A DNA stretch of 63,593 bases from positions 1-63,593 of the IMG/VR virus record IMGVR_UViG_3300005581_002829, one strand, 5' to 3'. This DNA comes from a virus. The translations under genes were made by a program, and so were the position numbers. This document shows, one piece after another, positions 1-63,593 of the stretch. Position 1 is the stretch's first letter, and the number at the start of each line of letters is the position of its first letter. Below the pieces are notes generated by a model. That model was not told where the DNA came from. It worked only from the letters and a program-made list of their open reading frames with translations, and did not search any database.

Positions 1-131
1 TGGTCGGGAGTGGATTTAGAAGGAACAAGAACAATAGCACATGGCTTTGTTACTACAATCTCAATACCATTGCGGTAATCTATATCACCTACAATCTCTT
101 CACCTGTTACAAGTTTAATTACTTTAATCAT
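1..131 (-). CDS. Sm-like (LSM-type) small phage protein, 3' part missing
   Basis: The first 43 codons are visible; the rest lies beyond the window edge. The N-terminus (MIKVIKLVTGEEIVGDI) has the strand-turn-strand look of the Sm/Hfq-like small proteins common in marine T4-like phages, and the start of the gene at 41069-41548 has the same LSTGDNI-type opening. The start is the ATG at 131, preceded by AAAGGAAATAAA, a usable ribosome binding site. It is the first gene behind a strong sigma-70-type promoter. A role in RNA binding is inferred from the fold family only; no RNA-binding residues can be judged from a fragment. Confidence 0.6.
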   Translation of the reverse strand, partial: MIKVIKLVTGEEIVGDIDYRNGIEIVVTKPCAIVLVPSKSTPD

Positions 132-174
132 TTTATTTCCTTTAATACCAATAACGTATATTTTGATTTCGTGC

Positions 175-194
175 GGATTGCGTCAACTCAATCC
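175..194 (-). promoter_or_regulatory. Inverted repeat overlapping the predicted transcription start
   Basis: GGATTG (189-194) and CAATCC (175-180) on the minus strand form a 6-bp dyad with an 8-nt centre. The predicted start of the adjacent promoter falls inside it, so the full hairpin would not be in the RNA. A DNA operator is therefore as likely as an RNA structure. No binding protein can be named. Confidence 0.35.
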
Positions 195-196
195 AC

Positions 197-225
197 ATTA
201 TAAAATAGTATTTAATATCTGTCAA
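197..225 (-). promoter_or_regulatory. Consensus sigma-70-type promoter for the Sm-like gene
   Basis: On the minus strand TTGACA (220-225) and TATAAT (197-202) are separated by exactly 17 bp, a perfect match to the bacterial consensus. It lies just after the hsp20 stop and drives the Sm-like gene at 131. A start point about 7 nt downstream would fall near 190. Confidence 0.85.
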
Positions 226-233
226 TAGCTTTT

Positions 234-725
234 TCATAATGTATCACCTGTAGTTAATTTTTTGGATTTGCCTGCAGGTTCTTTAACCTCAATTTTCTTA
301 GGCTTCTTATGCTCAGGAATAATACGCTCCAAGAAAATTCTTAGCATGCCATTTAACATTTCCGCATCTTTAACTTCAATCTGATCGTCCAAAGCAAAGT
401 TGCGGGTAAATGCTCTGTTGGCAATTCCCTTGAATAGGAAATTTTCTTCATTATCTGTTGTTTGAATGTTACCTTTAACAATCATCTTGCTATCAGCTAA
501 TTCAATTTCAATATCTTGTTTAGCAAAACCTGCAGCAGCAATTTCTATTACATAAGTATTGTCGCCAGTTTTCTTAACATTGTACGGAGGATAATTGGGA
601 ATGTTCTTTGTTATATCGTCATGCATTTTTGTAAGACGAGTAAACTGGTCATCAAACCCAATAAAATATTTGTCCATTTCTTTGAACATATTTGTGTCGA
701 AACGAGGCATTGTTATTAGTGTCAT
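234..725 (-). CDS. hsp20: Hsp20/IbpA-like small heat shock protein
   Basis: The 163-residue protein carries an alpha-crystallin domain from about residue 46 to 140. It includes PPYNV, the conserved AAAGF segment, and a C-terminal KKIEV tail with the I-x-V motif that docks into neighbouring subunits. Small heat shock proteins hold unfolding proteins in oligomers without ATP and are widespread in T4-like marine phages, where a role in capsid assembly or stress during infection is presumed. AGGGAG precedes the ATG. It follows the small gene at 739-963 with a 13-nt gap, probably in one operon. Confidence 0.9.
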   Translation of the reverse strand: MTLITMPRFDTNMFKEMDKYFIGFDDQFTRLTKMHDDITKNIPNYPPYNVKKTGDNTYVIEIAAAGFAKQDIEIELADSKMIVKGNIQTTDNEENFLFKGIANRAFTRNFALDDQIEVKDAEMLNGMLRIFLERIIPEHKKPKKIEVKEPAGKSKKLTTGDTL

Positions 726-738
726 TTGTTACTCCCTA

Positions 739-963
739 TTATTTAGATTTGTTAGAACCATCAAAGAAGCGAGTCATTGACTCTGTACCAACGGAAATCA
801 AATCCAATCCAGATTTTGCGATCTGTTTTGTAAATGTACGTTGTGCTTCAACGAAATCTATTAGGGGTTTTTGGATTATGTCTTCCTTCATTGTGTTACG
901 AAGGAATTCTAGTTTGGCGTTTTGAATAGTATCAATAGCCATGTCTGCGTAAAATGTACTCAT
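739..963 (-). CDS. Small conserved phage protein, weakly phasin-like
   Basis: The 74-residue product is predicted to be mostly helical, with the segment KPLIDFVEAQRTFTKQIAK in the middle. The spacing of charged and aromatic residues recalls phasin-type helices, but this is resemblance only. The start at 963 was chosen because GGAGAAAATT lies directly before this ATG; a longer reading (to 1041) would run through an intergenic hairpin cluster. It lies between regA and hsp20. Function is not known. Confidence 0.65.
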   Translation of the reverse strand: MSTFYADMAIDTIQNAKLEFLRNTMKEDIIQKPLIDFVEAQRTFTKQIAKSGLDLISVGTESMTRFFDGSNKSK

Positions 964-993
964 AATTTTCTCCTTAAAAGCGAGTATTAAAAT

Positions 994-1064
994 GCTTACC
1001 CCGAAGGCATAAGATCTGACGGTTTTATTGAGACCCGTCAACTCTGTTTCCCATCCCTGGGAAC
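994..1064 (-). other. Cluster of three intergenic hairpins, one with a cUUCGg loop
   Basis: Read on the minus strand after regA there are three stem-loops in a row. TCCC/GGGA-type pairing occupies 1046-1064. TGACGG/CCGTCA occupies about 1018-1040. The third is CTTA-GCC closing on a UUCG tetraloop at 994-1013, followed by ATTTTAATA. The cUUCGg loop is typical of T4 terminators and intergenic RNA hairpins. The U-tract is short, so partial termination or mRNA 3'-end protection is likely. Confidence 0.55.
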
Positions 1065-1068
1065 ATAC

Positions 1069-1503
1069 TTATTTATTACTAGTTGTTAATTTTTTCTTAC
1101 CAATGTTATACTTTGTTTCCAATTTCCATTCTTCTTTTTCTCTATGTGAGATAACTTTGATCTGGGATAACGGAGCATAGTCTTGGAATAATTCAGGATT
1201 GTTAACTTTAACCAATCCCCAATCTACTAATAACTTTGAAATTGTATTTCTACGCTGCAAATCATTTTCAGATAGATCTGCAGTTTTACCATCTAATGCA
1301 AATAATTCTTTAAAATGAACTATAAAATATCTACCCTGTTTGTGTAGTATATGGCATGATTGATATAGAGTTTTATCTTTTCTAGAAGCGACACCAATTC
1401 GTGTTAATGTTTCTCTTACTTTTAAAAAATCATCTGGTTCAGACAAAATTACTTCTAAGGGATGATACCCTGGAAAATCAATATTGATTATATCAGTACT
1501 CAT
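1069..1503 (-). CDS. regA: RegA translational repressor
   Basis: RegA of T4 binds the initiation region of many early phage mRNAs and blocks their translation. The diagnostic stretches are present: the segment from SEPDDFLKV to RETLTRIG, the LYQSCHILHKQGRYFIVHF core, and KELFALDG. The product is about 144 residues, slightly longer than T4 RegA (122) because of an extended C-terminus. The start chosen is the ATG at 1503, which overlaps the gene 62 stop (TAATG); an upstream GTG at 1512 is possible but sits on top of the AGGTGGG ribosome binding site. The order 45-44-62-regA matches T4. Confidence 0.95.
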   Translation of the reverse strand: MSTDIINIDFPGYHPLEVILSEPDDFLKVRETLTRIGVASRKDKTLYQSCHILHKQGRYFIVHFKELFALDGKTADLSENDLQRRNTISKLLVDWGLVKVNNPELFQDYAPLSQIKVISHREKEEWKLETKYNIGKKKLTTSNK

Positions 1504-1946
1504 TACATCCACCCACCTTTTGTTATTCTTTTTTTCATTTCTTCAATAGTCGAAGAATTTAGAAGTGGGAGTACTTGTTTGGCCTTTTCCGTGCTATAGC
1601 CATAGTATTCTTTGATAACTTCCAATTCAGCGACCTTCTCAGCCTTGATCCATTTATTGAATCTCTTCCGGGGCCTAATAATATTTATAAGAAAATCAAA
1701 TTGTAGAATCTTAGCTAGATGGGGTCTAGAATTCATCTCGTTCGCAGGAATTACTGTATCTGCTCCGTAGGAAAGTCCTTTATTAATGATGTAGGGGTTA
1801 TATTGTTTCTCAGACCAATCGTCCACAATTAGCTTTTCTTTGCTATGATGTATAGCATTGATAAAATCGAAAGGGGAAATAGATGGAGCTTTATATGGAA
1901 CCGCCTCGGGTTTTGCTACAGGTTCCCCTAAAAAATCTAAACTCAT
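1503..1946 (-). CDS. 62: Clamp loader small subunit gp62
   Basis: The 147-residue product matches the gp62 type: an N-terminal FDFINAIHHSKEKL segment, a central block around RPHLAKILQFDFL, and a C-terminal helical KAKQVLPLL part. gp62 joins four gp44 ATPases to load the gp45 sliding clamp at primer-template junctions. It is shorter than T4 gp62 (187). It starts 4 nt inside the preceding small membrane gene and ends in a TAATG overlap with regA, indicating translational coupling as in T4. Confidence 0.9.
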   Translation of the reverse strand: MSLDFLGEPVAKPEAVPYKAPSISPFDFINAIHHSKEKLIVDDWSEKQYNPYIINKGLSYGADTVIPANEMNSRPHLAKILQFDFLINIIRPRKRFNKWIKAEKVAELEVIKEYYGYSTEKAKQVLPLLNSSTIEEMKKRITKGGWM

Positions 1947-2152
1947 GTTAACATCCTTACTAGTCCAACTGTGTCAATAGTGGTTAACAGTATATAGTTA
2001 GCAAGCATCCCAAATGATTTCCGAGTATAACTAGCCCAAGCATAGAGGGCACAACCACCAATCCACACAGGATAAAGAGCAAGAAGAGGAGGATTTGGGA
2101 CTGTGAGTGCCATGGTGATTGAGCAGCCAATACTAATAGCCCAAGCCAACAA
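1943..2152 (-). CDS. Small two-helix membrane protein between 44 and 62
   Basis: At least 69 residues are coded, with two probable membrane helices (about residues 3-23 and 25-45) and a third hydrophobic stretch at the C-terminus. The first canonical start is a TTG at 2152. The same frame is open further upstream to about 2224 and reads a convincing protein (ILDVFKWIKDDFKSNRIRF), with no ATG, GTG or TTG. The true protein may be about 90 residues with an ATT or ATA start, coupled to the stop at 2227. Function unknown. The ATG-started hydrophobic frame at 1984-2190 overlaps in another frame and is less likely. Confidence 0.55.
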   Translation of the reverse strand: MLAWAISIGCSITMALTVPNPPLLALYPVWIGGCALYAWASYTRKSFGMLANYILLTTIDTVGLVRMLT

Positions 2153-2226
2153 CTCAACAGCAAAACGAATGCGATTAGACTTAAAATCATCTTTGATCCA
2201 TTTAAATACGTCTAAAATTATAGTGT

Positions 2227-2502
2227 TTATAATACACCCGAATTCGGATTATCTACAGCAAGTGCAACTAGTGCATGCGCAGTATATGTAACCTGGTCTT
2301 CAGATAATTTTAAATTATATGCTTTATCTAGGATATGTAATGTCTCATGCATCAAGGCAATACGTTTTGTTTGTTCTGTAATGCCAGTGTTTATCATAAT
2401 CTTTTGATTATTAAAATCTGCAAGACCAATGTTACCATTCATCTCCTCGGAAGATAGATATTGAATTTCGTAATCTATACCCGCAACTCTAATATTTTTC
2501 AT
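2227..2502 (-). CDS. Small HExxH metallopeptidase-like protein
   Basis: The 91-residue protein has HETLHIL near residue 52, a zinc-binding HExxH motif inside a helix, followed by KAYNLKLSEDQVTYTAHAL. That arrangement resembles the minimal ImmA/IrrE (DUF955-like) metallopeptidases. In that family the two His residues bind zinc and the Glu is the general base. It overlaps the gene 44 stop by 4 nt and sits between 44 and 62, so it is co-expressed with the clamp loader. The substrate is unknown. Confidence 0.6.
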   Translation of the reverse strand: MKNIRVAGIDYEIQYLSSEEMNGNIGLADFNNQKIMINTGITEQTKRIALMHETLHILDKAYNLKLSEDQVTYTAHALVALAVDNPNSGVL

Positions 2503-3440
2503 TTAAACTCCACTGCTGCCATAATCTCAGTTAAACACGCGACCAAATTAATTTCTTGGTCTGCACAAAATGCTGCTTTATACTGATAATCTGCAAGCAA
2601 TAAAACAAGTTGCGGAACCTGTACTACATTATCACATAGTGTATCATACAACTTTCTAAACAAAGTCTGAGGATCATTGTCAATATTATTAACTACCCAT
2701 GTACGCATTTTCTTCCAATCGCCTTCTTTCAAAGAAGCGATTAAGTCTTGCATATTGACTTCGCCCATACTAACAAAGATACCTTCATCAATATTACCCG
2801 ATGCACTGTATCGTTGCAGTTCATTTAGAATACGACGATAATCGGGAAAATGCTTTTCGATAACCTTTGCGATTACTTTACTATCTGCAGTGATGCTTTC
2901 AATTGAAAGAATCTCGGTTACACGCTTAAAGAATAGTGCAGCAATCTTTGGCTTTTCAGTCTTCGGTAATTTAAATTCGATAACCGCAGTTCGAGAATGA
3001 AGTGGAGGAATAATTCTATTCTTAAAGTTACAAGTTAAAATAAACCTGCAATTATTTGAGAACTCTTCCATAAATGCTCTAAGAGCAGGTTGTGTAGAAT
3101 TAGGATTCAAATAATCTGCTTCGTCTAGAATAACAACCTTTGGCTTTCCGCTGAATGATACAGTAGAAGCAAACTGTTTAATCTTAGTACGAAGAACATC
3201 AATGCCCGATTCTTCTGAACCGTTAATGACCATGTAATCGGTTTCTAATTCTTCACACAATGCTCGGGCAACAGTAGTCTTACCCATACCTGCGCCGCCG
3301 CAGAGTAGCATATTTTGTATCTCATTTTTAGTGAGCATTTCCTGAAAGATCTTTTTTTGATCCGCAGGAAGAATACAATCATCTAGTTTACGGGGCCGAT
3401 ACTTTTCAACCCACAAAAATTCATCTTCACGATAATCCAT
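2499..3440 (-). CDS. 44: Clamp loader ATPase subunit gp44
   Basis: This 313-residue AAA+ protein has Walker A GGAGMGKTT near residue 48, Walker B VVILDEAD near 105 and the HSRT sensor/arginine-finger region near 150, followed by a C-terminal collar domain. With gp62 it opens and loads the gp45 clamp using ATP. Length is close to T4 gp44 (319). The upstream context is a small gene at 3459-3641, with an 18-nt gap. Confidence 0.97.
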   Translation of the reverse strand: MDYREDEFLWVEKYRPRKLDDCILPADQKKIFQEMLTKNEIQNMLLCGGAGMGKTTVARALCEELETDYMVINGSEESGIDVLRTKIKQFASTVSFSGKPKVVILDEADYLNPNSTQPALRAFMEEFSNNCRFILTCNFKNRIIPPLHSRTAVIEFKLPKTEKPKIAALFFKRVTEILSIESITADSKVIAKVIEKHFPDYRRILNELQRYSASGNIDEGIFVSMGEVNMQDLIASLKEGDWKKMRTWVVNNIDNDPQTLFRKLYDTLCDNVVQVPQLVLLLADYQYKAAFCADQEINLVACLTEIMAAVEFK

Positions 3441-3458
3441 AACAACTCCATAATATAA

Positions 3459-3641
3459 TTAAAGTTCTCCGTCAATCCAAATCCAACCAAATACAAATTT
3501 AATCATTTGACGGTGAAACCAATTTGGCTTCTTTGTAAATGCAATACGAAAACCTCGATTTAATTCCAAGTACCCAACATACACAGGTTGTTTGAGTATA
3601 GATACTTCACCCGAGGATACATAGTAATTTTTGGATTCCAT
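3459..3641 (-). CDS. Small hypothetical protein
   Basis: The protein has 60 residues with a basic-aromatic middle (KKPNWFHRQMIKFVFGWIW) that could be an amphipathic or membrane-associated helix. The start at 3641 is favoured because its ATG overlaps the methyltransferase stop (TGATG), the coupling pattern used throughout this region; a TTG one codon upstream is the alternative. No family recognised. Confidence 0.5.
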   Translation of the reverse strand: MESKNYYVSSGEVSILKQPVYVGYLELNRGFRIAFTKKPNWFHRQMIKFVFGWIWIDGEL

Positions 3642-4297
3642 CAAATTACTTTTAAAATATTTGGATTGTCTAATATTTGTTGAGGCACATTCAATTTTGA
3701 TATTAAATCATTTCTAACAAAAATAGCATTGCCGGTATAATGCACTAACGTATATCCTTTATTCATACCTATTTCTAAAGTAGTTGTAAAGGTTGATCCT
3801 TTGGAAATAGGTTCGCCTGCAGGAATATGATGTCTCCATTTTACACCGACAGGGGCACTGCTATTAGTTTCAATAATTACAACCTTTGGGGTATATGTAT
3901 GAAAGGTATCCCAGACATCACTATCATAAGAATCAATATCTATAGATAACAATTCAAAATCTTTAGGACAATTTGTTTGTTGCAACAATTTATATAATGA
4001 TTTATCTTGATAATCAAATTGGGAAATCCAAGCTTGTATTGGTGTGATTAGAGGATATTCTTTAGCAGTGTCAAGAAGATCTTTATACTTTTCTTCATCA
4101 CCTTCAATCATAACAACACTCCATCCTCTTAATACAAGAGCAAATGCGTTACTCAAATACTTACCATCCCATGCGCCAAATTCTACGGCCCAAGAAGATA
4201 GTGTGTCAGGTACTTCTAATCTTTTGAAAATTTCTTTTAAAATTCCATCCTCACCGTGTTGAGAATATTCGTTGTTTGAATAATTATATAAAAACAT
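3641..4297 (-). CDS. FkbM-like SAM-dependent methyltransferase
   Basis: The protein begins with YSQHGEDGIL, a signature of FkbM-type methyltransferases. It continues with AVEFGAWDGKYLSN (SAM-binding loop I) and a VVMIEGDEEKY strand whose acidic residue would hold the ribose, then LLSIDID. FkbM-family enzymes often O-methylate sugars, which fits the nearby sugar island. The ATG at 4297 was chosen because AAAGG lies 7 nt before it; a longer reading from 4354 would overlap the clamp gene by 56 nt. It is inserted between 45 and 44, which are adjacent in T4. Confidence 0.7.
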   Translation of the reverse strand: MFLYNYSNNEYSQHGEDGILKEIFKRLEVPDTLSSWAVEFGAWDGKYLSNAFALVLRGWSVVMIEGDEEKYKDLLDTAKEYPLITPIQAWISQFDYQDKSLYKLLQQTNCPKDFELLSIDIDSYDSDVWDTFHTYTPKVVIIETNSSAPVGVKWRHHIPAGEPISKGSTFTTTLEIGMNKGYTLVHYTGNAIFVRNDLISKLNVPQQILDNPNILKVI

Positions 4298-4298
4298 A

Positions 4299-4955
4299 TT
4301 ATACCTTTGAATCGGGTTCCATTGCAATAAAGTATTCCAAAGCTTTTGTTTCATGTTTAAAGTGGAATGCTTTCTTTTTCGAGATTGTTACTGTATAAGA
4401 ATCGGGAATAACTTTAAAGTTTTCAACTGCCATGTGGCAATCAAAAGTATGTTCGCTTGTCCCAACCACTTTCTTATAAGTATTTGCTGTGTCATTCTTT
4501 TTATCACCGATAGTCAATGTAACAGTTGTTCCATCGGATGAAATAGTAATTGTTGGTGCACCAGTAATACCTGCTGCCTTCATAATCATATGAACATCTT
4601 CTGCTGTCAATTTAAATTGATAGTGATTATCTACTTCGATGCTTTTGTCTGGTGCTGCAACAATAACTGACGGACTAGAATAGAAGTACTCAAACTTACC
4701 ATTGTCCTTAGAAATTGTTAGGCTTTTATCACCAAACTCCACATCCTGATTCTCCATTAGTGTTAGCAAAGCCAACAACGAATTCAAATCATAAACTGCT
4801 ACTTCCTCCGGAAAATCTTCTGCTACATCAGCCTTCGCAAAAATATTTTTTGCTGTACTAATTGTTGCTAAAGTCTTACCTTTACGAATAAGAATGTTGC
4901 TGTTTACTCCAGCAAAGTTCTTTAGGATATCAATCGTTTCTTTACTAATTTGCAT
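4299..4955 (-). CDS. 45: Sliding clamp gp45
   Basis: The 218-residue product has the gp45 layout: an opening LKNFAGVNSNILIRKG, a central SLLALLTLMENQDVEFGD, and a second half with EDVHMIMKAAG. T4 gp45 (228 residues) is a trimeric ring that tethers DNA polymerase and, with gp55 and gp33, activates late transcription. A sigma-70-type promoter lies directly upstream and no late box is present, so early expression is expected. Confidence 0.95.
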   Translation of the reverse strand: MQISKETIDILKNFAGVNSNILIRKGKTLATISTAKNIFAKADVAEDFPEEVAVYDLNSLLALLTLMENQDVEFGDKSLTISKDNGKFEYFYSSPSVIVAAPDKSIEVDNHYQFKLTAEDVHMIMKAAGITGAPTITISSDGTTVTLTIGDKKNDTANTYKKVVGTSEHTFDCHMAVENFKVIPDSYTVTISKKKAFHFKHETKALEYFIAMEPDSKV

Positions 4956-4981
4956 AATCTAACTCCTTGTTTCAATAACAT

Positions 4982-5010
4982 ATTATAATATAGGTAACGT
5001 AAAAAGTCTA
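4982..5010 (-). promoter_or_regulatory. Sigma-70-type promoter for gene 45
   Basis: The minus strand has TATAAT at 4982-4987 and TAGACT at 5005-5010 with a 17-bp spacer. The -10 box is perfect; the -35 box matches four of six consensus bases. It sits in the 60-bp gap between the sugar island and gene 45, giving the clamp-regA operon its own early start. Confidence 0.7.
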
Positions 5011-5015
5011 TACTA

Positions 5016-5903
5016 TTACCTATTTTTTAAAAGTTCGTACATCCTTGCGTACGTTTCTTTTATCCCGGTTTCAATATCAATTTTTTGTTCCCATCCTGTA
5101 CTTTTTAATAAACTATTATCAGGTACAAAATTCATAGTATCCCTATCTGCGATGTCGGTAGTATCAATTTTTAATTCAGAAGCGCTTTCCAATAGCTGCA
5201 CTAACTCAGATGTAGGAGTTAATATACTTGAACAAACATTTACTGGACCAGTAAGGTCAGAATAAACTAATCCAAAGATTGCGTCTGCAACATCTTCTAC
5301 ATGTATATAATCTCTAACAGCATCTAATGCTTTTACTTTGGTTGTTCCATCTAAAACTAATTCTTTTATCATTCTATTAATGAATAACGGATTCTTGTAT
5401 CTATCATATTCTCCATATATTGTAGATACTCTCGCAGTTATACTAGGAACATCTGAGTATAATTTTGTTACTTCTTCAGCTAAGTATTTACTAAAGATAT
5501 AATTATTTTTATATGGATTTATCTTTTGTGTTTCATCCACTTTACTCAAAATAGTGTTTTCATCGTAAATAGATACTGTACCTATGCTAACAATCTTTTC
5601 TATTTTTTTGACATCTTTAAAATATGAGAATATTTTTCGAATAGGCAATACGTTCTTTTCAATGTCATCGATACTAAATGTATCTGTATTATTAAGAGAA
5701 ATAAAATCGGAATTGCCGATTAACATTATTACTCGATCAAAATATAATCTTTCTAATACTTCAGGTAATTTTTCTATGCTGTCGCAATTGATATGATATC
5801 TTGCTTCATTTGGTTGTGTTCTACCTACAGAAATAACATCTTTATATTTTTTTAGTATATGCGAACCTAAAAAACCATTCCCCCCTAAAATGACTGTGCT
5901 CAT
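5016..5903 (-). CDS. Extended SDR sugar-nucleotide epimerase/dehydratase, copy 1
   Basis: This 295-residue NAD(P)-dependent SDR has GGNGFLG for dinucleotide binding at residues 8-14 and a catalytic Y-x-x-x-K in NNYIFSKYLAEE. The C-terminal part contains RDYIHVEDVADAI and a typical GWEQKIDIETGI ending. It is a clear paralogue of the next gene upstream (5936-6817). A late TATAAATA box and an AAAGGAG ribosome binding site lie directly before it, so it can be expressed separately. The exact substrate is unknown; a nucleotide sugar is expected from the family and context. Confidence 0.8.
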   Translation of the reverse strand: MSTVILGGNGFLGSHILKKYKDVISVGRTQPNEARYHINCDSIEKLPEVLERLYFDRVIMLIGNSDFISLNNTDTFSIDDIEKNVLPIRKIFSYFKDVKKIEKIVSIGTVSIYDENTILSKVDETQKINPYKNNYIFSKYLAEEVTKLYSDVPSITARVSTIYGEYDRYKNPLFINRMIKELVLDGTTKVKALDAVRDYIHVEDVADAIFGLVYSDLTGPVNVCSSILTPTSELVQLLESASELKIDTTDIADRDTMNFVPDNSLLKSTGWEQKIDIETGIKETYARMYELLKNR

Positions 5904-5924
5904 GTATTCTCCTTTTGTTGCTAA

Positions 5925-5932
5925 TATTTATA
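5925..5932 (-). promoter_or_regulatory. T4-type late promoter box (TATAAATA)
   Basis: An exact TATAAATA on the minus strand lies 22 nt before the SDR gene at 5903 and 4 nt after the stop of the preceding paralogue. In T4-like phages this box is read by RNA polymerase carrying gp55. Confidence 0.75.
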
Positions 5933-5935
5933 ATA

Positions 5936-6817
5936 TTAATGATACATTTCGCACATTTTTCTATAGGTTTTCCGTAAGCCGGTATCAAGATCAAATTTAG
6001 GTTCCCAGCCGGTTAATTTTTTTATTAAACTAATATCGGCCACAAATTTCATATGGCCAGTTGCAGGTCCATCACCCAATTCAATTTTTATTTTAGATTC
6101 ATCTTCTAATATACGAACAACGTCTGCAACAGAATTAATTTGGCCACTAGCAACGTTAACAGGACCTGTATAATCAGTATGTAATAATTTAACAATTGCA
6201 TCAGATGCATCTTCAGTATAAATAAAATCTCGTTGAGGTTTAAGGTTTAGTACTCTTGCTTTTTTATTAAATACTAAACCTTCTACTAATTGATTTACCA
6301 GGTCTGGTCGATTTAATGCAGTTGTTGGACCATAGATATTAGTTAATCTAACAATAATATTTGGAATTTCAGAATAAAAATTTGCAACTTGTTCGCCTAA
6401 ATATTTACTAAAGATATAATTGTTTTGATATGGTCTTAATGCCTGTGTTTCATCTACCGGCAAAATCATTTGGTCACGATCATATAATAGGATAGAACTA
6501 AAACTAATAAGTTTCTTTATTGGTCTTTGCTGAAAATATGATAAAATTTTTGTCAACGGAATAAGATTTTTATCTATAGCTTCAAGATGATATGGTTTTT
6601 GTTCATTTAAAATTGTATGATTAGAGCTACCAATCATCATTATAACTTTATCAAATTCTAAAGTATCTAATACTTTAGAAAGATGTTCTATGCTAGGACA
6701 ATCTACATGATGTACTGCACTAGCAGGTTTAGTTCTACCAACAGAAATAATATCAGGATATTTTTTTAATATTTGAGGACCTAAAAATCCGCTTCCACCT
6801 AAAATAATTGTGCTCAT
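5936..6817 (-). CDS. Extended SDR sugar-nucleotide epimerase/dehydratase, copy 2
   Basis: The 293-residue product has GGSGFLG at the N-terminus and the catalytic Y-x-x-x-K in NNYIFSKYLGEQ. It also has QRDFIYTEDASDAIVKL and a C-terminal GWEPKFDLDTGL. It aligns along its whole length with the gene at 5016-5903, for example in the shared NYIFSKYL block, so the two arose by tandem duplication and have since diverged. It overlaps the next upstream gene by 4 nt. The reaction on a nucleotide sugar is inferred. Confidence 0.8.
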   Translation of the reverse strand: MSTIILGGSGFLGPQILKKYPDIISVGRTKPASAVHHVDCPSIEHLSKVLDTLEFDKVIMMIGSSNHTILNEQKPYHLEAIDKNLIPLTKILSYFQQRPIKKLISFSSILLYDRDQMILPVDETQALRPYQNNYIFSKYLGEQVANFYSEIPNIIVRLTNIYGPTTALNRPDLVNQLVEGLVFNKKARVLNLKPQRDFIYTEDASDAIVKLLHTDYTGPVNVASGQINSVADVVRILEDESKIKIELGDGPATGHMKFVADISLIKKLTGWEPKFDLDTGLRKTYRKMCEMYH

Positions 6818-7098
6818 ACTGTATCCTTTATTTCAATGTCATGTATATATAAAAGCATCAAAGCATAGTGCAATATTTTCATAATATCTTTTCTATTCTT
6901 TCCATTCTTTTTACCGTACCGTTGTGTATATTTTAATACATTCCCGGCAGTAAATCCCTCACCGTGTCCACTATCTATAATAAACTCAGTAGCTTGAAAC
7001 TTATTAAGAGAATAGTGTTCGCTATATGTGCTATTAATATATTGTTTTAATTCTTCTATTAAGGTATCTTCATTATACTTATAATTTATTTTCTCCAA
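6814..7098 (-). CDS. Small DUF3310-like phage protein
   Basis: The 94-residue protein contains GNVLKYTQRYGKKNGKNRKDI followed by a helical KILHYALMLL segment. That is the pattern of DUF3310 (SaV-like) proteins common in phages, often labelled nucleotide kinases without proof. The frame has no ATG; the start taken is the TTG at 7098, which lies inside the end of the glycosyltransferase gene and reads TTGGAGAAA. Function unknown. It separates the SDR pair from the glycosyltransferases. Confidence 0.55.
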   Translation of the reverse strand: MEKINYKYNEDTLIEELKQYINSTYSEHYSLNKFQATEFIIDSGHGEGFTAGNVLKYTQRYGKKNGKNRKDIMKILHYALMLLYIHDIEIKDTV

Positions 7099-7811
7099 GG
7101 AAGTACTCCATTATATTTAGTGTTCATTAATTCATTTCCCTTAAGGAAAAATTCTTTTTGTACGGAATCCATTCTGTTTCCTGCTCTATAGTTAACAGTA
7201 TATTCCCCTGATACGTTACAATCTATTTTATTACCTTTAAGTGCGTATGTCAATGCTCGATCAACTTCAGGTTGATCGTCGGGATGTCTTGCTCTCCTAT
7301 GCCATAATGGGGATAATTGCAATGCCAATTGTCTAGGAAAAAAGAAACAATTTACATCCACAAAATAATCTCCAATAACCGATTCCCAATTACCTAGGCT
7401 TTCACAATCATCATTACAAATATAAGTTCCATCTTGATCTACAATTTTTCTTAATGAGCACGCCCATTTATCATCTTTAATAACTGACATTAAACTTTCT
7501 ATATGATTCGGTTCTACCCAATTATCTTCATCCAGAAAAGAGATATAATTACCCTTTGCCAAATACGTGGATGCTCCATAAATTTTATGACCATTGTATT
7601 GTTCAATGCCGGTAGGATAAGGTAATACTATTAGATCAATATCTAAATTAGGAATTCGTTCAAGTATTTTTTCAACCTTATCAAAATGGTGAGCACCATC
7701 AACCACTACTAAGTGTTGAAAATTTTTATATGTTTGATTTGCAACTGATAAAATATTTTGTTCCAAATATTCGGAACCGGTTGTTGCTGTTACTATAGTT
7801 ACATCACTCAT
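7086..7811 (-). CDS. GT2-family glycosyltransferase
   Basis: The 241-residue GT-A fold enzyme opens with VTIVTATTGSEYLEQNILSV and has the nucleotide-sugar metal site in YISFLDEDNWVEPNHIE (D-x-D type). Further down is a WHRRARHPDDQPEVDRAL segment. GT2 enzymes transfer a sugar from a nucleotide donor to a glycan, and the acceptor cannot be read from sequence. It is one of three adjacent glycosyltransferase genes with 1- to 4-nt overlaps or gaps. Confidence 0.85.
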   Translation of the reverse strand: MSDVTIVTATTGSEYLEQNILSVANQTYKNFQHLVVVDGAHHFDKVEKILERIPNLDIDLIVLPYPTGIEQYNGHKIYGASTYLAKGNYISFLDEDNWVEPNHIESLMSVIKDDKWACSLRKIVDQDGTYICNDDCESLGNWESVIGDYFVDVNCFFFPRQLALQLSPLWHRRARHPDDQPEVDRALTYALKGNKIDCNVSGEYTVNYRAGNRMDSVQKEFFLKGNELMNTKYNGVLPWRK

Positions 7812-8623
7812 TATTTACTTTCAAAATATTGTTTATATGTTCTTGCAATATATCCTTTATTGCGCTCAAAAATTTCACCCATTCTCGAATTAACTTTAGA
7901 TTCGGATTTTTCTCTAGTAGATCCCCAATCAACTTCACTATCATATTTTAATGCATAGACTCCATTCTTATATCCATGCATATTCATTCGAATGCTCATA
8001 TCATGGCAATCAAAACCGCATGGAGCTAAATCCTCATTATAAAAACCTACTTCGTTATATCTTTTCCATTGTATACATGTAGGGCTACGAATAACTGCTT
8101 CAGTTATTACAAATTCATTATACTTAATTTCCTTAAAATGTGTTAATCCTAATTTTTTCCAATGCCCAAATTCTGATTCTTGAAAATTACTTTCAAATAT
8201 ACTATTGCCATCAGAATGTAAGCTACATCCTAACCTACACGTAATATATCCTAAATCAGTATATGCCTCAAATAGATTTCTAAAAATTAAATCTATATTA
8301 TCTTCTTTAAGTACAACATCGTCTTGTACAGTAAAAATTAAATCATCAGGAGAAGGATTACAATTATTTCGAATATACGAAAGTCCGGTGTTTAAAGATA
8401 ATATTTCATGCACATCATTTTGATAAAGCAATGTTACTTTATCCTCAATAGAATTTGCAGTAATATATTCTTTTAGTATTGCCTCCGTTTTATCTGTACA
8501 TCCATCTATAATAAAAATAATTTCATAAGGTATAGTTTCACTTACCGATCTATAAATTCCATCAATAACTTGTTCAATTAAATTTTCTTTATTATGAACA
8601 GGTGTTATAAAATATGCTTTCAT
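7811..8623 (-). CDS. GT2-family glycosyltransferase
   Basis: The 270-residue protein begins AYFITPVHNKENLIEQ and has EIIFIIDGCTDKTEAIL, the typical GT2 nucleotide-binding strand. DLIFTVQDDVVL provides the D-D metal site, and the C-terminal half has the CGFDCHDMSIRM block. It is a cytoplasmic enzyme with no signal peptide or membrane helix. It overlaps both neighbours by 1-4 nt, showing an operon of sequentially coupled glycosyltransferases. Confidence 0.85.
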   Translation of the reverse strand: MKAYFITPVHNKENLIEQVIDGIYRSVSETIPYEIIFIIDGCTDKTEAILKEYITANSIEDKVTLLYQNDVHEILSLNTGLSYIRNNCNPSPDDLIFTVQDDVVLKEDNIDLIFRNLFEAYTDLGYITCRLGCSLHSDGNSIFESNFQESEFGHWKKLGLTHFKEIKYNEFVITEAVIRSPTCIQWKRYNEVGFYNEDLAPCGFDCHDMSIRMNMHGYKNGVYALKYDSEVDWGSTREKSESKVNSRMGEIFERNKGYIARTYKQYFESK

Positions 8624-9315
8624 AAAAATATTCCTTTATCAAACTTTACAGATGCGGGTAAATTTTTTTGATCAAACCCCTCAAATTCCTTCATTGAGCC
8701 AGGATACAAAGGCATATCATATTCATCATATCCATTACCGCAAAACGAATACCTATTCTTTAGTTTTAATCTAGTATCCTTGAACCAACCTTCTTTCATA
8801 CAGTGTATCATTGTAGTTTCTTTTACATAGGGGTAAATATAATCTCTAAGATATACTTGGTCATTGGTATAGTAATTAGTGTTAAACATAAATTTATTCA
8901 TAACATCTAATATATAATCTGGCAATTTACCTTTAAATCCAAACGCACACGCAATTATTGGAAATTCATAATGTGCTTCGTGGTCTCTATAGATATGAAA
9001 AGATTTACTAGAATCAACCCATTCGCCAACAGCCATTTGTTCTCGCTGCGTAATTCTGCCATCTGCATCTCTAACAATTACTATATTATCTTGATCTTCA
9101 AATAGGGGCAAAAATCTCCAGAATACCCCATGACTATTATCTTTAATTTCTATAATCTGAGCATCCGGCATTAACTTCTCATATCGTTTTCTATCATCAG
9201 TATAAATTCGATATGTCCAATCTGGATAAAATTCTTTTGTTAATTCATATTGTCTTATTGCTCCAAAGACATATCTAATATTGTTACCATATTCGGAAGT
9301 TGAAACTATTTTCAT
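8620..9315 (-). CDS. Putative GT-A glycosyltransferase
   Basis: The 231-residue protein has WTYRIYTDDRKRYEKLMPDA followed by GVFWRFLPLFEDQDNIVIVRDADGRI. The RDAD segment corresponds to the D-x-D metal site of GT-A sugar transferases. The family occurs in bacterial polysaccharide loci and in viruses and is usually left unannotated. The sugar and acceptor are unknown. It ends in a 4-nt overlap with the GT2 gene and starts 3 nt after the dehydratase gene. Confidence 0.65.
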   Translation of the reverse strand: MKIVSTSEYGNNIRYVFGAIRQYELTKEFYPDWTYRIYTDDRKRYEKLMPDAQIIEIKDNSHGVFWRFLPLFEDQDNIVIVRDADGRITQREQMAVGEWVDSSKSFHIYRDHEAHYEFPIIACAFGFKGKLPDYILDVMNKFMFNTNYYTNDQVYLRDYIYPYVKETTMIHCMKEGWFKDTRLKLKNRYSFCGNGYDEYDMPLYPGSMKEFEGFDQKNLPASVKFDKGIFL

Positions 9316-9318
9316 ATA

Positions 9319-10266
9319 TCACCAAATAAAATTGTGTTTATAATATTTTACTATTTCTTTTAAAGATTTATTGAAATCTGCTACAGGTTTCCATCCTAGA
9401 TTTTTTAATTTAGTATCGTCTATAGAATATCTAACATCCTGGCCTTGACGCTTTTCAGAAAAATCCATATACTTATTATAATCTTTTATCGAACCTTTAA
9501 AGAATATATCTATAGTTTTCTTGGCAACTACAATATTCTGTTCTTCATAGTTGCCCGAGATGTTATAAATTTCATTAACACTTTTAGATTTAATTAAAGT
9601 TATAATTGCGGATGCCGTATCTTCTACATGCAACCAAGTCCTTTTAGGTGTACCATTATCATGCATAACAATAGGTCTTCCTAAAGATAAATGTTTACAT
9701 GCTTTCGGAATAAATTTTTCTACATACTGTCCGATGCCATAATTATTAGTTGGTCTAACAATTAAGTATGGTACTTCATATGTTCTTGCCCAAGCAAGAA
9801 CCAACATATCTGCGGCGGCTTTAGTTGCGGAATAAGGATTACTAGGTTTTAATAAATCTCTTTCAACGTGTGCACCTTGTTCAATATCCCCATATACTTC
9901 ATCTGTACTAAAATGTAAAAGTATAGGTCTTCTTGCTTTTGGTTTTGCTTTAATAAGCTCTAGTATTTTGTGTACACCATTTATGTTACTTTTAAGAAAC
10001 ACTTCAGAACTAACTATGCTATTATCGACATGAGTTTCTGCGGCAGTGTTAATAACATAATCGCAATCAAAAATACAATCTAAATCATTAATATCCGATT
10101 CTAAAAATTTAAACTTAGGATACTTTAATAATGAAGGAAGGAAATTTAAATTGCTAGCATAAGTCTTTTTGTCTACACCAAAAACATAGTGGCCTTCATC
10201 CAAGATTTTTTTAGTTACATGATAACCTATAAACCCCAAACACCCCGTAACATAAAGTATTTTCAT
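9319..10266 (-). CDS. rfbB: RmlB-type NDP-glucose 4,6-dehydratase
   Basis: This 315-residue SDR has TGCLGFIG for NAD binding and GVDKKTYASNLNFL, typical of dTDP-glucose dehydratases. HFSTDEVYGD supplies the T-D-E catalytic residues, and NPYSATKAAAD the Y-x-x-x-K. The enzyme converts NDP-glucose to the 4-keto-6-deoxy sugar. The RmlB-like VDKxTYA segment suggests a dTDP donor, but a CDP donor feeding the RfbH-like gene cannot be excluded. No nucleotidylyltransferase (RmlA type) is seen in the window, so the activated sugar would come from the host or from elsewhere in the phage. Confidence 0.85.
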   Translation of the reverse strand: MKILYVTGCLGFIGYHVTKKILDEGHYVFGVDKKTYASNLNFLPSLLKYPKFKFLESDINDLDCIFDCDYVINTAAETHVDNSIVSSEVFLKSNINGVHKILELIKAKPKARRPILLHFSTDEVYGDIEQGAHVERDLLKPSNPYSATKAAADMLVLAWARTYEVPYLIVRPTNNYGIGQYVEKFIPKACKHLSLGRPIVMHDNGTPKRTWLHVEDTASAIITLIKSKSVNEIYNISGNYEEQNIVVAKKTIDIFFKGSIKDYNKYMDFSEKRQGQDVRYSIDDTKLKNLGWKPVADFNKSLKEIVKYYKHNFIW

Positions 10267-11051
10267 ATATAATCCCCAAATCCTTTTTCCAAACCATCCA
10301 GTTCAATTCCCAAAGTTTTTAACCCGAAACTGCTCCCAGTGTAGTTATTAAAACTAGTACTGATAACTTTGAAGGTTGGTTCCAAGTTACAAACTTTGCA
10401 AAAAAGTTCTAATGCCTCACTAATTTTAATTTTATTTTCATAAACAGCATTAACATCACTGATTGGCCATGCTTGCTTTATATAATAATCAACTACTTTA
10501 CATAAATCATTTATACTAAAATAATCAAAATATCTATCGTTACTAATTTCGATATGTCCTTGTTTTAGAAAACGTGAAAACAATCTTGTTTCTAATTCGC
10601 CATATCCAAAACAATTAAAGATACGAATATTATAAAAGTTATCAGTTTTTGCAGACAATCTTGCCTTTACATTTTGCCCCCAACCGTAACTGTCTTTAGG
10701 CATATGATTAAAAATATCTGATTCTATTACACAATCAATATTTGTGGACCTATCAAACTCCGCACCCGACGCAGTATTAATAAATTTACCAAATAATTCT
10801 CTATTATTATAGAAGTTCATAAAGATACCTAGGTTATTTCTAGCATCGTTTAATGACTCGTCATTAGTCATAATTGCCGCGCAATTAATAATTACATCAA
10901 AGTTTCCTTCTTTTAAAAACATTGTAACCGCATTAGGATTAAGCATATCCAATATGTCCCTAGTTACAGGAGTCACATGGTGATTGCTTATTAAATGTCT
11001 CGCAAGGTTTCGCCCAACAAAACCTTTTGCACCTAACACGGCTATTCTCAT
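10263..11051 (-). CDS. RmlD-like NAD(P)-dependent sugar reductase/epimerase
   Basis: The protein has 262 residues with GAKGFVGRNLARHL at the N-terminus (Rossmann loop), DVIINCAAIM and the catalytic region INTASGAEFD. The catalytic Tyr/Lys pair is probably in DSYGWGQNVKARL, where Y-x-x-x-x-x-K is not canonical, so activity is uncertain. It is a member of the RmlD/NAD-epimerase superfamily and would act after the 4,6-dehydratase by reducing a 4-keto group. It overlaps both neighbours by 4 nt. Confidence 0.65.
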   Translation of the reverse strand: MRIAVLGAKGFVGRNLARHLISNHHVTPVTRDILDMLNPNAVTMFLKEGNFDVIINCAAIMTNDESLNDARNNLGIFMNFYNNRELFGKFINTASGAEFDRSTNIDCVIESDIFNHMPKDSYGWGQNVKARLSAKTDNFYNIRIFNCFGYGELETRLFSRFLKQGHIEISNDRYFDYFSINDLCKVVDYYIKQAWPISDVNAVYENKIKISEALELFCKVCNLEPTFKVISTSFNNYTGSSFGLKTLGIELDGLEKGFGDYI

Positions 11052-12826
11052 ATCTTAACAATCATCTCCGCGTCAAGCTCTTCCTGACTTAAGAACGGAC
11101 TCATTTCATGTAGACCGCCCTGCTTCCCGTCTGGTTTCATAGCCTGTGCTGGCTGCACGTCTAGTTCGTGCTGACTCATAAACTCAACAATAACAGGATG
11201 ATTTCCGCGCATGACGCCAGACATATATGTGTCTAACCCTTGATTATTAGTTATTTTAAAATAAGGAATTTCAAATGCATCAGCAATTCTAGAAATATCT
11301 GCAAAATATACGCCGGTTGAATTACTAACTCCCCATTGACGTCCGCCGAACATTTTATTTTGTGTTTGTTTAATACTCATATAGCCATCGTTATTAATAA
11401 CAAAAATCTTAACAGGAATATTATGTTGTCTGATTACAGCAAGTTCCTGCATATTAGTATAGAAACTACCTTCTCCAATAACTAACACAATGTTTAGGCT
11501 AGGATCCGCAAAATGAACTCCGACACTCGCGGGTAAAGCATATCCCATATCACCCTGGGCAGATTGAGCCATATAACGACAGTCTTTTTTGTACTTACCG
11601 TTAGTAGAAAGTATGTAACATGGTTGCCCTGCGTCTACAACAAAACAATCTTTCGACTCCATATTACGATTAATACTTTCCACAATTTCATATAGATTTA
11701 ACCCATCTGTATCTGGACGATGAACTTCCGGTTGATATAGCGGCCATTTATTTTTCCAATACAAACATTTATCGGCCCAAGTGTTTAATTTATAATCGCT
11801 CGGGTTACGTTGCATTGTATATAGAAAATCATATACGTTACAATTAATTGCGTTATCAACTTTAAAGATATCTTTTTTAAGTTCACTAGGATCAATATCA
11901 ACCATGATTTTTGTACTATACGGACTAAAGGTTTTTGAATCATATCCTATATGTGTTACGTTCATTGAACAACCTAAAATAAGTAAACAGTCTGCATTTT
12001 GTAATGCAAAATTAGCAGCGCGTGCACCTTTGATGCCCATCATTCCTAAATTTTGATCATGTTCGTATTCAATTAAATCCCTAGAAAGAAATGTCGTAAC
12101 AAAGGGAATATTATATTTATCAACAATATTTCTAAACAATTCTCTAGCATTGCCCAGGGCAATCCCATTGCCTGCCACAATAACAGGGCGTTCAGATTTA
12201 AATAAAACTTGCAAGGCATCCATCACGCCTTCAATGTGTTTAGATGCGTGGTCTATTTTATCCTCAACGTATTCTTCGCAACCTTCTGGAATTTGCGCAG
12301 TCTGTATATTTCCCGGAACATCTATCCACACTGGTCCTGGACGCCCGTCTTGTGCAATGTGTATGGCTTTGGTTAATTCATATGGTATATCTTTAGCATT
12401 TTCTATAGCTATAGAGTATTTACAAATCCCCTCAACTGTTTTAATAGCATCAAGATCTTGAATACCATATTTACGAAGATGTATTCCTTTTTCTTTATTG
12501 ATGTACTTTGCCTGATTAGACATCCCAGTATTTCCACTTAAGAATAATACAGGAGCACTTTCCTCATAAGCATTTAACAAACTAGTCATTGCATTAGTTA
12601 CACCGCAGCCTGCAGTAACATTACAAACACTAAGTTTCTTATTAGTTCTCGCAGATCCTACTGCAGCATGCCCTGCGCCTTGTTCGTGATGAAATGCAAT
12701 ATAGTCAATATTTGGATTGCTGATAAACCCATCATTTAGGCCGGCAGTACTTCCCCCAACTAACCCATATACTTTAGTTACACCTATATCATTTAACTTT
12801 TTAGCAATATAATCACATACTCGCAT
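11048..12826 (-). CDS. Acetolactate-synthase-like TPP-dependent enzyme
   Basis: The 592-residue protein has the three-domain layout of the acetohydroxyacid synthase family. The N-terminal TPP Pyr domain carries the catalytic Glu in AFHHEQGAGHAA (E48). A central domain contains RPVIVAGNGI. The C-terminal TPP-binding domain has GDMGYALPASVGV and VIGEGSF with a downstream INNDGY, so the usual GDG is GEG. Context argues against branched-chain amino acid synthesis because there is no small regulatory subunit. Such enzymes in surface-sugar loci, such as YerE of yersiniose synthesis, transfer a two-carbon unit from pyruvate to a 4-keto sugar. That role is inferred. Confidence 0.8.
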   Translation of the reverse strand: MRVCDYIAKKLNDIGVTKVYGLVGGSTAGLNDGFISNPNIDYIAFHHEQGAGHAAVGSARTNKKLSVCNVTAGCGVTNAMTSLLNAYEESAPVLFLSGNTGMSNQAKYINKEKGIHLRKYGIQDLDAIKTVEGICKYSIAIENAKDIPYELTKAIHIAQDGRPGPVWIDVPGNIQTAQIPEGCEEYVEDKIDHASKHIEGVMDALQVLFKSERPVIVAGNGIALGNARELFRNIVDKYNIPFVTTFLSRDLIEYEHDQNLGMMGIKGARAANFALQNADCLLILGCSMNVTHIGYDSKTFSPYSTKIMVDIDPSELKKDIFKVDNAINCNVYDFLYTMQRNPSDYKLNTWADKCLYWKNKWPLYQPEVHRPDTDGLNLYEIVESINRNMESKDCFVVDAGQPCYILSTNGKYKKDCRYMAQSAQGDMGYALPASVGVHFADPSLNIVLVIGEGSFYTNMQELAVIRQHNIPVKIFVINNDGYMSIKQTQNKMFGGRQWGVSNSTGVYFADISRIADAFEIPYFKITNNQGLDTYMSGVMRGNHPVIVEFMSQHELDVQPAQAMKPDGKQGGLHEMSPFLSQEELDAEMIVKI

Positions 12827-12828
12827 TT

Positions 12829-13836
12829 TTAATCCTTTAGCATTTTAAATATATCAATGCATTTCGTTCTAAACTTAAAATCATTTATAAATTGTTGTTT
12901 TTCTAAACCAAAATTAGTTGGAGCAATAATACTTAATTTACCACCAACATTCTTTTTGTCTTTATTCATAGCTTCAAATACTTTATCGAATTCTATATTA
13001 TTTAAAATATCTAAAAATTCTGCATACAGAATGTATAAGATACTATGATATTTATCATACCACTCTTTATTAGTTAACGCATTTGCTAAATCCATTCCTA
13101 TTGCAACAGCTATGCCGTGTGGTATATCATAGTTACTAGCACTTTCTATTGCATGCCCAAAACAATGTCCGTAATTTAATAAATTACGAATACCTTTATC
13201 GAATTCATCTGCCTCAATAAAATATTTTTTGATGAGTAATGCTTTAGCTATATGCTCATCTGTAACTGGTCTAGATGATGCTACTTTAAAAATCTCTTTT
13301 TTATCGCAATTATTAATTATCATAAGTTTAATTAATTCCGACAATCCGCTTTTTATGTCTCGATTTTCTAATGTATTACGAAACTTATTATCAATGTAAA
13401 CATTTCTGGGAGGATTAAATGTACCTAACAGATTTTTATATTGATTAAAATTAATTGAACTTTTACTACCTATACAACTATCCGTTTGCGCAAGTAAAGT
13501 AGTTGGGACAAAACTCCAGGGTATTCCTCTCATAAAAGTTGAAGCAATCCAACAAGTTATATCCTGGGTAATACCTCCACCTATTGCAATCAAATGACTA
13601 TCTCTTCGCATATTCATTTTAACCAAAGTATCTATAATACTATCCGCTGCCTGATAGCTTTTTTCCGATTCGTTCGCATTAATAATAATAGCATTATTTA
13701 AGTTTATATTATAATAGTCTACTACAGTTTTGTCAATAATAAAGTGAGTACCAATTTCAGCAATATTAATAGTATTGATACTACAAAATTCTACGTTATA
13801 ATTACCAAATTTACTTTTTACTTCAAAATCAAGCAC
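12829..13836 (-). CDS. 3-dehydroquinate-synthase-like sugar phosphate cyclase
   Basis: The protein has 335 residues. The NAD loop is IAIGGGITQD (the standard enzyme has GGGVxGD), followed by STFMRGIPWSFVPTTLLAQTDSCIGSKSSIN. The zinc ligands are conserved: Glu in SGLSELIK, His in LNYGHCFGHAIE, and His in YDIPHGIAVAIG. The fold makes carbocycles from keto-sugar phosphates; the GGG-x-x-QD version is typical of polysaccharide loci rather than the shikimate pathway, and no other aromatic genes are present. The start is GTG at 13836 with GGGGG about 8 nt upstream, overlapping the SDR stop by 8 nt. Confidence 0.8.
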   Translation of the reverse strand: MLDFEVKSKFGNYNVEFCSINTINIAEIGTHFIIDKTVVDYYNINLNNAIIINANESEKSYQAADSIIDTLVKMNMRRDSHLIAIGGGITQDITCWIASTFMRGIPWSFVPTTLLAQTDSCIGSKSSINFNQYKNLLGTFNPPRNVYIDNKFRNTLENRDIKSGLSELIKLMIINNCDKKEIFKVASSRPVTDEHIAKALLIKKYFIEADEFDKGIRNLLNYGHCFGHAIESASNYDIPHGIAVAIGMDLANALTNKEWYDKYHSILYILYAEFLDILNNIEFDKVFEAMNKDKKNVGGKLSIIAPTNFGLEKQQFINDFKFRTKCIDIFKMLKD

Positions 13837-14521
13837 AGGTAAATCCCCCGTCGATTACAATATTTTGCCCAGTAATATAACTATTTTGAGTACACAACCA
13901 ATATACATATTCAGAAATATCTGCAGGGTGCCCCAACCTATTAATAGGAACTCTCTCTAGTATTTTTTTAATACCTGCCTCTCCCAAATTTTTTCTCGTA
14001 AGATCAGTATCTATAAAACCTGGACTAACGCAGTTAATACGTATATTATGAGAACCAAATTCTGCAGCTAAGGATTTAGTCATGCCTTCTAATGCAAATT
14101 TATTTGCACTATATGCCGCCCTTCCGGATTTACTTATTTTACTCCAAACGCTAGCAATGTTTACAATATGTCCCCCATTTTCAATCATATGAGGTAATAC
14201 TGCCTGGCATAACCTATATGGTGCATATACATTAACCATATGTTGATCATTCCAATCGTCGGGCGTAATTTCAAGAAAAGGTTTAATACGATTAATACCT
14301 GCATTATTAACTAACGCATCAATTTGCAAATCACTAATTATACTTGCTAACGACTCTACCTGATCCTTTTTAGTAAAATTTGCCTCAAAATAATAATCTA
14401 AATAATCGGGTTTAGCAGTACCCGGTGTACCCGTACCAATAACTTTATGTCCCCCGAGGTGGAATAACCCGGCAATACTTTTACCTATTCCCCGAGTAGC
14501 ACCAGTTACAAGAACTTTCAT
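13829..14521 (-). CDS. Classical SDR oxidoreductase (FabG-like)
   Basis: The 230-residue protein has TGATRGIGKS (cofactor loop), NNAGINR, the catalytic Ser in VNIASVWS, and YSANKFALEGM with the Y-x-x-x-K pair. It ends with VDPG-like INCVSPGFIDTDL and GQNIVIDGGF. All catalytic residues are present. The ATG at 14521 overlaps the aldolase stop (ATGA); an in-frame TTG at 14542 is less likely. It probably reduces or oxidises an intermediate made by the aldolase and cyclase genes on either side. Confidence 0.85.
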   Translation of the reverse strand: MKVLVTGATRGIGKSIAGLFHLGGHKVIGTGTPGTAKPDYLDYYFEANFTKKDQVESLASIISDLQIDALVNNAGINRIKPFLEITPDDWNDQHMVNVYAPYRLCQAVLPHMIENGGHIVNIASVWSKISKSGRAAYSANKFALEGMTKSLAAEFGSHNIRINCVSPGFIDTDLTRKNLGEAGIKKILERVPINRLGHPADISEYVYWLCTQNSYITGQNIVIDGGFTCA

Positions 14522-15327
14522 TGCGCAGTTAAAATTTTCCAACGGTCATCTAACATCTTAATACGCTTGTCATCCTCAGTAAAGATTGAACCATAATAAT
14601 CGCGTTTGTTTTGTAACCACAACAGTTCAAAGCGAACACCGTTTACTAATCCCTGTGCAAGATCAGTGACTTCAGTAGCAGATCCATCAAACACAATCTT
14701 ACGGGTCTCAAAACGTGTTAGATGTATTTGCCGAATTTGTTTTAACACATCAATACTGTCTGAACTTACGCCGCCACCTACAACAATCTCTTGGCCAGCA
14801 TCCTTAGCAATTTGTGCCACGTCTAAAACACATTCAGTGACCTTAGGTAGGTTTATATCATCACGCCCCCATCCTTCTTCGCGGCGACTCATGCTAAAGT
14901 CTACACGACCAAACACCACACCATCGACGCCACCTTCAACAGTTGCCTGCTTGCTCATACCCTCGCGATTAATATAACCGGTGTGTGTTTCTAAGTTATA
15001 TAAAAATTCTGTGCTTTCCTGTTCTTCCTTATTAAAGACTTTATTTTTTGCATCAATAAATTTCCATAAAGCATACGGAGTTTCAATCATAGGCCCAATT
15101 ACATAATCAACACCTATTTGCTTAGCTATCATTAAATCTGTCATAGCCTCGCATCCACCAACCTTAAGTGCAATTTTAAGATCTGCTCGACGAGCTAATT
15201 CTATTAAACGCAATAGCTCATCTACTCTAGTACCTTCTGCTTCAAATTCAGCTTTAACTGCAACATAACCAAATTCATTTTTACCCTTTTTGAGGATATC
15301 TAGCATTTGTCTTTCTTTTAAATTCAT
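14518..15327 (-). CDS. HpcH/HpaI-type aldolase (citrate lyase beta family)
   Basis: The 269-residue TIM-barrel protein has KIALKVGGCEAMTD, GVDYVIGPMIETPYAL (E-T-P metal/phosphate region), GVDGVVFGRVDFSMSR and a late QEIVVGGGVSSDS. This order is typical of the pyruvate/PEP-dependent aldolases. Such enzymes join pyruvate to an aldehyde, giving a keto acid or keto-sugar. It is the first gene of a five-gene run (aldolase, SDR, cyclase, TPP enzyme, reductase) and is preceded by a 64-bp gap with a weak hairpin. The physiological substrate is unknown. Confidence 0.75.
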   Translation of the reverse strand: MNLKERQMLDILKKGKNEFGYVAVKAEFEAEGTRVDELLRLIELARRADLKIALKVGGCEAMTDLMIAKQIGVDYVIGPMIETPYALWKFIDAKNKVFNKEEQESTEFLYNLETHTGYINREGMSKQATVEGGVDGVVFGRVDFSMSRREEGWGRDDINLPKVTECVLDVAQIAKDAGQEIVVGGGVSSDSIDVLKQIRQIHLTRFETRKIVFDGSATEVTDLAQGLVNGVRFELLWLQNKRDYYGSIFTEDDKRIKMLDDRWKILTAQ

Positions 15328-15353
15328 TTTATTTTCCTTTAATTAAAAATTAA

Positions 15354-15368
15354 GCGCCAAAATGGCAC
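15354..15368 (-). terminator. Weak hairpin before the aldolase gene
   Basis: On the minus strand GTGCCA and TGGCGC pair around a 3-nt loop and are followed by TTAATTTTTAATT. The stem includes a G-U pair and the U-tract is broken, so it is at best a leaky terminator or RNA-processing site between the RfbH-like gene and the aldolase gene. Confidence 0.4.
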
Positions 15369-15391
15369 ACGTATTCATTCCCATATATTTA

Positions 15392-16714
15392 CTAACTAAA
15401 TAAACTCATAAATCCATCAACCTGCTCACCTATATAAACAATTTGTTCTGGCGTAATAACAGGACTTGTTCCATGAAAATATGTGTTTGTCATAACCATT
15501 GTTGCTACAGGAAAATTTGCTTTAGCATCTGCAGGATCCATGATATGAGAATACGCAGGTTGTAGCATAATGTTTCCAGCAAAATATGGTCTTGTCTGAA
15601 TAAGTTTTTCTTCTAGATAATCCACAATATCACTTCTTGTAAAAGGAGAACCTTTACGAATAGTTAACGGAAATGCAAACCAACTAGGATCTGAATGTTC
15701 CTGTGGTCTAGGTAAGTGGAAATATTCTTCGTACTTACTATAGATATCAAATAACAGTTTGTAGTTACGTCTACGCAAGAAATGAATCTGATCTAATTTT
15801 TCTAATTGAACCAAACCCATTGCACCTTGCATTTCAATCGGTTTTAGATTGTATCCAATCTCATCATACACATACTTGTGGTCAAATATTTCACCGGGCA
15901 TTGTTGGTATCCATTCTTGGAATCGTTTACCGCAAGTACCACACTTAAGTTTGTTTGCTTCGGGTCCTACACAGTAACAACCTCTACCCCATTCCCTAAA
16001 TGATCTAGCAATAACTTCTGTCTCATAAGTTCTACATGCTACAAAACCACCCTCACCCATAGTCATATGATGAGCAGGATAGAAAGAACACGATGACATT
16101 TCACCATATGAACCTAAAGGTTTACCCTCGTATGTACTACCTAAAGCATCACAGCAATCTTCTAATAAGATTAGGTCATACTTATTAACTAATTCCATAA
16201 CCCAACGCATATTGGGAGGATTACCTAATACATGAGCAAATGTAATTACTTTAATCTTGTGTTGCTTAATTAGTTCTTCTGCTTTAGTTAAATCTAAATT
16301 AAGTGTATCTAATTCAATATCTAAAAATACAGGCTCAAAGCCTAATTGTAGTGTAGGATTTAAGGTAGTAGGAAATCCTGCAATAGGCATTAGCACTTTT
16401 GTTCCCCGAGGTAAATTATATCCTCGTTTAGAAGTTAAGGTTGCTAGCATCAATAGGTTAGAACTAGAACCGGAGTTAGTTAGAATACCATGATTCTTAC
16501 CAAACTGTTTAGGAAATTCTTTTTCAAACTTAAGAGACTTGTCTCCCATTACTAACCATCCGTCAAGCAATGTGTCAAGAACAGACATATATTCATGTTC
16601 ATCAAAATAAGGACCAGCATAATTTACAAAATCTTTTCCGGCTGTCCATTTTTTATTTGCTGCTTTTTCTTGAAAGTATTCAGCAACGCTATTAATTATT
16701 TCTTGTTTGTTCAT
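15392..16714 (-). CDS. rfbH: RfbH-like 4-keto-6-deoxyhexose 3-dehydrase (PLP, lysine-less)
   Basis: This 440-residue DegT/DnrJ-fold enzyme shares the blocks SGSSSNLLML, LLEDCCDALGS and SCSFYPAHHMTMGEGG with RfbH/E1. The Schiff-base lysine of the aminotransferases is replaced by His (HH at 215-216), the mark of the 3-dehydrases. A Cys cluster at 246, 248, 258 and 261 next to CGKRF resembles the [2Fe-2S] region of CDP-6-deoxy-glucose 3-dehydrase, here with extra residues between cysteines. Such enzymes need a reductase partner, not seen here. The ATG at 16714 overlaps the upstream stop (ATGA). Confidence 0.85.
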   Translation of the reverse strand: MNKQEIINSVAEYFQEKAANKKWTAGKDFVNYAGPYFDEHEYMSVLDTLLDGWLVMGDKSLKFEKEFPKQFGKNHGILTNSGSSSNLLMLATLTSKRGYNLPRGTKVLMPIAGFPTTLNPTLQLGFEPVFLDIELDTLNLDLTKAEELIKQHKIKVITFAHVLGNPPNMRWVMELVNKYDLILLEDCCDALGSTYEGKPLGSYGEMSSCSFYPAHHMTMGEGGFVACRTYETEVIARSFREWGRGCYCVGPEANKLKCGTCGKRFQEWIPTMPGEIFDHKYVYDEIGYNLKPIEMQGAMGLVQLEKLDQIHFLRRRNYKLLFDIYSKYEEYFHLPRPQEHSDPSWFAFPLTIRKGSPFTRSDIVDYLEEKLIQTRPYFAGNIMLQPAYSHIMDPADAKANFPVATMVMTNTYFHGTSPVITPEQIVYIGEQVDGFMSLFS

Positions 16715-17637
16715 GGTTTCCAATAGGCATAATTGCCTTCCATATGTCGTACTTGATCTCTATTTCTTGCTTCATCCTCTTTTAATGGGTATATCCAATG
16801 TTCATTAAAATATTCTGCCCAAACTTTAAATCCTTCTACTTCTGTCCATCTATACCCAAGAATGCCAAATAATAACTGATGCATACCTCCAATTTGTATT
16901 CCTACTTTACCCCGTTTTTTAGCATGTTCTGCATAGATGGGGGATGAACCGGACGAACCTCCAATTAGAACATCGTAGTCATATTTGTCAATTTCTTTTT
17001 TTATGTATTCTACATTATCTAACCAAGTTTCACATCCGGGATATTGTCTATCATCTAATAAAGGGTGGTATGGTGAACGTATACAACCAACCAATTCAAA
17101 CGGAGCAACTAATTCTAAATTATTTCCCCAAATTTTATCGATCTTTTCCCATTGCGATTTGATAGTTTCGCAATGTGTAGATACAACTAATACTTTTTTA
17201 TTTTTTAAATATTTGGTCCAAGGATTTTTTACTTTAAAAGTTCCGCATAATCCACCTCGCAACAAACCGATAGGATCTAATACCATAAGACTATCGTGTC
17301 CAAAGAACATTGGCTTTTCCCCAAATGTGTTTGTAAACCTAGTGTCTCTTTGTATTTCTAAAGAAATATCAACAAATCCTAAAATGTCGCATTCGCTCAT
17401 AACTGTTCGCAACAATGGGGCAATTGTATTAAAATAATATTCACGAGTTCCAGGATTTATACCTCCTTCAAAGGCAAGTGCTCTTTCGCTAAAAAATTCT
17501 GGAGAAAATTGAGTATTATTAAATTCGCATTGTAATACATATCCGGCAGTATTATCCAAACGCAATAACGAAAAAGGTTCATTGGAATTTAATTTTTCAG
17601 AAATTAAATCGTTTAATGAGAAAAAATCTTTAATCAT
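16711..17637 (-). CDS. Possible GT-D-type glycosyltransferase
   Basis: The 308-residue protein begins with a helix followed by EPFSLLRLDNTAGY, which may correspond to the R-x-G-D-x-E loop of GT-D fold transferases. Middle strands include KVLVVSTHCETIKSQW and YDVLIGGSSGSSPIYAEHAKKRGKVGIQIGG, matching the two-subdomain layout of that fold. The acidic motif is degenerate, so the assignment is tentative. It starts 8 nt inside the next upstream transferase gene and ends overlapping rfbH. Confidence 0.45.
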   Translation of the reverse strand: MIKDFFSLNDLISEKLNSNEPFSLLRLDNTAGYVLQCEFNNTQFSPEFFSERALAFEGGINPGTREYYFNTIAPLLRTVMSECDILGFVDISLEIQRDTRFTNTFGEKPMFFGHDSLMVLDPIGLLRGGLCGTFKVKNPWTKYLKNKKVLVVSTHCETIKSQWEKIDKIWGNNLELVAPFELVGCIRSPYHPLLDDRQYPGCETWLDNVEYIKKEIDKYDYDVLIGGSSGSSPIYAEHAKKRGKVGIQIGGMHQLLFGILGYRWTEVEGFKVWAEYFNEHWIYPLKEDEARNRDQVRHMEGNYAYWKP

Positions 17638-18331
17638 AATATTTTGTTAGTTTATCTTTATCTTGTTTAATGTATGAGAAAGCCTCTTGTATATCTGCGG
17701 GTAGCACCGAATAAAAAGAATGCATTTCCTTTTCTGCTTGATCCTTATTATAATTTGTTCCGGGAGGATGGTCAACAGTATGTTGGTAATCTCGGATAAC
17801 TGGTCGTTGTTTTATAAAACTAAGAGCAGTATAAATTATATCAAAACTCCATCCCATTTTATATGGGGCAAAATCTATACCCCTATTAATAGCTTCATTG
17901 ATAATATCTTTATGAACAAACCAACAAGTACAATCTGGATTTGATACAATCTTAAGATTCAGCTCTTCAATATCAAACTGTAAATCTACCCTTGCAGAAT
18001 CATAAAATGTATAATCTACATTAGGAGCATAAATTCCCCATTCATAGATGTTAAAATATTTTTCTGCATCTTTATATAGTTGCGACCAATTATCATATGA
18101 TGCATCTGCTTGTATGTGAAACAATACATCACCTGTAAACAATTCTATAGCTTTTAAATATTGTGCGGTAAAATAACTGTCCTCACCTATATTATGCCAA
18201 TGGTCATGTTTATGGGTATCGTCACTATTAATAACAATTGGAGTAACACCTATCTCCCTTAATTGTTTTTCTTTTAAAATAGTTTTTTCGTATTGATTTA
18301 CCCAATTAAAAATAAATGTTTGAATAACCAT
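17630..18331 (-). CDS. Putative GT-A glycosyltransferase
   Basis: The 233-residue protein has TPIVINSDDTHKHDHW, a D-x-D-type site in VLFHIQADASYDNWS, and a later GWSFDIIYTALSF block. These features fit a GT-A sugar transferase. It has no membrane helix. It overlaps the GT10 gene stop by one base (TAATG) and overlaps the next gene by 8 nt, so it is translated within the same operon. Donor and acceptor are unknown. Confidence 0.6.
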   Translation of the reverse strand: MVIQTFIFNWVNQYEKTILKEKQLREIGVTPIVINSDDTHKHDHWHNIGEDSYFTAQYLKAIELFTGDVLFHIQADASYDNWSQLYKDAEKYFNIYEWGIYAPNVDYTFYDSARVDLQFDIEELNLKIVSNPDCTCWFVHKDIINEAINRGIDFAPYKMGWSFDIIYTALSFIKQRPVIRDYQHTVDHPPGTNYNKDQAEKEMHSFYSVLPADIQEAFSYIKQDKDKLTKYYD

Positions 18332-19206
18332 TATGTTCTCATATCTAATTTGTTGTATACTACAGAGTCAAACCAATTCAAGAAATTATTTAACATCATA
18401 TGATCTTTGGGAATATTTCCAGATAGTTTAGGAGCAGTTACCATTCTATAGTATAGATCATCGTCTTTATCTATATGCATAACATATTCAATTGCTTCAT
18501 CAAAATTATTAAAGTCATTTACGTTAACAAACGATTGAATATTAAAATCAGATGTTACTGTAGGGCTACCCCAGTAAATAGGAATTGTCTGGGCATAAAA
18601 TGCATGTAGAATTTTTTCAGTAGTATATCCAGGGTGCGAATAGGATTCAAAACAAATATTAAATTTTCTGGAAGAAAGAAAATCTATTTTTGCTTTTTCT
18701 CCGTCTAAAGATTTACCAATGTTATTAAATGCGCCACCACCACTATCTACACGTTTTAATGCATTCAATTTATTAAAGAATTCATTACGTTCTGGGGGTT
18801 TTGGATTTGATATAACAAAGGAACAAAAATTTGTTTTTAATTTAGGTGTATGTTCTCCAAGGATATGATAATACGGATATCCTGTTTCATGAATAATATC
18901 TAGCGCCCACATGTATATTACATACAAAGGCAAACGATAATGCCAATTATTATAATTATGATCAAATGTTATTGCATAGTGGCAATCATAATCTTCTGGT
19001 CGTCTATTTTCTCCGGTATAAAAAATCTTTACACAATCTTTTTTTGTAAATTTTTTATTACTGGTTCCAAAGTTATCGTCTCCAAAAAATAAATAATCTG
19101 GATTATCGTTATCTATTTCTACATCAAATCTATTAGCCAGCAAACTATAGAAAAATTGCATTAAATGATCATGGGTATCGGCAAATCCGAGTTTTAATTT
19201 TCTCAT
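18331..19206 (-). CDS. GT10-family alpha-1,3-fucosyltransferase-like enzyme
   Basis: The 291-residue protein has the GT10 signature: FNICFESYSHPGYTTEKILHAF followed by TIPIYWGSP, the GDP-fucose-binding region. It also has YTGENRRPEDYDCHYAITFD and LPLYVIYMWA in the N-terminal half, as in bacterial FutA-type enzymes. GT10 enzymes use GDP-L-fucose; a related GDP-L-sugar such as colitose could also serve. It lies 2.2 kb downstream of the genes that make GDP-4-keto-6-deoxymannose derivatives, giving a coherent donor-transferase pair. Confidence 0.9.
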   Translation of the reverse strand: MRKLKLGFADTHDHLMQFFYSLLANRFDVEIDNDNPDYLFFGDDNFGTSNKKFTKKDCVKIFYTGENRRPEDYDCHYAITFDHNYNNWHYRLPLYVIYMWALDIIHETGYPYYHILGEHTPKLKTNFCSFVISNPKPPERNEFFNKLNALKRVDSGGGAFNNIGKSLDGEKAKIDFLSSRKFNICFESYSHPGYTTEKILHAFYAQTIPIYWGSPTVTSDFNIQSFVNVNDFNNFDEAIEYVMHIDKDDDLYYRMVTAPKLSGNIPKDHMMLNNFLNWFDSVVYNKLDMRT

Positions 19207-20114
19207 ATTAGTATATCATTAAAAGCGTTAGTTATATTTTTCACATCCTCCGAAGTAGGATATTGAGTATTTGCAATAGGAACAGTAATATATTTACATT
19301 TTATATCTAAGCCATTTGACATTGTTTCTTTAATATCATCATATTCGTGATGCTTAGTATTAAAAGATAAAAATTTCTTTTCGGGGTCCATATAATTTTC
19401 ATATGTTTCGCACACCACATATGGTCCAGAATTTTTACCAATTACTACATCACAGAAAGTACTTAGATATGAAATTTCATGCAAGTCGCAATCTTCAACA
19501 GAAATAATATCATTAGTAAATAAAATATTTTCTAGTCCTGTGGTATGAAATTCATTAGTGCAGATAAAATGCGTATCTGGATATTTTTTTGCTGCATCTA
19601 TAATATACTCAGAAAGATTAGATGTTAAAGATTGTCCAGATTGGGGCACATTATTGCAGATTAATACTTTCCGAGTATCTGGATTAGATTCAATGTACGT
19701 ATTAACATTATGAATTTCAAATAGACTATAATCAATAACAGGCAGATATTCTTCTTTAGATTTTAATTGAATATTGGTTTCAAAACATTCGTTAATAGTT
19801 TTAAAAATATTTCCCCATTGCTCATAAAAGGTGTGCATATTAATGCCACCATGCTTACAAAATACATCCCAATTAGCAGCAACCCAAGTATTAATATATA
19901 GTGTATCTTCATCTTGATAAAATATAGAATTTTTATCTAAATTATCAGGTGTCCCGACAGTTGGGATATTTAAATCTAAAAGTAATTTATTTGGATTAGC
20001 ATGTAGATATTCATATTCTACATCTGGCAATTCCTGCATAATTTGACGAATAAACTCTTTATTCGTGTGCAGATCACCTCGATGAAAATGATTAAAGAAA
20101 ACAATCTTAGCCAT
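19203..20114 (-). CDS. Putative GT-B glycosyltransferase
   Basis: The 303-residue protein opens with KIVFFNHFHRGDLHTNKEF, recalling the N-terminal sugar-binding loop of GT-B enzymes of the GT9 type. RKVLICNNVPQSGQSLTSNL starts the second Rossmann domain, and the late block has DVVIGKNSGPYVV. Similar proteins occur in marine bacterial and phage polysaccharide loci without known activity. It overlaps its neighbours by 4 and 8 nt. Confidence 0.55.
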   Translation of the reverse strand: MAKIVFFNHFHRGDLHTNKEFIRQIMQELPDVEYEYLHANPNKLLLDLNIPTVGTPDNLDKNSIFYQDEDTLYINTWVAANWDVFCKHGGINMHTFYEQWGNIFKTINECFETNIQLKSKEEYLPVIDYSLFEIHNVNTYIESNPDTRKVLICNNVPQSGQSLTSNLSEYIIDAAKKYPDTHFICTNEFHTTGLENILFTNDIISVEDCDLHEISYLSTFCDVVIGKNSGPYVVCETYENYMDPEKKFLSFNTKHHEYDDIKETMSNGLDIKCKYITVPIANTQYPTSEDVKNITNAFNDILI

Positions 20115-20457
20115 TATTAATACCTTTATATAATTTTACTGAATCTTCAATCAATGATCTATTAGTTCTAATAGCATTATCAACCATTAGATTAATTGCT
20201 TGAACATATCTTGGTCTTTTTATTTTAAAACAAATATCGACCTTTCTTTTTAAATCCGCCATTTCTTCATCAGATTTTGCAGATTGAAATGCATCTTCTA
20301 ACATCCACATCCTAATATGAATGATTGCAAGTTTTTCAATTACCTCGCCCAAATTATCCGTTTCAACATAAGTTGAATCTGGTATTTCCACTTTGGATAA
20401 AACATCATTAACTGTTTTAGCAATGATGTTCTCTATACTTTCACCTAAAGATTTCAT
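20107..20457 (-). CDS. Small helical DUF4254-like protein
   Basis: The 116-residue all-helical protein contains NLGEVIEKLAIIHIRMWMLEDAF followed by a charged helix and a C-terminal NLMVDNAIRTNRSLIEDS. The W-M-L-E-D pattern recalls DUF4254-like proteins found in polysaccharide operons, where no function has been shown. It starts 17 nt inside the end of the ColD-like gene and overlaps the GT-B gene, suggesting it works with one of them. Confidence 0.5.
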   Translation of the reverse strand: MKSLGESIENIIAKTVNDVLSKVEIPDSTYVETDNLGEVIEKLAIIHIRMWMLEDAFQSAKSDEEMADLKRKVDICFKIKRPRYVQAINLMVDNAIRTNRSLIEDSVKLYKGINNG

Positions 20458-21610
20458 TAATATCCTCCACTATTTTTTCTAAATATTTCATATCCTCTTC
20501 GGATACGAAATGGTTATTACCTATATACACACCTTGAGAATGCAATAATTCCGCATTTGTTGTTTTCTTATTTGTTTCTATTTTATAATCTTTAAGGAAA
20601 GGCTGCGATAATAGATTGCCGGCAACAACTGGTCTATATTCAATACCGCCATCTTTAAACACTGTTTTCATTGCAAGCATAACTTCTCTAGACTTGCAAA
20701 TAAAGGGTAAACAAAAACTACTATTCGTATGAACATTTTTAATATTATAAAACAGATTAGGATATTTGTCTATAATCTTAGTAAATAAGTAATGATTTCT
20801 ATTTCGTATTTCAATCATATTATCTAATCGTTTTAATTGAGATATTCCTAGTACAGCACAAATCTCATGATTTCTAAAATTGTAACCATCGGTTACAAAC
20901 AAGAATTGTTTATCTATTTCAGGATATAGTTGAGCATAATCATCATAACGAATAGACTCTCTAGCCATACCATGGCTACGCTTAATTTTCATCAAATCAT
21001 ATAAATCAGTGTTATTTGTAGAAATCATTCCGCCTTCTACTGTAGACATATGATGACCAAAATAAAAGCTGAAAGTTGCCCCTAAACTATCTGCGCCGCG
21101 CTTAACACCATCTAAATCTGTACAGCCATGCGATTCACATACATCATCTATAATCAAAGCCTTGGGAAATAGTCTTTTCAATCCCTCATTGTCTGCAGAA
21201 AACCCCAATAAGTGAGTTATAAAGATCATTTTAATATCATGTGTCTTTGATATTTTGTGAGCATCTTCTAGATCAAAACTAAAATTATCTAAATTGATAT
21301 CGCAGAATATAGGTTCAAGACCTAATTGCATAATAGGAGCAACATTAGTCATCCAAGTACAAGCAGGCAACAATACTTTATCGCCACGCTTCAATCCATA
21401 TAATTCCATAACCGCAGCAACCAATAAGAAATTTGCGGTGCTTCCGGATGACACATATAAAGAATGTTTAGCTCCTAGCCAAGTGCTCCATTCATTTTCA
21501 AATTGCTTTACTTTTTCACCAAAAGTAAATTTCTTTGCAGTTAATGCAAAGTGGGCCATTTTTAATCTATCAGTAAAGGTGATAGTCTCACCCATTAAAG
21601 GCCACTTCAT
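20441..21610 (-). CDS. colD: ColD-like GDP-4-keto-6-deoxymannose 3-dehydratase
   Basis: This 389-residue DegT/DnrJ-fold PLP enzyme has VSSGSTANFLL, the cofactor Asp in ALIIDDVCES, and SFYFGHHMSTVEGG at 181-194. His (HH at 186-187) stands where aminotransferases have the Schiff-base Lys, exactly as in ColD. The ending, GIEYRPVVAGNLL and GVYIGNNHF, also matches ColD-type sequences. ColD removes the C3 hydroxyl of GDP-4-keto-6-deoxy-D-mannose using glutamate to recharge PLP. No Fe-S cysteine cluster is present. The substrate maker (gmd) is two genes upstream. Confidence 0.85.
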   Translation of the reverse strand: MKWPLMGETITFTDRLKMAHFALTAKKFTFGEKVKQFENEWSTWLGAKHSLYVSSGSTANFLLVAAVMELYGLKRGDKVLLPACTWMTNVAPIMQLGLEPIFCDINLDNFSFDLEDAHKISKTHDIKMIFITHLLGFSADNEGLKRLFPKALIIDDVCESHGCTDLDGVKRGADSLGATFSFYFGHHMSTVEGGMISTNNTDLYDLMKIKRSHGMARESIRYDDYAQLYPEIDKQFLFVTDGYNFRNHEICAVLGISQLKRLDNMIEIRNRNHYLFTKIIDKYPNLFYNIKNVHTNSSFCLPFICKSREVMLAMKTVFKDGGIEYRPVVAGNLLSQPFLKDYKIETNKKTTNAELLHSQGVYIGNNHFVSEEDMKYLEKIVEDINEIFR

Positions 21611-22542
21611 AGAAAACCTCTATCTTGTTTATACCACTGTATAGTTCGTTTCAATCCTTCTTCAAAGGAAATTTTAGGCGACCAGCCCAATGTGGACAAT
21701 TTACTATTTTCCATTTTGCGTCTAGGAGTTCCATTTGGTAAGGAAGTATCCCATAAAATTTTACCTTTAAATCCTACTTCTTTTTTAATAATTTCAGATA
21801 AGTCTTTGATGGTTATCTCTACATTTGAACCAACATTAATAAATTCTGCTTTATCATATGTATTCATTAAAAATACACAAGCATCTGCAAGATCATCTAC
21901 ATACAAAAATTCTCGTGTGGGGGAACCGTCGCCCCAGCATGTAATAGATTTTTCTTGATTTTTCATTGCATTATAAAATTTAGTTATCATTCCTGGAATT
22001 ACGTGACCTTGTTCCGGAATAAAATTATCATGTGGACCATAAAGGTTCGCCGGCATTAAACTAATAGCATTAAAACCATATTGGCGTCTGTAATATTCGC
22101 ACATTCGCATACCGGTTATTTTTGCTAAAGCGTATCCTTCGTTTGAAGGTTCTAGAGGCGCTGTTAAAAGATATTCTTCTAAAATAGGTTGAGGAGTCAC
22201 TTTAGGATATATACAAGCTGAACCTAAAAATTGTAGTTTACGTGTCCCGTTTCTATATGCTGCATCTATTACATTAGTCTGAATTACTAAATTATCATAG
22301 ATAAAATCTCCAGGATGGGTTACATTATAATTAATACCCCCAACTTTTGCTGCAGCCAAAAATACATACTCGGGTAGTTCTGTACTAAAGAAGTTTTTAA
22401 CTGCTCTTTGATCTCGAAGATCTAATTCTTGACGCGAACGCAAAATTAGATTATCATATCCATCTTGTTTTAATTTTCTAACGATTGCCGACCCTACTAA
22501 ACCTTTATGTCCGGCTACAAATATTTTACTATTTTTTTCCAT
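21607..22542 (-). CDS. fcl: GDP-L-fucose synthase (or ColC-type epimerase/reductase)
   Basis: The 311-residue SDR has VAGHKGLVGSAIVRKL (NADP loop), FLAAAKVGGI, and GSACIYPK with the catalytic Ser. NEGYALAKITGM carries the Y-x-x-x-K pair. It continues with LYGPHDNF and PTREFLYVDDLADA. GDP-fucose synthase epimerises C3 and C5 and reduces C4 of GDP-4-keto-6-deoxymannose. ColC of colitose synthesis is a homologue that acts after ColD, so either product is possible. The start at 22542 has GAGGTAAGT before it; a longer reading to 22578 lacks such a site. Confidence 0.92.
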   Translation of the reverse strand: MEKNSKIFVAGHKGLVGSAIVRKLKQDGYDNLILRSRQELDLRDQRAVKNFFSTELPEYVFLAAAKVGGINYNVTHPGDFIYDNLVIQTNVIDAAYRNGTRKLQFLGSACIYPKVTPQPILEEYLLTAPLEPSNEGYALAKITGMRMCEYYRRQYGFNAISLMPANLYGPHDNFIPEQGHVIPGMITKFYNAMKNQEKSITCWGDGSPTREFLYVDDLADACVFLMNTYDKAEFINVGSNVEITIKDLSEIIKKEVGFKGKILWDTSLPNGTPRRKMENSKLSTLGWSPKISFEEGLKRTIQWYKQDRGFL

Positions 22543-22549
22543 ACTTACC

Positions 22550-23563
22550 TCAATTAAAATTAATGCACATATCTTCAACTAGATCATCAAAAGAGTATTC
22601 AGGAGCCCAACCTAGGACACTCCTTGCCTTTGAAGAATCTCCTAGCAAAGTTTCGACTTCTGCGGGGCGGAAATATTTAGGATCAACCCGAATAATAACT
22701 TTACCAGTATGTTCATTGATGCCTACTTCGTCTAAACCAGACCCCGTCCAAACAACTTTCATAGCAAAATAAGGAGCACAATGTTCTACAAATTCTTTTA
22801 CCGAATACTGCTCACCGGTTGCGATAACAAAATCTTCAGGCGTATCTTGTTGTAACATTAAGTACATTGCCCGAACATAATCTTTAGCATGACCCCAATC
22901 TCGTTTAGAATTTAAGTTGCCTAAATACAAACACTCTTGTCTTGCTGACCCAATTGCTTCGAGTCCATCTACAATCTTTTTAGTTACAAAATTAAATCCG
23001 CGTCGAGGAGATTCATGATTGAATAGAATACCAGAACAGGCAAACATATTATATGATTCTCGATAGTTCTTAACAATCCAGTAGCCATATAATTTAGCAA
23101 CACCATATGGGCTACGAGGATAAAACGGAGTCGTTTCTTTCTGAGGACTTTCTTGAACCAACCCATATAGTTCAGATGTAGATGCTTGATAAATTTTAGT
23201 TGTTTTTTCTAGCCCCAACAACCTAACAGATTCCAAAATCTTTAAAGTGCCCAATCCGTCAACCATTGCGGTATATTCAGGGGTTTCAAAAGAAACTTTA
23301 ACATGGCTTTGTGCTGCCAGGTTATAAATTTCCGTAGGATTATTTTTCTTTAAAACATTCATAATGGAAAGAGAATCTGTCACATCGCCATAGTGGAGAT
23401 GCAAATTTTTATTTCCATAGATATGATCTATACGAGATGTATTGATAGATGAGCTACGACGGATGATTCCGTGAACCTCATATCCTTTAGATAAAAGTAA
23501 TTCCGCAAGATAAGAACCGTCTTGCCCAGTTATGCCCGTAATAAGAGCAACATTGTTTGCCAT
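22550..23563 (-). CDS. gmd: GDP-mannose 4,6-dehydratase
   Basis: The 337-residue protein has the full signature: [50 protein letters not shown] (T-S-E triad) and [10 protein letters not shown] (Y-x-x-x-K), then HESPRRG. It makes GDP-4-keto-6-deoxy-D-mannose from GDP-mannose. It is slightly shorter than most homologues (about 345-370). It is the first gene of the sugar island and follows a late TATAAATA box, with TAGGAG ahead of the ATG. GDP-mannose must come from the host or another part of the phage genome. Confidence 0.97.
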
Positions 23564-23601
23564 GCTATAGTCTCCTAAAAATAATATAATTTTCTCTAAT
23601 A

Positions 23602-23609
23602 TATTTATA
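23602..23609 (-). promoter_or_regulatory. T4-type late promoter box before gmd
   Basis: An exact TATAAATA lies 39 nt before the gmd start, in the gap after the cobS stop and just beyond a UUCG hairpin. It places the head of the sugar island under gp55-dependent late transcription. Confidence 0.8.
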
Positions 23610-23627
23610 TTGCCAAAGAAAGGTGTA

Positions 23628-23649
23628 GGGCACCGAAGTGCCCTTTTTT
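23628..23649 (-). terminator. UUCG-tetraloop terminator-like hairpin after cobS
   Basis: On the minus strand GGGCAC-UUCG-GUGCCC is a perfect 6-bp stem with the very stable cUUCGg loop. It is preceded by an A-tract and followed by UACACCUUUCUUU. On the opposite strand the same stem is followed by six U. It most likely ends the cobT-cobS transcript; the weak downstream U-tract leaves efficiency uncertain. Confidence 0.7.
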
Positions 23650-23661
23650 AAAAATTAAAAA

Positions 23662-24840
23662 TTAGAATGGAATTTCATCCACATTAACACTGTACTTTTT
23701 TTCCGGTTCTGCTGGTTGTATCAAGTCATTCGGTGAGTACATCTTGCTATACAAATCCATAAATGCCATCTTTGTATCGTCATCAAAGCGATTAATACAA
23801 TATTGAATTGAGTCAACCTGATCATTGAAGATAGAATACGCTTGAACAATATTAACCAATCGGCGAGTACTAATAATCTCGTCTACGCCACCTTCTTGAA
23901 AAGTCTTACGAATAATGTCTGCCCAAGCAACAAGCTTATCAGCAAAATCCTCATCCATTTTATTGTAATATTTCATTTTGTTGATTATAATCTTTTTCTC
24001 AATTGTAGTTGAAGGATATTCCTGTTCAACAGTAATTGGAAAACGCTCAAGGAATGCCTCATCAAGAATTTGTGCTGCAATAAATCGACCATCCTCAGTA
24101 CCTCGACCTTTAGTGTTTGCTGTAGCAACAACAGTAAACCCCTCAGCCGGTCGAATAACTTCACCTGTCTTTTTATTGAAGTAAGCTTTACCTTCTAACA
24201 CACTCTGCAAGCACATCAATTTATTGGAACCTCGATCGATTTCGTCAATCAAAAGAATAGCACCTCGACGCATTGCTGTAAGTACAGGACCTTCACGGTA
24301 AATAATGTTACCATCTTGCAATGTATTACCACCAATCAAATCTTCTTCGTCAGTCTCAACACTAACATTAACACGAATACAATCTCGCTTTAATTTAGCT
24401 GCAACCTGTTCCACCATCGTTGTCTTACCATTACCAGAAAGACCGGTAATAAAAACAGGATAGAATATTTTAGATTTTAGAATTTGTTCCAGTTGCTTGA
24501 AAAATCCAAACGGCACATAAGTATGATCCTTATCAGGAACAACACTATCAATTTCTACAGCTACTCGCTTTTGCCGAAAGGGCATAACTTGTGCGGCCAT
24601 TGCCGGCGATGTTTCTTCAGTACTCATTTCTTTAGTTACTTTCTGGTCATAAATTTGATCTAGCATATACTCTTTACCAACCTTAATATCTCGACGTGAG
24701 ACTAAGAAATGAGGGTTAGGCAATCCGTTTTGAGTACAATAGGAAACAATTGTTTCTTTAGTTACTTGACTACCATACTTTGTAATCAATTTAGTAACCA
24801 ATTCTTTACGCTGCTGTTCGGTAAAGTGTGTTTTCGACAT
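23662..24840 (-). CDS. cobS: CobS/MoxR-like AAA+ ATPase
   Basis: This 392-residue AAA+ protein has Walker A TGLSGNGKTT at about 132-141 and Walker B AILLIDEIDRG at 194-204. The sensor block is FTVVATANTKGRGTEDGRF, and the FLERFPI segment carries an arginine-finger type Arg. CobS in bacteria is part of cobaltochelatase; phage versions are common in T4-like marine phages without proven cobalamin function. The start at 24840 has GGAG 9 nt upstream. Its neighbour is a HExxH/VWA protein, so together they look like a MoxR-VWA chaperone pair. A perfect early promoter lies upstream. Confidence 0.88.
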   Translation of the reverse strand: MSKTHFTEQQRKELVTKLITKYGSQVTKETIVSYCTQNGLPNPHFLVSRRDIKVGKEYMLDQIYDQKVTKEMSTEETSPAMAAQVMPFRQKRVAVEIDSVVPDKDHTYVPFGFFKQLEQILKSKIFYPVFITGLSGNGKTTMVEQVAAKLKRDCIRVNVSVETDEEDLIGGNTLQDGNIIYREGPVLTAMRRGAILLIDEIDRGSNKLMCLQSVLEGKAYFNKKTGEVIRPAEGFTVVATANTKGRGTEDGRFIAAQILDEAFLERFPITVEQEYPSTTIEKKIIINKMKYYNKMDEDFADKLVAWADIIRKTFQEGGVDEIISTRRLVNIVQAYSIFNDQVDSIQYCINRFDDDTKMAFMDLYSKMYSPNDLIQPAEPEKKYSVNVDEIPF

Positions 24841-24875
24841 GATATAAATCTCCAATTAAAGTCAATTCACAATTA

Positions 24876-24904
24876 ATTATAACACCTTTTCATTTGCTTG
24901 TCAA
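24876..24904 (-). promoter_or_regulatory. Perfect sigma-70-type promoter for cobS
   Basis: The minus strand has TTGACA at 24899-24904, a 17-bp spacer, and TATAAT at 24876-24881. The -35 box overlaps the stop codon of the VWA gene. The last spacer bases (GGTGT) are identical to those of the promoter at 27057-27085. Confidence 0.9.
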
Positions 24905-27030
24905 GCAATCTTTTCAATAAATCTGTTCAAAAGAATCCGGTTAATGTTCTTTCCTTTTTGCATTTTTAGGAAGGCCTTTTTCAAATCTTTTATTTCCACA
25001 TTAATTTTGACGTCCAATTCTTCATCTTGAACTCCGAGATCCTCACCTCCAGGAATAAAATAGTAATCATCATATCCTGCATTGTTCAACATAAAAAACT
25101 TTTTAGTTTTAAATATTTTATATTTTTCCTCAAAATTTTCTATTGTAGTATTGGTTTTCATCATACGATGTTGTATTACTCGTTTTGGATTACCTCTACC
25201 CATAATATAAAAACCAATAACATTAACACCCGTTACTGCCTTTAACAGATTCAAAAATCCTACAGTCATTTCTGTACCTGCGGGAGCTGTAGCTTCTGCC
25301 ATATTTTTTACATCTCGAATAATGACATTGTTTTCATCCCAGCGATTTCTAAAAGCGGTCACCCGATTACCTTCATATTTTTGTGTAACATCATTGCCTT
25401 CACCATCCGTAAGAAATACTGTGTTAACGATATCCAATCGATATTGCTTTTTAAATTGGTTTACAATTTCCATAGATGTAACAACTGTCTCGTTCAATGG
25501 CGTTCCATTCAATCCTTCAAAATCAGAATTCCAGATATAAGGGTCCATATTTAATTTATTTTTAAAACCATACGTTCTTTTAGAGTACGTATGCCCAACC
25601 AATAACCAATATTGAACAGCATCTTTGAAATCTATACTAGACATTTCACTAGAAAGATATTCTCGCAAATGAAACCCGTATTCATCAAATTTAATTTCAT
25701 TTTCATTTCTAGAAAATTTAGGTTTAGGTTTATCCTGATACATAAATAACCCTGATTGGTTATCAGAGAATGCATATACTCGAAAAGGAATATTTACTTT
25801 TCTACAGAACATTGCTAGAACTAATGTCTGTTCAATTGTTCCAAGAATGTTGTCCGCCATTGAACCAGAATAGTCAATGAACATAACTAGTCCATGTGAT
25901 TTACCTTTAGGAACAACTGTCATTCGTTTGAACAAGTCATCATTAGTTTTATAGTTATGAATTTTTTTCATATCCAATTGACCAGTTTTAGATATACTTG
26001 CTCTGGCGAATTGTCTTGCATTGCGACGAAGTTCAAATTCTTTAATCAAATAAGAAATATACTTTTTATTGGTTTCAAGAAAATGCTTGTATACAATTTC
26101 CTTACTTCTATCAACGCCCGATTGAAATTCTTCTGCAGGAATTTCCAATTTATTGATAAAATTATTATGCTGGTCTTTGAGCATAGTATAAGGAATAATG
26201 ATATTATCCAACTTAGGTGTGGGTGCATTCACATATACATAAGGTTTGAATGTAGGATCAATTAGATCTTTTTCTCGTTGTCTAAAATGCGAATCTGTTT
26301 TAGACTCTGGATCTAGATCATTAAAAGAACCTGCACCTTTGATCTGACGTTGTCCTTCCGCAAATTCTCGCTCTTCATCCGAGTCTTCATAGTCATCGTC
26401 ATCATCGTAGTTAGCATCTTCATCTATAGAAAGCTCATTATAAAACTGCTTTTCGAGTTGTTTACGAACCTCGCCCTTGCCATTCTCGTATAGCATTTTG
26501 GCGATCTCTACAACATCATCCCAAGATTTAATTTTTTCAATGAGATCAATGTACACCATTTCTTGTTTTGAAAATTGTACATTAAGATATGAACCAATCT
26601 TGTAGTGTAGATTGATTCTGTCAATCAATGGAAGTTCATCAATTTCATCATCGCGTTCGTTGACGCCGAAGAAATCTTTTTCCATTAAATCTGAGTAGCC
26701 TTTACGAAAGCTAGACTTTAGGCCGGGGAATTTTTCTTGGATTTTTTTCTCAATGCGAACATCTTCGATAACATTAAGATATGTCTTGAAACCTTTTTTG
26801 GTTTTGTCTTTAAGGTTATCATGCCAACCTTCATTAGGTGTATAGAGGGCGTGACCCGTTTCATGACCAAGTAAGAGGTCATACAATTCTGAAGACATAT
26901 TACCCCACATAGGGAGTACCATGACCCGATTTAACGTATCAAAGTAAGCAGTACTTGTTTTACGATGCTCTACAGTAATGTTTTCTGAAGCAAGAAGTTT
27001 TGCTAGTAGAGACTTTGAATTGACTAACAT
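24901..27030 (-). CDS. HExxH metallopeptidase-like plus VWA domain protein (CobT-like)
   Basis: The protein has 709 residues. The N-terminal part carries HETGH at 56-60 and a downstream NVIED at 86-90 that could give a third zinc ligand. An acidic linker (about 204-222, mostly D and E) separates this from the rest. A von Willebrand A domain begins near 380 with the metal-site motif DYSGS (386-390) and has HTYSK and TDGEGN in later loops. CobT of bacteria pairs with CobS and also ends in a VWA domain; the peptidase-like N-terminus is different. The gene precedes cobS by 60 bp and has its own early promoter. The natural target is not known. Confidence 0.8.
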   Translation of the reverse strand: MLVNSKSLLAKLLASENITVEHRKTSTAYFDTLNRVMVLPMWGNMSSELYDLLLGHETGHALYTPNEGWHDNLKDKTKKGFKTYLNVIEDVRIEKKIQEKFPGLKSSFRKGYSDLMEKDFFGVNERDDEIDELPLIDRINLHYKIGSYLNVQFSKQEMVYIDLIEKIKSWDDVVEIAKMLYENGKGEVRKQLEKQFYNELSIDEDANYDDDDDYEDSDEEREFAEGQRQIKGAGSFNDLDPESKTDSHFRQREKDLIDPTFKPYVYVNAPTPKLDNIIIPYTMLKDQHNNFINKLEIPAEEFQSGVDRSKEIVYKHFLETNKKYISYLIKEFELRRNARQFARASISKTGQLDMKKIHNYKTNDDLFKRMTVVPKGKSHGLVMFIDYSGSMADNILGTIEQTLVLAMFCRKVNIPFRVYAFSDNQSGLFMYQDKPKPKFSRNENEIKFDEYGFHLREYLSSEMSSIDFKDAVQYWLLVGHTYSKRTYGFKNKLNMDPYIWNSDFEGLNGTPLNETVVTSMEIVNQFKKQYRLDIVNTVFLTDGEGNDVTQKYEGNRVTAFRNRWDENNVIIRDVKNMAEATAPAGTEMTVGFLNLLKAVTGVNVIGFYIMGRGNPKRVIQHRMMKTNTTIENFEEKYKIFKTKKFFMLNNAGYDDYYFIPGGEDLGVQDEELDVKINVEIKDLKKAFLKMQKGKNINRILLNRFIEKIA

Positions 27031-27056
27031 CTGATTCTCCTGTTGGCTGTTTCATT

Positions 27057-27085
27057 ATTATAACACCTTCAGTATCAGAAGTCAA
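27057..27085 (-). promoter_or_regulatory. Sigma-70-type promoter for the VWA gene
   Basis: The minus strand has TTGACT at 27080-27085, a 17-bp spacer ending GGTGT, and TATAAT at 27057-27062, about 27 nt before the ATG. AGGAGAATCAG supplies the ribosome binding site. Confidence 0.85.
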
Positions 27086-27101
27086 GCAAAAGTTTGCCAA
27101 A

Positions 27102-27377
27102 TTATGATCTAGTTATAGCCAAAATCTTATCAATCTGCTTCTCTATTAGGGGGACTCTATTGGGCCAATGGATGTAATCTTTATCTGGATTCTTCATCAA
27201 ATTAACCAAAAGGGGAAGAATCATTTTTTCAACAGTTGCTAATTTTTGTTTCGTATCCGCATCGGCGGTTGTTTTGACTTCTGTAATGAGTGGATCGACC
27301 ACATCATTTTCATCGACTGCGGTAAATCCAAAATCATTACTTAAGTCAAGATATTCTATTGGTATCTTTGATGTCAT
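27102..27377 (-). CDS. Conserved small phage protein of unknown function
   Basis: The 91-residue protein has an acidic N-terminal half and a C-terminal helix-rich part with EKMILPLLVNLMKNPDKDYIHWPNR followed by IEKQIDKILAITR. The I-x-W-P-N-R segment recurs in small proteins of other marine T4-like phages. The start at 27377 was chosen because GGAAAT precedes it and because the longer frame to 27407 runs deep into the oxygenase gene. Function not known. Confidence 0.6.
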   Translation of the reverse strand: MTSKIPIEYLDLSNDFGFTAVDENDVVDPLITEVKTTADADTKQKLATVEKMILPLLVNLMKNPDKDYIHWPNRVPLIEKQIDKILAITRS

Positions 27378-27379
27378 TT

Positions 27380-27973
27380 TTATTTCCAGCGTGGTCCTAA
27401 AATCCAACCTACTAATGCTTTACGAGTACCTTTAGTTATAGCTGTAACATCGTGTAAAGTATAGGATGGAAAGAATGTGATTGTTCCCTTTTCTTTTGGA
27501 ATAGTAAAGGGGTCTTTTGCAGTAATTAATCTAGTATCGCCGCCTTCATATTCACTTGGATCAGTTAATTGCATAGTAAAACTTAGTTTACGAGGATATT
27601 GACCTGCCCCTTGAAAATGATGATCAACGTGAGCATCATAAAACCCCGATTTATTATAAACAGAATATTGTAATGCTTCAATTGTAGTTAGATCAAAATT
27701 AAACCATTGATTATTTGCTGCTTGAACAACGTCTGTTAATTTTCTAAAAAGCCATGCATTTTCTGTAGTACCACTAAACCAAGAAATCTTTGTTCTACGT
27801 ATAGTCTCATCTATAACACCTCCTTTTTGACTACTACCACCTACATATGCATCACCAATTTCTAATTTATCCCCTGCTTCAATGATACTATCAATCATAT
27901 CATTATCAAATACATTTTGATAAAAACAATATGCATTAATCTGATGTGTTTGTAATTCCCATTTATTAGACAT
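27380..27973 (-). CDS. 2-oxoglutarate/Fe(II)-dependent oxygenase (prolyl hydroxylase type)
   Basis: The 197-residue protein has the iron-binding facial triad: H-x-D in FYDAHVDHHF and the distal His in SYTLHDVTAITKGTRKALVGW, where the Arg would bind 2-oxoglutarate. LSFTMQLTDPSEYEGGDTRL is typical of the PiuC/P4H-like double-stranded beta-helix. Phage members may hydroxylate protein or nucleobase; nothing here fixes the substrate. It lies 8 nt after gene 46 and belongs to the same run. Confidence 0.88.
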   Translation of the reverse strand: MSNKWELQTHQINAYCFYQNVFDNDMIDSIIEAGDKLEIGDAYVGGSSQKGGVIDETIRRTKISWFSGTTENAWLFRKLTDVVQAANNQWFNFDLTTIEALQYSVYNKSGFYDAHVDHHFQGAGQYPRKLSFTMQLTDPSEYEGGDTRLITAKDPFTIPKEKGTITFFPSYTLHDVTAITKGTRKALVGWILGPRWK

Positions 27974-27981
27974 AATAATCC

Positions 27982-29697
27982 TTAAGTTGCAATTCTCGAA
28001 AAATTCTGATTCTTTTCAAATTTAATAACACTTCTAAATTTATCAAATAAAAGATCTCCTTTATGACTAATAACAAATACATTAGTCTCTTCTCCTAGAG
28101 TATTTATTAGATTCATTACATAGTCTGTTCCGTTAATATCCAAAGAAGAATCAAATATTTCATCAAGTAACAAAAGGTTTGTGCTAGCACAATTTTTCAT
28201 CTTAGCAATAGTTCTCCAAGTGAAAAGTAAAGCTAAATCTATCCTCTGCTTTTCACCTTCGCTAAAAGATGCGTATGAAAATTCATCACGGTTTCTTGAC
28301 TTTATCTTTTCATTAAAAGTTTCATCAAGTTCAAAGTGACAAAAGAAATCCATTGCTTGTAAATACTTGTTAACTAATTTATTAATGACCGGAAGATACT
28401 GTCGAATAATTTTAGTTTTAATACCTGTATCTTTTAATAGTACAGACGCGATATCGAGGTAGTGTTTTTCCTCAGTAACTTGGCTTTTTGCCTCGGCGTG
28501 TTGTACAACGTCTTTTGCCAGATCTTTAAGTATTGCCTTTTCTGCGAGCAAATTGGTTTCCGTAACAGTGCTGCCTGAAAGGTCTCCTTGTAACTTATTG
28601 ATGTAGTTTTGGCTTGCAATAATTGATGCACTGAGTTCGATGATATTGCTCTTATGTTCAGATATTTTCTCTTCGATAACAGCAATTTCATCAAGTCTAG
28701 TTTCGATATCTTTGTGTTGAACGGTAAGGGTTTGAATTGCTGTCTGTATTTCTTCGAGTTTGTGTGTATGAAGTGAGATAGCGGAGTGTTTGTGATCGCT
28801 TTGAAGACCCTGGCTACATGTCGGGCATACGTCGTGTTCGACGTAAAATTGTTTGCTATTTTCATGCGACGTAATTCGTTCGGAAAGTTTTCTAATAAGA
28901 TTTCCCATTTCCGTACGCTTGTTACGTTTCTCAACGGAGTCTGACATCGAGGATTTAAGATTAGCTTCTGATTCCTTTTCTGTAAAGATTCTGGCATTAA
29001 ACTGTGATATCTCATCAGTCGTTTCAAGTATTCGTTTTTGCACATCTTCGACTTTCTTTTGCTTATCATTCTCAAGATTTGCTATATACTGTTGTTGCAG
29101 TTTAACTTTGTTTTTGCCCAGTTCAATAGTAGAATCTAACTCTGTTATTTTAGTTTTTATTTCTGCTTGTTTATCTTTTAACACAGAATTCATAACTGTG
29201 AAAATTTGGATATCTAGAATATCCTCAATAATTTCTCGTCTATGAGATACAGGCAATTGCATGAAGGGAGTAAAAGATGCACTACCTAAAATAACAATTT
29301 GAGTGAATGATTTATAATTTAGTTTTAGAATACCGTCTTCAAGATATTTTTGGTAATCTCTTGCGGCGGCATCTTGATTAAGTAGTACATCATCTACATA
29401 GATTTCAAATATAGTAGGTTTTATTCCTCGTACAATTCTATAATCTTTTTTACCGATACTAAACTCTAAATGCACTTCTAAATTTTTACCGTTGATACTA
29501 TTCATCAACTGAGGTTTGTTTATGCTTCTAAATGGCTTATTGAATAATACAAAACATATAGCATCTAGAATAGTACTTTTACCCGCACCGTTTTCTCCTA
29601 CGATTAAAGTAGTAGATATTTTATTTAGTTTTACTTCAGTAAACTGAGCACCGGTAGATAAAAAGTTTTTCCATTTGATGTTTGTAAATTTTATCAT
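27982..29697 (-). CDS. 46: Recombination nuclease ATPase subunit gp46 (Rad50/SbcC-like)
   Basis: The 571-residue SMC-like ATPase has Walker A LIVGENGAGKSTILDAI near residue 32 and long heptad-rich coiled coils flanking a zinc hook (VCPTC, near 287). The C-terminal block has YASFSEGEKQRIDLALLFTW (signature motif) and LLLDEIFDSSLD (Walker B, D-loop). With gp47 it processes DNA ends for recombination-dependent replication. Length matches T4 gp46 (560). Its start overlaps the gp47 stop by 4 nt. Confidence 0.97.
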   Translation of the reverse strand: MIKFTNIKWKNFLSTGAQFTEVKLNKISTTLIVGENGAGKSTILDAICFVLFNKPFRSINKPQLMNSINGKNLEVHLEFSIGKKDYRIVRGIKPTIFEIYVDDVLLNQDAAARDYQKYLEDGILKLNYKSFTQIVILGSASFTPFMQLPVSHRREIIEDILDIQIFTVMNSVLKDKQAEIKTKITELDSTIELGKNKVKLQQQYIANLENDKQKKVEDVQKRILETTDEISQFNARIFTEKESEANLKSSMSDSVEKRNKRTEMGNLIRKLSERITSHENSKQFYVEHDVCPTCSQGLQSDHKHSAISLHTHKLEEIQTAIQTLTVQHKDIETRLDEIAVIEEKISEHKSNIIELSASIIASQNYINKLQGDLSGSTVTETNLLAEKAILKDLAKDVVQHAEAKSQVTEEKHYLDIASVLLKDTGIKTKIIRQYLPVINKLVNKYLQAMDFFCHFELDETFNEKIKSRNRDEFSYASFSEGEKQRIDLALLFTWRTIAKMKNCASTNLLLLDEIFDSSLDINGTDYVMNLINTLGEETNVFVISHKGDLLFDKFRSVIKFEKNQNFSRIAT

Positions 29698-30758
29698 GCG
29701 TCCTCGTAGTTCTGTGCTTCAACGTATAGAGTTTTGAGAATGCTTTTTAGTTTATCTTTATCGGCATCTGTCTCTACCCCATCTACATAATTGGTCAATA
29801 AAGTCATAGTATCTTCCAAGTCAATATTTTCATCTATTGCTTCAGATTCGAATTCAGAAAAGTCCTCAATAATTTTTAATTCAATAGGATTTTCTTTATA
29901 CAATGCTTCAACGAATTTATCAAACTTGTAGTAATCTTTTTTATTAACAACTATTAATTTTAACAACTTATTAGTAAAAATGCTAGTGTCTACAGAACTA
30001 GGATCATCCTTTTCATCGTCGTAATAATACTTCTCAAATATAGTATATGGATTTTTAATAAATTCTAATTCCAATGTCTTTGTATCAAAGATATGAAATC
30101 CTCTTTCATCATCATAATCATTCCAATATAGTTGGTAAGGATTGCCAATATATTTAATATGTCCCTTACTATGCTTATGATGGAAATGTCCAGAACAGAC
30201 AAGATCATAGTCTTTAAAAAAACTAGGATCCATTCCCGAATGATCTACATACGCGTCTTGTCCTTTAAACATAATGAATCCGGCAAGTTCTAAATGTCCA
30301 AAACATACTTTAGCTGCACCTGATTTAATTAGTTGTAAAGAATGTTCCCAATTATCTGCACATATCCAAGGCATCAATAAAATATTTAGATTGTCATAGG
30401 TAACAATATCTGCTTTATCATAGGTAGTTAGATTTGGATATTCACCCAATAACAAGTTTGGAGAATTTACATCATTTGTATTTTTAAAAAATGTATCATG
30501 ATTGCCAACAATCATGTCCATATGTATTCCTCTGTTGTTAGCTTCTTCAAAGAAATATGATCTACAAGATTTTAACGAATTAAAATTAATATATTTTCTA
30601 CGATCAAAGCAATCACCTAAATGAATAATTTGATTGATATTTCTTTTTTCCAACTCGGGAAAGAAAATATCCTCATAGAACCTTTTAAAGTATGCGTCAA
30701 ATTGTTGCGAGTCCGATCTTGCTCCAAAATGAGTATCTGTAACTAAAGCTATTTTCAT
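29694..30758 (-). CDS. 47: Recombination nuclease subunit gp47 (Mre11/SbcD-like)
   Basis: The 354-residue calcineurin-like phosphoesterase carries all metal motifs: VTDTHFG, LGDCFDRR, VGNHDTF and CSGHFHHKH. It forms the Mre11-Rad50-like nuclease with gp46, which resects ends and supports phage recombination and host DNA breakdown. Length is close to T4 gp47 (339). It follows the cupin gene with no gap. Confidence 0.97.
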   Translation of the reverse strand: MKIALVTDTHFGARSDSQQFDAYFKRFYEDIFFPELEKRNINQIIHLGDCFDRRKYINFNSLKSCRSYFFEEANNRGIHMDMIVGNHDTFFKNTNDVNSPNLLLGEYPNLTTYDKADIVTYDNLNILLMPWICADNWEHSLQLIKSGAAKVCFGHLELAGFIMFKGQDAYVDHSGMDPSFFKDYDLVCSGHFHHKHSKGHIKYIGNPYQLYWNDYDDERGFHIFDTKTLELEFIKNPYTIFEKYYYDDEKDDPSSVDTSIFTNKLLKLIVVNKKDYYKFDKFVEALYKENPIELKIIEDFSEFESEAIDENIDLEDTMTLLTNYVDGVETDADKDKLKSILKTLYVEAQNYEDA

Positions 30759-30759
30759 A

Positions 30760-31218
30760 TTACCCCTGATATTTGGATTTCAAATATGCTTCATTCTGAA
30801 TCCATTTATTTTTAACTAAGAAGCCCCAATCCCGTTTGTGTTTACCCGGCATAAACAATGTCCATGTTTCTACATCTGGATCTAACTCAATGCGATGAAA
30901 ACTATTAGCAGAACAAGTGCGAAAATGACCAGGCTTCCTCCAAGCTGCAATTTCATTGATTTTTTCTCCCTCATTATTAAACTGAGGAATCCATTCCCAG
31001 TAACCACCTTTTAAAATTAAAGTGGCATAGGGCCACGGATGATCATGAACATCGTCAGGATCACCCTTTAAAAACTTATGGAGGAATATATTGAACGGAA
31101 ATCTTTTTCTATCTTTAAGGAAAAGATAGTATCTTTCAAGATAGGGTTCGTTGTTTACCCTGTCCATTATAATTCTTTTCCTACCTAGCTTTTCTAAAGC
31201 ATTTAAAAACCATTGCAT
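30760..31218 (-). CDS. Cupin-fold conserved phage protein
   Basis: The 152-residue protein has a cupin-like pattern: FLKGDPDDVHDHPWPYATLIL, then GGYWEW, WRKPGHFR and NSFHRIEL, with WTLFMPGKHKRDWGF at the end. The His residues at HDH and HRI could bind one metal, as in small dioxygenase-like cupins. The family is common beside phage nucleotide-metabolism genes, but no activity is established. It lies directly before 47 and after the queD gene. Confidence 0.6.
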   Translation of the reverse strand: MQWFLNALEKLGRKRIIMDRVNNEPYLERYYLFLKDRKRFPFNIFLHKFLKGDPDDVHDHPWPYATLILKGGYWEWIPQFNNEGEKINEIAAWRKPGHFRTCSANSFHRIELDPDVETWTLFMPGKHKRDWGFLVKNKWIQNEAYLKSKYQG

Positions 31219-31279
31219 AATGTTACCACCATAAAAATTACAAACGCTAGTTCAACAATAAAAGAACAAATTAAAACTG

Positions 31280-31302
31280 GGACTGCGTTAATACCACAGT
31301 CC
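31280..31302 (-). terminator. Hairpin between queD and the cupin gene
   Basis: On the minus strand GGACTGTG pairs with CGCAGTCC (8 bp, one G-U) around a 7-nt loop. CAG and TTTTAATTTGTTCTTTT follow. The U-rich stretch starts three bases late, so this is a probable but imperfect terminator of the galE-queD segment. Confidence 0.5.
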
Positions 31303-31320
31303 ACAGAATATAAAAATTCA

Positions 31321-31800
31321 TTAATCCACGAATTCATTGTCTTCACGATGACCAACCCTCATTGCCATATTCGCATCTGTTTCTCGTACTTCAACCTTGC
31401 AACACCAGATTCTATCTGCTTCGGATTTGCCATATGCAGGCAAGAAGATAGTGTTAACATACTCATACAAAAAATTAGAAATCCCTTCACAACCTGTTTT
31501 CTCCACCTCTGTTATTTTTGCAAGTTTTAATTTACCTAATTCTAAAAGATGTTCCCTCATAGGATCATCCTGTGCTACAAGCAATGTATGATCGAACCAA
31601 TCTTCTAGATGACCCTTTAAAGGTTTAAGTCCCCCAAAGTCCATGCACCAATTACGAGCATCTAAAGTATCACATTCAAATTCAAAGTGAAATGATAATG
31701 CATACCCATGAATCAAATTGCAATGACTGTCCGCTCTCCATTGTCTGTATGCCACTGGTCCAATTTGTTTATAAGTTTTAGTTGAGATATATTTTGCCAT
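31321..31800 (-). CDS. queD: QueD-like 6-carboxytetrahydropterin synthase
   Basis: The 159-residue T-fold protein has RQWRADSHCNLIHGYALSFHFEFE, with the catalytic-type Cys and the HG-Y version of the usual HGH zinc site. NWCMDFGGLKPLK, FDHTLLVAQDDP and VEVRET (Glu that anchors the pterin) follow. QueD converts dihydroneopterin triphosphate to carboxytetrahydropterin, the step between FolE and QueE on the way to 7-deazaguanine. The altered HGY and missing upstream His make metal binding uncertain. A strong GGAGG site precedes the ATG. Confidence 0.85.
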   Translation of the reverse strand: MAKYISTKTYKQIGPVAYRQWRADSHCNLIHGYALSFHFEFECDTLDARNWCMDFGGLKPLKGHLEDWFDHTLLVAQDDPMREHLLELGKLKLAKITEVEKTGCEGISNFLYEYVNTIFLPAYGKSEADRIWCCKVEVRETDANMAMRVGHREDNEFVD

Positions 31801-31841
31801 CTCTTGCCTCCTCGAGTAAGTTTGATGACACGCAGAATATT

Positions 31842-32873
31842 TTAAGAGGGATGAGCGTCGGAAGACCTCTGTTGCATTTTATTAAAAGTATCAGAATAAT
31901 ACCAATTATGCAGATCGCAAATTATATTGTCTAGATTCTTTTCTGGTTTCCAAGAAGTTGCTCTTTTTAACTTTGAAGAATTCGCAATTAAAATTGCAGG
32001 ATCGCCTTGTCTAGCTTTATCAAAAACAACTACAATACTGTTGTCAATTCTTTTTTTCTTAATCAAATAATCATCTACTGCTTTATATATTTGAAGATTA
32101 GAATACCCCTTCAATGATCCTATATTATATATGCCTTTGATATTATTCTCAATAGCCGAGATATGTGCTTTTGCAATATCTGTCACATGAACATAGTCTC
32201 GAATACAAGTACCATCTTTAGTATTATAATCTGTACCATACATAGTAAAGTGTTCATTTGTAATCGCAGCTTCAAATAACTTTGCAAAGATATGAGTAGC
32301 ACCTGGTTCTTGTCCATGAATGCCCTCTTGCACTGCACCGCAAGCATTAAAATATCTAAAAGAAACATAATCCATTTTATATGCTTTATTAAAAGAATGC
32401 AATATTTGCTCAACCATTAATTTGGATTCACCATACGGTGAAATAGGAGCAGTACCGGAGCTTTCAAAAATAGCATGATTAGATGAATGTTGTCCATACA
32501 CCGAAGCACTACTACTAAAAATAAATTTAATTTTAGGTGCCCATCTACGAATATAGTCTAAATATTTTAAAGTTTTACTTACATTATTATCATAATATTC
32601 CCAAGGATCTATTACACTAGGACCAACTAAACTAGTACCAGCGCAATGTATAATTCCAATAGGATTTTTTTCAATTTCTTCTAAGGAAAAAGGATGAGTA
32701 AAACATTCATGAATGAAACGATCTACGTATGATTCAAGGTGTTCAGGCAATTTTCGTCTGTCAACACCTACTACTGTATATCCTTGTTTCTTCAATTCAA
32801 TACAAATGGAACCACCGATATATCCGGCGGCACCTGTAACAATTACTGTTTTAGTATTTTGCTGTTGGGACAT
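31842..32873 (-). CDS. galE: UDP-glucose 4-epimerase-like SDR
   Basis: The protein has 343 residues with TGAAGYIGGSICIEL (NAD loop), HCAGTSLVGPSV, FSSSASVYG, and SPYGESKLMVEQIL with the Y-x-x-x-K pair. FRYFNACGA and RDYVHVTDIAKAH complete the GalE pattern. GalE interconverts UDP-glucose and UDP-galactose and could supply UDP-galactose to nearby transferases. The start at 32873 is used because the reliable domain begins there; it overlaps the upstream transferase gene by 23 nt, with AAGGA about 12 nt before the ATG. Confidence 0.88.
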   Translation of the reverse strand: MSQQQNTKTVIVTGAAGYIGGSICIELKKQGYTVVGVDRRKLPEHLESYVDRFIHECFTHPFSLEEIEKNPIGIIHCAGTSLVGPSVIDPWEYYDNNVSKTLKYLDYIRRWAPKIKFIFSSSASVYGQHSSNHAIFESSGTAPISPYGESKLMVEQILHSFNKAYKMDYVSFRYFNACGAVQEGIHGQEPGATHIFAKLFEAAITNEHFTMYGTDYNTKDGTCIRDYVHVTDIAKAHISAIENNIKGIYNIGSLKGYSNLQIYKAVDDYLIKKKRIDNSIVVVFDKARQGDPAILIANSSKLKRATSWKPEKNLDNIICDLHNWYYSDTFNKMQQRSSDAHPS

Positions 32874-34020
32874 GATTTCTATAATCCTTAGTTCCTCGAT
32901 ACCAATGCTCATTAGTGTCAAACATAATATCTAAACATCTATCAATTGTACCTGTTGTCCAATTAGATAATTGGCCCATTCTTTTTCTAGGGGTAACCAA
33001 TAACTTATCTAATTTCTCACAAGCATCATCCATTGACCAGGGAATATATAAACATTCTGCATCATTTGCGAATGTTTCGGGGAATGATCTATACGCGGGG
33101 TATAAGCAATTTGTACCTAGCGCGTCTGCTTCTGATGCTGTATTACTTACCCAATCCTGTAAAGCACAATTAAACAATACTCGCGAATCTGCCAGTAGAC
33201 AATAATATTCATTCTTTTTAAGATTTTCATAGATCTTAAAATTTGCAGTCTTTTCTAATTCTCTTGCACGATCTAAATATTTTTGATCGTTGCTACGTAA
33301 TGGTCCGCCTGATAGAACAGCAAATTCAACATCTCTGTGTTCATGCCCATACCGTTCAATTAAATCCATAAAGAAATTTGGTTGTTTTTCTTGATCGAAT
33401 CTAGCAGCAAACACTACTCGCTTCTTACGAATAATGAATGGTTTAATTTCATTTACTCGACTTTGTACTTCGTCTTTATCAAATGCTAATCCGGAAATAT
33501 TATAGATTGGTGCTTCCCATCCTGCAATTTTAATATGGGCTACCATTTCCTCATTAGATGCAAGAATACCTGTTACAAAAGTATCAGTCATTTTTTCATA
33601 AAAAGCCATCCATTTTTGCATATCCCATACATGAAGAAAATCATCAGGGTCAATTGTTTGTGCCAAGCAACGAACAAAAATTCTAGGATGATATTCCCAA
33701 GCAATTTGATCCATAATATATGGAAGTACTTCCATACCAGGTGTAAACATATCTTCAAAGAAAATAGTATCTTCCCATGTAATCTCACCTGCTTTCATTT
33801 TCTTAACAAGCTTTGCCATTTGCGTTAAAGAATAATAACTACGCCCGTGCGCATCTAATACTTGCCCAGCAACAATTGCTTTAGAATCATCTAAAGTTTC
33901 TCCGTGAATTACTTCATAGTCAATCCCTCGACGTTTAAAAGCAGCCTCGCTCCATTGCTGCAACTGTAAAGTATATCTACCTTCATATGGCTCTAATCCC
34001 ATGTAATATAACTTAGACAT
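32851..34020 (-). CDS. GT-B (GT4-like) glycosyltransferase
   Basis: The 389-residue protein has a second-domain block KRVVFAARFDQEKQPNFFMDLIERYG and VEFAVLSGG. The late DWVSNTASEADALGTNCLYPAYRSFPE corresponds to the nucleotide-sugar E-x7-E region. The N-terminus (YYMGLEPYEGRYTLQLQQW) is unlike cell-surface enzymes and recurs in phages. Its place between galE and the dpdA module leaves open DNA modification, virion decoration or surface glycan synthesis. Confidence 0.7.
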   Translation of the reverse strand: MSKLYYMGLEPYEGRYTLQLQQWSEAAFKRRGIDYEVIHGETLDDSKAIVAGQVLDAHGRSYYSLTQMAKLVKKMKAGEITWEDTIFFEDMFTPGMEVLPYIMDQIAWEYHPRIFVRCLAQTIDPDDFLHVWDMQKWMAFYEKMTDTFVTGILASNEEMVAHIKIAGWEAPIYNISGLAFDKDEVQSRVNEIKPFIIRKKRVVFAARFDQEKQPNFFMDLIERYGHEHRDVEFAVLSGGPLRSNDQKYLDRARELEKTANFKIYENLKKNEYYCLLADSRVLFNCALQDWVSNTASEADALGTNCLYPAYRSFPETFANDAECLYIPWSMDDACEKLDKLLVTPRKRMGQLSNWTTGTIDRCLDIMFDTNEHWYRGTKDYRNHVPTAKY

Positions 34021-34474
34021 TTTTTACTCCTTCAAAATACATTCTGCATCCGTTTTCGCCATCTTCGGATACTTCAATAATATAGTCTCTGTCGGGCCAA
34101 GTTGCAATAAGTTTATCATATAAATCTCTTGCCATCATTTCGCAAGATTTAAAATCTAATTGTACTGTGCCATCAGAATACCAACGCTCTACAATTCGTT
34201 TAGCTTGAATAAATTCAACATCTCTATCATCATGAAATACTTCCATTTCTACTCTAAAATGAAAAATGTGTCTATGAGGTGTTGCCAAGAAAGAAACATC
34301 CAACCAATCTCCGGTGGCTAATTTTGGATCAGTTGCTGCTGCGGGATATTTGTGAATACCTTCTTTTTGAAAGGTTATCCAAATAAAACTTCTATTTTTG
34401 GTAATGCGATATCCTTTGTTCATAAGGGAATCTACAATTTTAAATGTTCCTGCGTTTGCGTTAATTGTTGTCAT
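34013..34474 (-). CDS. Conserved phage protein, possible T-fold pterin-type enzyme
   Basis: The 153-residue protein has an N-terminal YRITKNRSFIWITF and then FLATPHRHIFHFRVEMEVFHDD, recalling the HGHxxxLxV strand of QueD/PTPS. VQLDFKSCEMMARDLYDKL comes next, and IIEVSEDGENG sits where QueD has its Glu. These suggest a tunnelling fold, but the match is by eye and the family is normally listed as unknown. It overlaps the dpdA stop by 4 nt, so it is tied to the DNA-modification genes. Confidence 0.5.
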   Translation of the reverse strand: MTTINANAGTFKIVDSLMNKGYRITKNRSFIWITFQKEGIHKYPAAATDPKLATGDWLDVSFLATPHRHIFHFRVEMEVFHDDRDVEFIQAKRIVERWYSDGTVQLDFKSCEMMARDLYDKLIATWPDRDYIIEVSEDGENGCRMYFEGVKNV

Positions 34475-35760
34475 GCGAATAAGTTCTCAAGTGAAGAAGG
34501 AGCCACAATGTTAACCGGTTCAGAATCCATAAACTTGCCAACGTGTTTTTCCCAGTATAAAAAGTCATCAGTATTTTTTACATCAAATAATGTAGAATAT
34601 TCATTCTCACAATTTTTTTCTCTACAGAATCGCAAAAATTCTTCTTTAGAATTCATTAGTGTAGAAACATCTCTTGTAAAATTGTGTACATTAGTTAAAA
34701 TGAAGCTAAGTCTTGCTTCCATAATATCTTTAAATTTGCCTCCCTTTTCCATATACTCCCCAACACTAATATTCATTAGCTTATGAAATTGTTCTGGAGT
34801 ATAATCAGTATCACATACATTATTAATTTCTGTTGTTACTGTTCTATAGATATTTGAAAAGGGTCTTCCCATCTTAACAGATGAACCACCATAATCTGCA
34901 GGTGTGCTTTTCTTGCTGTGCGAGAAATAAAACAATCCATTATCTAAAGACATAGAATGTGTAGTAGAGTCATATGAAATATCAATGCCGTCATATATAC
35001 CAGTTTGACTAAATAATAGATAAGGTAAAATACGCTTTAGTGCACCTACACCTAATACGTGCAAATGAAATGGTTTATCAAATGGAACAGCATTAACATA
35101 AAATGCTCGTTTAACATCTTCAAGTGGCCCCATACCTAGCGCAGCTGATCCCATAGCAACACCACCAATACGACTATGTAATTCTTTTGGAACTTCATCT
35201 AGTAAATATTCTGCCCATAATTTATAAGTATCTGCTCCGGAACCTTGCAGAATAATAAAAGGGCGACACTTACTTTTCATAGAATCAAATTTTTGAATTT
35301 GATCTCGTACATTCTTACCTGTTTGTCTTGCGTATGTCTCAAAATTTTCCATGTCAACATATCTACGCTTAGTATCAATCTTTGCAGACACACCGCTTGC
35401 AGATGTAGACTTAACCGGAATCTCGTCAAATGCCATTCCAATGTCTGCGTATGTTGCTTGATTCTCATAAACTTTATTACGAGTTTCTGGAGTATTTTGT
35501 AGGCCGCGTGTAATAATCTGCAATCCGCCAGAGTCTGCATGAATATTTTTAATTGATGGTCTGTACTTTTGTAGTTTCTTTCCAAAGTTCTTTTCTGTAA
35601 ATCCGTTATACAGTAAAGAAAATTCATGATTATTTTTATTATGAACCGTCTTAGAAATCATATCATTAATCATTTGAAGCGTGTCTACTTCTTCACATTG
35701 CTCTGATCCTAATCGCAAATATGCTGGACCCGAGATAACATATTCTAATATTTTGCTCAT
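34471..35760 (-). CDS. dpdA: DpdA-like DNA-guanine transglycosylase
   Basis: The protein has 429 residues. HADSGGLQIITRG (near residue 75) matches the DSGG-x-Q base-binding loop of tRNA-guanine transglycosylases, and YDGIDISYDS corresponds to the nucleophilic Asp region. GGVAMGSAALG holds a middle-domain glycine loop. Phage TGT-like proteins of the DpdA group exchange guanine for a 7-deazaguanine in DNA. FolE, QueD and QueE in the same region support that substrate. The C-terminus SSLENLFA resembles sliding-clamp binding peptides. Confidence 0.85.
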   Translation of the reverse strand: MSKILEYVISGPAYLRLGSEQCEEVDTLQMINDMISKTVHNKNNHEFSLLYNGFTEKNFGKKLQKYRPSIKNIHADSGGLQIITRGLQNTPETRNKVYENQATYADIGMAFDEIPVKSTSASGVSAKIDTKRRYVDMENFETYARQTGKNVRDQIQKFDSMKSKCRPFIILQGSGADTYKLWAEYLLDEVPKELHSRIGGVAMGSAALGMGPLEDVKRAFYVNAVPFDKPFHLHVLGVGALKRILPYLLFSQTGIYDGIDISYDSTTHSMSLDNGLFYFSHSKKSTPADYGGSSVKMGRPFSNIYRTVTTEINNVCDTDYTPEQFHKLMNISVGEYMEKGGKFKDIMEARLSFILTNVHNFTRDVSTLMNSKEEFLRFCREKNCENEYSTLFDVKNTDDFLYWEKHVGKFMDSEPVNIVAPSSLENLFA

Positions 35761-37124
35761 GAAAATAAACTTTCTAAACTATTAACAGTATCTTCTTGTG
35801 GTGTAAAATTTTTATCTTTAGATAAGTATGTACTAGTATCTGTATATATTATATTGTATTTGTACTTATTTGTCAATACAGAACGGACATCATCGATTGA
35901 CAAATCTTTTCTATTTAACTTTAGTATAAAATCAGAATATTTAATCTGTTCATATTCATTAATTGTTGCTCTGGTCGAATTGGATTCTACGGGAGCAAAT
36001 GATTCAAAACAGTCAATCCATTCTTGTATACCTTCATCATGTTCTTTGACAATGGTATTTAGTTGAGATTTGCTATACCAAATTCTAGAATTAGGAAAGT
36101 CTTCGTATAATTTCAATAACAATCTTGGTATATTTTTCTTTTCCTCACACCAATAATTTTGATTACTAAAATTATCCAACCAGGACATACCTTTTAAAGC
36201 AACTGTAGGTAATTGCCCCATACATTCGTAAAATGCTAAACCAAAACTTTCTCTGATTGCGGGGTTATATGCTACCCTTGCAGATGTGATAAAGTCTACC
36301 TTTTCCTTACCATATACTCCAATTTTAATTTCATATTCGGCATCTATTTCTTTCAAGGCTGCTTCAAATTTTTTGGCACCATTAGTATTGGTAATTACTT
36401 TTGCCGGCAATTTTGTTTCCTTAATTGCGCGAATAAATTCTTCGGGATTCTTTCTTGGTTCCCAACGACCAATCCAAAGCACACCGCTTCTTTCTTTAGT
36501 ATGTTCTTCTAACAAAGATTTTTCAGACATGGGGATTGGAAGGTATTTTGCATTGTGTAATTTTTGCCCATATAATTCTAAAAGGTTTCTCTTAGTCTGT
36601 GTGCCAATAGTGATACCTTTAACTTTCATCAAAACATTAAACAATTCATTAAACGATTCTGTAAACTCATTCTTCCATGTTCTATCATCTAAGAATACCA
36701 TACTTTCATTATGAGTATAGTAAACAACTTGAATAGACTTATGTAGATTCAAAGCATAAATGCCTGGGAATGATTCTAATGTGTTACAAATAATAATATC
36801 ATAAAGATTAGTATTTAAAGCATACATCATAGAATCTCTAAATGCAGACATCTTTTCAAAGTTATACGAATCCTCAAACATAAATGTTTTAGTATGTGCG
36901 CTATAAGATTTAGGTTCAGGATTACTAACAAAGTTTGCACCTTGACTTTCTAAGTATTCTTTGAAGGATACATTAGAAGTGGGCTTATCAGTAATGATAT
37001 CTATCTTATACCCAAGAGGCGTAAAAGTCTCAATAAAACTTTTAGCAAATTGACCTAAGCCTCCGTGAGGAATAGTGTGTTGATCGCTCAAACAAAAAGC
37101 AATTCTTTTCTTATATGTCTTCAT
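35757..37124 (-). CDS. GT-B (GT4-family) glycosyltransferase next to dpdA
   Basis: The 455-residue protein has HTIPHGGLGQFAKSFIETF at the N-terminus and GVLWIGRWEPRKNPEEFIRAI at the domain boundary. AYNPAIRESFGLAFYECMGQLPTVA is the E-x7-E donor motif of GT4 enzymes. It ends with NSLESLFS, similar to the DpdA C-terminus. Its ATG-stop overlap with dpdA (4 nt) couples them, making a role in hypermodifying DNA conceivable; a glycan acceptor is the alternative. Confidence 0.85.
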   Translation of the reverse strand: MKTYKKRIAFCLSDQHTIPHGGLGQFAKSFIETFTPLGYKIDIITDKPTSNVSFKEYLESQGANFVSNPEPKSYSAHTKTFMFEDSYNFEKMSAFRDSMMYALNTNLYDIIICNTLESFPGIYALNLHKSIQVVYYTHNESMVFLDDRTWKNEFTESFNELFNVLMKVKGITIGTQTKRNLLELYGQKLHNAKYLPIPMSEKSLLEEHTKERSGVLWIGRWEPRKNPEEFIRAIKETKLPAKVITNTNGAKKFEAALKEIDAEYEIKIGVYGKEKVDFITSARVAYNPAIRESFGLAFYECMGQLPTVALKGMSWLDNFSNQNYWCEEKKNIPRLLLKLYEDFPNSRIWYSKSQLNTIVKEHDEGIQEWIDCFESFAPVESNSTRATINEYEQIKYSDFILKLNRKDLSIDDVRSVLTNKYKYNIIYTDTSTYLSKDKNFTPQEDTVNSLESLFS

Positions 37125-37633
37125 TACTCACCCAGAATTTTAATTAAGTGTTTAGTCTGATACACAGCATCATCTAGAGCATTATGGTATACGCCTTGAC
37201 GTTCATCTGCAGGTACCCAATGGAATAAAGCTTTAACTGTTCTATAGCAACGGTCATCCCAGCATTTCCATGGTGGTTCTCTGTTAGTATTAAAATACGC
37301 ATTTGCCAAAATTGTGTTATCAAATACCGCACCGTTTCCCCAGATAGGCAAACTCTTAGGACCAAACCAATCTGAAAATTTTGTTAATGCCTCATCCAAA
37401 GGAATATTATTACGAGTTAATTCCCGCAGTGCTTCTTTGTTTTGCTCCGACCACCATTTAACTGTATCTTTTGATATATGAAAACCTGCGTCTTTGCAAG
37501 TTTTAATATCAATGGTGCAATAAAATTTATCAAGTATTTCTTTGCCTTCAAATTTAACTGCACCTATAGAACAAATTGCAGCATTCGATCTTGTTGACAT
37601 TGTTTCTAAGTCAACCATTATATTAACTGTCAT
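37124..37633 (-). CDS. DexA-like 3'-5' exonuclease (DEDDh)
   Basis: The 169-residue protein has NIMVDLETMSTRSNAAI (motif I D-x-E), HISKDTVKWWSEQNKEAL, IWGNGAVFDNTIL (motif II) and YHNALDDAVYQTKHL (motif III, H-x4-D). These place it in the RNase T-like exonuclease group to which T4 DexA belongs. It could trim DNA or RNA; substrate preference is not visible. It is coupled to the next gene by a 1-nt overlap. Confidence 0.85.
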   Translation of the reverse strand: MTVNIMVDLETMSTRSNAAICSIGAVKFEGKEILDKFYCTIDIKTCKDAGFHISKDTVKWWSEQNKEALRELTRNNIPLDEALTKFSDWFGPKSLPIWGNGAVFDNTILANAYFNTNREPPWKCWDDRCYRTVKALFHWVPADERQGVYHNALDDAVYQTKHLIKILGE

Positions 37634-37634
37634 A

Positions 37635-38276
37635 TTATCTTTCCATTAAATCGTCTACAAAATTTAGTAATAATTTGTGATGTTGTCCCTTATGATATTT
37701 ACCCTTTAACCAAGAATAACTATCATACCAAAATTCTTCACTTTCCGGATGGCAACCTATAAGTCCAATTTTATCTTGTATAATTGCCATTGGATCGCCG
37801 TTAGCATAAGTTGCAATAGTATCATACTTGCTATCCCCTATTATAGCACAACCATCATAGAAGAACATATGCTGAGGTTGTCCTAACCAATTTACTTTTA
37901 TATTTTTTGCATGGGGTCTTTTGGTATCAGTGTTTGGTCTTTTTATATATTGAACTGCTTTTGCACCACCTAATATATTTAAATAATGTTTGCTTGCCCA
38001 ATATGCTCCCATACAAATACCTAGATATTTTCCACCGTTATCAACAAAATCAATTACTCGAGAAGCGTTGTGTTTAAATAATTTATCGTATGAATTAGAG
38101 TCACCAAAGCCTCCAGGCACAGCAACCATGTCTACATTATCAAAGAAATTTGTTTCTAATTCATTTTTAGAAAACAATTTAAATTTATAGTGAGAATCCA
38201 AAGATTTGATTATACCATTTCCGCTTTGAACAGAACATTTTGGATCATTTATAAACAACGCAACCGTTGGCTTCAT
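37635..38276 (-). CDS. Class-I glutamine-amidotransferase-like protein (BPL_N type)
   Basis: The 213-residue protein has MVAVPGGFGDSNSY and YLGICMGAYWAS with the nucleophile-elbow Cys at residue 88. IGCHPESEEFW supplies His 176 and Glu 178, so a Cys-His-Glu triad is plausible. The closest pattern is the BPL_N domain. It lies 4 nt after folE and belongs to the deazaguanine block, where an ammonia-donating partner could serve an amidation step. That link is inferred. Confidence 0.7.
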   Translation of the reverse strand: MKPTVALFINDPKCSVQSGNGIIKSLDSHYKFKLFSKNELETNFFDNVDMVAVPGGFGDSNSYDKLFKHNASRVIDFVDNGGKYLGICMGAYWASKHYLNILGGAKAVQYIKRPNTDTKRPHAKNIKVNWLGQPQHMFFYDGCAIIGDSKYDTIATYANGDPMAIIQDKIGLIGCHPESEEFWYDSYSWLKGKYHKGQHHKLLLNFVDDLMER

Positions 38277-38280
38277 TGAA

Positions 38281-38961
38281 TCACTTGTTAGTCATTCTTG
38301 CAATTTGATAAAATTCATTTCGCACTTCTGGAACATTTTTAAACCCACCACCTAAACGGACTGTTACTGTAGAACTACCGGTATCTTCAACACCTCGAGA
38401 TTTAACACAATAGTGTTGTGCATCAATTAATACTGCAACATCTTCGGTCTCAAGAATAAATTGTAGTGTATGAAAAATTTGTTCTGTTAGACGTTCTTGA
38501 ATCTGAGGACGTTTTGAGAAATATTCTACAATACGATTAATTTTACTTAAGCCGAGTACTTTGCCTTTAGGAACATATGCGACTGTAGCAAGTCCATCAA
38601 TAACAACAAAGTGATGTTCGCAATTACTTTGTACGTTAACATTACGTTCACATACCATTTCATTATATTTCATTTTGTTATCAACTGTAGTACATTTAGG
38701 GAATGCTTCATAATCGAGTCCCCAAAAGATTTCATTAACATACATCTTAGCAACACGCTTAGGCGTTTCAATTAAACTATCGTCTGATAAGTCAAGCCCA
38801 AGAATACGCATGATGTATGTAAAATGCCCTTCGATAGCTTCGATCTTATCTTTACGATCGTAACTATTTGGAATAGTAGGAGTTTCAACTCCCATCTTAA
38901 CTAAATGTTCGTGAACTTTTTGACCTAACTCAGGGTCAGTTTTTGTCTTGTTATATGACAT
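38281..38961 (-). CDS. folE: GTP cyclohydrolase I
   Basis: The 226-residue protein has FWGLDY, VQSNCEHHFVVIDGLATVAYVP (Zn Cys and His), GLSKINRIVEYFSKRPQIQERLT and DAQHYCVKSRGVEDTGSST with the second Zn Cys. All catalytic positions are intact. The enzyme makes dihydroneopterin triphosphate from GTP, the first step of the 7-deazaguanine route and also of folate. QueD and QueE nearby favour the former. A terminator-like hairpin precedes it. Confidence 0.95.
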   Translation of the reverse strand: MSYNKTKTDPELGQKVHEHLVKMGVETPTIPNSYDRKDKIEAIEGHFTYIMRILGLDLSDDSLIETPKRVAKMYVNEIFWGLDYEAFPKCTTVDNKMKYNEMVCERNVNVQSNCEHHFVVIDGLATVAYVPKGKVLGLSKINRIVEYFSKRPQIQERLTEQIFHTLQFILETEDVAVLIDAQHYCVKSRGVEDTGSSTVTVRLGGGFKNVPEVRNEFYQIARMTNK

Positions 38962-38995
38962 TTTTGAATCCTTCCTTACACGGATATGATGTTTG

Positions 38996-39018
38996 AAAAA
39001 TGTTACCGTTGTGTAACA
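38996..39018 (-). terminator. Rho-independent terminator before folE
   Basis: On the minus strand TGTTAC and GTAACA pair around a 6-nt loop and are followed at once by TTTTT. It sits 4 nt after the stop of the small gene at 39022-39201, so it ends or attenuates the mazG-queE transcript. Confidence 0.7.
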
Positions 39019-39021
39019 TTA

Positions 39022-39201
39022 TTATTTATTAGTTTTGTTTTCTTCTAGTGCGTTTAGATAACCACGTTCATAATCTTCTGCATCTGCCTCAGCATCTTCA
39101 ATTGTTTTATATGGATTATAAAAATAATCATTAGTTTTTCCAGAATCGTAACCTTGTTTATAAGGTGCTTCTGCGTATAGTTCAATTTTCTTTTTTGCCA
39201 T
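39022..39201 (-). CDS. Small basic-acidic phage protein
   Basis: The 59-residue protein starts MAKKKIELYAEAPYKQGYDSG and continues with tyrosines and an acidic DAEADAEDYERGYLNAL helix. The start at 39201 is set by AGGAG 8 nt upstream; a longer reading to 39222 overlaps the neighbour. No family recognised. It is followed by a terminator. Confidence 0.55.
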   Translation of the reverse strand: MAKKKIELYAEAPYKQGYDSGKTNDYFYNPYKTIEDAEADAEDYERGYLNALEENKTNK

Positions 39202-39394
39202 GATTTTTCTCCTGTTCTTCAAGCCATTCAGTTTCGCCTACATAATTGGGGGAGTTTTCTAATTGCTTATCAACTGCCCATTTAATTTCATATAATTTCT
39301 TTTTAATTTCGAATGTGGTAAATCCATCGTTATAGAGCGATCTCATTTCATGCCCCATCATTTCAATATCCCACGGCATACTATTTCTCATCAT
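39182..39394 (-). CDS. Small hypothetical protein after queE
   Basis: The 70-residue charged protein has a helical pattern (PWDIEMMGHEMRSLYNDGFTT then KKKLYEIKWAVDKQL). The ATG at 39394 overlaps the queE stop (ATGA), which is why it is preferred over a TTG at 39403. No family recognised. Confidence 0.55.
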   Translation of the reverse strand: MMRNSMPWDIEMMGHEMRSLYNDGFTTFEIKKKLYEIKWAVDKQLENSPNYVGETEWLEEQEKNHGKKEN

Positions 39395-40239
39395 GTACCC
39401 CAAGCATTTTTAAATAATGGTATCTGGAGTCTATCCGAATACCTCCAACCTTTTCTCATTGCCAATTCTGCAACTGATCTATTATTAAGAGAGTACAACT
39501 GCTCAGTGCCACCGAGAGGCATAAGATAAACAGGACCACCAAACCCCGCTTTACGATAAGCATTTACTGCCTCCTCTGCCTCTTGAGCATCTTCTTCCGT
39601 TGCTACTACAAACTTTAAATAAGTATAACCAAGCATTTGATATTGCATAATAACATCTGGCTTAATAGCCACCTCCCAGGATTCTCCGGAAACTGATAAT
39701 TTAGGAGATACTGAGAATGTTAATTTAAAATACTCTCTACCAAACCTGGTCCACTCTTCGAATAGATATGTACTAAATTCTTCTAATATATCCTGTGTAC
39801 CATTTGTCTCAAAAGTTAATTCGTTTAAAGACTCCATTTTAGGATGTTCTAACAAAGCAGGATACGCTCTTTGCCAACCCAATAAAGGTTCACCTCCAGT
39901 AATTACAAGATGTTCGTCTTTCCATTCCTTGTACGGTAACGTATCCACAATAGCATCGGCAATTGCGTCAATAGATAAAACAGGGCTAAGATGCTTAAAA
40001 CGAACATCCCAAGAAGCATACGAATCACATCCAGTATGAACCAACGGCAAGTCATTATAATTTTTAAAGGACTCTGCATCAATTTTAAACCTTTCATTAC
40101 TTTGATCACCCTTTGGCATACCAAAGCCACCGCAAGTAAAATTGCAACCGAATGTTCTTAAAAAGACAGAAGGGACGCCCATATAACGTCCTTCACCCTG
40201 AATGCTATAAAATAATTCTGATATCTTAAGTTTACTCAT
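39391..40239 (-). CDS. queE: QueE-like 7-carboxy-7-deazaguanine synthase (radical SAM), altered cysteine motif
   Basis: The 282-residue protein starts LKISELFYSIQGEGRYMGVPSVFLRTFGC, then NFTCGGFG, and has HLVITGGEPLLGW and LTFETNGTQ, all matching QueE. The normal C-x3-C-x2-C cluster reads C32-x3-C36-x2-F39; the next Cys is C71 in HTGCDSYASW, so the third ligand may come from there. QueE converts carboxytetrahydropterin to CDG. The ATG at 40239 overlaps the mazG stop by 8 nt; a longer N-terminus to 40335 is not needed. Confidence 0.88.
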   Translation of the reverse strand: MSKLKISELFYSIQGEGRYMGVPSVFLRTFGCNFTCGGFGMPKGDQSNERFKIDAESFKNYNDLPLVHTGCDSYASWDVRFKHLSPVLSIDAIADAIVDTLPYKEWKDEHLVITGGEPLLGWQRAYPALLEHPKMESLNELTFETNGTQDILEEFSTYLFEEWTRFGREYFKLTFSVSPKLSVSGESWEVAIKPDVIMQYQMLGYTYLKFVVATEEDAQEAEEAVNAYRKAGFGGPVYLMPLGGTEQLYSLNNRSVAELAMRKGWRYSDRLQIPLFKNAWGT

Positions 40240-40504
40240 ATATACTAGACCATTTTTTAAGTTTGGCAATTTTATTATCAGCTGCAATACTGATCTGTTC
40301 ACTGCCGACAATATTAAATTTAATACACAAATCAATCATTGCTTGTAGATCACCCAATTCTTCAGCCAGATGTTCCCTATTTGTTTTAGGTTTACCTGGC
40401 TTAAAGTTATCAATACCAAAGCGAAAACATTTTGAAATTGCTTGAGTTACTTCTGCGCATTCTTCTTGTAGAATAAGCATAATTTCTTCTTCTTTAGTTT
40501 CCAT
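40232..40504 (-). CDS. mazG: MazG-like nucleotide pyrophosphohydrolase
   Basis: The 90-residue all-alpha protein has IMLILQEECAEVTQAISKC and HLAEELGDLQAMIDLCIKF, giving the E-E-x-x-E and E-x-x-D magnesium motifs of MazG enzymes. These hydrolyse (d)NTPs or alarmones and are frequent in marine phages. It is led by its own sigma-70-type promoter and precedes queE. Confidence 0.9.
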   Translation of the reverse strand: METKEEEIMLILQEECAEVTQAISKCFRFGIDNFKPGKPKTNREHLAEELGDLQAMIDLCIKFNIVGSEQISIAADNKIAKLKKWSSIYE

Positions 40505-40509
40505 AATAT

Positions 40510-40538
40510 ATTATAATGTATTTAGTTAAGTAAGTCAA
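40510..40538 (-). promoter_or_regulatory. Sigma-70-type promoter for mazG-queE
   Basis: The minus strand has TTGACT at 40533-40538, a 17-bp spacer and TATAAT at 40510-40515. The -35 box lies inside the last codons of gene 55, and the -10 box is 6 nt before the mazG start, so the leader would be very short or a start codon is used near the mRNA 5' end. Confidence 0.75.
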
Positions 40539-41139
40539 TATTAGATTCTTCCTCTTTAGCCTTTTTCTTTCTAGCTTTGGTTTGCGCGGGAGTTTCTCGT
40601 TTTTCGGGATCTATTTGATCTAATTGAGTTTTCAAATAATCTATAAGTTGTCTGCTTGATTCCGAATCATCACTATTTTGCATTAGCGAATCAAAATCTA
40701 AATTTTCAATAATCCTATATTTAGTTGCCTGTTGTTTCTTTTCTTTTTGAATTCTTCGAATAAAAGCAAAGTAAATAATTTGTGTATAATATGCAAACGG
40801 ATTAGATGATTTTGCTGGATCAAATTTTGCAGCTGCGGTTAGACAATTTTCAATACCATCAGAAACCATATCATCTCTAAAAGTATAATTAATAAAATTA
40901 GATTTGTATGCTAAGTGTGTGGCAATTTTAATAAAGCATTCACCTATATAATGAGTAACTCTTGGTTGTTCCTCACCTTTAGCTTTTGCATCATCTATAC
41001 CTTGTTTGTATTCAATTAACGCAGCAAGGAATTTTTTATTATCTACATAGTGAGAACTTGTGGAAATTTTAGTGGATGGTTCTTGAAGTTCTTCTACTTC
41101 TTCCGATAATAAAATCGTCGTGTCTTTCGGTGTCTTCAT
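40522..41139 (-). CDS. 55: Late-transcription sigma factor gp55
   Basis: The 205-residue protein has YVDNKKFLAALIEY, IKIATHLAYKSNFINYTFRDDMVSDGIENCL and KSSNPFAYYTQIIYFAFIRRIQKEKKQ, the region-2-like core of gp55. gp55 directs host RNA polymerase to TATAAATA boxes, six of which are present here. The C-terminus (SNIDLLN) resembles the clamp-binding tail of T4 gp55. AGGAG precedes the ATG at 41139, so the 71-nt overlap with the upstream gene appears real. Confidence 0.93.
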   Translation of the reverse strand: MKTPKDTTILLSEEVEELQEPSTKISTSSHYVDNKKFLAALIEYKQGIDDAKAKGEEQPRVTHYIGECFIKIATHLAYKSNFINYTFRDDMVSDGIENCLTAAAKFDPAKSSNPFAYYTQIIYFAFIRRIQKEKKQQATKYRIIENLDFDSLMQNSDDSESSRQLIDYLKTQLDQIDPEKRETPAQTKARKKKAKEEESNIDLLN

Positions 41140-41548
41140 GTATATCTTCTCCTAATGCAGTTAATAATTTATCAAACAAACTTTGAGTTTCCTCATCATC
41201 TTCTTCTATAATAATAGGATCATCGTCGTCTTCTTTTTCTTTTTCTTCTTGAGTTTTTAAATACCCTATATAATTTTCTTTTAGATTATCATTAATATTT
41301 ACTGCAAGAATAATTTGCTTTGTAGAAATCTCATAAGTTTTTTCTTCAGAAAAACTAAACCATGGATACATAATATATGATTCTACTAATACTTCTCCCC
41401 TAGGAACTCTGACTGCATTTAGAACAACAGGATCCGAAACACTTATAGTATTTTTATCAAATAGATTCCTACAATCATCGTTTGTCTTACAGACTATATT
41501 ATCGCCTGTAGATAATTTTAAATATTTGTATTGAATATCTTCTGACAT
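41069..41548 (-). CDS. Sm-like phage protein with acidic C-terminus
   Basis: The 159-residue protein has YKYLKLSTGDNIVCKTNDDC at the N-terminus and VVLNAVRVPRGEVLVESYIMYPWF, a pattern of beta strands like Sm-fold proteins. It is followed by a very acidic tail (EEKEKEDDDDPIIIEEDDEE) and ends in RRTSRTIH. It lies between uvsW and 55, where T4-like phages often carry transcription-related genes, and a gp33-like role is possible but not supported by motif. It overlaps gene 55 by 71 nt. Confidence 0.6.
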   Translation of the reverse strand: MSEDIQYKYLKLSTGDNIVCKTNDDCRNLFDKNTISVSDPVVLNAVRVPRGEVLVESYIMYPWFSFSEEKTYEISTKQIILAVNINDNLKENYIGYLKTQEEKEKEDDDDPIIIEEDDEETQSLFDKLLTALGEDIHEDTERHDDFIIGRSRRTSRTIH

Positions 41549-43029
41549 TAGATTGATACCTTTACCAACTTGTAGTTAAAATGTTCATCATTATAAATTT
41601 TAATTCGTTCAATCATATGTAACAAAGTATAGTTCTTTTTATTTTTCCAACTCAGATCATCTGCAATATCATATAGTTTACATGTCTTTTTAGTTTCGCT
41701 CGTTCTTAATCCTCGTCCAATAGATTGAAGATTTCTAATTCTAGATTTTGAAGGCGAAGCAAAAATAATATTATGCAGGTTTTTAATATTTATTCCTGTT
41801 GAGAAGGTTCCATACGATGCTACAATTATAGCATCATTTTCTGTTTCTGTCAATGCCCGAATTTGTTCTCGTTGTTCTGTATCTGTTCCGCCATATACAA
41901 AAAACACTTTTCTAGTGTCGCATTTTTCTGCAATCATATCATATAATATCTTACCATGCTTTTCTACATACTGAAAAAGAACCAAAGTATTGCCTTCTTG
42001 TTTTAAAGCTAAATTACGAATAAATTTATTTCTAGGTTGATATTGAACAATAAAATCCATTTCTTCTTGGTATGAATTTCCCTTTACTGCCTTTTTAATT
42101 TCATCAGTATATTGAAGGATAATATTAAATATTTCTAAGTCGGCTAACGATTTACTTTCAATTAATTTCTTAGTTGTTGTTACTTTATAAACAGGACCAA
42201 ATAAACCTTCGAGTACAAGTTTATGAGTTTTAGTGCCATCCAAAGTTCCAGTAGTACCGAATCTATAAGGAGTATGTATACATTTATTTAATATACTTGT
42301 AAGAGATTTTGCTTTAAAGTTGTGAGCTTCGTCCCCATAGATTACTTTAAAATCTGCAAAAAATGGTTTTGGTAATTTGTATAATGATTGCCATGTACTA
42401 ATAACTACATTATATTGATTCGATTTTTCATGTCCGCCGTAAATACGATGGCATTCTTCAGATGCTTTCCAATCATTAAGACCAGAATAATCTTGAAAAT
42501 CAGAGTACATTTGTTCTACAAGCGAGGTCGTAGGAACAAGAATAAGTTGACGACGGTTCCACCGTTCATTCCAACGAATCAAACAATATAGTATTAAGGA
42601 TTTACCTGAACCGGTAGGAGATAGTAATAGACGTCTACCATCATTAATTGCTTGATAAACAGCATCAATTTGATAATCTCTAATTTGCAGGGGTTGACCC
42701 TTAGATGAAAGTTTTAATCCTTCGCAGAAGTTTTTAACTATATCATAAGTAACAGCATCTGCAGTATGGATATACTTTTCATAGTCTATTACATAGTCTC
42801 GTTCTTTAGCAAAGTGTTCTAAATAACTTAAAAGACCAACATACAACTCTTTTGTGAACATAGAAAAGAGTCTGACTTTTCCATCCCACATACGAGACTT
42901 ATAAAGAGGATGAAACTTAGCGCCAGGAACTTCAAACGAAAAGTGATCGTTTAATTCTTGAGCTAATGAAGGTTCACAATCTACTTTAAGATGTACTTCA
43001 TTTATTTTAGATACATAAAGATCAGCCAT
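41548..43029 (-). CDS. uvsW: UvsW-type recombination helicase
   Basis: The 493-residue superfamily 2 helicase has RDYQIDAVYQAI (Q-like motif), LLLSPTGSGKSLILYCL (motif I), VIYGDEAHNF (DEAH, motif II), RFGTTGTLDG (motif III) and SIGRGLRTS (motif VI). UvsW resolves branched DNA and R-loops, switching T4 from origin- to recombination-dependent replication. It overlaps the flanking genes by 1 nt each. Confidence 0.95.
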   Translation of the reverse strand: MADLYVSKINEVHLKVDCEPSLAQELNDHFSFEVPGAKFHPLYKSRMWDGKVRLFSMFTKELYVGLLSYLEHFAKERDYVIDYEKYIHTADAVTYDIVKNFCEGLKLSSKGQPLQIRDYQIDAVYQAINDGRRLLLSPTGSGKSLILYCLIRWNERWNRRQLILVPTTSLVEQMYSDFQDYSGLNDWKASEECHRIYGGHEKSNQYNVVISTWQSLYKLPKPFFADFKVIYGDEAHNFKAKSLTSILNKCIHTPYRFGTTGTLDGTKTHKLVLEGLFGPVYKVTTTKKLIESKSLADLEIFNIILQYTDEIKKAVKGNSYQEEMDFIVQYQPRNKFIRNLALKQEGNTLVLFQYVEKHGKILYDMIAEKCDTRKVFFVYGGTDTEQREQIRALTETENDAIIVASYGTFSTGINIKNLHNIIFASPSKSRIRNLQSIGRGLRTSETKKTCKLYDIADDLSWKNKKNYTLLHMIERIKIYNDEHFNYKLVKVSI

Positions 43030-43469
43030 TACATCATGCCGTTAGTAAACTTATTCCATTCAATAGCATTTTTAATATCCCAAGTACGACTATTCAAAGA
43101 ACGAATAATTTGTTCTAATTGGTATAATACTGTTTTAAAATATTCTACCTTATCCTGTAGTAAAATAAGATCACTATCTACAGTTAGAAATTCATCCATT
43201 TCATTCTTTAAGGGTTTATTTCCTTGCCATTGTTCCCAACCTTCATCTTCCAATTCTTGCTTAGTCATTTCACCGCGGTAATACTTATATTTCATACGAC
43301 GGCAATTTAAATAATCGGATTCGGCTTTACGAAGATTGAGTCGAGTGGACGACAGATAATTTAAATACTTGGCGTGAAGGTTTGGAGTCCTTGCCGATTC
43401 ACGTCCAAGATTCATTTCATCAATTTTACAATCATCCTTCCAGGAATCTTGTAGATCTGATAATTTCAT
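43029..43469 (-). CDS. uvsY: UvsY recombination mediator
   Basis: The 146-residue helical protein starts LSDLQDSWKDDCKIDEMNLG and has YLNYLSSTRLNLRKAESDY and a C-terminal RSLNSRTWDIKNAIEWNKF, matching UvsY. It loads UvsX recombinase onto gp32-coated single strands. Length is close to T4 UvsY (137). uvsY-uvsW-55 order is as in marine T4-like phages. Confidence 0.93.
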   Translation of the reverse strand: MKLSDLQDSWKDDCKIDEMNLGRESARTPNLHAKYLNYLSSTRLNLRKAESDYLNCRRMKYKYYRGEMTKQELEDEGWEQWQGNKPLKNEMDEFLTVDSDLILLQDKVEYFKTVLYQLEQIIRSLNSRTWDIKNAIEWNKFTNGMM

Positions 43470-43484
43470 AATATACTATTTAAA

Positions 43485-44375
43485 TTAACCTATTTGAATA
43501 ATTTGCTGAGGATTGCCCTGGAAATTAAATGAACCATAGTGGTTCAAAGAGATTGAAGGGTCAAGCCAAATCTCGCCACCCATTTCTTGCCATCTACGGC
43601 TAAAGGTATAATCCTCAGACAAATAACGCTTATCCTTGGGATCAATCATTGTATCAAAGAATGCATAGAAATGAGGATTCAACTCTGGAGGAGTATTCAA
43701 ATCATTATTATATTTTAATTCAGGATAATGTACAATCATCTTGTCGATAACTTCGCGCTTAATCATCATGAAGCCTGTAGCTCCATCATGCAAACGAATT
43801 AGACCATTTTCGATGGCAATTTGTTTTGCATCTCGATTTAGGAATTTGAAGTTAATAGCATAATCGCTTCCATAAGAAGCAATTGCTTGGTCTGTAAGTG
43901 GTTCTTTATTCGCGGTAACACTTTCGCGAATGCGTTGCCAATTAACACCCTTCTTAGGATATGCTCCTACTGCAACTTCTTTATTATGTGCAATAAGTTT
44001 AATAACATCTTCAACCTGATATTCAATATCAGCATCAATGAACATTAAACGGGTAAAGTTGCTTTGTATGAAATAAGCAACCAACACATTACGAGCACGA
44101 GTAACAAGTGACTCATTTGCAATTGTACCAAATGCAACAGGGATTTGATGTTGATTGCAGAAAGTCAACAACCGAATAGAAGATCTGAAATATGCTTCAG
44201 TCAACTGTCCGCCGTAACATGGAGTTGCGATAAACAATCGTTCTTTGCGCAGGTCTTCCAATCTAACTTCTAACTTTTGATCTCCTGCAGGAGGAGGTGA
44301 ATCTGCCGCAGGTACTTTTGGCAAAGACGGAATAGAAGGCAGATTCATAGGTTTAATGGTTTTTTTAATGTTCAT
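43485..44375 (-). CDS. Glycosyltransferase-like protein after the capsid genes
   Basis: The 296-residue protein has a Pro-rich N-terminal tail (about 1-35), then RLFIATPCYGGQLTEAYFRSS, RLMFIDADIEYQVEDV (D-x-D site) and HDGATGFMMIKREV. YLSEDYTFSRRWQEMGGEIWLD ends the catalytic part. It looks like an Anp1/GT-A sugar transferase found in other marine T4-like phages at this place. GGAG precedes the ATG. Virion or DNA as acceptor is not resolved. Confidence 0.7.
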   Translation of the reverse strand: MNIKKTIKPMNLPSIPSLPKVPAADSPPPAGDQKLEVRLEDLRKERLFIATPCYGGQLTEAYFRSSIRLLTFCNQHQIPVAFGTIANESLVTRARNVLVAYFIQSNFTRLMFIDADIEYQVEDVIKLIAHNKEVAVGAYPKKGVNWQRIRESVTANKEPLTDQAIASYGSDYAINFKFLNRDAKQIAIENGLIRLHDGATGFMMIKREVIDKMIVHYPELKYNNDLNTPPELNPHFYAFFDTMIDPKDKRYLSEDYTFSRRWQEMGGEIWLDPSISLNHYGSFNFQGNPQQIIQIG

Positions 44376-44392
44376 AATAACTCCAAGTTATA

Positions 44393-44980
44393 TTATAAGG
44401 GTTCTACTTCGAAAATAGTATATTTGAATGATGCTATCGCTGTAAAATATTCTACACTTTGTGACGCAATGTCAAAATCAAGAGCCTGTAATGATATAGG
44501 GAAAAGATCTTTAAATATTATATTTACTTTAGGGTTGTTTGTCGAGTCTAAAATAGTCAAAGTTGCATCCGAGTAAGCCAAAATTTCAGATTGTCCATCA
44601 GGTTTTGTCACAAAAGGAAAACTGCTAGGTCTGGTTTTAGCAAATGTCGAAAATTGATTATAATTGCTTGGGAACCCAAGAGCAATAAGCCAACGATATA
44701 ATTCTATATAATTGGACATATCTTCTGATATTAAAAATCTAATCGTAAAATCTCCGAAATTGAGTTTGTCGCCTATAGTAGGAATATCTACAAACGGGGT
44801 TGGTTGTGTTGCAAATCCTAATTGTAAATCAGGAAGATTTGCAGATTGACAAGTAAAGGAGGTATTTGGCAAATCCTTGATACCAAATTTAAAAGCATTC
44901 GGTCTAAGGAAATCATACGTTCTTTGTAAAGAATTAGACGTAGTCTCTTGAATTGTATCTATATTTCTAGTAAATGCCAT
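44393..44980 (-). CDS. Tail-tube-fold virion protein (gp19-like, possibly the gp3 position)
   Basis: The 195-residue protein has RTYDFLRPNAFKFGIKDLP, FTCQSANLPDLQLG, PTIGDKLNFGDFTIRFLISEDMSNYIELYRWL and a LFPISLQALDFDIASQS strand pattern. This is like the tail-tube superfamily and distinct from the true gp19 at 50854-51429. The place directly after 23 is where related phages have a tail completion protein. An exact late promoter box precedes it. Confidence 0.6.
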   Translation of the reverse strand: MAFTRNIDTIQETTSNSLQRTYDFLRPNAFKFGIKDLPNTSFTCQSANLPDLQLGFATQPTPFVDIPTIGDKLNFGDFTIRFLISEDMSNYIELYRWLIALGFPSNYNQFSTFAKTRPSSFPFVTKPDGQSEILAYSDATLTILDSTNNPKVNIIFKDLFPISLQALDFDIASQSVEYFTAIASFKYTIFEVEPL

Positions 44981-45003
44981 TATATTCCCTTTACTCTACA
45001 TTA

Positions 45004-45011
45004 TATTTATA
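45004..45011 (-). promoter_or_regulatory. Late promoter box for the tail-tube-like gene
   Basis: An exact TATAAATA on the minus strand lies 24 nt before the ATG at 44980, just after the gene 23 terminator. AAAGGGA serves as ribosome binding site. Confidence 0.8.
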
Positions 45012-45025
45012 GCCTGTGCAAAGAC

Positions 45026-45051
45026 AAAAAAGGGGGAATTTCTTCCCCCTT
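45026..45051 (-). terminator. Strong terminator after gene 23
   Basis: On the minus strand GGGGGAA-GAAA-TTCCCCC forms a GC-rich 7-bp stem with a GNRA-type loop, followed by six U. It sits 25 nt after the major capsid stop and immediately before the late promoter of the next gene. It isolates the highly expressed capsid transcript. Confidence 0.92.
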
Positions 45052-45076
45052 AAAGTCCGATCTTAGTGTCGGTTGA

Positions 45077-46366
45077 TTACATTAGGTTAACAACCTTTGT
45101 CTTACGATAGTATTGGTTTCTGTTTGCAGTGAAGGTAGAACCATCTGCATCAGATAAGCTATCGCTAGATGTAACGTATGGGTTAGCAATTAAACCATAA
45201 CGTGTCTTGAAGCCAATCTTTGGCTGGAAGCTGTTAGGATCAATTGCACGAACCATTTGTAGAGGTACATATGGGCAATAGAACATACCTGCATCATAAG
45301 GAGAAGAACCCTTATAACCAACCATGTAGAACTGATTAGCAGTTCCTAGATTTGCAGAATATGGATCAATATAAACACGATAACGACCATTTAGAACGCC
45401 CGCGAATGTATTGCCTGTATCGTCTACATTTAAGTTTGTAGAAAGAGCTGGGGTATAGTCTAGAACACCAGACATAGCTAATGCACTTGCAACGTCTGCA
45501 GAACAAACGATGAAGTTGCCTTTTCCTCTTCTTGTGTCTTGTGCAATGTGGTTAGCATCACGTTCAATATTGAACAATAGACCTTTGAAGCGTTCTACAG
45601 ACCAACGACCATTGGAGTCAACGTCTAAGTCAAATGTACCAGCGGTTGCTGTTGCAGGTGAACCTGGCTTAGCAACTTTGTAGATTGTACGAACAACTTC
45701 GCGATTAATTTCAAACATAAATTCTTGTGAAAGAATATTTGACAATTCTGCCTCTGCGTCAAGACCGTGAATTGCTTTCAAGTCTTGTGCCAATTCAACA
45801 GTGTATTCTGCCTTCAATGCTCTGCTCTTAGCAGTAACTGTTGTCTTGTCGATAGAGAAAGACATTTCGTTAAATGTGCTAGCAGCTTCCATATTTGCTG
45901 TGGAAGTAGCATTACCGGTGGTATATGTACCAGATACTGGATTAGACCCAACCTGATTAACTGTGCCGGCGCCACCAGAGAACGAAGTATTTGCTTCGTT
46001 GAACAATGCTTCAATACGATTAGTTGTGTCTGCTCTTGTATCGCCGTAAGTTGATCTCATTGCGAAGATCAAGCCTGTTGGGCCAGTCATAGGTTGTACA
46101 CCGCAAATATCATATGCCATTAGGTTAGGCATTGCACGACGTACTAGACCAATCATAATTGGATCGTACTTGTCAATACCGCTTGTGGCATTGATGTTAT
46201 TTGCAGGGGTCTCGAATAGTGCTTGACGCTCTTCACGTAAAGCTCTTTCCTGATTCTCAAGCAACACTGCTGTTACTTGGCGCTTGTATGAATCTTTAAT
46301 GGGGGTTAGATCGGGGTGATCTAAAATTGCTGCCCATTTTTGTTGTGCATTTTCTGATAAAAACAT
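45077..46366 (-). CDS. 23: Major capsid protein gp23
   Basis: The 429-residue protein has LVRRAMPNLMAYDICGVQPMTGPTGLIFAMR, AEYTVELAQDLKAIHGLDAEAEL and NREVVRTIYKVAKPG, the conserved gp23 core used as a marker of T4-like phages. It is shorter than T4 gp23 (521), as is common in marine relatives. It builds the head hexamers and its N-terminus would be cleaved by gp21. It has a late box (46405-46412), a strong AAGGAG site and a terminator. Confidence 0.98.
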   Translation of the reverse strand: MFLSENAQQKWAAILDHPDLTPIKDSYKRQVTAVLLENQERALREERQALFETPANNINATSGIDKYDPIMIGLVRRAMPNLMAYDICGVQPMTGPTGLIFAMRSTYGDTRADTTNRIEALFNEANTSFSGGAGTVNQVGSNPVSGTYTTGNATSTANMEAASTFNEMSFSIDKTTVTAKSRALKAEYTVELAQDLKAIHGLDAEAELSNILSQEFMFEINREVVRTIYKVAKPGSPATATAGTFDLDVDSNGRWSVERFKGLLFNIERDANHIAQDTRRGKGNFIVCSADVASALAMSGVLDYTPALSTNLNVDDTGNTFAGVLNGRYRVYIDPYSANLGTANQFYMVGYKGSSPYDAGMFYCPYVPLQMVRAIDPNSFQPKIGFKTRYGLIANPYVTSSDSLSDADGSTFTANRNQYYRKTKVVNLM

Positions 46367-46404
46367 TTAATGTCTCCTTGTTTAAATTTGGATAACTTAT
46401 TACT

Positions 46405-46412
46405 TATTTATA
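46405..46412 (-). promoter_or_regulatory. Late promoter box for gene 23
   Basis: An exact TATAAATA lies 39 nt before the gene 23 ATG, in the short gap after gene 22. Confidence 0.85.
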
Positions 46413-46414
46413 AG

Positions 46415-47566
46415 TTATTGTCTTTTGATTGTTCTTGATAAGGCCTGTGCATAAGATGAAACAACATCGTTGCCTGAATATTCAGGTTGTGTGCCAGTTT
46501 CTTCTAGTAGAGCTTGCTTAGCTGTTTCTTTAACAACTGCCTCGCGAGGGAAATAATTTTCCTTGATAACGGAAACTTTTTCCTTGTAGATATCCGAATT
46601 ATCGAACTCCACACCTTCTAGAAGTTTTGTTAATCTGTTTACTTCAGTATCTGCTAGATCTTTAGTCATTTCTTTAATGATAAGTTTCTTTTTAAGACCT
46701 GTTACTTCAGTATACAAACCAATATTATTTTCCAACTGACTATTTAAATCGTCTTCCAACTCTGTTACTTTACCTTGTAAATCACCTATTACATCATATT
46801 TTTCTTCAGGCACTTCAATGTAATGTTCTTTGAAGAGCGCCTTGAGTCCCGACATAAAATCTTCCGCAATTTCTGTACGAAGACCATTTTCTATCGCTAA
46901 TTTATTTTCTTCCATCCAATTCTCAACTACATAGTTAAGATATGAATCGATTTTTTCTACTACGCCTTCCTTATATACATCAAATTCTTCTGCATATTTT
47001 TCTTCTAAGGACGCTGCTACTTTTTCCATTTCGTTATTTACGCGAGCAATAACTGCTGCTTCAAAAATGGATGTGGCTTTTTCTTTGAATTCTTCTGATA
47101 GGCCTTCACCAAAGATTGGAGATAAATCAATTGGCTCAATAACTGTTTCTTGAGCTTCGATTGTTTCTTCTTCAGTTTCTTCCTCTTCCGAAACAACTTC
47201 TAGATTTTCATCTGGTTCTGTTTCTTCACCGTGTTGCATATGATTGCCGGTGTTCTGAGGGATAGAAGACAAACTTTGAACAGTGGTGAAATTAGGTGCA
47301 TCCCCTACTGGACCCTTCATTGCAATAGTATTTTTAGAAATACCTTTTGCAGTAATAGATCCTTGGTTAGCATCTTTTTCATCGCGGTCATCGTGACTTG
47401 CTTCTTGAGAGTCGCCTTGCTTGGGATTACCACTATCGCCAGCATTGGCAGGTTTGATTGTGGAATCTTTTGGCTTAGTCGGTACCATTGGACCTGCTTC
47501 TTCTAAAGAAGCAGCTTTAACAGTTACGCGTTCTAGCAATTCCTTAACTTTACTTTCTACTGACAT
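46415..47566 (-). CDS. 22: Prohead core scaffold gp22
   Basis: The 383-residue, very acidic, helical protein has an N-terminal low-complexity third (Thr, Pro, Asp, Gly-rich) followed by EEEETEEETIEAQE, then coiled-coil segments such as YDVIGDLQGKVTELEDDLNSQL. It ends SSYAQALSRTIKRQ. Position between 21 and 23 and composition identify the scaffold; it is longer than T4 gp22 (269), mainly in the N-terminal part. Confidence 0.88.
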   Translation of the reverse strand: MSVESKVKELLERVTVKAASLEEAGPMVPTKPKDSTIKPANAGDSGNPKQGDSQEASHDDRDEKDANQGSITAKGISKNTIAMKGPVGDAPNFTTVQSLSSIPQNTGNHMQHGEETEPDENLEVVSEEEETEEETIEAQETVIEPIDLSPIFGEGLSEEFKEKATSIFEAAVIARVNNEMEKVAASLEEKYAEEFDVYKEGVVEKIDSYLNYVVENWMEENKLAIENGLRTEIAEDFMSGLKALFKEHYIEVPEEKYDVIGDLQGKVTELEDDLNSQLENNIGLYTEVTGLKKKLIIKEMTKDLADTEVNRLTKLLEGVEFDNSDIYKEKVSVIKENYFPREAVVKETAKQALLEETGTQPEYSGNDVVSSYAQALSRTIKRQ

Positions 47567-47601
47567 TAGTGTCTCCTAAATGTATGAATATACTCAATCA
47601 A

Positions 47602-47609
47602 TATTTATA
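47602..47609 (-). promoter_or_regulatory. Late promoter box for gene 22
   Basis: An exact TATAAATA lies 36 nt before the gene 22 ATG, with TAGGAGACAC as its ribosome binding site. Confidence 0.82.
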
Positions 47610-47616
47610 ATTCTAG

Positions 47617-48267
47617 TTACCTAGACAATTGATTTACAAATTGTTCAAATATTTTTAATTTAACTTCATCCAATTCCTTGGCAGAAGCCTTCTTAATTGT
47701 TTTTTGTGCAGCCTCAATTTGTGTTGCTTTCCAAATACCATTCTCACAAATCCATTCTACATTCTCCATAATGCCTTGCACAAAGGCATCGGGTGCAGAA
47801 GGATCAGCAACAATATCTACGGTTGCTAGATGAAAGTCATCTTGCACTTCGTTGATTCCGTTTGAGTTCAATTTTAACGATCCTAGACCTCTAGTTGATA
47901 CGCCCAAACGAACTTCATTTTCTATTAAGTTTTTAGCAATGATTCCCATCGGCGTATCTAAGATTTTAGCTTTGCCATATACATCGTTACCTTCCATTCT
48001 AAGGCCGGTAATTAGATGGGACACTTGATGCAAATTAATTGAAGGATTTTCGGGATGACCTAATTCCCCCAATGAACGCTTTTCACCAATCAAAGTTTGA
48101 TACTTAGTTACCTCGCGTTCCATTATACCTTTGCCGTAAGAACGGTTATTTCTATTTGGTTTTTCTGCTTGAGCAAAAATACCTTCGATAAAAATATTCT
48201 TACCGCCACCTTGTTTATCTTCTACAAGGTAGTTTAAATCCTGTGCAACTTCTTTAATTAGTCTCAT
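47617..48267 (-). CDS. 21: Prohead protease gp21
   Basis: The 216-residue protein has the herpesvirus-protease-like layout: NIFIEGIFAQAEKPNRNNR, RSLGELGHPENPSINLHQVSHLI with the catalytic His, and EVRLGVSTRGLGSLK with the catalytic Ser. HLATVDIVADPSAPDAFVQG follows. It cleaves the scaffold and capsid proteins during head maturation. Length equals T4 gp21 (212). Confidence 0.95.
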   Translation of the reverse strand: MRLIKEVAQDLNYLVEDKQGGGKNIFIEGIFAQAEKPNRNNRSYGKGIMEREVTKYQTLIGEKRSLGELGHPENPSINLHQVSHLITGLRMEGNDVYGKAKILDTPMGIIAKNLIENEVRLGVSTRGLGSLKLNSNGINEVQDDFHLATVDIVADPSAPDAFVQGIMENVEWICENGIWKATQIEAAQKTIKKASAKELDEVKLKIFEQFVNQLSR

Positions 48268-48276
48268 TAAAATTCC

Positions 48277-48657
48277 TTACTTCTTAATTTGCTGATTAGG
48301 CTCAATATAACCTGCTGGCTTAGAAATAGTAAAATATACTAAAGAGTTCGCCGGCATCGTAACAGTAATATTAGAATTATTATTAGATGTATCTACGAAT
48401 CCCATCATTTGATTCATAGACCAGTTATCATTTCCATTAAGATACAATGTTGCTGTATTATTACGAGAAACAACAATAGGAAAAGACCCAGGGGTAGACC
48501 ACATTACACCTGTAATATTCATTTGAACATTCGGTTGATCCACAGTTTCGTCAGCAACAGCAAGATCTACACTTGTAATATTTGCTAAGCCATCCCCTAT
48601 TATTTTTACAACTGCCTGTTGTCTAACTTTTTTAAGAATTGTTCTTGTTGTTGCCAT
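48277..48657 (-). CDS. Conserved virion-type protein between 68-like gene and 21
   Basis: The 126-residue protein is rich in beta-strand residues: QAVVKIIGDGLANITSVDLA, then ITGVMWSTPGSFPIVVSRN and ATLYLNGNDNW. It ends in SKPAGYIEPNQQIKK. It sits in the head-gene cluster and recurs there in related marine phages, so a structural role is likely. T4 has no obvious equivalent. Confidence 0.6.
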   Translation of the reverse strand: MATTRTILKKVRQQAVVKIIGDGLANITSVDLAVADETVDQPNVQMNITGVMWSTPGSFPIVVSRNNTATLYLNGNDNWSMNQMMGFVDTSNNNSNITVTMPANSLVYFTISKPAGYIEPNQQIKK

Positions 48658-48666
48658 GTGTTCCTC

Positions 48667-49089
48667 TTATTTGCTTAAACGATCAACTGCTTTAGTAACA
48701 CCACGAATACGTTGGCGTGACTTAGATTTAAATCTGTCAGCTAATGAAGTAGATGCATTTTTCATATCAGGCTTTCTTGCCTTGGATGCTCGATTTTCAA
48801 AATCGGCTCCAATTTTACGATTAATCACAGCATCTTGAGATGCTTTTTTGACGTATGAACCTAGAGTTGTTTTTGATAGTTCATTAATTTGATCAACATC
48901 TTCATTACGAGATTTTCCCTTAGCAGCATAAGAAGCAGCTAACGCCATTTGGATTCGTTTGGCTTTAGATTTGCCTGCAAATTTTGGATTGTCGGAATGT
49001 ACGAAATCGTGAATGTACGTTCCGGCAGGATCAGATGCCTTTAGCTTTTCTTCTAAATACTGTTCTCTAAGTTCGTTAAACTTCTTCAT
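48667..49089 (-). CDS. Basic head-cluster protein in the gene 68 position
   Basis: The 140-residue, Lys/Arg-rich protein has DPAGTYIHDFVHSDNPKFAGKS, KAKRIQMALAASYAAKGKSR and a repeated basic C-terminus (FKSKSRQRIRGVTKAVDR). T4 carries gene 68 (prohead core) at this place, but sequence similarity is not evident by eye. It overlaps the gene 67-like end by 14 nt. Confidence 0.5.
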   Translation of the reverse strand: MKKFNELREQYLEEKLKASDPAGTYIHDFVHSDNPKFAGKSKAKRIQMALAASYAAKGKSRNEDVDQINELSKTTLGSYVKKASQDAVINRKIGADFENRASKARKPDMKNASTSLADRFKSKSRQRIRGVTKAVDRLSK

Positions 49090-49249
49090 GTTCTTGTTCT
49101 GTTCCTATAGAGGTTGCAACTTCTTGTTTTTTTGCTTCTAACGCATCTGACACTTTACTTGCAATGATCTCATTAAATCTTTCAACAGCATCTGACTGTT
49201 GATTGTTAATAATGCTGTCTACCATAGATTGTATAACTGTTGATTCCAT
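49076..49249 (-). CDS. Prohead core protein (gp67-like)
   Basis: The 57-residue helical, acidic protein has STVIQSMVDSIINNQQSDAV, RFNEIIASKVSDALEAKK and ends with EEV. It lies between portal 20 and the head protease as gp67 does in T4. The start at 49249 is fixed by GGAGAAGTT immediately before the ATG; the longer frame to 49267 would start upstream of that site. Confidence 0.65.
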   Translation of the reverse strand: MESTVIQSMVDSIINNQQSDAVERFNEIIASKVSDALEAKKQEVATSIGTEQEHEEV

Positions 49250-49274
49250 AACTTCTCCTATAATCATTATTTAT

Positions 49275-50831
49275 TTATTGTTGCTGCAATTCTTGCCCAG
49301 GAGGTAATTGGCCAGGCGGCATGCCGGGCATTCCTATCTGTGGCGGTGGAGGTTCCTTCTCTATTTGAGATTTCATCTCCTTCATTTCTTTATCCGACAT
49401 TCTCAAAACATTTTTCATAACATATTCTTGACTGTAATATGCTCCCACAAAAGGTTGAATTTGATTTAACAGATCAATTCTGTTTCTCAAATTCTCGGCA
49501 TTTTTCATTTCTTCAAAATACTGATCCTGGGCATATCTGTAATCTATTTCATTCTTTATTGAGTTCCAATCTTTTTCTGTTAAAACACCCTTTAACAACA
49601 ACTGGGTCTTTAACAAATCATTGAATAACTCATTAAATTTTACTCTGAGTCTACCGATAAATTTAGCAAATTTCAATTCATCTCTTGTAATCTCTGTTGC
49701 TCTACCAAACGATATACCTGTTTGGGGTTGCAATCTTGATAACGGAACATTTAATGCCTGGTACAACTTAGTTTGAAAATAATTAATATCATCAATCTGC
49801 CCTAAGTTTTCTCCGCCAGGTAATGTAGTAATTTCTGTACCTCTTCCACCTTCTCTTCTAGGCAACCAGAAATCTTCCAACATAGACATAAATTTACGAT
49901 CGTCTCTAATTTCCCCGGTACTGGAATCATATACAATCTTATTTCTATAACGAGCCATAATATCTTTTAAATATTGCTCTGCTTTCAATTTTGGCAAATT
50001 GCCCACATCTATATAAAATATTCTTCTTTCGGGAGCTCTTGCAAGTCTGTAAATAACCAAAGAATCTTCCATCATCTTTAATTGATTTACAGGTTTAATT
50101 GCTTTATGCAATTGCCCTAAAACTACATTTTTATCCAAATCCATCATACCCGAAGGTACAAATGTAATAGCGTCTAACGAAATTTTTATACCCTGATTTG
50201 CTGCAAGAGTAGTAAATCCTGGATTATATGTAATACCTTTTTCATTATATAAGAAATATTCTTCAACAGATTTAATAACTTCTAAGCCGCTATCTTTATC
50301 TTTTTCTTTTTTAACTTCGCGTATCTTCTTTATTTTTCTTGGATCTAACACTATTGTTTCTAAAATCCCACGCTTAGGATTTTTAGTATCTATAATCTTT
50401 TGAAAATATAATCTTCCATCTATATACCATCTTTTAAAATAATCAAATCCTTTTGAATCAAATTCAATCATTTTAATTAATGAATTAAATTCATCAAGAA
50501 TAGTATCTTTAATATCGTCAGGAATATCTAATCTATCTAAATTAATTTGTACTACAGCCTCATCGTCTATAGCAGCAATTGCTTCAGTTAATATTTCATC
50601 TATTGCTGCAGATGCATCAGAATACATTGAGCATTCACGATATCTTGTAATAAGTTCATATTCAGATTTTGCAGTTGCATCTAAGTCAACATACGTCCCA
50701 AAATATCCTCCTGCTTGTACAGTGGATGCTCCATCGTCAGAAACAGGTGTAGCAAACCCCTGTAGTTTTCTATCTATAGGAGGTTCTTCATCTTCTTTAC
50801 CAATAGTAAAGCCAAATAGTTTAATAGCCAT
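49275..50831 (-). CDS. 20: Portal vertex protein gp20
   Basis: The 518-residue protein has ECSMYSDASAAIDEILTEAI, FDYFKRWYIDGRLYFQKII, YRLARAPERRIFYIDVGNLPK and NVPLSRLQPQTG, all gp20 landmarks. It forms the dodecameric head-tail channel. Length matches T4 gp20 (524). The C-terminus is a Pro/Gly/Gln-rich tail (about 490-518). Confidence 0.97.
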   Translation of the reverse strand: MAIKLFGFTIGKEDEEPPIDRKLQGFATPVSDDGASTVQAGGYFGTYVDLDATAKSEYELITRYRECSMYSDASAAIDEILTEAIAAIDDEAVVQINLDRLDIPDDIKDTILDEFNSLIKMIEFDSKGFDYFKRWYIDGRLYFQKIIDTKNPKRGILETIVLDPRKIKKIREVKKEKDKDSGLEVIKSVEEYFLYNEKGITYNPGFTTLAANQGIKISLDAITFVPSGMMDLDKNVVLGQLHKAIKPVNQLKMMEDSLVIYRLARAPERRIFYIDVGNLPKLKAEQYLKDIMARYRNKIVYDSSTGEIRDDRKFMSMLEDFWLPRREGGRGTEITTLPGGENLGQIDDINYFQTKLYQALNVPLSRLQPQTGISFGRATEITRDELKFAKFIGRLRVKFNELFNDLLKTQLLLKGVLTEKDWNSIKNEIDYRYAQDQYFEEMKNAENLRNRIDLLNQIQPFVGAYYSQEYVMKNVLRMSDKEMKEMKSQIEKEPPPPQIGMPGMPPGQLPPGQELQQQ

Positions 50832-50853
50832 AATTTAATTCACTTTTTAAAAA

Positions 50854-51429
50854 TTAACCTAATGATGTAATTGCGTTGACCAATTGTTGTGCAGGATTAT
50901 TAGAGAATTCAAAAGATTGATACTGAAATGATACGCCAAAAGTTGACAACTGATCGTTGGATCCGAAATCTAAACCTACTGCTCCAAGATCAACTGGGAA
51001 GGCACCTAATAATTTATATTGTTTTAGAACTGCGCCGTTGCGATCTAATTGAGAAATAAACATATCAGTTTGATACTGGGAAGGTTGTAAAGCACCAGTC
51101 TTATTAGCTAGGTCCTCTATACCATTCATCCATTGTTCTATTGCTGTTCTAATTGAGAATCCAGAATCATTTAAGACTGTACAATTAAAGGGAGCAAATT
51201 CTCTATCACCTGCCATCTTAACTAATCGTCCGCGATAATAAACAGGAGTAACTCCTAGAGTTTGTCCTGGCAATTCTGCTACACTAACTAAGAATGGAGC
51301 TTTAGTTACGGCCGCCCCTCTTCCCGCAACATAGTTTGGGAAGGTTAGCTGAACCGCAAACTGATTCGGTCTTGCACCGCCGTTTGTTAGTTCGGATTTA
51401 AATCTTTCTACATTAAATGGTACTGCCAT
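50854..51429 (-). CDS. 19: Tail tube protein gp19
   Basis: The 191-residue protein has PNQFAVQLTFPNYV, TKAPFLVSVAELPGQTLG, PVYYRGRLVKMAGDREFAPF and YKLLGAFPVDLGAVGLDFGS, matching gp19. It stacks as hexamers inside the sheath. It directly follows gene 18, as in T4. It is somewhat longer than T4 gp19 (163). Confidence 0.93.
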   Translation of the reverse strand: MAVPFNVERFKSELTNGGARPNQFAVQLTFPNYVAGRGAAVTKAPFLVSVAELPGQTLGVTPVYYRGRLVKMAGDREFAPFNCTVLNDSGFSIRTAIEQWMNGIEDLANKTGALQPSQYQTDMFISQLDRNGAVLKQYKLLGAFPVDLGAVGLDFGSNDQLSTFGVSFQYQSFEFSNNPAQQLVNAITSLG

Positions 51430-51444
51430 TTTTAAGTTCTCCTA

Positions 51445-54102
51445 TTATGCCCCTACTTCTTCGAAGGATACGCCAGTTCTTGTAGCAACAAAATTCAACT
51501 GAATGAAATTAATTGCTCTTGCTGGTTTGATGAATATATCCGCGACAAATTCATTTCTATCTATAACTTCTGCGGTATTATTTGTTTCATCGCATACCAC
51601 TCTAAAATCTGTAACACCTCTACGACCTTGAACATCTCTCAAGAATGGTTCTACTAAATTTCGAAATTGTCCGCGAGTAAATGGATCGTTGAATTCGAAC
51701 AATTGGAATTTAGAAGCGGTAGCTATTGCTTTTTCCAATACGATAAACAATCTACGCACATTGATACGATCAAATGCACTTGGTCTAGATTGTAATGTCT
51801 TATCTCCAAACAATAAAGTACCTTGTCCCGGGAATGTTACCACAGGATTTATACCTTTCTTGTATAGAGTATCTCTATCTGTTTTAGCAGGTGAGTATGC
51901 CAATTTAACTACATTTTTAATAACACCTCTATTATATCCAGCAGGAGAGAACCAAGGATCTGCAATATAATCTGTTCTTGCTGCAAGACCAGCAACATCT
52001 CCATTTAATGGGACATATCTGTATTTGTCGTTGTAACGATCATACTGATATTTCCATCCAGAATCTAAAACAGCGAATGAAGAGTCTGTTAACGTATTTC
52101 TATAAGCAACAATTTTGTCTGCCTGACCTGTAGTATTTACTACGTCTGTATATTGAGGTGATGCAAATACTACGCAATCTCTTCTTGCTTCCGCAATGGC
52201 AATAACACTATTTACTACGCTTGCTGTTGTAGTTGGTCCCATTGGAATTAGACTTATATCATACAATTCGTCATTTGAGAATAACGAATACCCTGTAGTT
52301 AGATTGCCGGCGGTTATACTATCTCCAGCTACACCTGCAGATAAATTCTGAGTTAAATTTGCAGCCAAAACATCAAAAGCGGTTGTTGAAGCCGTGCCCC
52401 AATCATCTCCACTTTCATGGTGATTTAACCACCAGATATATCTAGATTGATTGTTAATTACATTCTTGTAGTAATTAGTTGAACCGTCGGAATTTTTGGC
52501 ATCCGATGCTTTAGATAAGAAAGAGAATTTTTCTAAAACAGAACCAGCTGTTCCAGAAATAGAACCTGTTCTATCCAATACTATTACGTGCAATTCGTCG
52601 CCCGAACCACCCTTCTCTGTTACATATGCAGATGTCGATGGAGCAGCATCGAATTGACTAGCATATTGCCATGCAGTAAAGCCCCCCGAATCTGCAAGAG
52701 AAACTCTAATAGAATTGCCTAAAATTCCTGGATATTTTGCTGCCCATTGTCCATATAGTAATCCGCCAGTTGAATAATTAGCATCATAATTATCAAAATT
52801 TGAAATTAAAATTGAACCTTGGGATAATACTGCATTTGCAAATACATCTCCAGATGGGACTGTTACTGTAATTTCCGGCGTTGCAGAATATCCTGTTCCT
52901 GCATTAGTGATTGTAATTCTATCAACAGCATATCTTAGTTCAGACGTTGCTACTGCTGTAACTGCGGGAGAATCAACGGGGTCGGGTGTAAATGTAATTA
53001 TAGGTGCGGCAAGATACCCATTACCTCCAGTTATTACAGTAACGCCCACTACCCTTGCTTCCATTCTACCTATAGCGGAGGCATTGGCACCGCCAAACTC
53101 ACTATTTTTATTTATATTTACAGTAATACCACTACTATAGCCTGTACCAGGATTAACTACATTTGCTCCTGTAATTATACCATGACCTAAAGTAACACTA
53201 ATATTAGCATTCGCATTTGACCCCTCTGGGCCATTACGTAATACAGATACATTTGGCATAGAAGTATATCCAGAACCAACACTTATTACATTAAAACTTG
53301 TAATATTACCATCTGGACCCGTAGCAATTAATTGAATATTTGCACCAGAGCCACCGCCACCTGAAATTACCAACAAACTACTATTACTATAGCCATTACC
53401 GCTACTAATAATAGTTGCATTTGACACAGAAAAACTTATTTGTAAATTTCCTGTAGCACCTTCGCCGCCACCGCCAGATATTATAATATTTGAATTTGAA
53501 TTATAATTATTTCCTCCAGATAATATTGTCAAACTGACAACATTACCGCTTCCTAAAATAGCAATTGCATTTGCCGCATAACCGCCGGCGGATAAATTTG
53601 CTGTAGCATTAACAGTAGGAGCTACAGAATATCCTTGTCCTAATACGGACATCGTAATTGCGTTAATTGCGCCAGTATTTGCTAGCAAGGCATTACCTGT
53701 AGCTTGCGTACCTCCCTCTACACCTGGGGCAGCTATAGCTACAGAAATTCCTGATAAAGAAGTATAAGTATTTGATGAAGAACTAACAACTATACTGGTA
53801 ATAGTTCCCGATGGAGTAGAAGTTGCGTTTCTAGCAACACCTTTATCTACAACGCGAACTAAGTTTAAATTGTTTCCATAAGATAAAAAATTTGCTGCAG
53901 TAAAGAAATATCCCGCAGTTGAATCATTCGGTTGACCAAAATTAGTTACTAGATTTTTTTCCGAATCTACAGTTGTAACTTCTTCCACTGGACCCCATTG
54001 GAATGCTCCTGCAAATGCGCCAGCAGTGGTTGCAACCGAGGGAACTAAAGTAGTTCTATCTTGTTCAGTTACTACAACGCCAGGTGAAAGCTGAAATGCC
54101 AT
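51445..54102 (-). CDS. 18: Tail sheath protein gp18 with a large repeat insertion
   Basis: The 885-residue protein is far longer than T4 gp18 (659). The N-terminus (SPGVVVTEQDRTTLVPSVAT, then TTAGAFAGAFQWGPV) and the C-terminal half (TRGQFRNLVEPFLRDVQGRRGVTDFRVVCDETNN) are standard sheath parts that contract on infection. Between about residues 95 and 430 lies an insertion of Gly/Ser/Asn-rich beta repeats with a G-x-G-Y core every 40-42 residues. T4 inserts its surface-exposed domain I at nearly the same place (about residue 98). A late box and AAGGAG site precede the start. Confidence 0.92.
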   Translation of the reverse strand: MAFQLSPGVVVTEQDRTTLVPSVATTAGAFAGAFQWGPVEEVTTVDSEKNLVTNFGQPNDSTAGYFFTAANFLSYGNNLNLVRVVDKGVARNATSTPSGTITSIVVSSSSNTYTSLSGISVAIAAPGVEGGTQATGNALLANTGAINAITMSVLGQGYSVAPTVNATANLSAGGYAANAIAILGSGNVVSLTILSGGNNYNSNSNIIISGGGGEGATGNLQISFSVSNATIISSGNGYSNSSLLVISGGGGSGANIQLIATGPDGNITSFNVISVGSGYTSMPNVSVLRNGPEGSNANANISVTLGHGIITGANVVNPGTGYSSGITVNINKNSEFGGANASAIGRMEARVVGVTVITGGNGYLAAPIITFTPDPVDSPAVTAVATSELRYAVDRITITNAGTGYSATPEITVTVPSGDVFANAVLSQGSILISNFDNYDANYSTGGLLYGQWAAKYPGILGNSIRVSLADSGGFTAWQYASQFDAAPSTSAYVTEKGGSGDELHVIVLDRTGSISGTAGSVLEKFSFLSKASDAKNSDGSTNYYKNVINNQSRYIWWLNHHESGDDWGTASTTAFDVLAANLTQNLSAGVAGDSITAGNLTTGYSLFSNDELYDISLIPMGPTTTASVVNSVIAIAEARRDCVVFASPQYTDVVNTTGQADKIVAYRNTLTDSSFAVLDSGWKYQYDRYNDKYRYVPLNGDVAGLAARTDYIADPWFSPAGYNRGVIKNVVKLAYSPAKTDRDTLYKKGINPVVTFPGQGTLLFGDKTLQSRPSAFDRINVRRLFIVLEKAIATASKFQLFEFNDPFTRGQFRNLVEPFLRDVQGRRGVTDFRVVCDETNNTAEVIDRNEFVADIFIKPARAINFIQLNFVATRTGVSFEEVGA
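52813..53820 (-). repeat. Array of about seven 41-residue beta repeats inside gp18
   Basis: This part codes for residues 95-430. The core G-x-G-Y (or G-x-N-Y) recurs at about residues 156, 198, 236, 277, 319, 361 and 402. It is followed by a P/S-x-V/I strand and often a GGGG-x-GA turn. The repeats differ enough that they are not simple DNA tandem copies. Confidence 0.8.
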
Positions 54103-54155
54103 CTTCTTCTCCTTGATAATTTTATAGAGCTGTTTTCTATAATTTGATTTCTATT

Positions 54156-54163
54156 TATTTATA
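54156..54163 (-). promoter_or_regulatory. Late promoter box for gene 18
   Basis: An exact TATAAATA lies 54 nt before the gene 18 ATG and just after the gene 17 stop; it would drive 18, 19 and possibly 20. Confidence 0.78.
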
Positions 54164-54174
54164 ATTATAGTCTT

Positions 54175-55860
54175 TTAGACATTTTCAAGGAACTTTCTTT
54201 GCATTTCTTCAATTTCATCTCTATTCTTAGATCCCACGTTAAACCAGATTGCATCTGTCATAATCTGAGGAGCTTCATGTTCGGGGATGCCCGTATCTAT
54301 AATACCAAACGGAGTAAGATTTTCCTCAATCTGTTTGAACTGCTCTTCATATAAAGCTTTTCTAAGATTCGAGTCAGTTAAATCTTTAAAGAATGATTCA
54401 TTGGTGGCCCAGGAAAATAGCACCAAACACATAACCAAATCGTCCTGGTATCCTTCATCTGCTTTATGAGATCCTCGAACTTCAATAAATGTAGATATTT
54501 CATTAATAATATCTGGGTCATGTATTAATAATTTTGTGCCCTCAACTAAACTCTTGAAAGACGTACAACCTAATCGTTTTACTTGTTTGGTAGTTCTAAC
54601 CCCCAGAGTTGCTCCCTGAGAGAATCCTCCAGATAAGAATTGTCCAGATTTACTATTACTTCCTACAAAAAACACGTTCTCATATTCTAAATCCATATAC
54701 AAAGTATCTGCTACTTGTTGTCCGTTATCGTTAATCTCAACTAAACAATAAGCTTTGTTATAATCTTTGGCTACTTTATATATAATATTTGGGAAAAGAA
54801 GAGGGCTTATTTTATTGTTTCTGTATTTTGCAACAACCTTAAAAGGATATGTAGTAATATCCATGACTGCAAATGCAGAGTAATCTCCACCTACACCTCG
54901 CGAGGTATCTGCAACTAGCATGTAAACCTTATCTTCTTCGGGTTCATCAAACACATCTAAACCATCTTTACTATATACATACGGTTTAACTGACATTCTA
55001 CCAATAGTATCTGGATTGATAAGTGTATTAGATGATCCCAGGAATCTACATAAAACTTCTTGATTAAACTTAAGTTCACCTAATAATGCTCTTTGTTCTT
55101 GCGCCCATTTTTCTGTTCTACCAGGAATCTCGCTGTAAGGAATAAACATAGGAACAAATCCGTTTAGACCTTGTTCTGCTTCATTCCAGAATTTCCAGAA
55201 ATGATTGTATCCTAATGGTGTAGAAGTTAAAAGAATCTTTGTAGTTTCACCTGCAGAAACAACAGGATAAACAGATGTGAAAAAATCCTCAGCTACATTG
55301 TTTGGAATAATTGCTGCTTCGTCAATGTATAACCAATTTACAGATTTACCTCGAATACCGGAAGAACTTGTTGCTGCAGTAAAAACTCTAGATCCGTTTT
55401 CTAATTCTATATCACCTTTGTTAAATGTCTTTACCCCTTGCTGCATCCAAATAGGCAACATTTCATACATCATCTCATATCTGTAAAGTACTTCCCTGGC
55501 GGCTGAAGATTTGTTAGCAAGAATAGCAACTGTTTTATTTGATTGGAATAATGTATACCAAAGTATGCAGGCAGCAGAGGTAATTGTTTTTCCTTGTTGT
55601 CGTCCTTCCATTAGAATAACCTTACGATTATTCAATATAGTTAATACCTTTTTCTTCTGGCAATCGTATAATTTAAATGGGATTAACCCTTTATCCAAAG
55701 AAACAATTTGGCAATATTGTTCTATAAAGTATATAGGCTCTTGAGAACATTTAATTATTTCTTTAACTTGTTCTGCAGAATATGATATAACCGTACCAAT
55801 CTGTTTTAGATTAGGATTCCCGTTGTAGGATAATTTTTTACTGGTCGATGATGTTGTCAT
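54175..55860 (-). CDS. 17: Terminase large subunit gp17
   Basis: The 561-residue protein has KVILMEGRQQGKTITSAA (Walker A), NWLYIDEAAIIP (Walker B) and LLTSTPLG (coupling motif). The C-terminal nuclease has MLVADTSRGVGGDYSAF with the metal Asp and YQDDLVMCLVLFSW. It packages DNA into proheads with ATP and cuts at headful. It overlaps gene 16 by 23 nt as in T4-like phages. Confidence 0.97.
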   Translation of the reverse strand: MTTSSTSKKLSYNGNPNLKQIGTVISYSAEQVKEIIKCSQEPIYFIEQYCQIVSLDKGLIPFKLYDCQKKKVLTILNNRKVILMEGRQQGKTITSAACILWYTLFQSNKTVAILANKSSAAREVLYRYEMMYEMLPIWMQQGVKTFNKGDIELENGSRVFTAATSSSGIRGKSVNWLYIDEAAIIPNNVAEDFFTSVYPVVSAGETTKILLTSTPLGYNHFWKFWNEAEQGLNGFVPMFIPYSEIPGRTEKWAQEQRALLGELKFNQEVLCRFLGSSNTLINPDTIGRMSVKPYVYSKDGLDVFDEPEEDKVYMLVADTSRGVGGDYSAFAVMDITTYPFKVVAKYRNNKISPLLFPNIIYKVAKDYNKAYCLVEINDNGQQVADTLYMDLEYENVFFVGSNSKSGQFLSGGFSQGATLGVRTTKQVKRLGCTSFKSLVEGTKLLIHDPDIINEISTFIEVRGSHKADEGYQDDLVMCLVLFSWATNESFFKDLTDSNLRKALYEEQFKQIEENLTPFGIIDTGIPEHEAPQIMTDAIWFNVGSKNRDEIEEMQRKFLENV

Positions 55861-56266
55861 CTTTTTTACCTAACAGCTTCATTAGCTCATTGGTGGAACC
55901 GGCAAACACAACATTATTATTTTGTGTTCCTATTTTTATAGGGTCATCCGTTTTTAAATCTTTAACTTGTTTTTGTAACCCCATTAGATCTTTAGATACA
56001 TCTGATAGAGTTTTCATGAATTGTCCTGCAACTTCATACGTTCTCGGATGTTCAGAACTTTTAGATAATTCAATTAATGTGTCCAAAGTATCTTCCCCCC
56101 TCATTAATAATTTTCTCATAGTTTGGCGAGCTAATTGGTAATCTTCTTCTTGATCCATTTCTTTATTATCGTTCAAATTTTCAGCCAAAGATGCCAACGC
56201 TGTACTAGCAGGTTCATTGACCGGATCTATATTAAAAATATCATTTAAATTTTGTATGTTTTTCAT
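55838..56266 (-). CDS. 16: Terminase small subunit gp16
   Basis: The 142-residue helical protein has DYQLARQTMRKLLMRGEDTLDTLIELSKSSEHPRTYEV and QFMKTLSDVSKDLMGLQKQ, matching gp16. It recognises phage DNA and regulates gp17. An unusual feature is that a glycosyltransferase separates it from gene 15. Confidence 0.92.
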   Translation of the reverse strand: MKNIQNLNDIFNIDPVNEPASTALASLAENLNDNKEMDQEEDYQLARQTMRKLLMRGEDTLDTLIELSKSSEHPRTYEVAGQFMKTLSDVSKDLMGLQKQVKDLKTDDPIKIGTQNNNVVFAGSTNELMKLLGKKDDNIIDQ

Positions 56267-56267
56267 A

Positions 56268-57053
56268 TTATTTGTCTAAATGAAAATAATCAAATACTGG
56301 ATAAATTCTATCAGGCTTTAATAATTCTGGGAAAAAATCTTCAGGGGTGAGATGATCTGGAGGACGTTTACCTTCCATTCTGGATTCATTATCCCCCAAA
56401 TGCTCAACATATTTATCTTTTAAAAATACCGATCTAAATCCTAGCGAATGAAATCGTCTATCTATATTCCATTCATTATGCCATTTTTCTACTCGACCAA
56501 GTAATATTAAATCTTCTCTTCTTTTTAAATTAGGACTTCCCACCCACCCTATCCAATAATAATGATTGGCACTAACTCGCCAATTCTTTTTAAAATAAAA
56601 TGCATTATCGAATAACTGATCTTTATAATAAGTATCGTGGCCCTCGTGTTCAAATGTTCTAAATGAGATATCTATATTTCCTATATTTCTATAAGTCTGT
56701 AGTATCTTTTTAGATTCATACATATATCCAGATTTAATAAATTCCCAGTCATCTTCTAAATAAAATATAAACTCAGTATTACAGTAGCTAACCATAAAAT
56801 CCATCGCCCACCATTGTCCTCTATTATCAGGAAAACAAACTATATCGTAATAGGAGCCGTATATATTTACTAATCTATCATATACTTCAGGATTGCCGCT
56901 ATCATCTACAATTACTATTTTCGTAACATATTCGCACGTATTTAGAAAAGAATTTAATGTTTTTTCTAAAAGATGCAATCTATCACAACTTAAAACAAAT
57001 GTTGTAATATCAGAATCAGGTTGTTCTGTAGTGTGAACTCTCAATCGAGACAT
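56268..57053 (-). CDS. GT-A glycosyltransferase inserted between 15 and 16
   Basis: The 261-residue protein has TTFVLSCDRLHLLEKTLNSF, KIVIVDDSGNPEVYDRLV, DNRGQWWAMDFMV and FIFYLEDDWEFIKSGYM with the D-D metal site, a GT2-like layout. It is transcribed with terminase and neck genes, so it is probably made late. An acceptor on the virion would fit this context but cannot be read. Confidence 0.8.
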   Translation of the reverse strand: MSRLRVHTTEQPDSDITTFVLSCDRLHLLEKTLNSFLNTCEYVTKIVIVDDSGNPEVYDRLVNIYGSYYDIVCFPDNRGQWWAMDFMVSYCNTEFIFYLEDDWEFIKSGYMYESKKILQTYRNIGNIDISFRTFEHEGHDTYYKDQLFDNAFYFKKNWRVSANHYYWIGWVGSPNLKRREDLILLGRVEKWHNEWNIDRRFHSLGFRSVFLKDKYVEHLGDNESRMEGKRPPDHLTPEDFFPELLKPDRIYPVFDYFHLDK

Positions 57054-57067
57054 AATAAAACCTTTAA

Positions 57068-57814
57068 TTAAAAATCTTCAAATGTATCTATATAAGTATA
57101 GCTATTTGAAGGAATTGCGTTGGCAGAAGTTGCCGTAGTTAATTTTTGCAGAGGAACTGTTAAATCAGTATCACTAAAAGAGCTAGTTATAACTTTATTA
57201 ATAATACCTTGTTTATTAATTGGACCATAAAAATTAAGTTTCATTATAAAATTCATTGTCCATATGATAGATCTTCTGGTTGTTAGATCGCCTTCATAAT
57301 CATCTTCAAACCCAATAGAATTTAAAAGAATTGGGAGGTCATTTTTAATATCTAATTCTGGAATAGCTTTAAGTGTAAGATTATAATCAGGATTAAAATA
57401 AGGTATTATTTGTTCTATAATTTGTAATCCGTCATCTTGATTTTTAACATAAATGTATAAAAGAACATTTAGATTATACGGAGTTGGTGCGTATTGAGTA
57501 CTTGCAGTACTATAAGTATTAATTGTTCTAGATTGTTGTATAGGTGCAATTTTTCTACTAGGATCATAATCTATGGATACCATTTCAAACCCCATACGAG
57601 GAACAACAACCTGCAAATTTTGATTATCTACATTCGGTTGTTGTCTTATCCTTGTTAAGAATTTTTGTTTTGGAGAATAAGATAACGGAACTTTTATTGT
57701 TTGTATAGTATCCCCGTTTGCGTCTTTTCGTTCAACGGTTATGTTATTAAACATATTACCAAAAGCAACAATTGCTTTTCGTGTAGTTCCCCAGTAAAAT
57801 CTTTGATCTAACAT
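57068..57814 (-). CDS. 15: Tail completion / sheath terminator gp15
   Basis: The 248-residue protein starts LDQRFYWGTTRKAIVAFGNMFNNI and has PLSYSPKQKFLTRIRQQPN and VVPRMGFEMVSIDYDPSRK, both strongly conserved in gp15. It caps the tail at the head-proximal end. Length is near T4 gp15 (272). It overlaps gene 14 by 1 nt. Confidence 0.93.
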   Translation of the reverse strand: MLDQRFYWGTTRKAIVAFGNMFNNITVERKDANGDTIQTIKVPLSYSPKQKFLTRIRQQPNVDNQNLQVVVPRMGFEMVSIDYDPSRKIAPIQQSRTINTYSTASTQYAPTPYNLNVLLYIYVKNQDDGLQIIEQIIPYFNPDYNLTLKAIPELDIKNDLPILLNSIGFEDDYEGDLTTRRSIIWTMNFIMKLNFYGPINKQGIINKVITSSFSDTDLTVPLQKLTTATSANAIPSNSYTYIDTFEDF

Positions 57815-58563
57815 TATCTAAATGCCTCTCCGAATGGGTTTCTTTCCGAGAAGTCTAATACATTATCGACTTCTGAAGTAAATGTGTCATTGTCTGCGCC
57901 TGCAGTATCATTATCAATAAATGGTGATTCATTTAATATAGGAGCAATATCATTAGTTTCTAATAACAATGATTCGCCTGATTCTTGTAATAGTTCATAA
58001 TCGTCCAAGGTTACACCAAACGATGCAGCAAAATTATCTATTTCTGCAATTCCAGTATTAATCATCTCATTAGAAAACTGCATCAATTCGCAACTCATTC
58101 TATATATGAATAACTTACCTACCTGAAAAAACGGTGTTTGACTATCAACTTTTCTTATTTCAAAAAAGGATTGTGTCTTTGGAAAATAAATTATATCTCC
58201 TTCAGTTGGTCTAAAATTTAAAACCGAAGTATTCGTATCGCCTATAACATCTTTCCATCTTCTTCTTGATACTACAAAGTTTGCAGTATTTCTAATCTCT
58301 AAACCAAACTTAGTAATTAATTCATCGTCTCCAGCAAATCCAGCAACCTCTTCCAAATACATTTCAATCGGAAATGCGTGTTCATATTTGTTTGTAGGAT
58401 CTTCTGTTAAAATAAGATCCGGATTCGAAACTGATCGAGGCATATAATATACTTCCCACCCATAAATCTTCATGGACTCAATTATTAAATCCTCATATAA
58501 CGTCTGTTCTGAAGAAACACCAATAGACCTTCCAGACTGAAAGTATGGATTAACAGTAGCCAT
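57814..58563 (-). CDS. 14: Neck protein gp14
   Basis: The 249-residue protein has NPYFQSGRSIGVSSEQTLYEDL, IYGWEVYYMPR, KFGLEIRNTANFVVSRRRW and a middle FRPTEGDIIYFPKTQSFFEI, typical of gp14. It forms the neck with gp13. It follows gene 13 after a 70-bp gap that contains no recognisable promoter box. Confidence 0.93.
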   Translation of the reverse strand: MATVNPYFQSGRSIGVSSEQTLYEDLIIESMKIYGWEVYYMPRSVSNPDLILTEDPTNKYEHAFPIEMYLEEVAGFAGDDELITKFGLEIRNTANFVVSRRRWKDVIGDTNTSVLNFRPTEGDIIYFPKTQSFFEIRKVDSQTPFFQVGKLFIYRMSCELMQFSNEMINTGIAEIDNFAASFGVTLDDYELLQESGESLLLETNDIAPILNESPFIDNDTAGADNDTFTSEVDNVLDFSERNPFGEAFR

Positions 58564-58633
58564 AATTGTATTGACTTTCTATTGACATGGTGTTATCATC
58601 TTCTATGTGTCCCGGTTAATTAAATACTTAATT

Positions 58634-59377
58634 TTATCCCGTGAACATATCTACAGGCAATTCAAATCTAGATTGCATTTCAGATTCAATCTTATCTATC
58701 TCAACTAACGCATCTTGATAGATTATATCCGCATTAATTGTTACACCCCCAGGTAATTGCATACCTGAAAACTTCTTAAGATTCTCACCCCATTGACGTT
58801 TTAGCAATGCTGTTGTGTATCTTTTAAGAAACATATCGTTATAAACATCTCGATAAGTATCCGGATCTAATATTCTATAGCACTCGACAATAATGAAAGT
58901 TCCTACAGTTACATCGGCTGACCAATCCAAATCCATATAAAGTCTATTCATATGTCTATTAAATCGTACGGGTTTAGTACCTGTAAGTATTTGATTTATC
59001 AATTCTAATTCTGTTTTAACCTGTGCATAATAAATTAAATTTGTAGACATTAAACTATATAGGTCATTAACTAGAATTTGATATTGAATACTAAATATAT
59101 TTGTTCCATCTGATCTATTAGCAAAAGGCACCATTCTACTAACACCTACTACACTATCGGGTACTGGGATATATTGATTAGCCATATCTGTAGATGTAAT
59201 TTGATGTTTTAGATAAACCATTTCTACAGCATCATAATGATATTCTCTATAAAATTGAAAAGCATCATCTATACGATCTTCAATTTGATCCTCATCTAGA
59301 TTTATTTCAATAACAGGTGCACCTAATCTTCTAAGGCAATAATCTTTTAATTCTTCTCTTGATGTTACTGTTGCCAT
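58634..59377 (-). CDS. 13: Neck protein gp13
   Basis: The 247-residue protein has SREELKDYCLRRLGAPVIEINLDEDQIEDRIDDAFQFYREYHYDA and later YTTALLKRQWGENLKKFSGMQLPGG, both diagnostic of gp13. It binds the portal after packaging. It is shorter than T4 gp13 (309). It overlaps the next upstream gene by 1 nt. Confidence 0.93.
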   Translation of the reverse strand: MATVTSREELKDYCLRRLGAPVIEINLDEDQIEDRIDDAFQFYREYHYDAVEMVYLKHQITSTDMANQYIPVPDSVVGVSRMVPFANRSDGTNIFSIQYQILVNDLYSLMSTNLIYYAQVKTELELINQILTGTKPVRFNRHMNRLYMDLDWSADVTVGTFIIVECYRILDPDTYRDVYNDMFLKRYTTALLKRQWGENLKKFSGMQLPGGVTINADIIYQDALVEIDKIESEMQSRFELPVDMFTG

Positions 59378-59706
59378 TATCGTGTTACTCCAGGATTAAT
59401 TGTTACTATACCTTCAGTAATTCTATATGATACATTGCCGATATTTGCCTTTATATCATAAACATATCTTCCCACTTTAAGATTTGCTGTAACATCCGCA
59501 GATAAAGATATCGAAATATTTCCATATGGTGCATTGACAATATTTGATATAAATGTTATTGCATTTGAACTATAGTATGTTTTTCTTAGTTGTGCTTTTA
59601 CATTATACCCAGTTAACGGTATAGGATTTTTATTGATATCCAAATATTGTACATTTGAATAAAAATTTACACCTTGATCTATATTTAAATTTTTTACATC
59701 TGCCAT
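59377..59706 (-). CDS. BppU-like beta-sandwich virion protein
   Basis: The 109-residue protein has NLNIDQGVNFYSNVQYLD, PIPLTGYNVKAQLRKTYYSS and YVYDIKANIGNVSYRITEG, the strand pattern of BppU N-terminal domains in phage baseplates and fibres. It belongs to a run of small virion-type genes before the fibre-like gene. Confidence 0.55.
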   Translation of the reverse strand: MADVKNLNIDQGVNFYSNVQYLDINKNPIPLTGYNVKAQLRKTYYSSNAITFISNIVNAPYGNISISLSADVTANLKVGRYVYDIKANIGNVSYRITEGIVTINPGVTR

Positions 59707-59707
59707 T

Positions 59708-60205
59708 TTATTTAAATCTTCCGTAGTATACTCTGTAGGAAATATTTATTGCGACATCGCCAGCAATAGAATCGTACCCCGATCTATCTATATGTTGATT
59801 GCATACTATTTTTAAATTTCCTTGTTCTTGTACTATATTAAGAATAGAACTTCCTAGATATTCGCCAGAACTTGGTTGTGTTAATTTTCGTAATAAAATA
59901 GAACCTGCTCCGCTTGTAACCAAATTGCTAGTATATGCTTCACCTGCATCTATTTTATAAAATGGCATTATAAAACTATCCTCTTTATTTATGGATAGAT
60001 TAACATTGGTGAGATTTGCAACTTCATCTACTCTATTAACTATTGCATATCTAGAACTAGCATTCGCGTTTAATACTATAGGTATAGAAGCAGTGCCAGT
60101 AATATCATGTATAATGTGAGGCATTCTTTTACTAAGAGTAAACTTAGTTTCCCCTGAAAAGTTTTTAATAGTAAAAACATCATTTTTATTAAATGATATA
60201 CCCAT
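59708..60205 (-). CDS. Hypothetical virion-type protein
   Basis: The 165-residue protein is dominated by beta-strand-like stretches, for example NVNLSINKEDSFIMPFYKIDAG and GDVAINISYRVYYGRF. No family recognised. It overlaps the 381-residue gene by 1 nt; position suggests a tail- or neck-fibre accessory. Confidence 0.55.
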   Translation of the reverse strand: MGISFNKNDVFTIKNFSGETKFTLSKRMPHIIHDITGTASIPIVLNANASSRYAIVNRVDEVANLTNVNLSINKEDSFIMPFYKIDAGEAYTSNLVTSGAGSILLRKLTQPSSGEYLGSSILNIVQEQGNLKIVCNQHIDRSGYDSIAGDVAINISYRVYYGRFK

Positions 60206-61350
60206 TATTGTATTCCTAAATATAACACATTACCTGATACATTTACATCGCCATTAATATAATACGCCTGTGTATTAAATTTGTAAGTTAAAATTTTACC
60301 ATTTGCTGCAATAGTGTTGTCTCTTGGCCATAATATATAAGTATTGCTTGCAGTTATAAAATTATATCTTTCATCATATAATCCTCCATTTAGGGGATTG
60401 TAATTACTTGCAGATTCAAAAGTTCTGCCTTGAGAATACCCAGTTGTTATATAATGTATTGTTGCAGAATAAGTATCATATCCGTAAATTTGTTTTAGAT
60501 CAGAATATTTATTCAAATATGATATTGGATTAAATGTTATTACTCTACCTTCAGCTGCAGAATTACTTGCATAATGTGCTTGACCTAATGTATAGTCTAT
60601 ACCAAACAAGGTAATTAAATCTGGGTAACTTGCAATATATCTTAGAGCATCTTCCTCGGAAATATAAAATACATTAATAGGTAGAACCCCAGATGTTCCT
60701 GCCGGTTCGCCTGGAATACTTTGTACATAAGTAGAAGGATCAGCCGCAGATGCAGATGATCTTATTTCTTCCCCACCTGTTAAATTACGTAAGGCAATAT
60801 TTAATCCCGACGGAGTATATACATATTTACCGTCAACAATAGATGCAGTATATAGTAAATTTTTGCTTATTTCAATTGCATATAGTCCTTGGTCAAACGA
60901 TGCTTTATACCCATATTTAGATCCGAGTAATTCCCAATTGTATATTGTGTATCTTGTTATTTTTCTTATAACACCGGTAAAAGATATATTTGCAGAATCT
61001 ATAAAAAAACTAAAAAATCCTGTTCGTATCGGAGGTTTATCCACAAATAATAGATTGACATAATTATCGCTACTCAATGTACCATCCATAGAGTAATTTT
61101 CTACAAACGGTCCTGATACTGGAGGTTTAGGGCCTAATGCTTCTCTTGTAGCAATTTTAGAATAATCTGTAATTACTCTACCTGTATCTGTTTCTTGATA
61201 AATTCTAAGCTGAGGGGAATATAATACTTTAGTGTAAACTAAATCTTCGATTGCCTGTTGACTTAAATTTTTAAAGATATATGTTTTACTTGAACTAAAA
61301 GTATTTCCAAATTCAACAACATCTGAGGAAAGATATAAAAGATTTGCCAT
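60205..61350 (-). CDS. Virion-type protein with two Y-x-D-L repeats
   Basis: The 381-residue protein has an N-terminal beta-rich part (about 1-220) and two consecutive repeats at 231-310: ALRYIASYPDLITLFG and PISYLNKYSDLKQIYG, each ending with HY and a G-R-x-I/F segment. The same repeat type occurs in large bacterial surface and secreted proteins. The C-terminus has GKILTYKFNTQAYYINGDVNVSG, like a fibre cap. A host-surface interaction is inferred. Confidence 0.55.
   Translation of the reverse strand: MANLLYLSSDVVEFGNTFSSSKTYIFKNLSQQAIEDLVYTKVLYSPQLRIYQETDTGRVITDYSKIATREALGPKPPVSGPFVENYSMDGTLSSDNYVNLLFVDKPPIRTGFFSFFIDSANISFTGVIRKITRYTIYNWELLGSKYGYKASFDQGLYAIEISKNLLYTASIVDGKYVYTPSGLNIALRNLTGGEEIRSSASAADPSTYVQSIPGEPAGTSGVLPINVFYISEEDALRYIASYPDLITLFGIDYTLGQAHYASNSAAEGRVITFNPISYLNKYSDLKQIYGYDTYSATIHYITTGYSQGRTFESASNYNPLNGGLYDERYNFITASNTYILWPRDNTIAANGKILTYKFNTQAYYINGDVNVSGNVLYLGIQ
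60421..60660 (-). repeat. Two 40-residue repeats (YIASYPDL type)
   Basis: Residues 231-310 hold two copies of a unit with A/S-Y-x-D-L-x-x-x-x-G, an alanine/threonine-rich helix and HY-x-x-x-G-R. They differ at most positions, so the DNA is not a tandem repeat. Confidence 0.6.
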
Positions 61351-61351
61351 G

Positions 61352-61846
61352 TTAAATTGCCGGTACTTCTGCGCTATTAGAAAATGCTAAAATAGAAAAT
61401 CTTCTTGTTATTGCAGGTAAATTACTATCTTTGGTATAGTATTTTTCTTTAATATAAAATTTTGTAGAATCCATTAATAAAGAAATGTTTCTATAAGATA
61501 CACTATCTACTACTTGTATAAAATTTCCAGAATTAATAGATTCTCTAGTATCACTATCTATTAATATTGCAACAGGAGTATATCCTAAATTATGAAATGC
61601 AACAGTTGTAATTTTATCTCCAAAATTTTCAGAACCGGTTGCTTGTACAAAACTAAAATTTTGTGTAAAGGTTGTTTGCCAAATAGTATTTAAATACTTA
61701 AATCTGGTGTCTAAATATATTCTATCTAAATAATCATACGGGGAAGTTAACGGAAGATTAGAGCCTTCTTCGCCGGTTGGATTATTAAAAATAGATACAA
61801 TGGCATTACCAGAAACATTGCCCGCCCAAAGAACATTTGTAGACAT
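61352..61846 (-). CDS. Hypothetical virion-type protein
   Basis: The 164-residue protein has TSPYDYLDRIYLDTRFKYLN, QNFSFVQATGSENFGD, VAFHNLGYTPVAILID and a C-terminal YYTKDSNLPAITRRFSILAFS. The HNLGYTP segment recurs in phage fibre-associated proteins. Function unknown. It lies 3 nt after the fibre-like gene. Confidence 0.5.
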   Translation of the reverse strand: MSTNVLWAGNVSGNAIVSIFNNPTGEEGSNLPLTSPYDYLDRIYLDTRFKYLNTIWQTTFTQNFSFVQATGSENFGDKITTVAFHNLGYTPVAILIDSDTRESINSGNFIQVVDSVSYRNISLLMDSTKFYIKEKYYTKDSNLPAITRRFSILAFSNSAEVPAI

Positions 61847-61849
61847 ATA

Positions 61850-63460
61850 TTATAATTCAATTCTAATATATTTACTATTTAAATCTATAATCATTTTCCC
61901 ATCCAAAGATTGCAAAATGCCTGAAGTTATATTACCTGCATTTGTAGATAATTCTGACAAACTATTTGCTAAAATTTTACTTATGGATATTGTATTTGGG
62001 GCTAATTGAGCACTGGTAATAGTACCTAAAATTATTTTACCACCACTAATAGAATTGCTCGCAATTTCTCTATCTGTAATAACTCCTGTTTGTATTTTTG
62101 CAGATGTTATAGAATTTGCTAATATTTTCGCAGCAGTTACTGCACCGTCTGCTAATTCTCTAGTATTAATAGTATTACTTACTAGTCTTGAACCTGTTAT
62201 AGTATTTGCTAAAATTTTAGTATTTGTTACTGCATTTACTGCAAGTTCTGTATTACTTACTTGTCCTGCAGTTAATACTATATTTGTAATTGTATTTGCA
62301 GCGCCGGGCGTAAATAAATCCCAACTTGTTTTCGTAGTATTTAAAATATAAGTTTTGTCACTTACAATAATTAAATCGCCGCTGTTATAGTATGTAACAT
62401 CTGCAGGTAAACTTGCTAAAGTTTTTATTGAAGCAGTTCTTGCATTTGCTGTATATTGATATAATGTATTCCACGTATTTCCATTATGTACATATAAATC
62501 TGCCCCTGCTCCAGTTTTTCTGTATAATTCTCCTATATTAGCAGTCGCAGGTAAAGTGCCACTAGAACTAACTCCGCCACTTGTTCCAGAAGAACTTACA
62601 TAATCGCTCAATAATTCCCAAGCACCACTTATAAAAATATATGCAATACTTCCTACGACAACTGTTCTTCCCGAATAATTACTTGCATCTCCCACTGAGG
62701 GTAAAGATGCTAACACATCTAATCCCGAAGGAGCACTTGAAGTAATTAAACTAGATAAAGTTTTCCATGCTCCAGATAAAAATGCATATACTACAGCATT
62801 TCCTGTTTCATAAAATAATGTACCTTCGGGCGCAGTTGAGGGTTTTAGAAGACCTATAGAAAATGCTTGATCTCCCCTAAATCTTACCCATCTAAAATCT
62901 GAACCAGCGGCTCTTGCTATTGTCGGATTTGATCCTAGTCCTGCTCCATTTCCTACCGGGTAATTAGAATAAGTCCAAATGTCGCCAATATAGAACGCAA
63001 TTCTTCCTGCATAATTTCCTGTAGTTGGTAATGCTGCTACTACAGGAATACCATTAACGGTAACAGATACATTACTGTTGCCGGTTGATACTACAATATT
63101 TGCAGCACTAACTCCCCCAGTAAAAGTATTTAATTGTGCTTGAACATATGATTGTGTAGCAAGAGGGGCAGCTAACCAAGATATAGTTCCATCATTATTT
63201 AATTCTAAAGAATCAACCCCATTTAATGAGAATGCGATTATACCAGAATTTTTATGAAACATTCCAGTATCTCTGTCACCCTCCCAAGTATATCCGGGTA
63301 ATAATTTTCCGTCTTCACCATAAGTAACAACTTGACCATTGTTATATAAGGATGAAATACTTGTGTTTATTTTTTCAAAGGCTGTTCGAAGTAAATCTCC
63401 GTCCCCAGTATCAGCGGCGGTTCCTAAATTTACATTTGATGAATTTTTAGATGTTGTCAT
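61850..63460 (-). CDS. Tail-fibre-like protein with decapeptide stalk
   Basis: The 536-residue protein has an attachment-type N-terminus (GDLLRTAFEKINTSISSLYN) and GDRDTGMFHKNSGIIAFSLNGVDSLELN, common in phage fibres. Five loose beta units built on an LP...G...Y...W-x-L pattern follow (about 144-385). Residues 401-500 are ten decapeptides of the form I/V-T/S-x-x-x-I/L-x-x-N-T. It ends in a short cap (GKMIIDLNSKYIRIEL). Exact function, long fibre or neck whisker, is not resolved. Confidence 0.7.
   Translation of the reverse strand: MTTSKNSSNVNLGTAADTGDGDLLRTAFEKINTSISSLYNNGQVVTYGEDGKLLPGYTWEGDRDTGMFHKNSGIIAFSLNGVDSLELNNDGTISWLAAPLATQSYVQAQLNTFTGGVSAANIVVSTGNSNVSVTVNGIPVVAALPTTGNYAGRIAFYIGDIWTYSNYPVGNGAGLGSNPTIARAAGSDFRWVRFRGDQAFSIGLLKPSTAPEGTLFYETGNAVVYAFLSGAWKTLSSLITSSAPSGLDVLASLPSVGDASNYSGRTVVVGSIAYIFISGAWELLSDYVSSSGTSGGVSSSGTLPATANIGELYRKTGAGADLYVHNGNTWNTLYQYTANARTASIKTLASLPADVTYYNSGDLIIVSDKTYILNTTKTSWDLFTPGAANTITNIVLTAGQVSNTELAVNAVTNTKILANTITGSRLVSNTINTRELADGAVTAAKILANSITSAKIQTGVITDREIASNSISGGKIILGTITSAQLAPNTISISKILANSLSELSTNAGNITSGILQSLDGKMIIDLNSKYIRIEL
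61961..62260 (-). repeat. Ten consecutive decapeptide codons blocks in the fibre stalk
   Basis: Ten units of exactly 30 bp encode residues 401-500, each I/V-x-x-x-x-I/L-x-x-x-[T/S/A/V]. Examples are VTNTKILANT, VTAAKILANS and ISISKILANS. No insertion or deletion breaks the period. Confidence 0.85.
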
Positions 63461-63464
63461 ACTT

Positions 63465-63593
63465 TTAACTTATGTTAAGGTGATTTTTAATTTTTATGAG
63501 CTCTTCTTTTAACATATTTATTTCACCTTTTAAATCTTGTATTGTTTTCATTTGTTTCTTCTTTTGTTTATACTCATTCAAAGCTACCATGTC
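63465..63593 (-). CDS. Small coiled-coil protein, 5' end beyond the window
   Basis: At least 41 residues precede the TAA at 63465-63467. They include KQMKTIQDLKGEINMLKEEL, with leucine and isoleucine spacing of a short coiled coil. The frame is open to the window edge; an ATG at 63590 may be the start. Such small proteins often lie between virion genes of T4-like phages. Confidence 0.5.
   Translation of the reverse strand, partial: DMVALNEYKQKKKQMKTIQDLKGEINMLKEELIKIKNHLNIS

Follow-up and report, generated by a model that had tools for sequence, protein, structure and literature searches.

The tail sheath gene of the window (the whole 63,593 nt stretch of viral DNA analysed, contig IMGVR_UViG_3300005581_002829) encodes a T4-type sheath protein interrupted by eight copies of a ~41-residue GxGY unit, and this insert is very probably an enlarged domain I of the T4-type sheath. 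The best overall explanation, in which the phage's own fibres or whiskers also dock on the enlarged domain, stands as a whole at a little short of an even chance.

The ORF at 51445-54102 (-) was intact and encoded an 885 aa T4-type tail sheath protein, gp18. It contained the sheath domains PF04984 (1e-15), PF17482 (1.6e-16) and PF22671 (gp18 domain III; 8.8e-10), all of which passed the curated Pfam cut-offs, and it matched phrog_23 (2.7e-132) over residues 1-883. The full-length AF2 model (pLDDT 81) superimposed on T4 gp18M (3foa) with a Z of 32.7 over 334 residues, an rmsd of 2.6 and 32 % identity. Gene order around gp18 was of the T4 type (small terminase, large terminase, gp18, gp19), with the small terminase (TerS) assigned to phrog_445. 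The boundaries of the insert were set by aligning relatives that possess merely 12-20 residues at the same place, referred to as site A. The sheath gene, its parts and its neighbours are as follows.

54175-55860, large terminase (TerL), found by homology in relatives
51445..54102 (-), gp18 sheath including the eight-unit insert, 885 aa (Pfam, phrog_23, AF2 model against 3foa)
53830..54102 (-), N-terminal sheath core, residues 1-91 (alignment to the 559-position core profile and to T4 residues 4-94)
52798..53829 (-), insert, residues 92-435, eight units at core site A, probably of domain I type (relatives' 12-20-residue sites; insert-only model, Z 6.8-7.3)
51448..52797 (-), C-terminal sheath core, residues 436-885 (Pfam and PDB sequence matches, 9ev2 208-653 and T4 339-654)
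50854-51429, gp19 tail tube (phrog_45)

Besides this gp19, another gp19-like tail tube protein (195 aa, phrog_45 1.6e-34) is encoded at 44393-44980 (-), adjacent to the gene for the major head protein. A complete set of fibre or baseplate genes was lacking from the contig.

The repeat occupies 52813-53820 (-), corresponding to residues 95-430 of the ORF and thus lying within the insert, as a preliminary description made from this DNA had correctly placed it. Gx(G/N)Y motifs were found at residues 155, 197, 235, 276, 319, 360 and 402, with 38-43 residues between neighbours. The same description had called the repeat seven-fold; its period of ~41 residues with GxGY was borne out, but a unit profile recognized eight units (starting at residues 99, 144, 186, 225, 265, 308, 350 and 392), the difference arising because the motif of unit 1 is degenerate (SSNTY) and lacks GxGY. 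The units are listed with their bit scores against the unit profile and an independent profile, respectively.

53698..53808 (-), unit 1, residues 99-135, degenerate motif SSNTY, 20.9 and 13.1 bits
53569..53673 (-), unit 2, residues 144-178, GQGY, 26.3 and 13.8 bits
53446..53547 (-), unit 3, residues 186-219, GNNY, 24.6 and 12.7 bits
53338..53430 (-), unit 4, residues 225-255, GNGY, 14.0 and 8.4 bits
53206..53310 (-), unit 5, residues 265-299, GSGY, 32.2 and 21.5 bits
53077..53181 (-), unit 6, residues 308-342, GTGY, 24.8 and 18.8 bits
52954..53055 (-), unit 7, residues 350-383, GNGY, 22.6 and 20.8 bits
52834..52929 (-), unit 8, residues 392-423, GTGY, 28.2 and 28.3 bits

The independent profile, which was trained solely on sheaths of other phages with two to four units, outside the eight-unit clade, gave the window sheath 96.9 bits in eight domains, compared with 12.8 bits for the best of 1,000 shuffled inserts and -17 for the reversed protein. 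Repeat units made up 39 % of the protein, and unit 3 was the best conserved unit of the eight-unit clade (58 % mean identity between relatives).

Tandem Repeats Finder detected no tandem array with a ~120-base period in the DNA, and the repeat is therefore a protein-level and old one, due neither to recent slippage nor to an assembly artefact. Counterpart units of different relatives shared 48 % identity, as against 26 % between different units, and the same sheath gene was recovered at 99.8 % identity from three further IMG/VR contigs (L098-L100); recent tandem duplication and assembly error were both rejected on the strength of these three observations. Growth by duplication of unit pairs was also discarded, no odd/even signal being detected (0.258 vs 0.261). 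Taken with the unit identities, this indicates an old array without visible pairwise copying, one that need not consist of four separate two-unit barrels; the expression 'four domain I equivalents' describes length and fold, not history.

Eighty related sheaths from IMG/VR formed the comparison set. An empty site A measured 12-20 residues, and sites with two, three, four and eight units measured 95-98, 136 (a three-unit array was found in L042), 173-185 and 340-356 residues, respectively, so that the step between length classes was ~41 residues, i.e. one unit; sheaths mixing units with other pieces had 195-273 residues at this site. Repeat number in related gp18 proteins, a comparison proposed in the preliminary description, thus varies at a single site from none through two, three and four to eight. 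The core tree implied a minimum of six switches in the presence of the insert and of nine in unit class, both figures being rough as the state classes were derived from protein length and unit counts. Five sheaths of 763-871 aa (L114, L121, L167, L170 and L174) have extra residues at core positions ~97 and ~143 without the GxGY unit. A profile search found no unit near the sheath gene of cyanophage S-WAM1, and the size of its 932 aa sheath must therefore have another cause. A tblastn search of cultured phages with the insert gave no match, probably because of the low-complexity filter, and profile searches did reveal units there; the insert alignment is short of conserved stretches with which to search viral contigs.

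The position of the insert is that of T4 domain I. On a 559-position core profile built from the empty sheaths, the ~330 extra residues of the window protein and the ~100 extra residues of T4 both fell between core positions 94 and 119, the same insertion point (core ~97, within domain II), as had been suggested from the sequence. Structure prediction of the region, proposed earlier for residues 90-435, gave an all-β insert whose top three matches were T4-type domain I. The insert-only model, for which no core sequence was supplied, had a pLDDT of 76 (about 80-85 in the part formed by units 4-5), and its best matches among solved structures were 3foa residues 99-186 (Z 7.3, rmsd 2.7), 9f4a residues 98-188 (Z 6.8) and 3fo8 residues 99-188 (Z 6.8); the first unrelated chain of the 969 compared had a Z of 3.4, and a Z near 7 is not decisive taken alone. 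The match joined model residues 136-214, which are protein residues 227-305 (units 4 and 5), to T4 residues 99-186 over 76 residues, so that two consecutive units spanned the entire T4 domain I in the superposition. T4 domain I is a six-stranded β-barrel with an α-helix (PMC3004832), and six strands fit two three-stranded units. No helix was predicted between residues 98 and 429 in either model, the α-helix of T4 domain I being absent. Foldseek alone returned no significant PDB match for the insert model, and a PDB sequence search with the insert profile gave nothing convincing. No Pfam Ig-like family matched the insert at E<=1, and the structure list, led by domain I, included one fibronectin domain at Z 2.7. 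A Pfam match to FlaA (E 0.03-0.05) was below the cut-off and was set aside.

Since the insert resembles domain I itself, it is best read as an enlarged domain I and not as an added arm. The long repetitive arm envisaged in the preliminary description is retained in so far as the insert is predicted to be all-β, sits at the domain I site and probably points outwards. A foreign adhesin inserted at random was rejected as the leading reading, domain I itself being the best structural match.

What is known of domain I in T4 suggests a function. The T4 domain protrudes, makes no sheath-sheath contacts and binds the retracted long tail fibres, and the gp18 substitutions G106S, S175F and A178V block fibre retraction (PMC3004832). 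G106 is the first Gly of 'GSNY', the repeat motif, and S175 and A178 lie within SSSSSGLAAV, which by its pattern would be the loop before the last strand of the second T4 unit; the mutant letters agree with the T4 sequence only when the first Met is left out of the numbering. The fibre-docking loops of T4 would thus be the loops that are present eight times in the window protein. As T4 domain I looks like a two-unit form, the patch on which fibres are parked is probably enlarged about fourfold in the window phage, and by analogy with T4 the insert is probably outward-facing. Fibre docking did not figure in the preliminary description; it is better grounded than the other functions considered, being known for T4 domain I, and is put forward tentatively as the main role of the insert, with a likelihood somewhat below even.

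In the mechanism proposed, the small contractile core would be unchanged, and each subunit would therefore show a long β-rich module on the outer surface of the tail, built of eight three-strand GxGY units of which two would correspond to one T4 domain I. Docking of the phage's own fibres or whiskers along the tail, by analogy with T4, would most likely fall to two repeated loops, namely the GxGY turn and the one preceding the last strand, and array length and loop sequence would shift quickly as the partner shifts. The dense outer coat on the sheath that had been imagined would be a consequence of this geometry, provided that the insert is exposed. The hairy-tailed phage CBB was weighed as a parallel; the genes for its hairs are unknown (PMC5259590).

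The insert changes faster than the core. The dN of the insert exceeded that of the core in 12 of 13 pairs (e.g. 0.126 vs 0.014 for L002/L007), and dN/dS was below 1 for the insert, indicating that it is constrained yet fast; dS was close to saturation in the more distant pairs. When gp18 was compared with the three near-identical contigs, all five amino-acid changes were in the insert and none in the core, whilst portal, tube, terminase and gp18 core showed ~50 silent and no amino-acid changes. The excess of amino-acid changes in the insert over core, portal, tube and TerL gave a Fisher p of 1.6e-6, and 2e-4 when the small terminase and a glycosyltransferase gene were added, for a small sample of three contigs with shared alleles, in which five changes are too few to tell whether there is positive selection. 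Against L099 and L100, few differences were seen before position 55207 and dozens from there onward; the change lies inside the terminase gene and looks like a recombination edge.

The unit is also found in other virion proteins. The insert residues alone matched phrog_701 (3e-22), phrog_460 (5e-20) and phrog_708 (9e-19), and Pelagibacter phage Mosig has the unit in a frame that overlaps its gp3 gene. The gp14 neck protein of many phages with four-unit sheaths (L012, L020, L030, L034, L039 and others) was ~310 aa long, compared with ~250 aa, with two units near its C-terminus. Two units were likewise present in gp3 of L061 (356 aa). In NC_031944 (cyanophage S-WAM1) and GU071099 (P-RSM4), open frames of 6,600-6,700 residues encode giant virion proteins with many GxGY units. 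Its occurrence in neck, gp3, baseplate and giant virion proteins alike is in keeping with a general role in contacts at the virion surface.

The main rival to fibre docking, an unlikely one, is contact with host glycans. The repeats would then resemble the Ig-like domains of other phages, acting as weak adhesion modules that touch surface glycans or particles and make adsorption likelier, with unit number and loop sequence tracking the host surface. The fast amino-acid change of the insert fits a changing partner of this kind, and the recurrence of the unit in baseplate, tail-fibre-like and giant virion proteins is consistent with it. Large phages commonly have multi-domain sheaths with extra outer β domains, for which a part in adhesion has been proposed (Evseev et al. 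2022; PMC9230969). Against this, no Pfam or NCBIfam sugar-binding family matched the insert, and among structures one sialidase chain appeared at Z 2.7; moreover, the presence of the unit in the neck protein gp14 and in gp3 suits contacts within the virion at least equally well.

It is less likely again that the insert is unrelated to domain I, i.e. a promiscuous surface domain that settled at the permissive site of T4 domain I and whose likeness to it is the convergence of small β-barrels. The sequence link between unit and T4 domain agrees with the structural one but is weak. The unit profile matched a motif at the start of domain I in T4-like phages (TISTPGSNYA in T4, VTITTEGQGYTV in Aeromonas phage avDM4), and scored 7.2 bits on T4 domain I, a value reached by three of 2,000 shuffles; hhalign of unit against T4 domain I gave P values of 0.003-0.01 and a probability of 4-11 %. 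The unit is also clearly mobile, since it occurs in other proteins and at other core sites: the cultured Xanthomonas phage X1 and Acidovorax phage ACP17 have two clear units each near core position ~240, and cyanophage S-CAM3 apparently has a weaker copy near core ~143, around which Pelagibacter and Methylophilales phages and several cyanophages carry other domains. On the other side, all of the top three of the 969 chains were domain I of T4-type sheaths, with twice the Z of the first unrelated chain, and both site and motif register agree with T4 domain I. With structure in favour, sequence weak and Foldseek negative, common descent of the unit and T4 domain I is likely, not proven.

A mechanical role, in which adjacent inserts pack together as an outer layer and stiffen or protect the extended tail, is slightly less probable still. 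A stabilizing role is suggested for extra sheath domains (PMC9230969), but T4 domain I makes no inter-subunit contacts (PMC3004832), the site is empty in a close relative group of the same family whose core is otherwise similar, and the insert varies fast, unlike a packing interface.

The earlier suggestion that the Ser/Thr/Asn-rich repeats are a glycosyltransferase substrate, extended here to a sugar coat hiding or protecting the tail, is very improbable and gained no support: at a distance of three genes there is a GT2-like gene (56268-57053), and sugar-nucleotide genes occur at 5-23 kb, but no homologue of the former was detected in the flanks of the eight-unit relatives or in their long records G001-G003 (an empty record search run without a positive control), other targets are the usual explanation for phage sugar clusters, and richness in Ser, Thr and Asn is not evidence taken alone. 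The GT2-like gene (minus strand) lies between the small terminase and gp3 and is present in the near-identical L099 and L100, not in the other relatives searched. The sugar-nucleotide/glycan cluster at 5016-13836 (-) comprises three NAD epimerases, a GT2, a thiamine-pyrophosphate enzyme and a 3-dehydroquinate-synthase-like gene.

If the insert is an enlarged domain I, that domain gains a family and an evolutionary history, the motif glycine is tied to known fibre-retraction mutants, and sheath length variation in uncultured T4-like phages becomes a count of a defined unit. Trees and annotation can be misled by the fast-changing region in sheath genes of environmental T4-like phages. Should docking hold, sequence would predict which phages park their fibres along the tail, which can be tested in laboratory T4. 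More speculatively, and with the chances rather against it, T4 domain I, hitherto regarded as a one-off decoration, may be a shortened member of a mobile repeat family, open-water T4-like phages adding and dropping 41-residue units in sheath, neck and sheath-cap proteins to fit their fibres, as a tunable docking surface; fibre architecture would then be readable from the number of units in a sheath.

No description of the GxGY repeat in sheaths was found in the open-licence literature, subscription journals lying mostly outside the search. As far as that literature reaches, three points appear to be new: that sheaths carry a ladder of GxGY repeats, that T4 domain I can be read as its two-unit form, and that the T4 fibre-retraction mutations overlap with the repeat motif. 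The Type 3 multi-domain sheaths of Evseev et al. (2022; PMC9230969) resemble the window sheath in having extra β-rich domains outside a conserved contractile core and in sizes up to the 800s; in the part of that account consulted, the extra domains are mostly described as Ig-like, with no GxGY ladder or link to T4 domain I. The sheaths of X1 and ACP17 share the GxGY unit with the window sheath, in two copies each and at core ~240, whereas the window insert lies at the domain I site (~97). Virion proteins of T4-like marine phages (phrog_701, virion protein; phrog_460, neck protein; phrog_708, baseplate wedge) share the ~41-residue unit by profile and predicted fold; these are other virion proteins, whereas the window unit sits in every sheath subunit. 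The closest counterpart is domain I of T4 gp18 (3fo8, 3foa; residues 98-188), which shares with the insert its point of insertion in the core and a GxxY motif placed as in the repeat, and with which the predicted fold of two units agrees over the whole domain. The T4 domain amounts to about two units, the second apparently without the GxGY turn and with an α-helix, whereas the window insert has eight units and is helix-free in the model.
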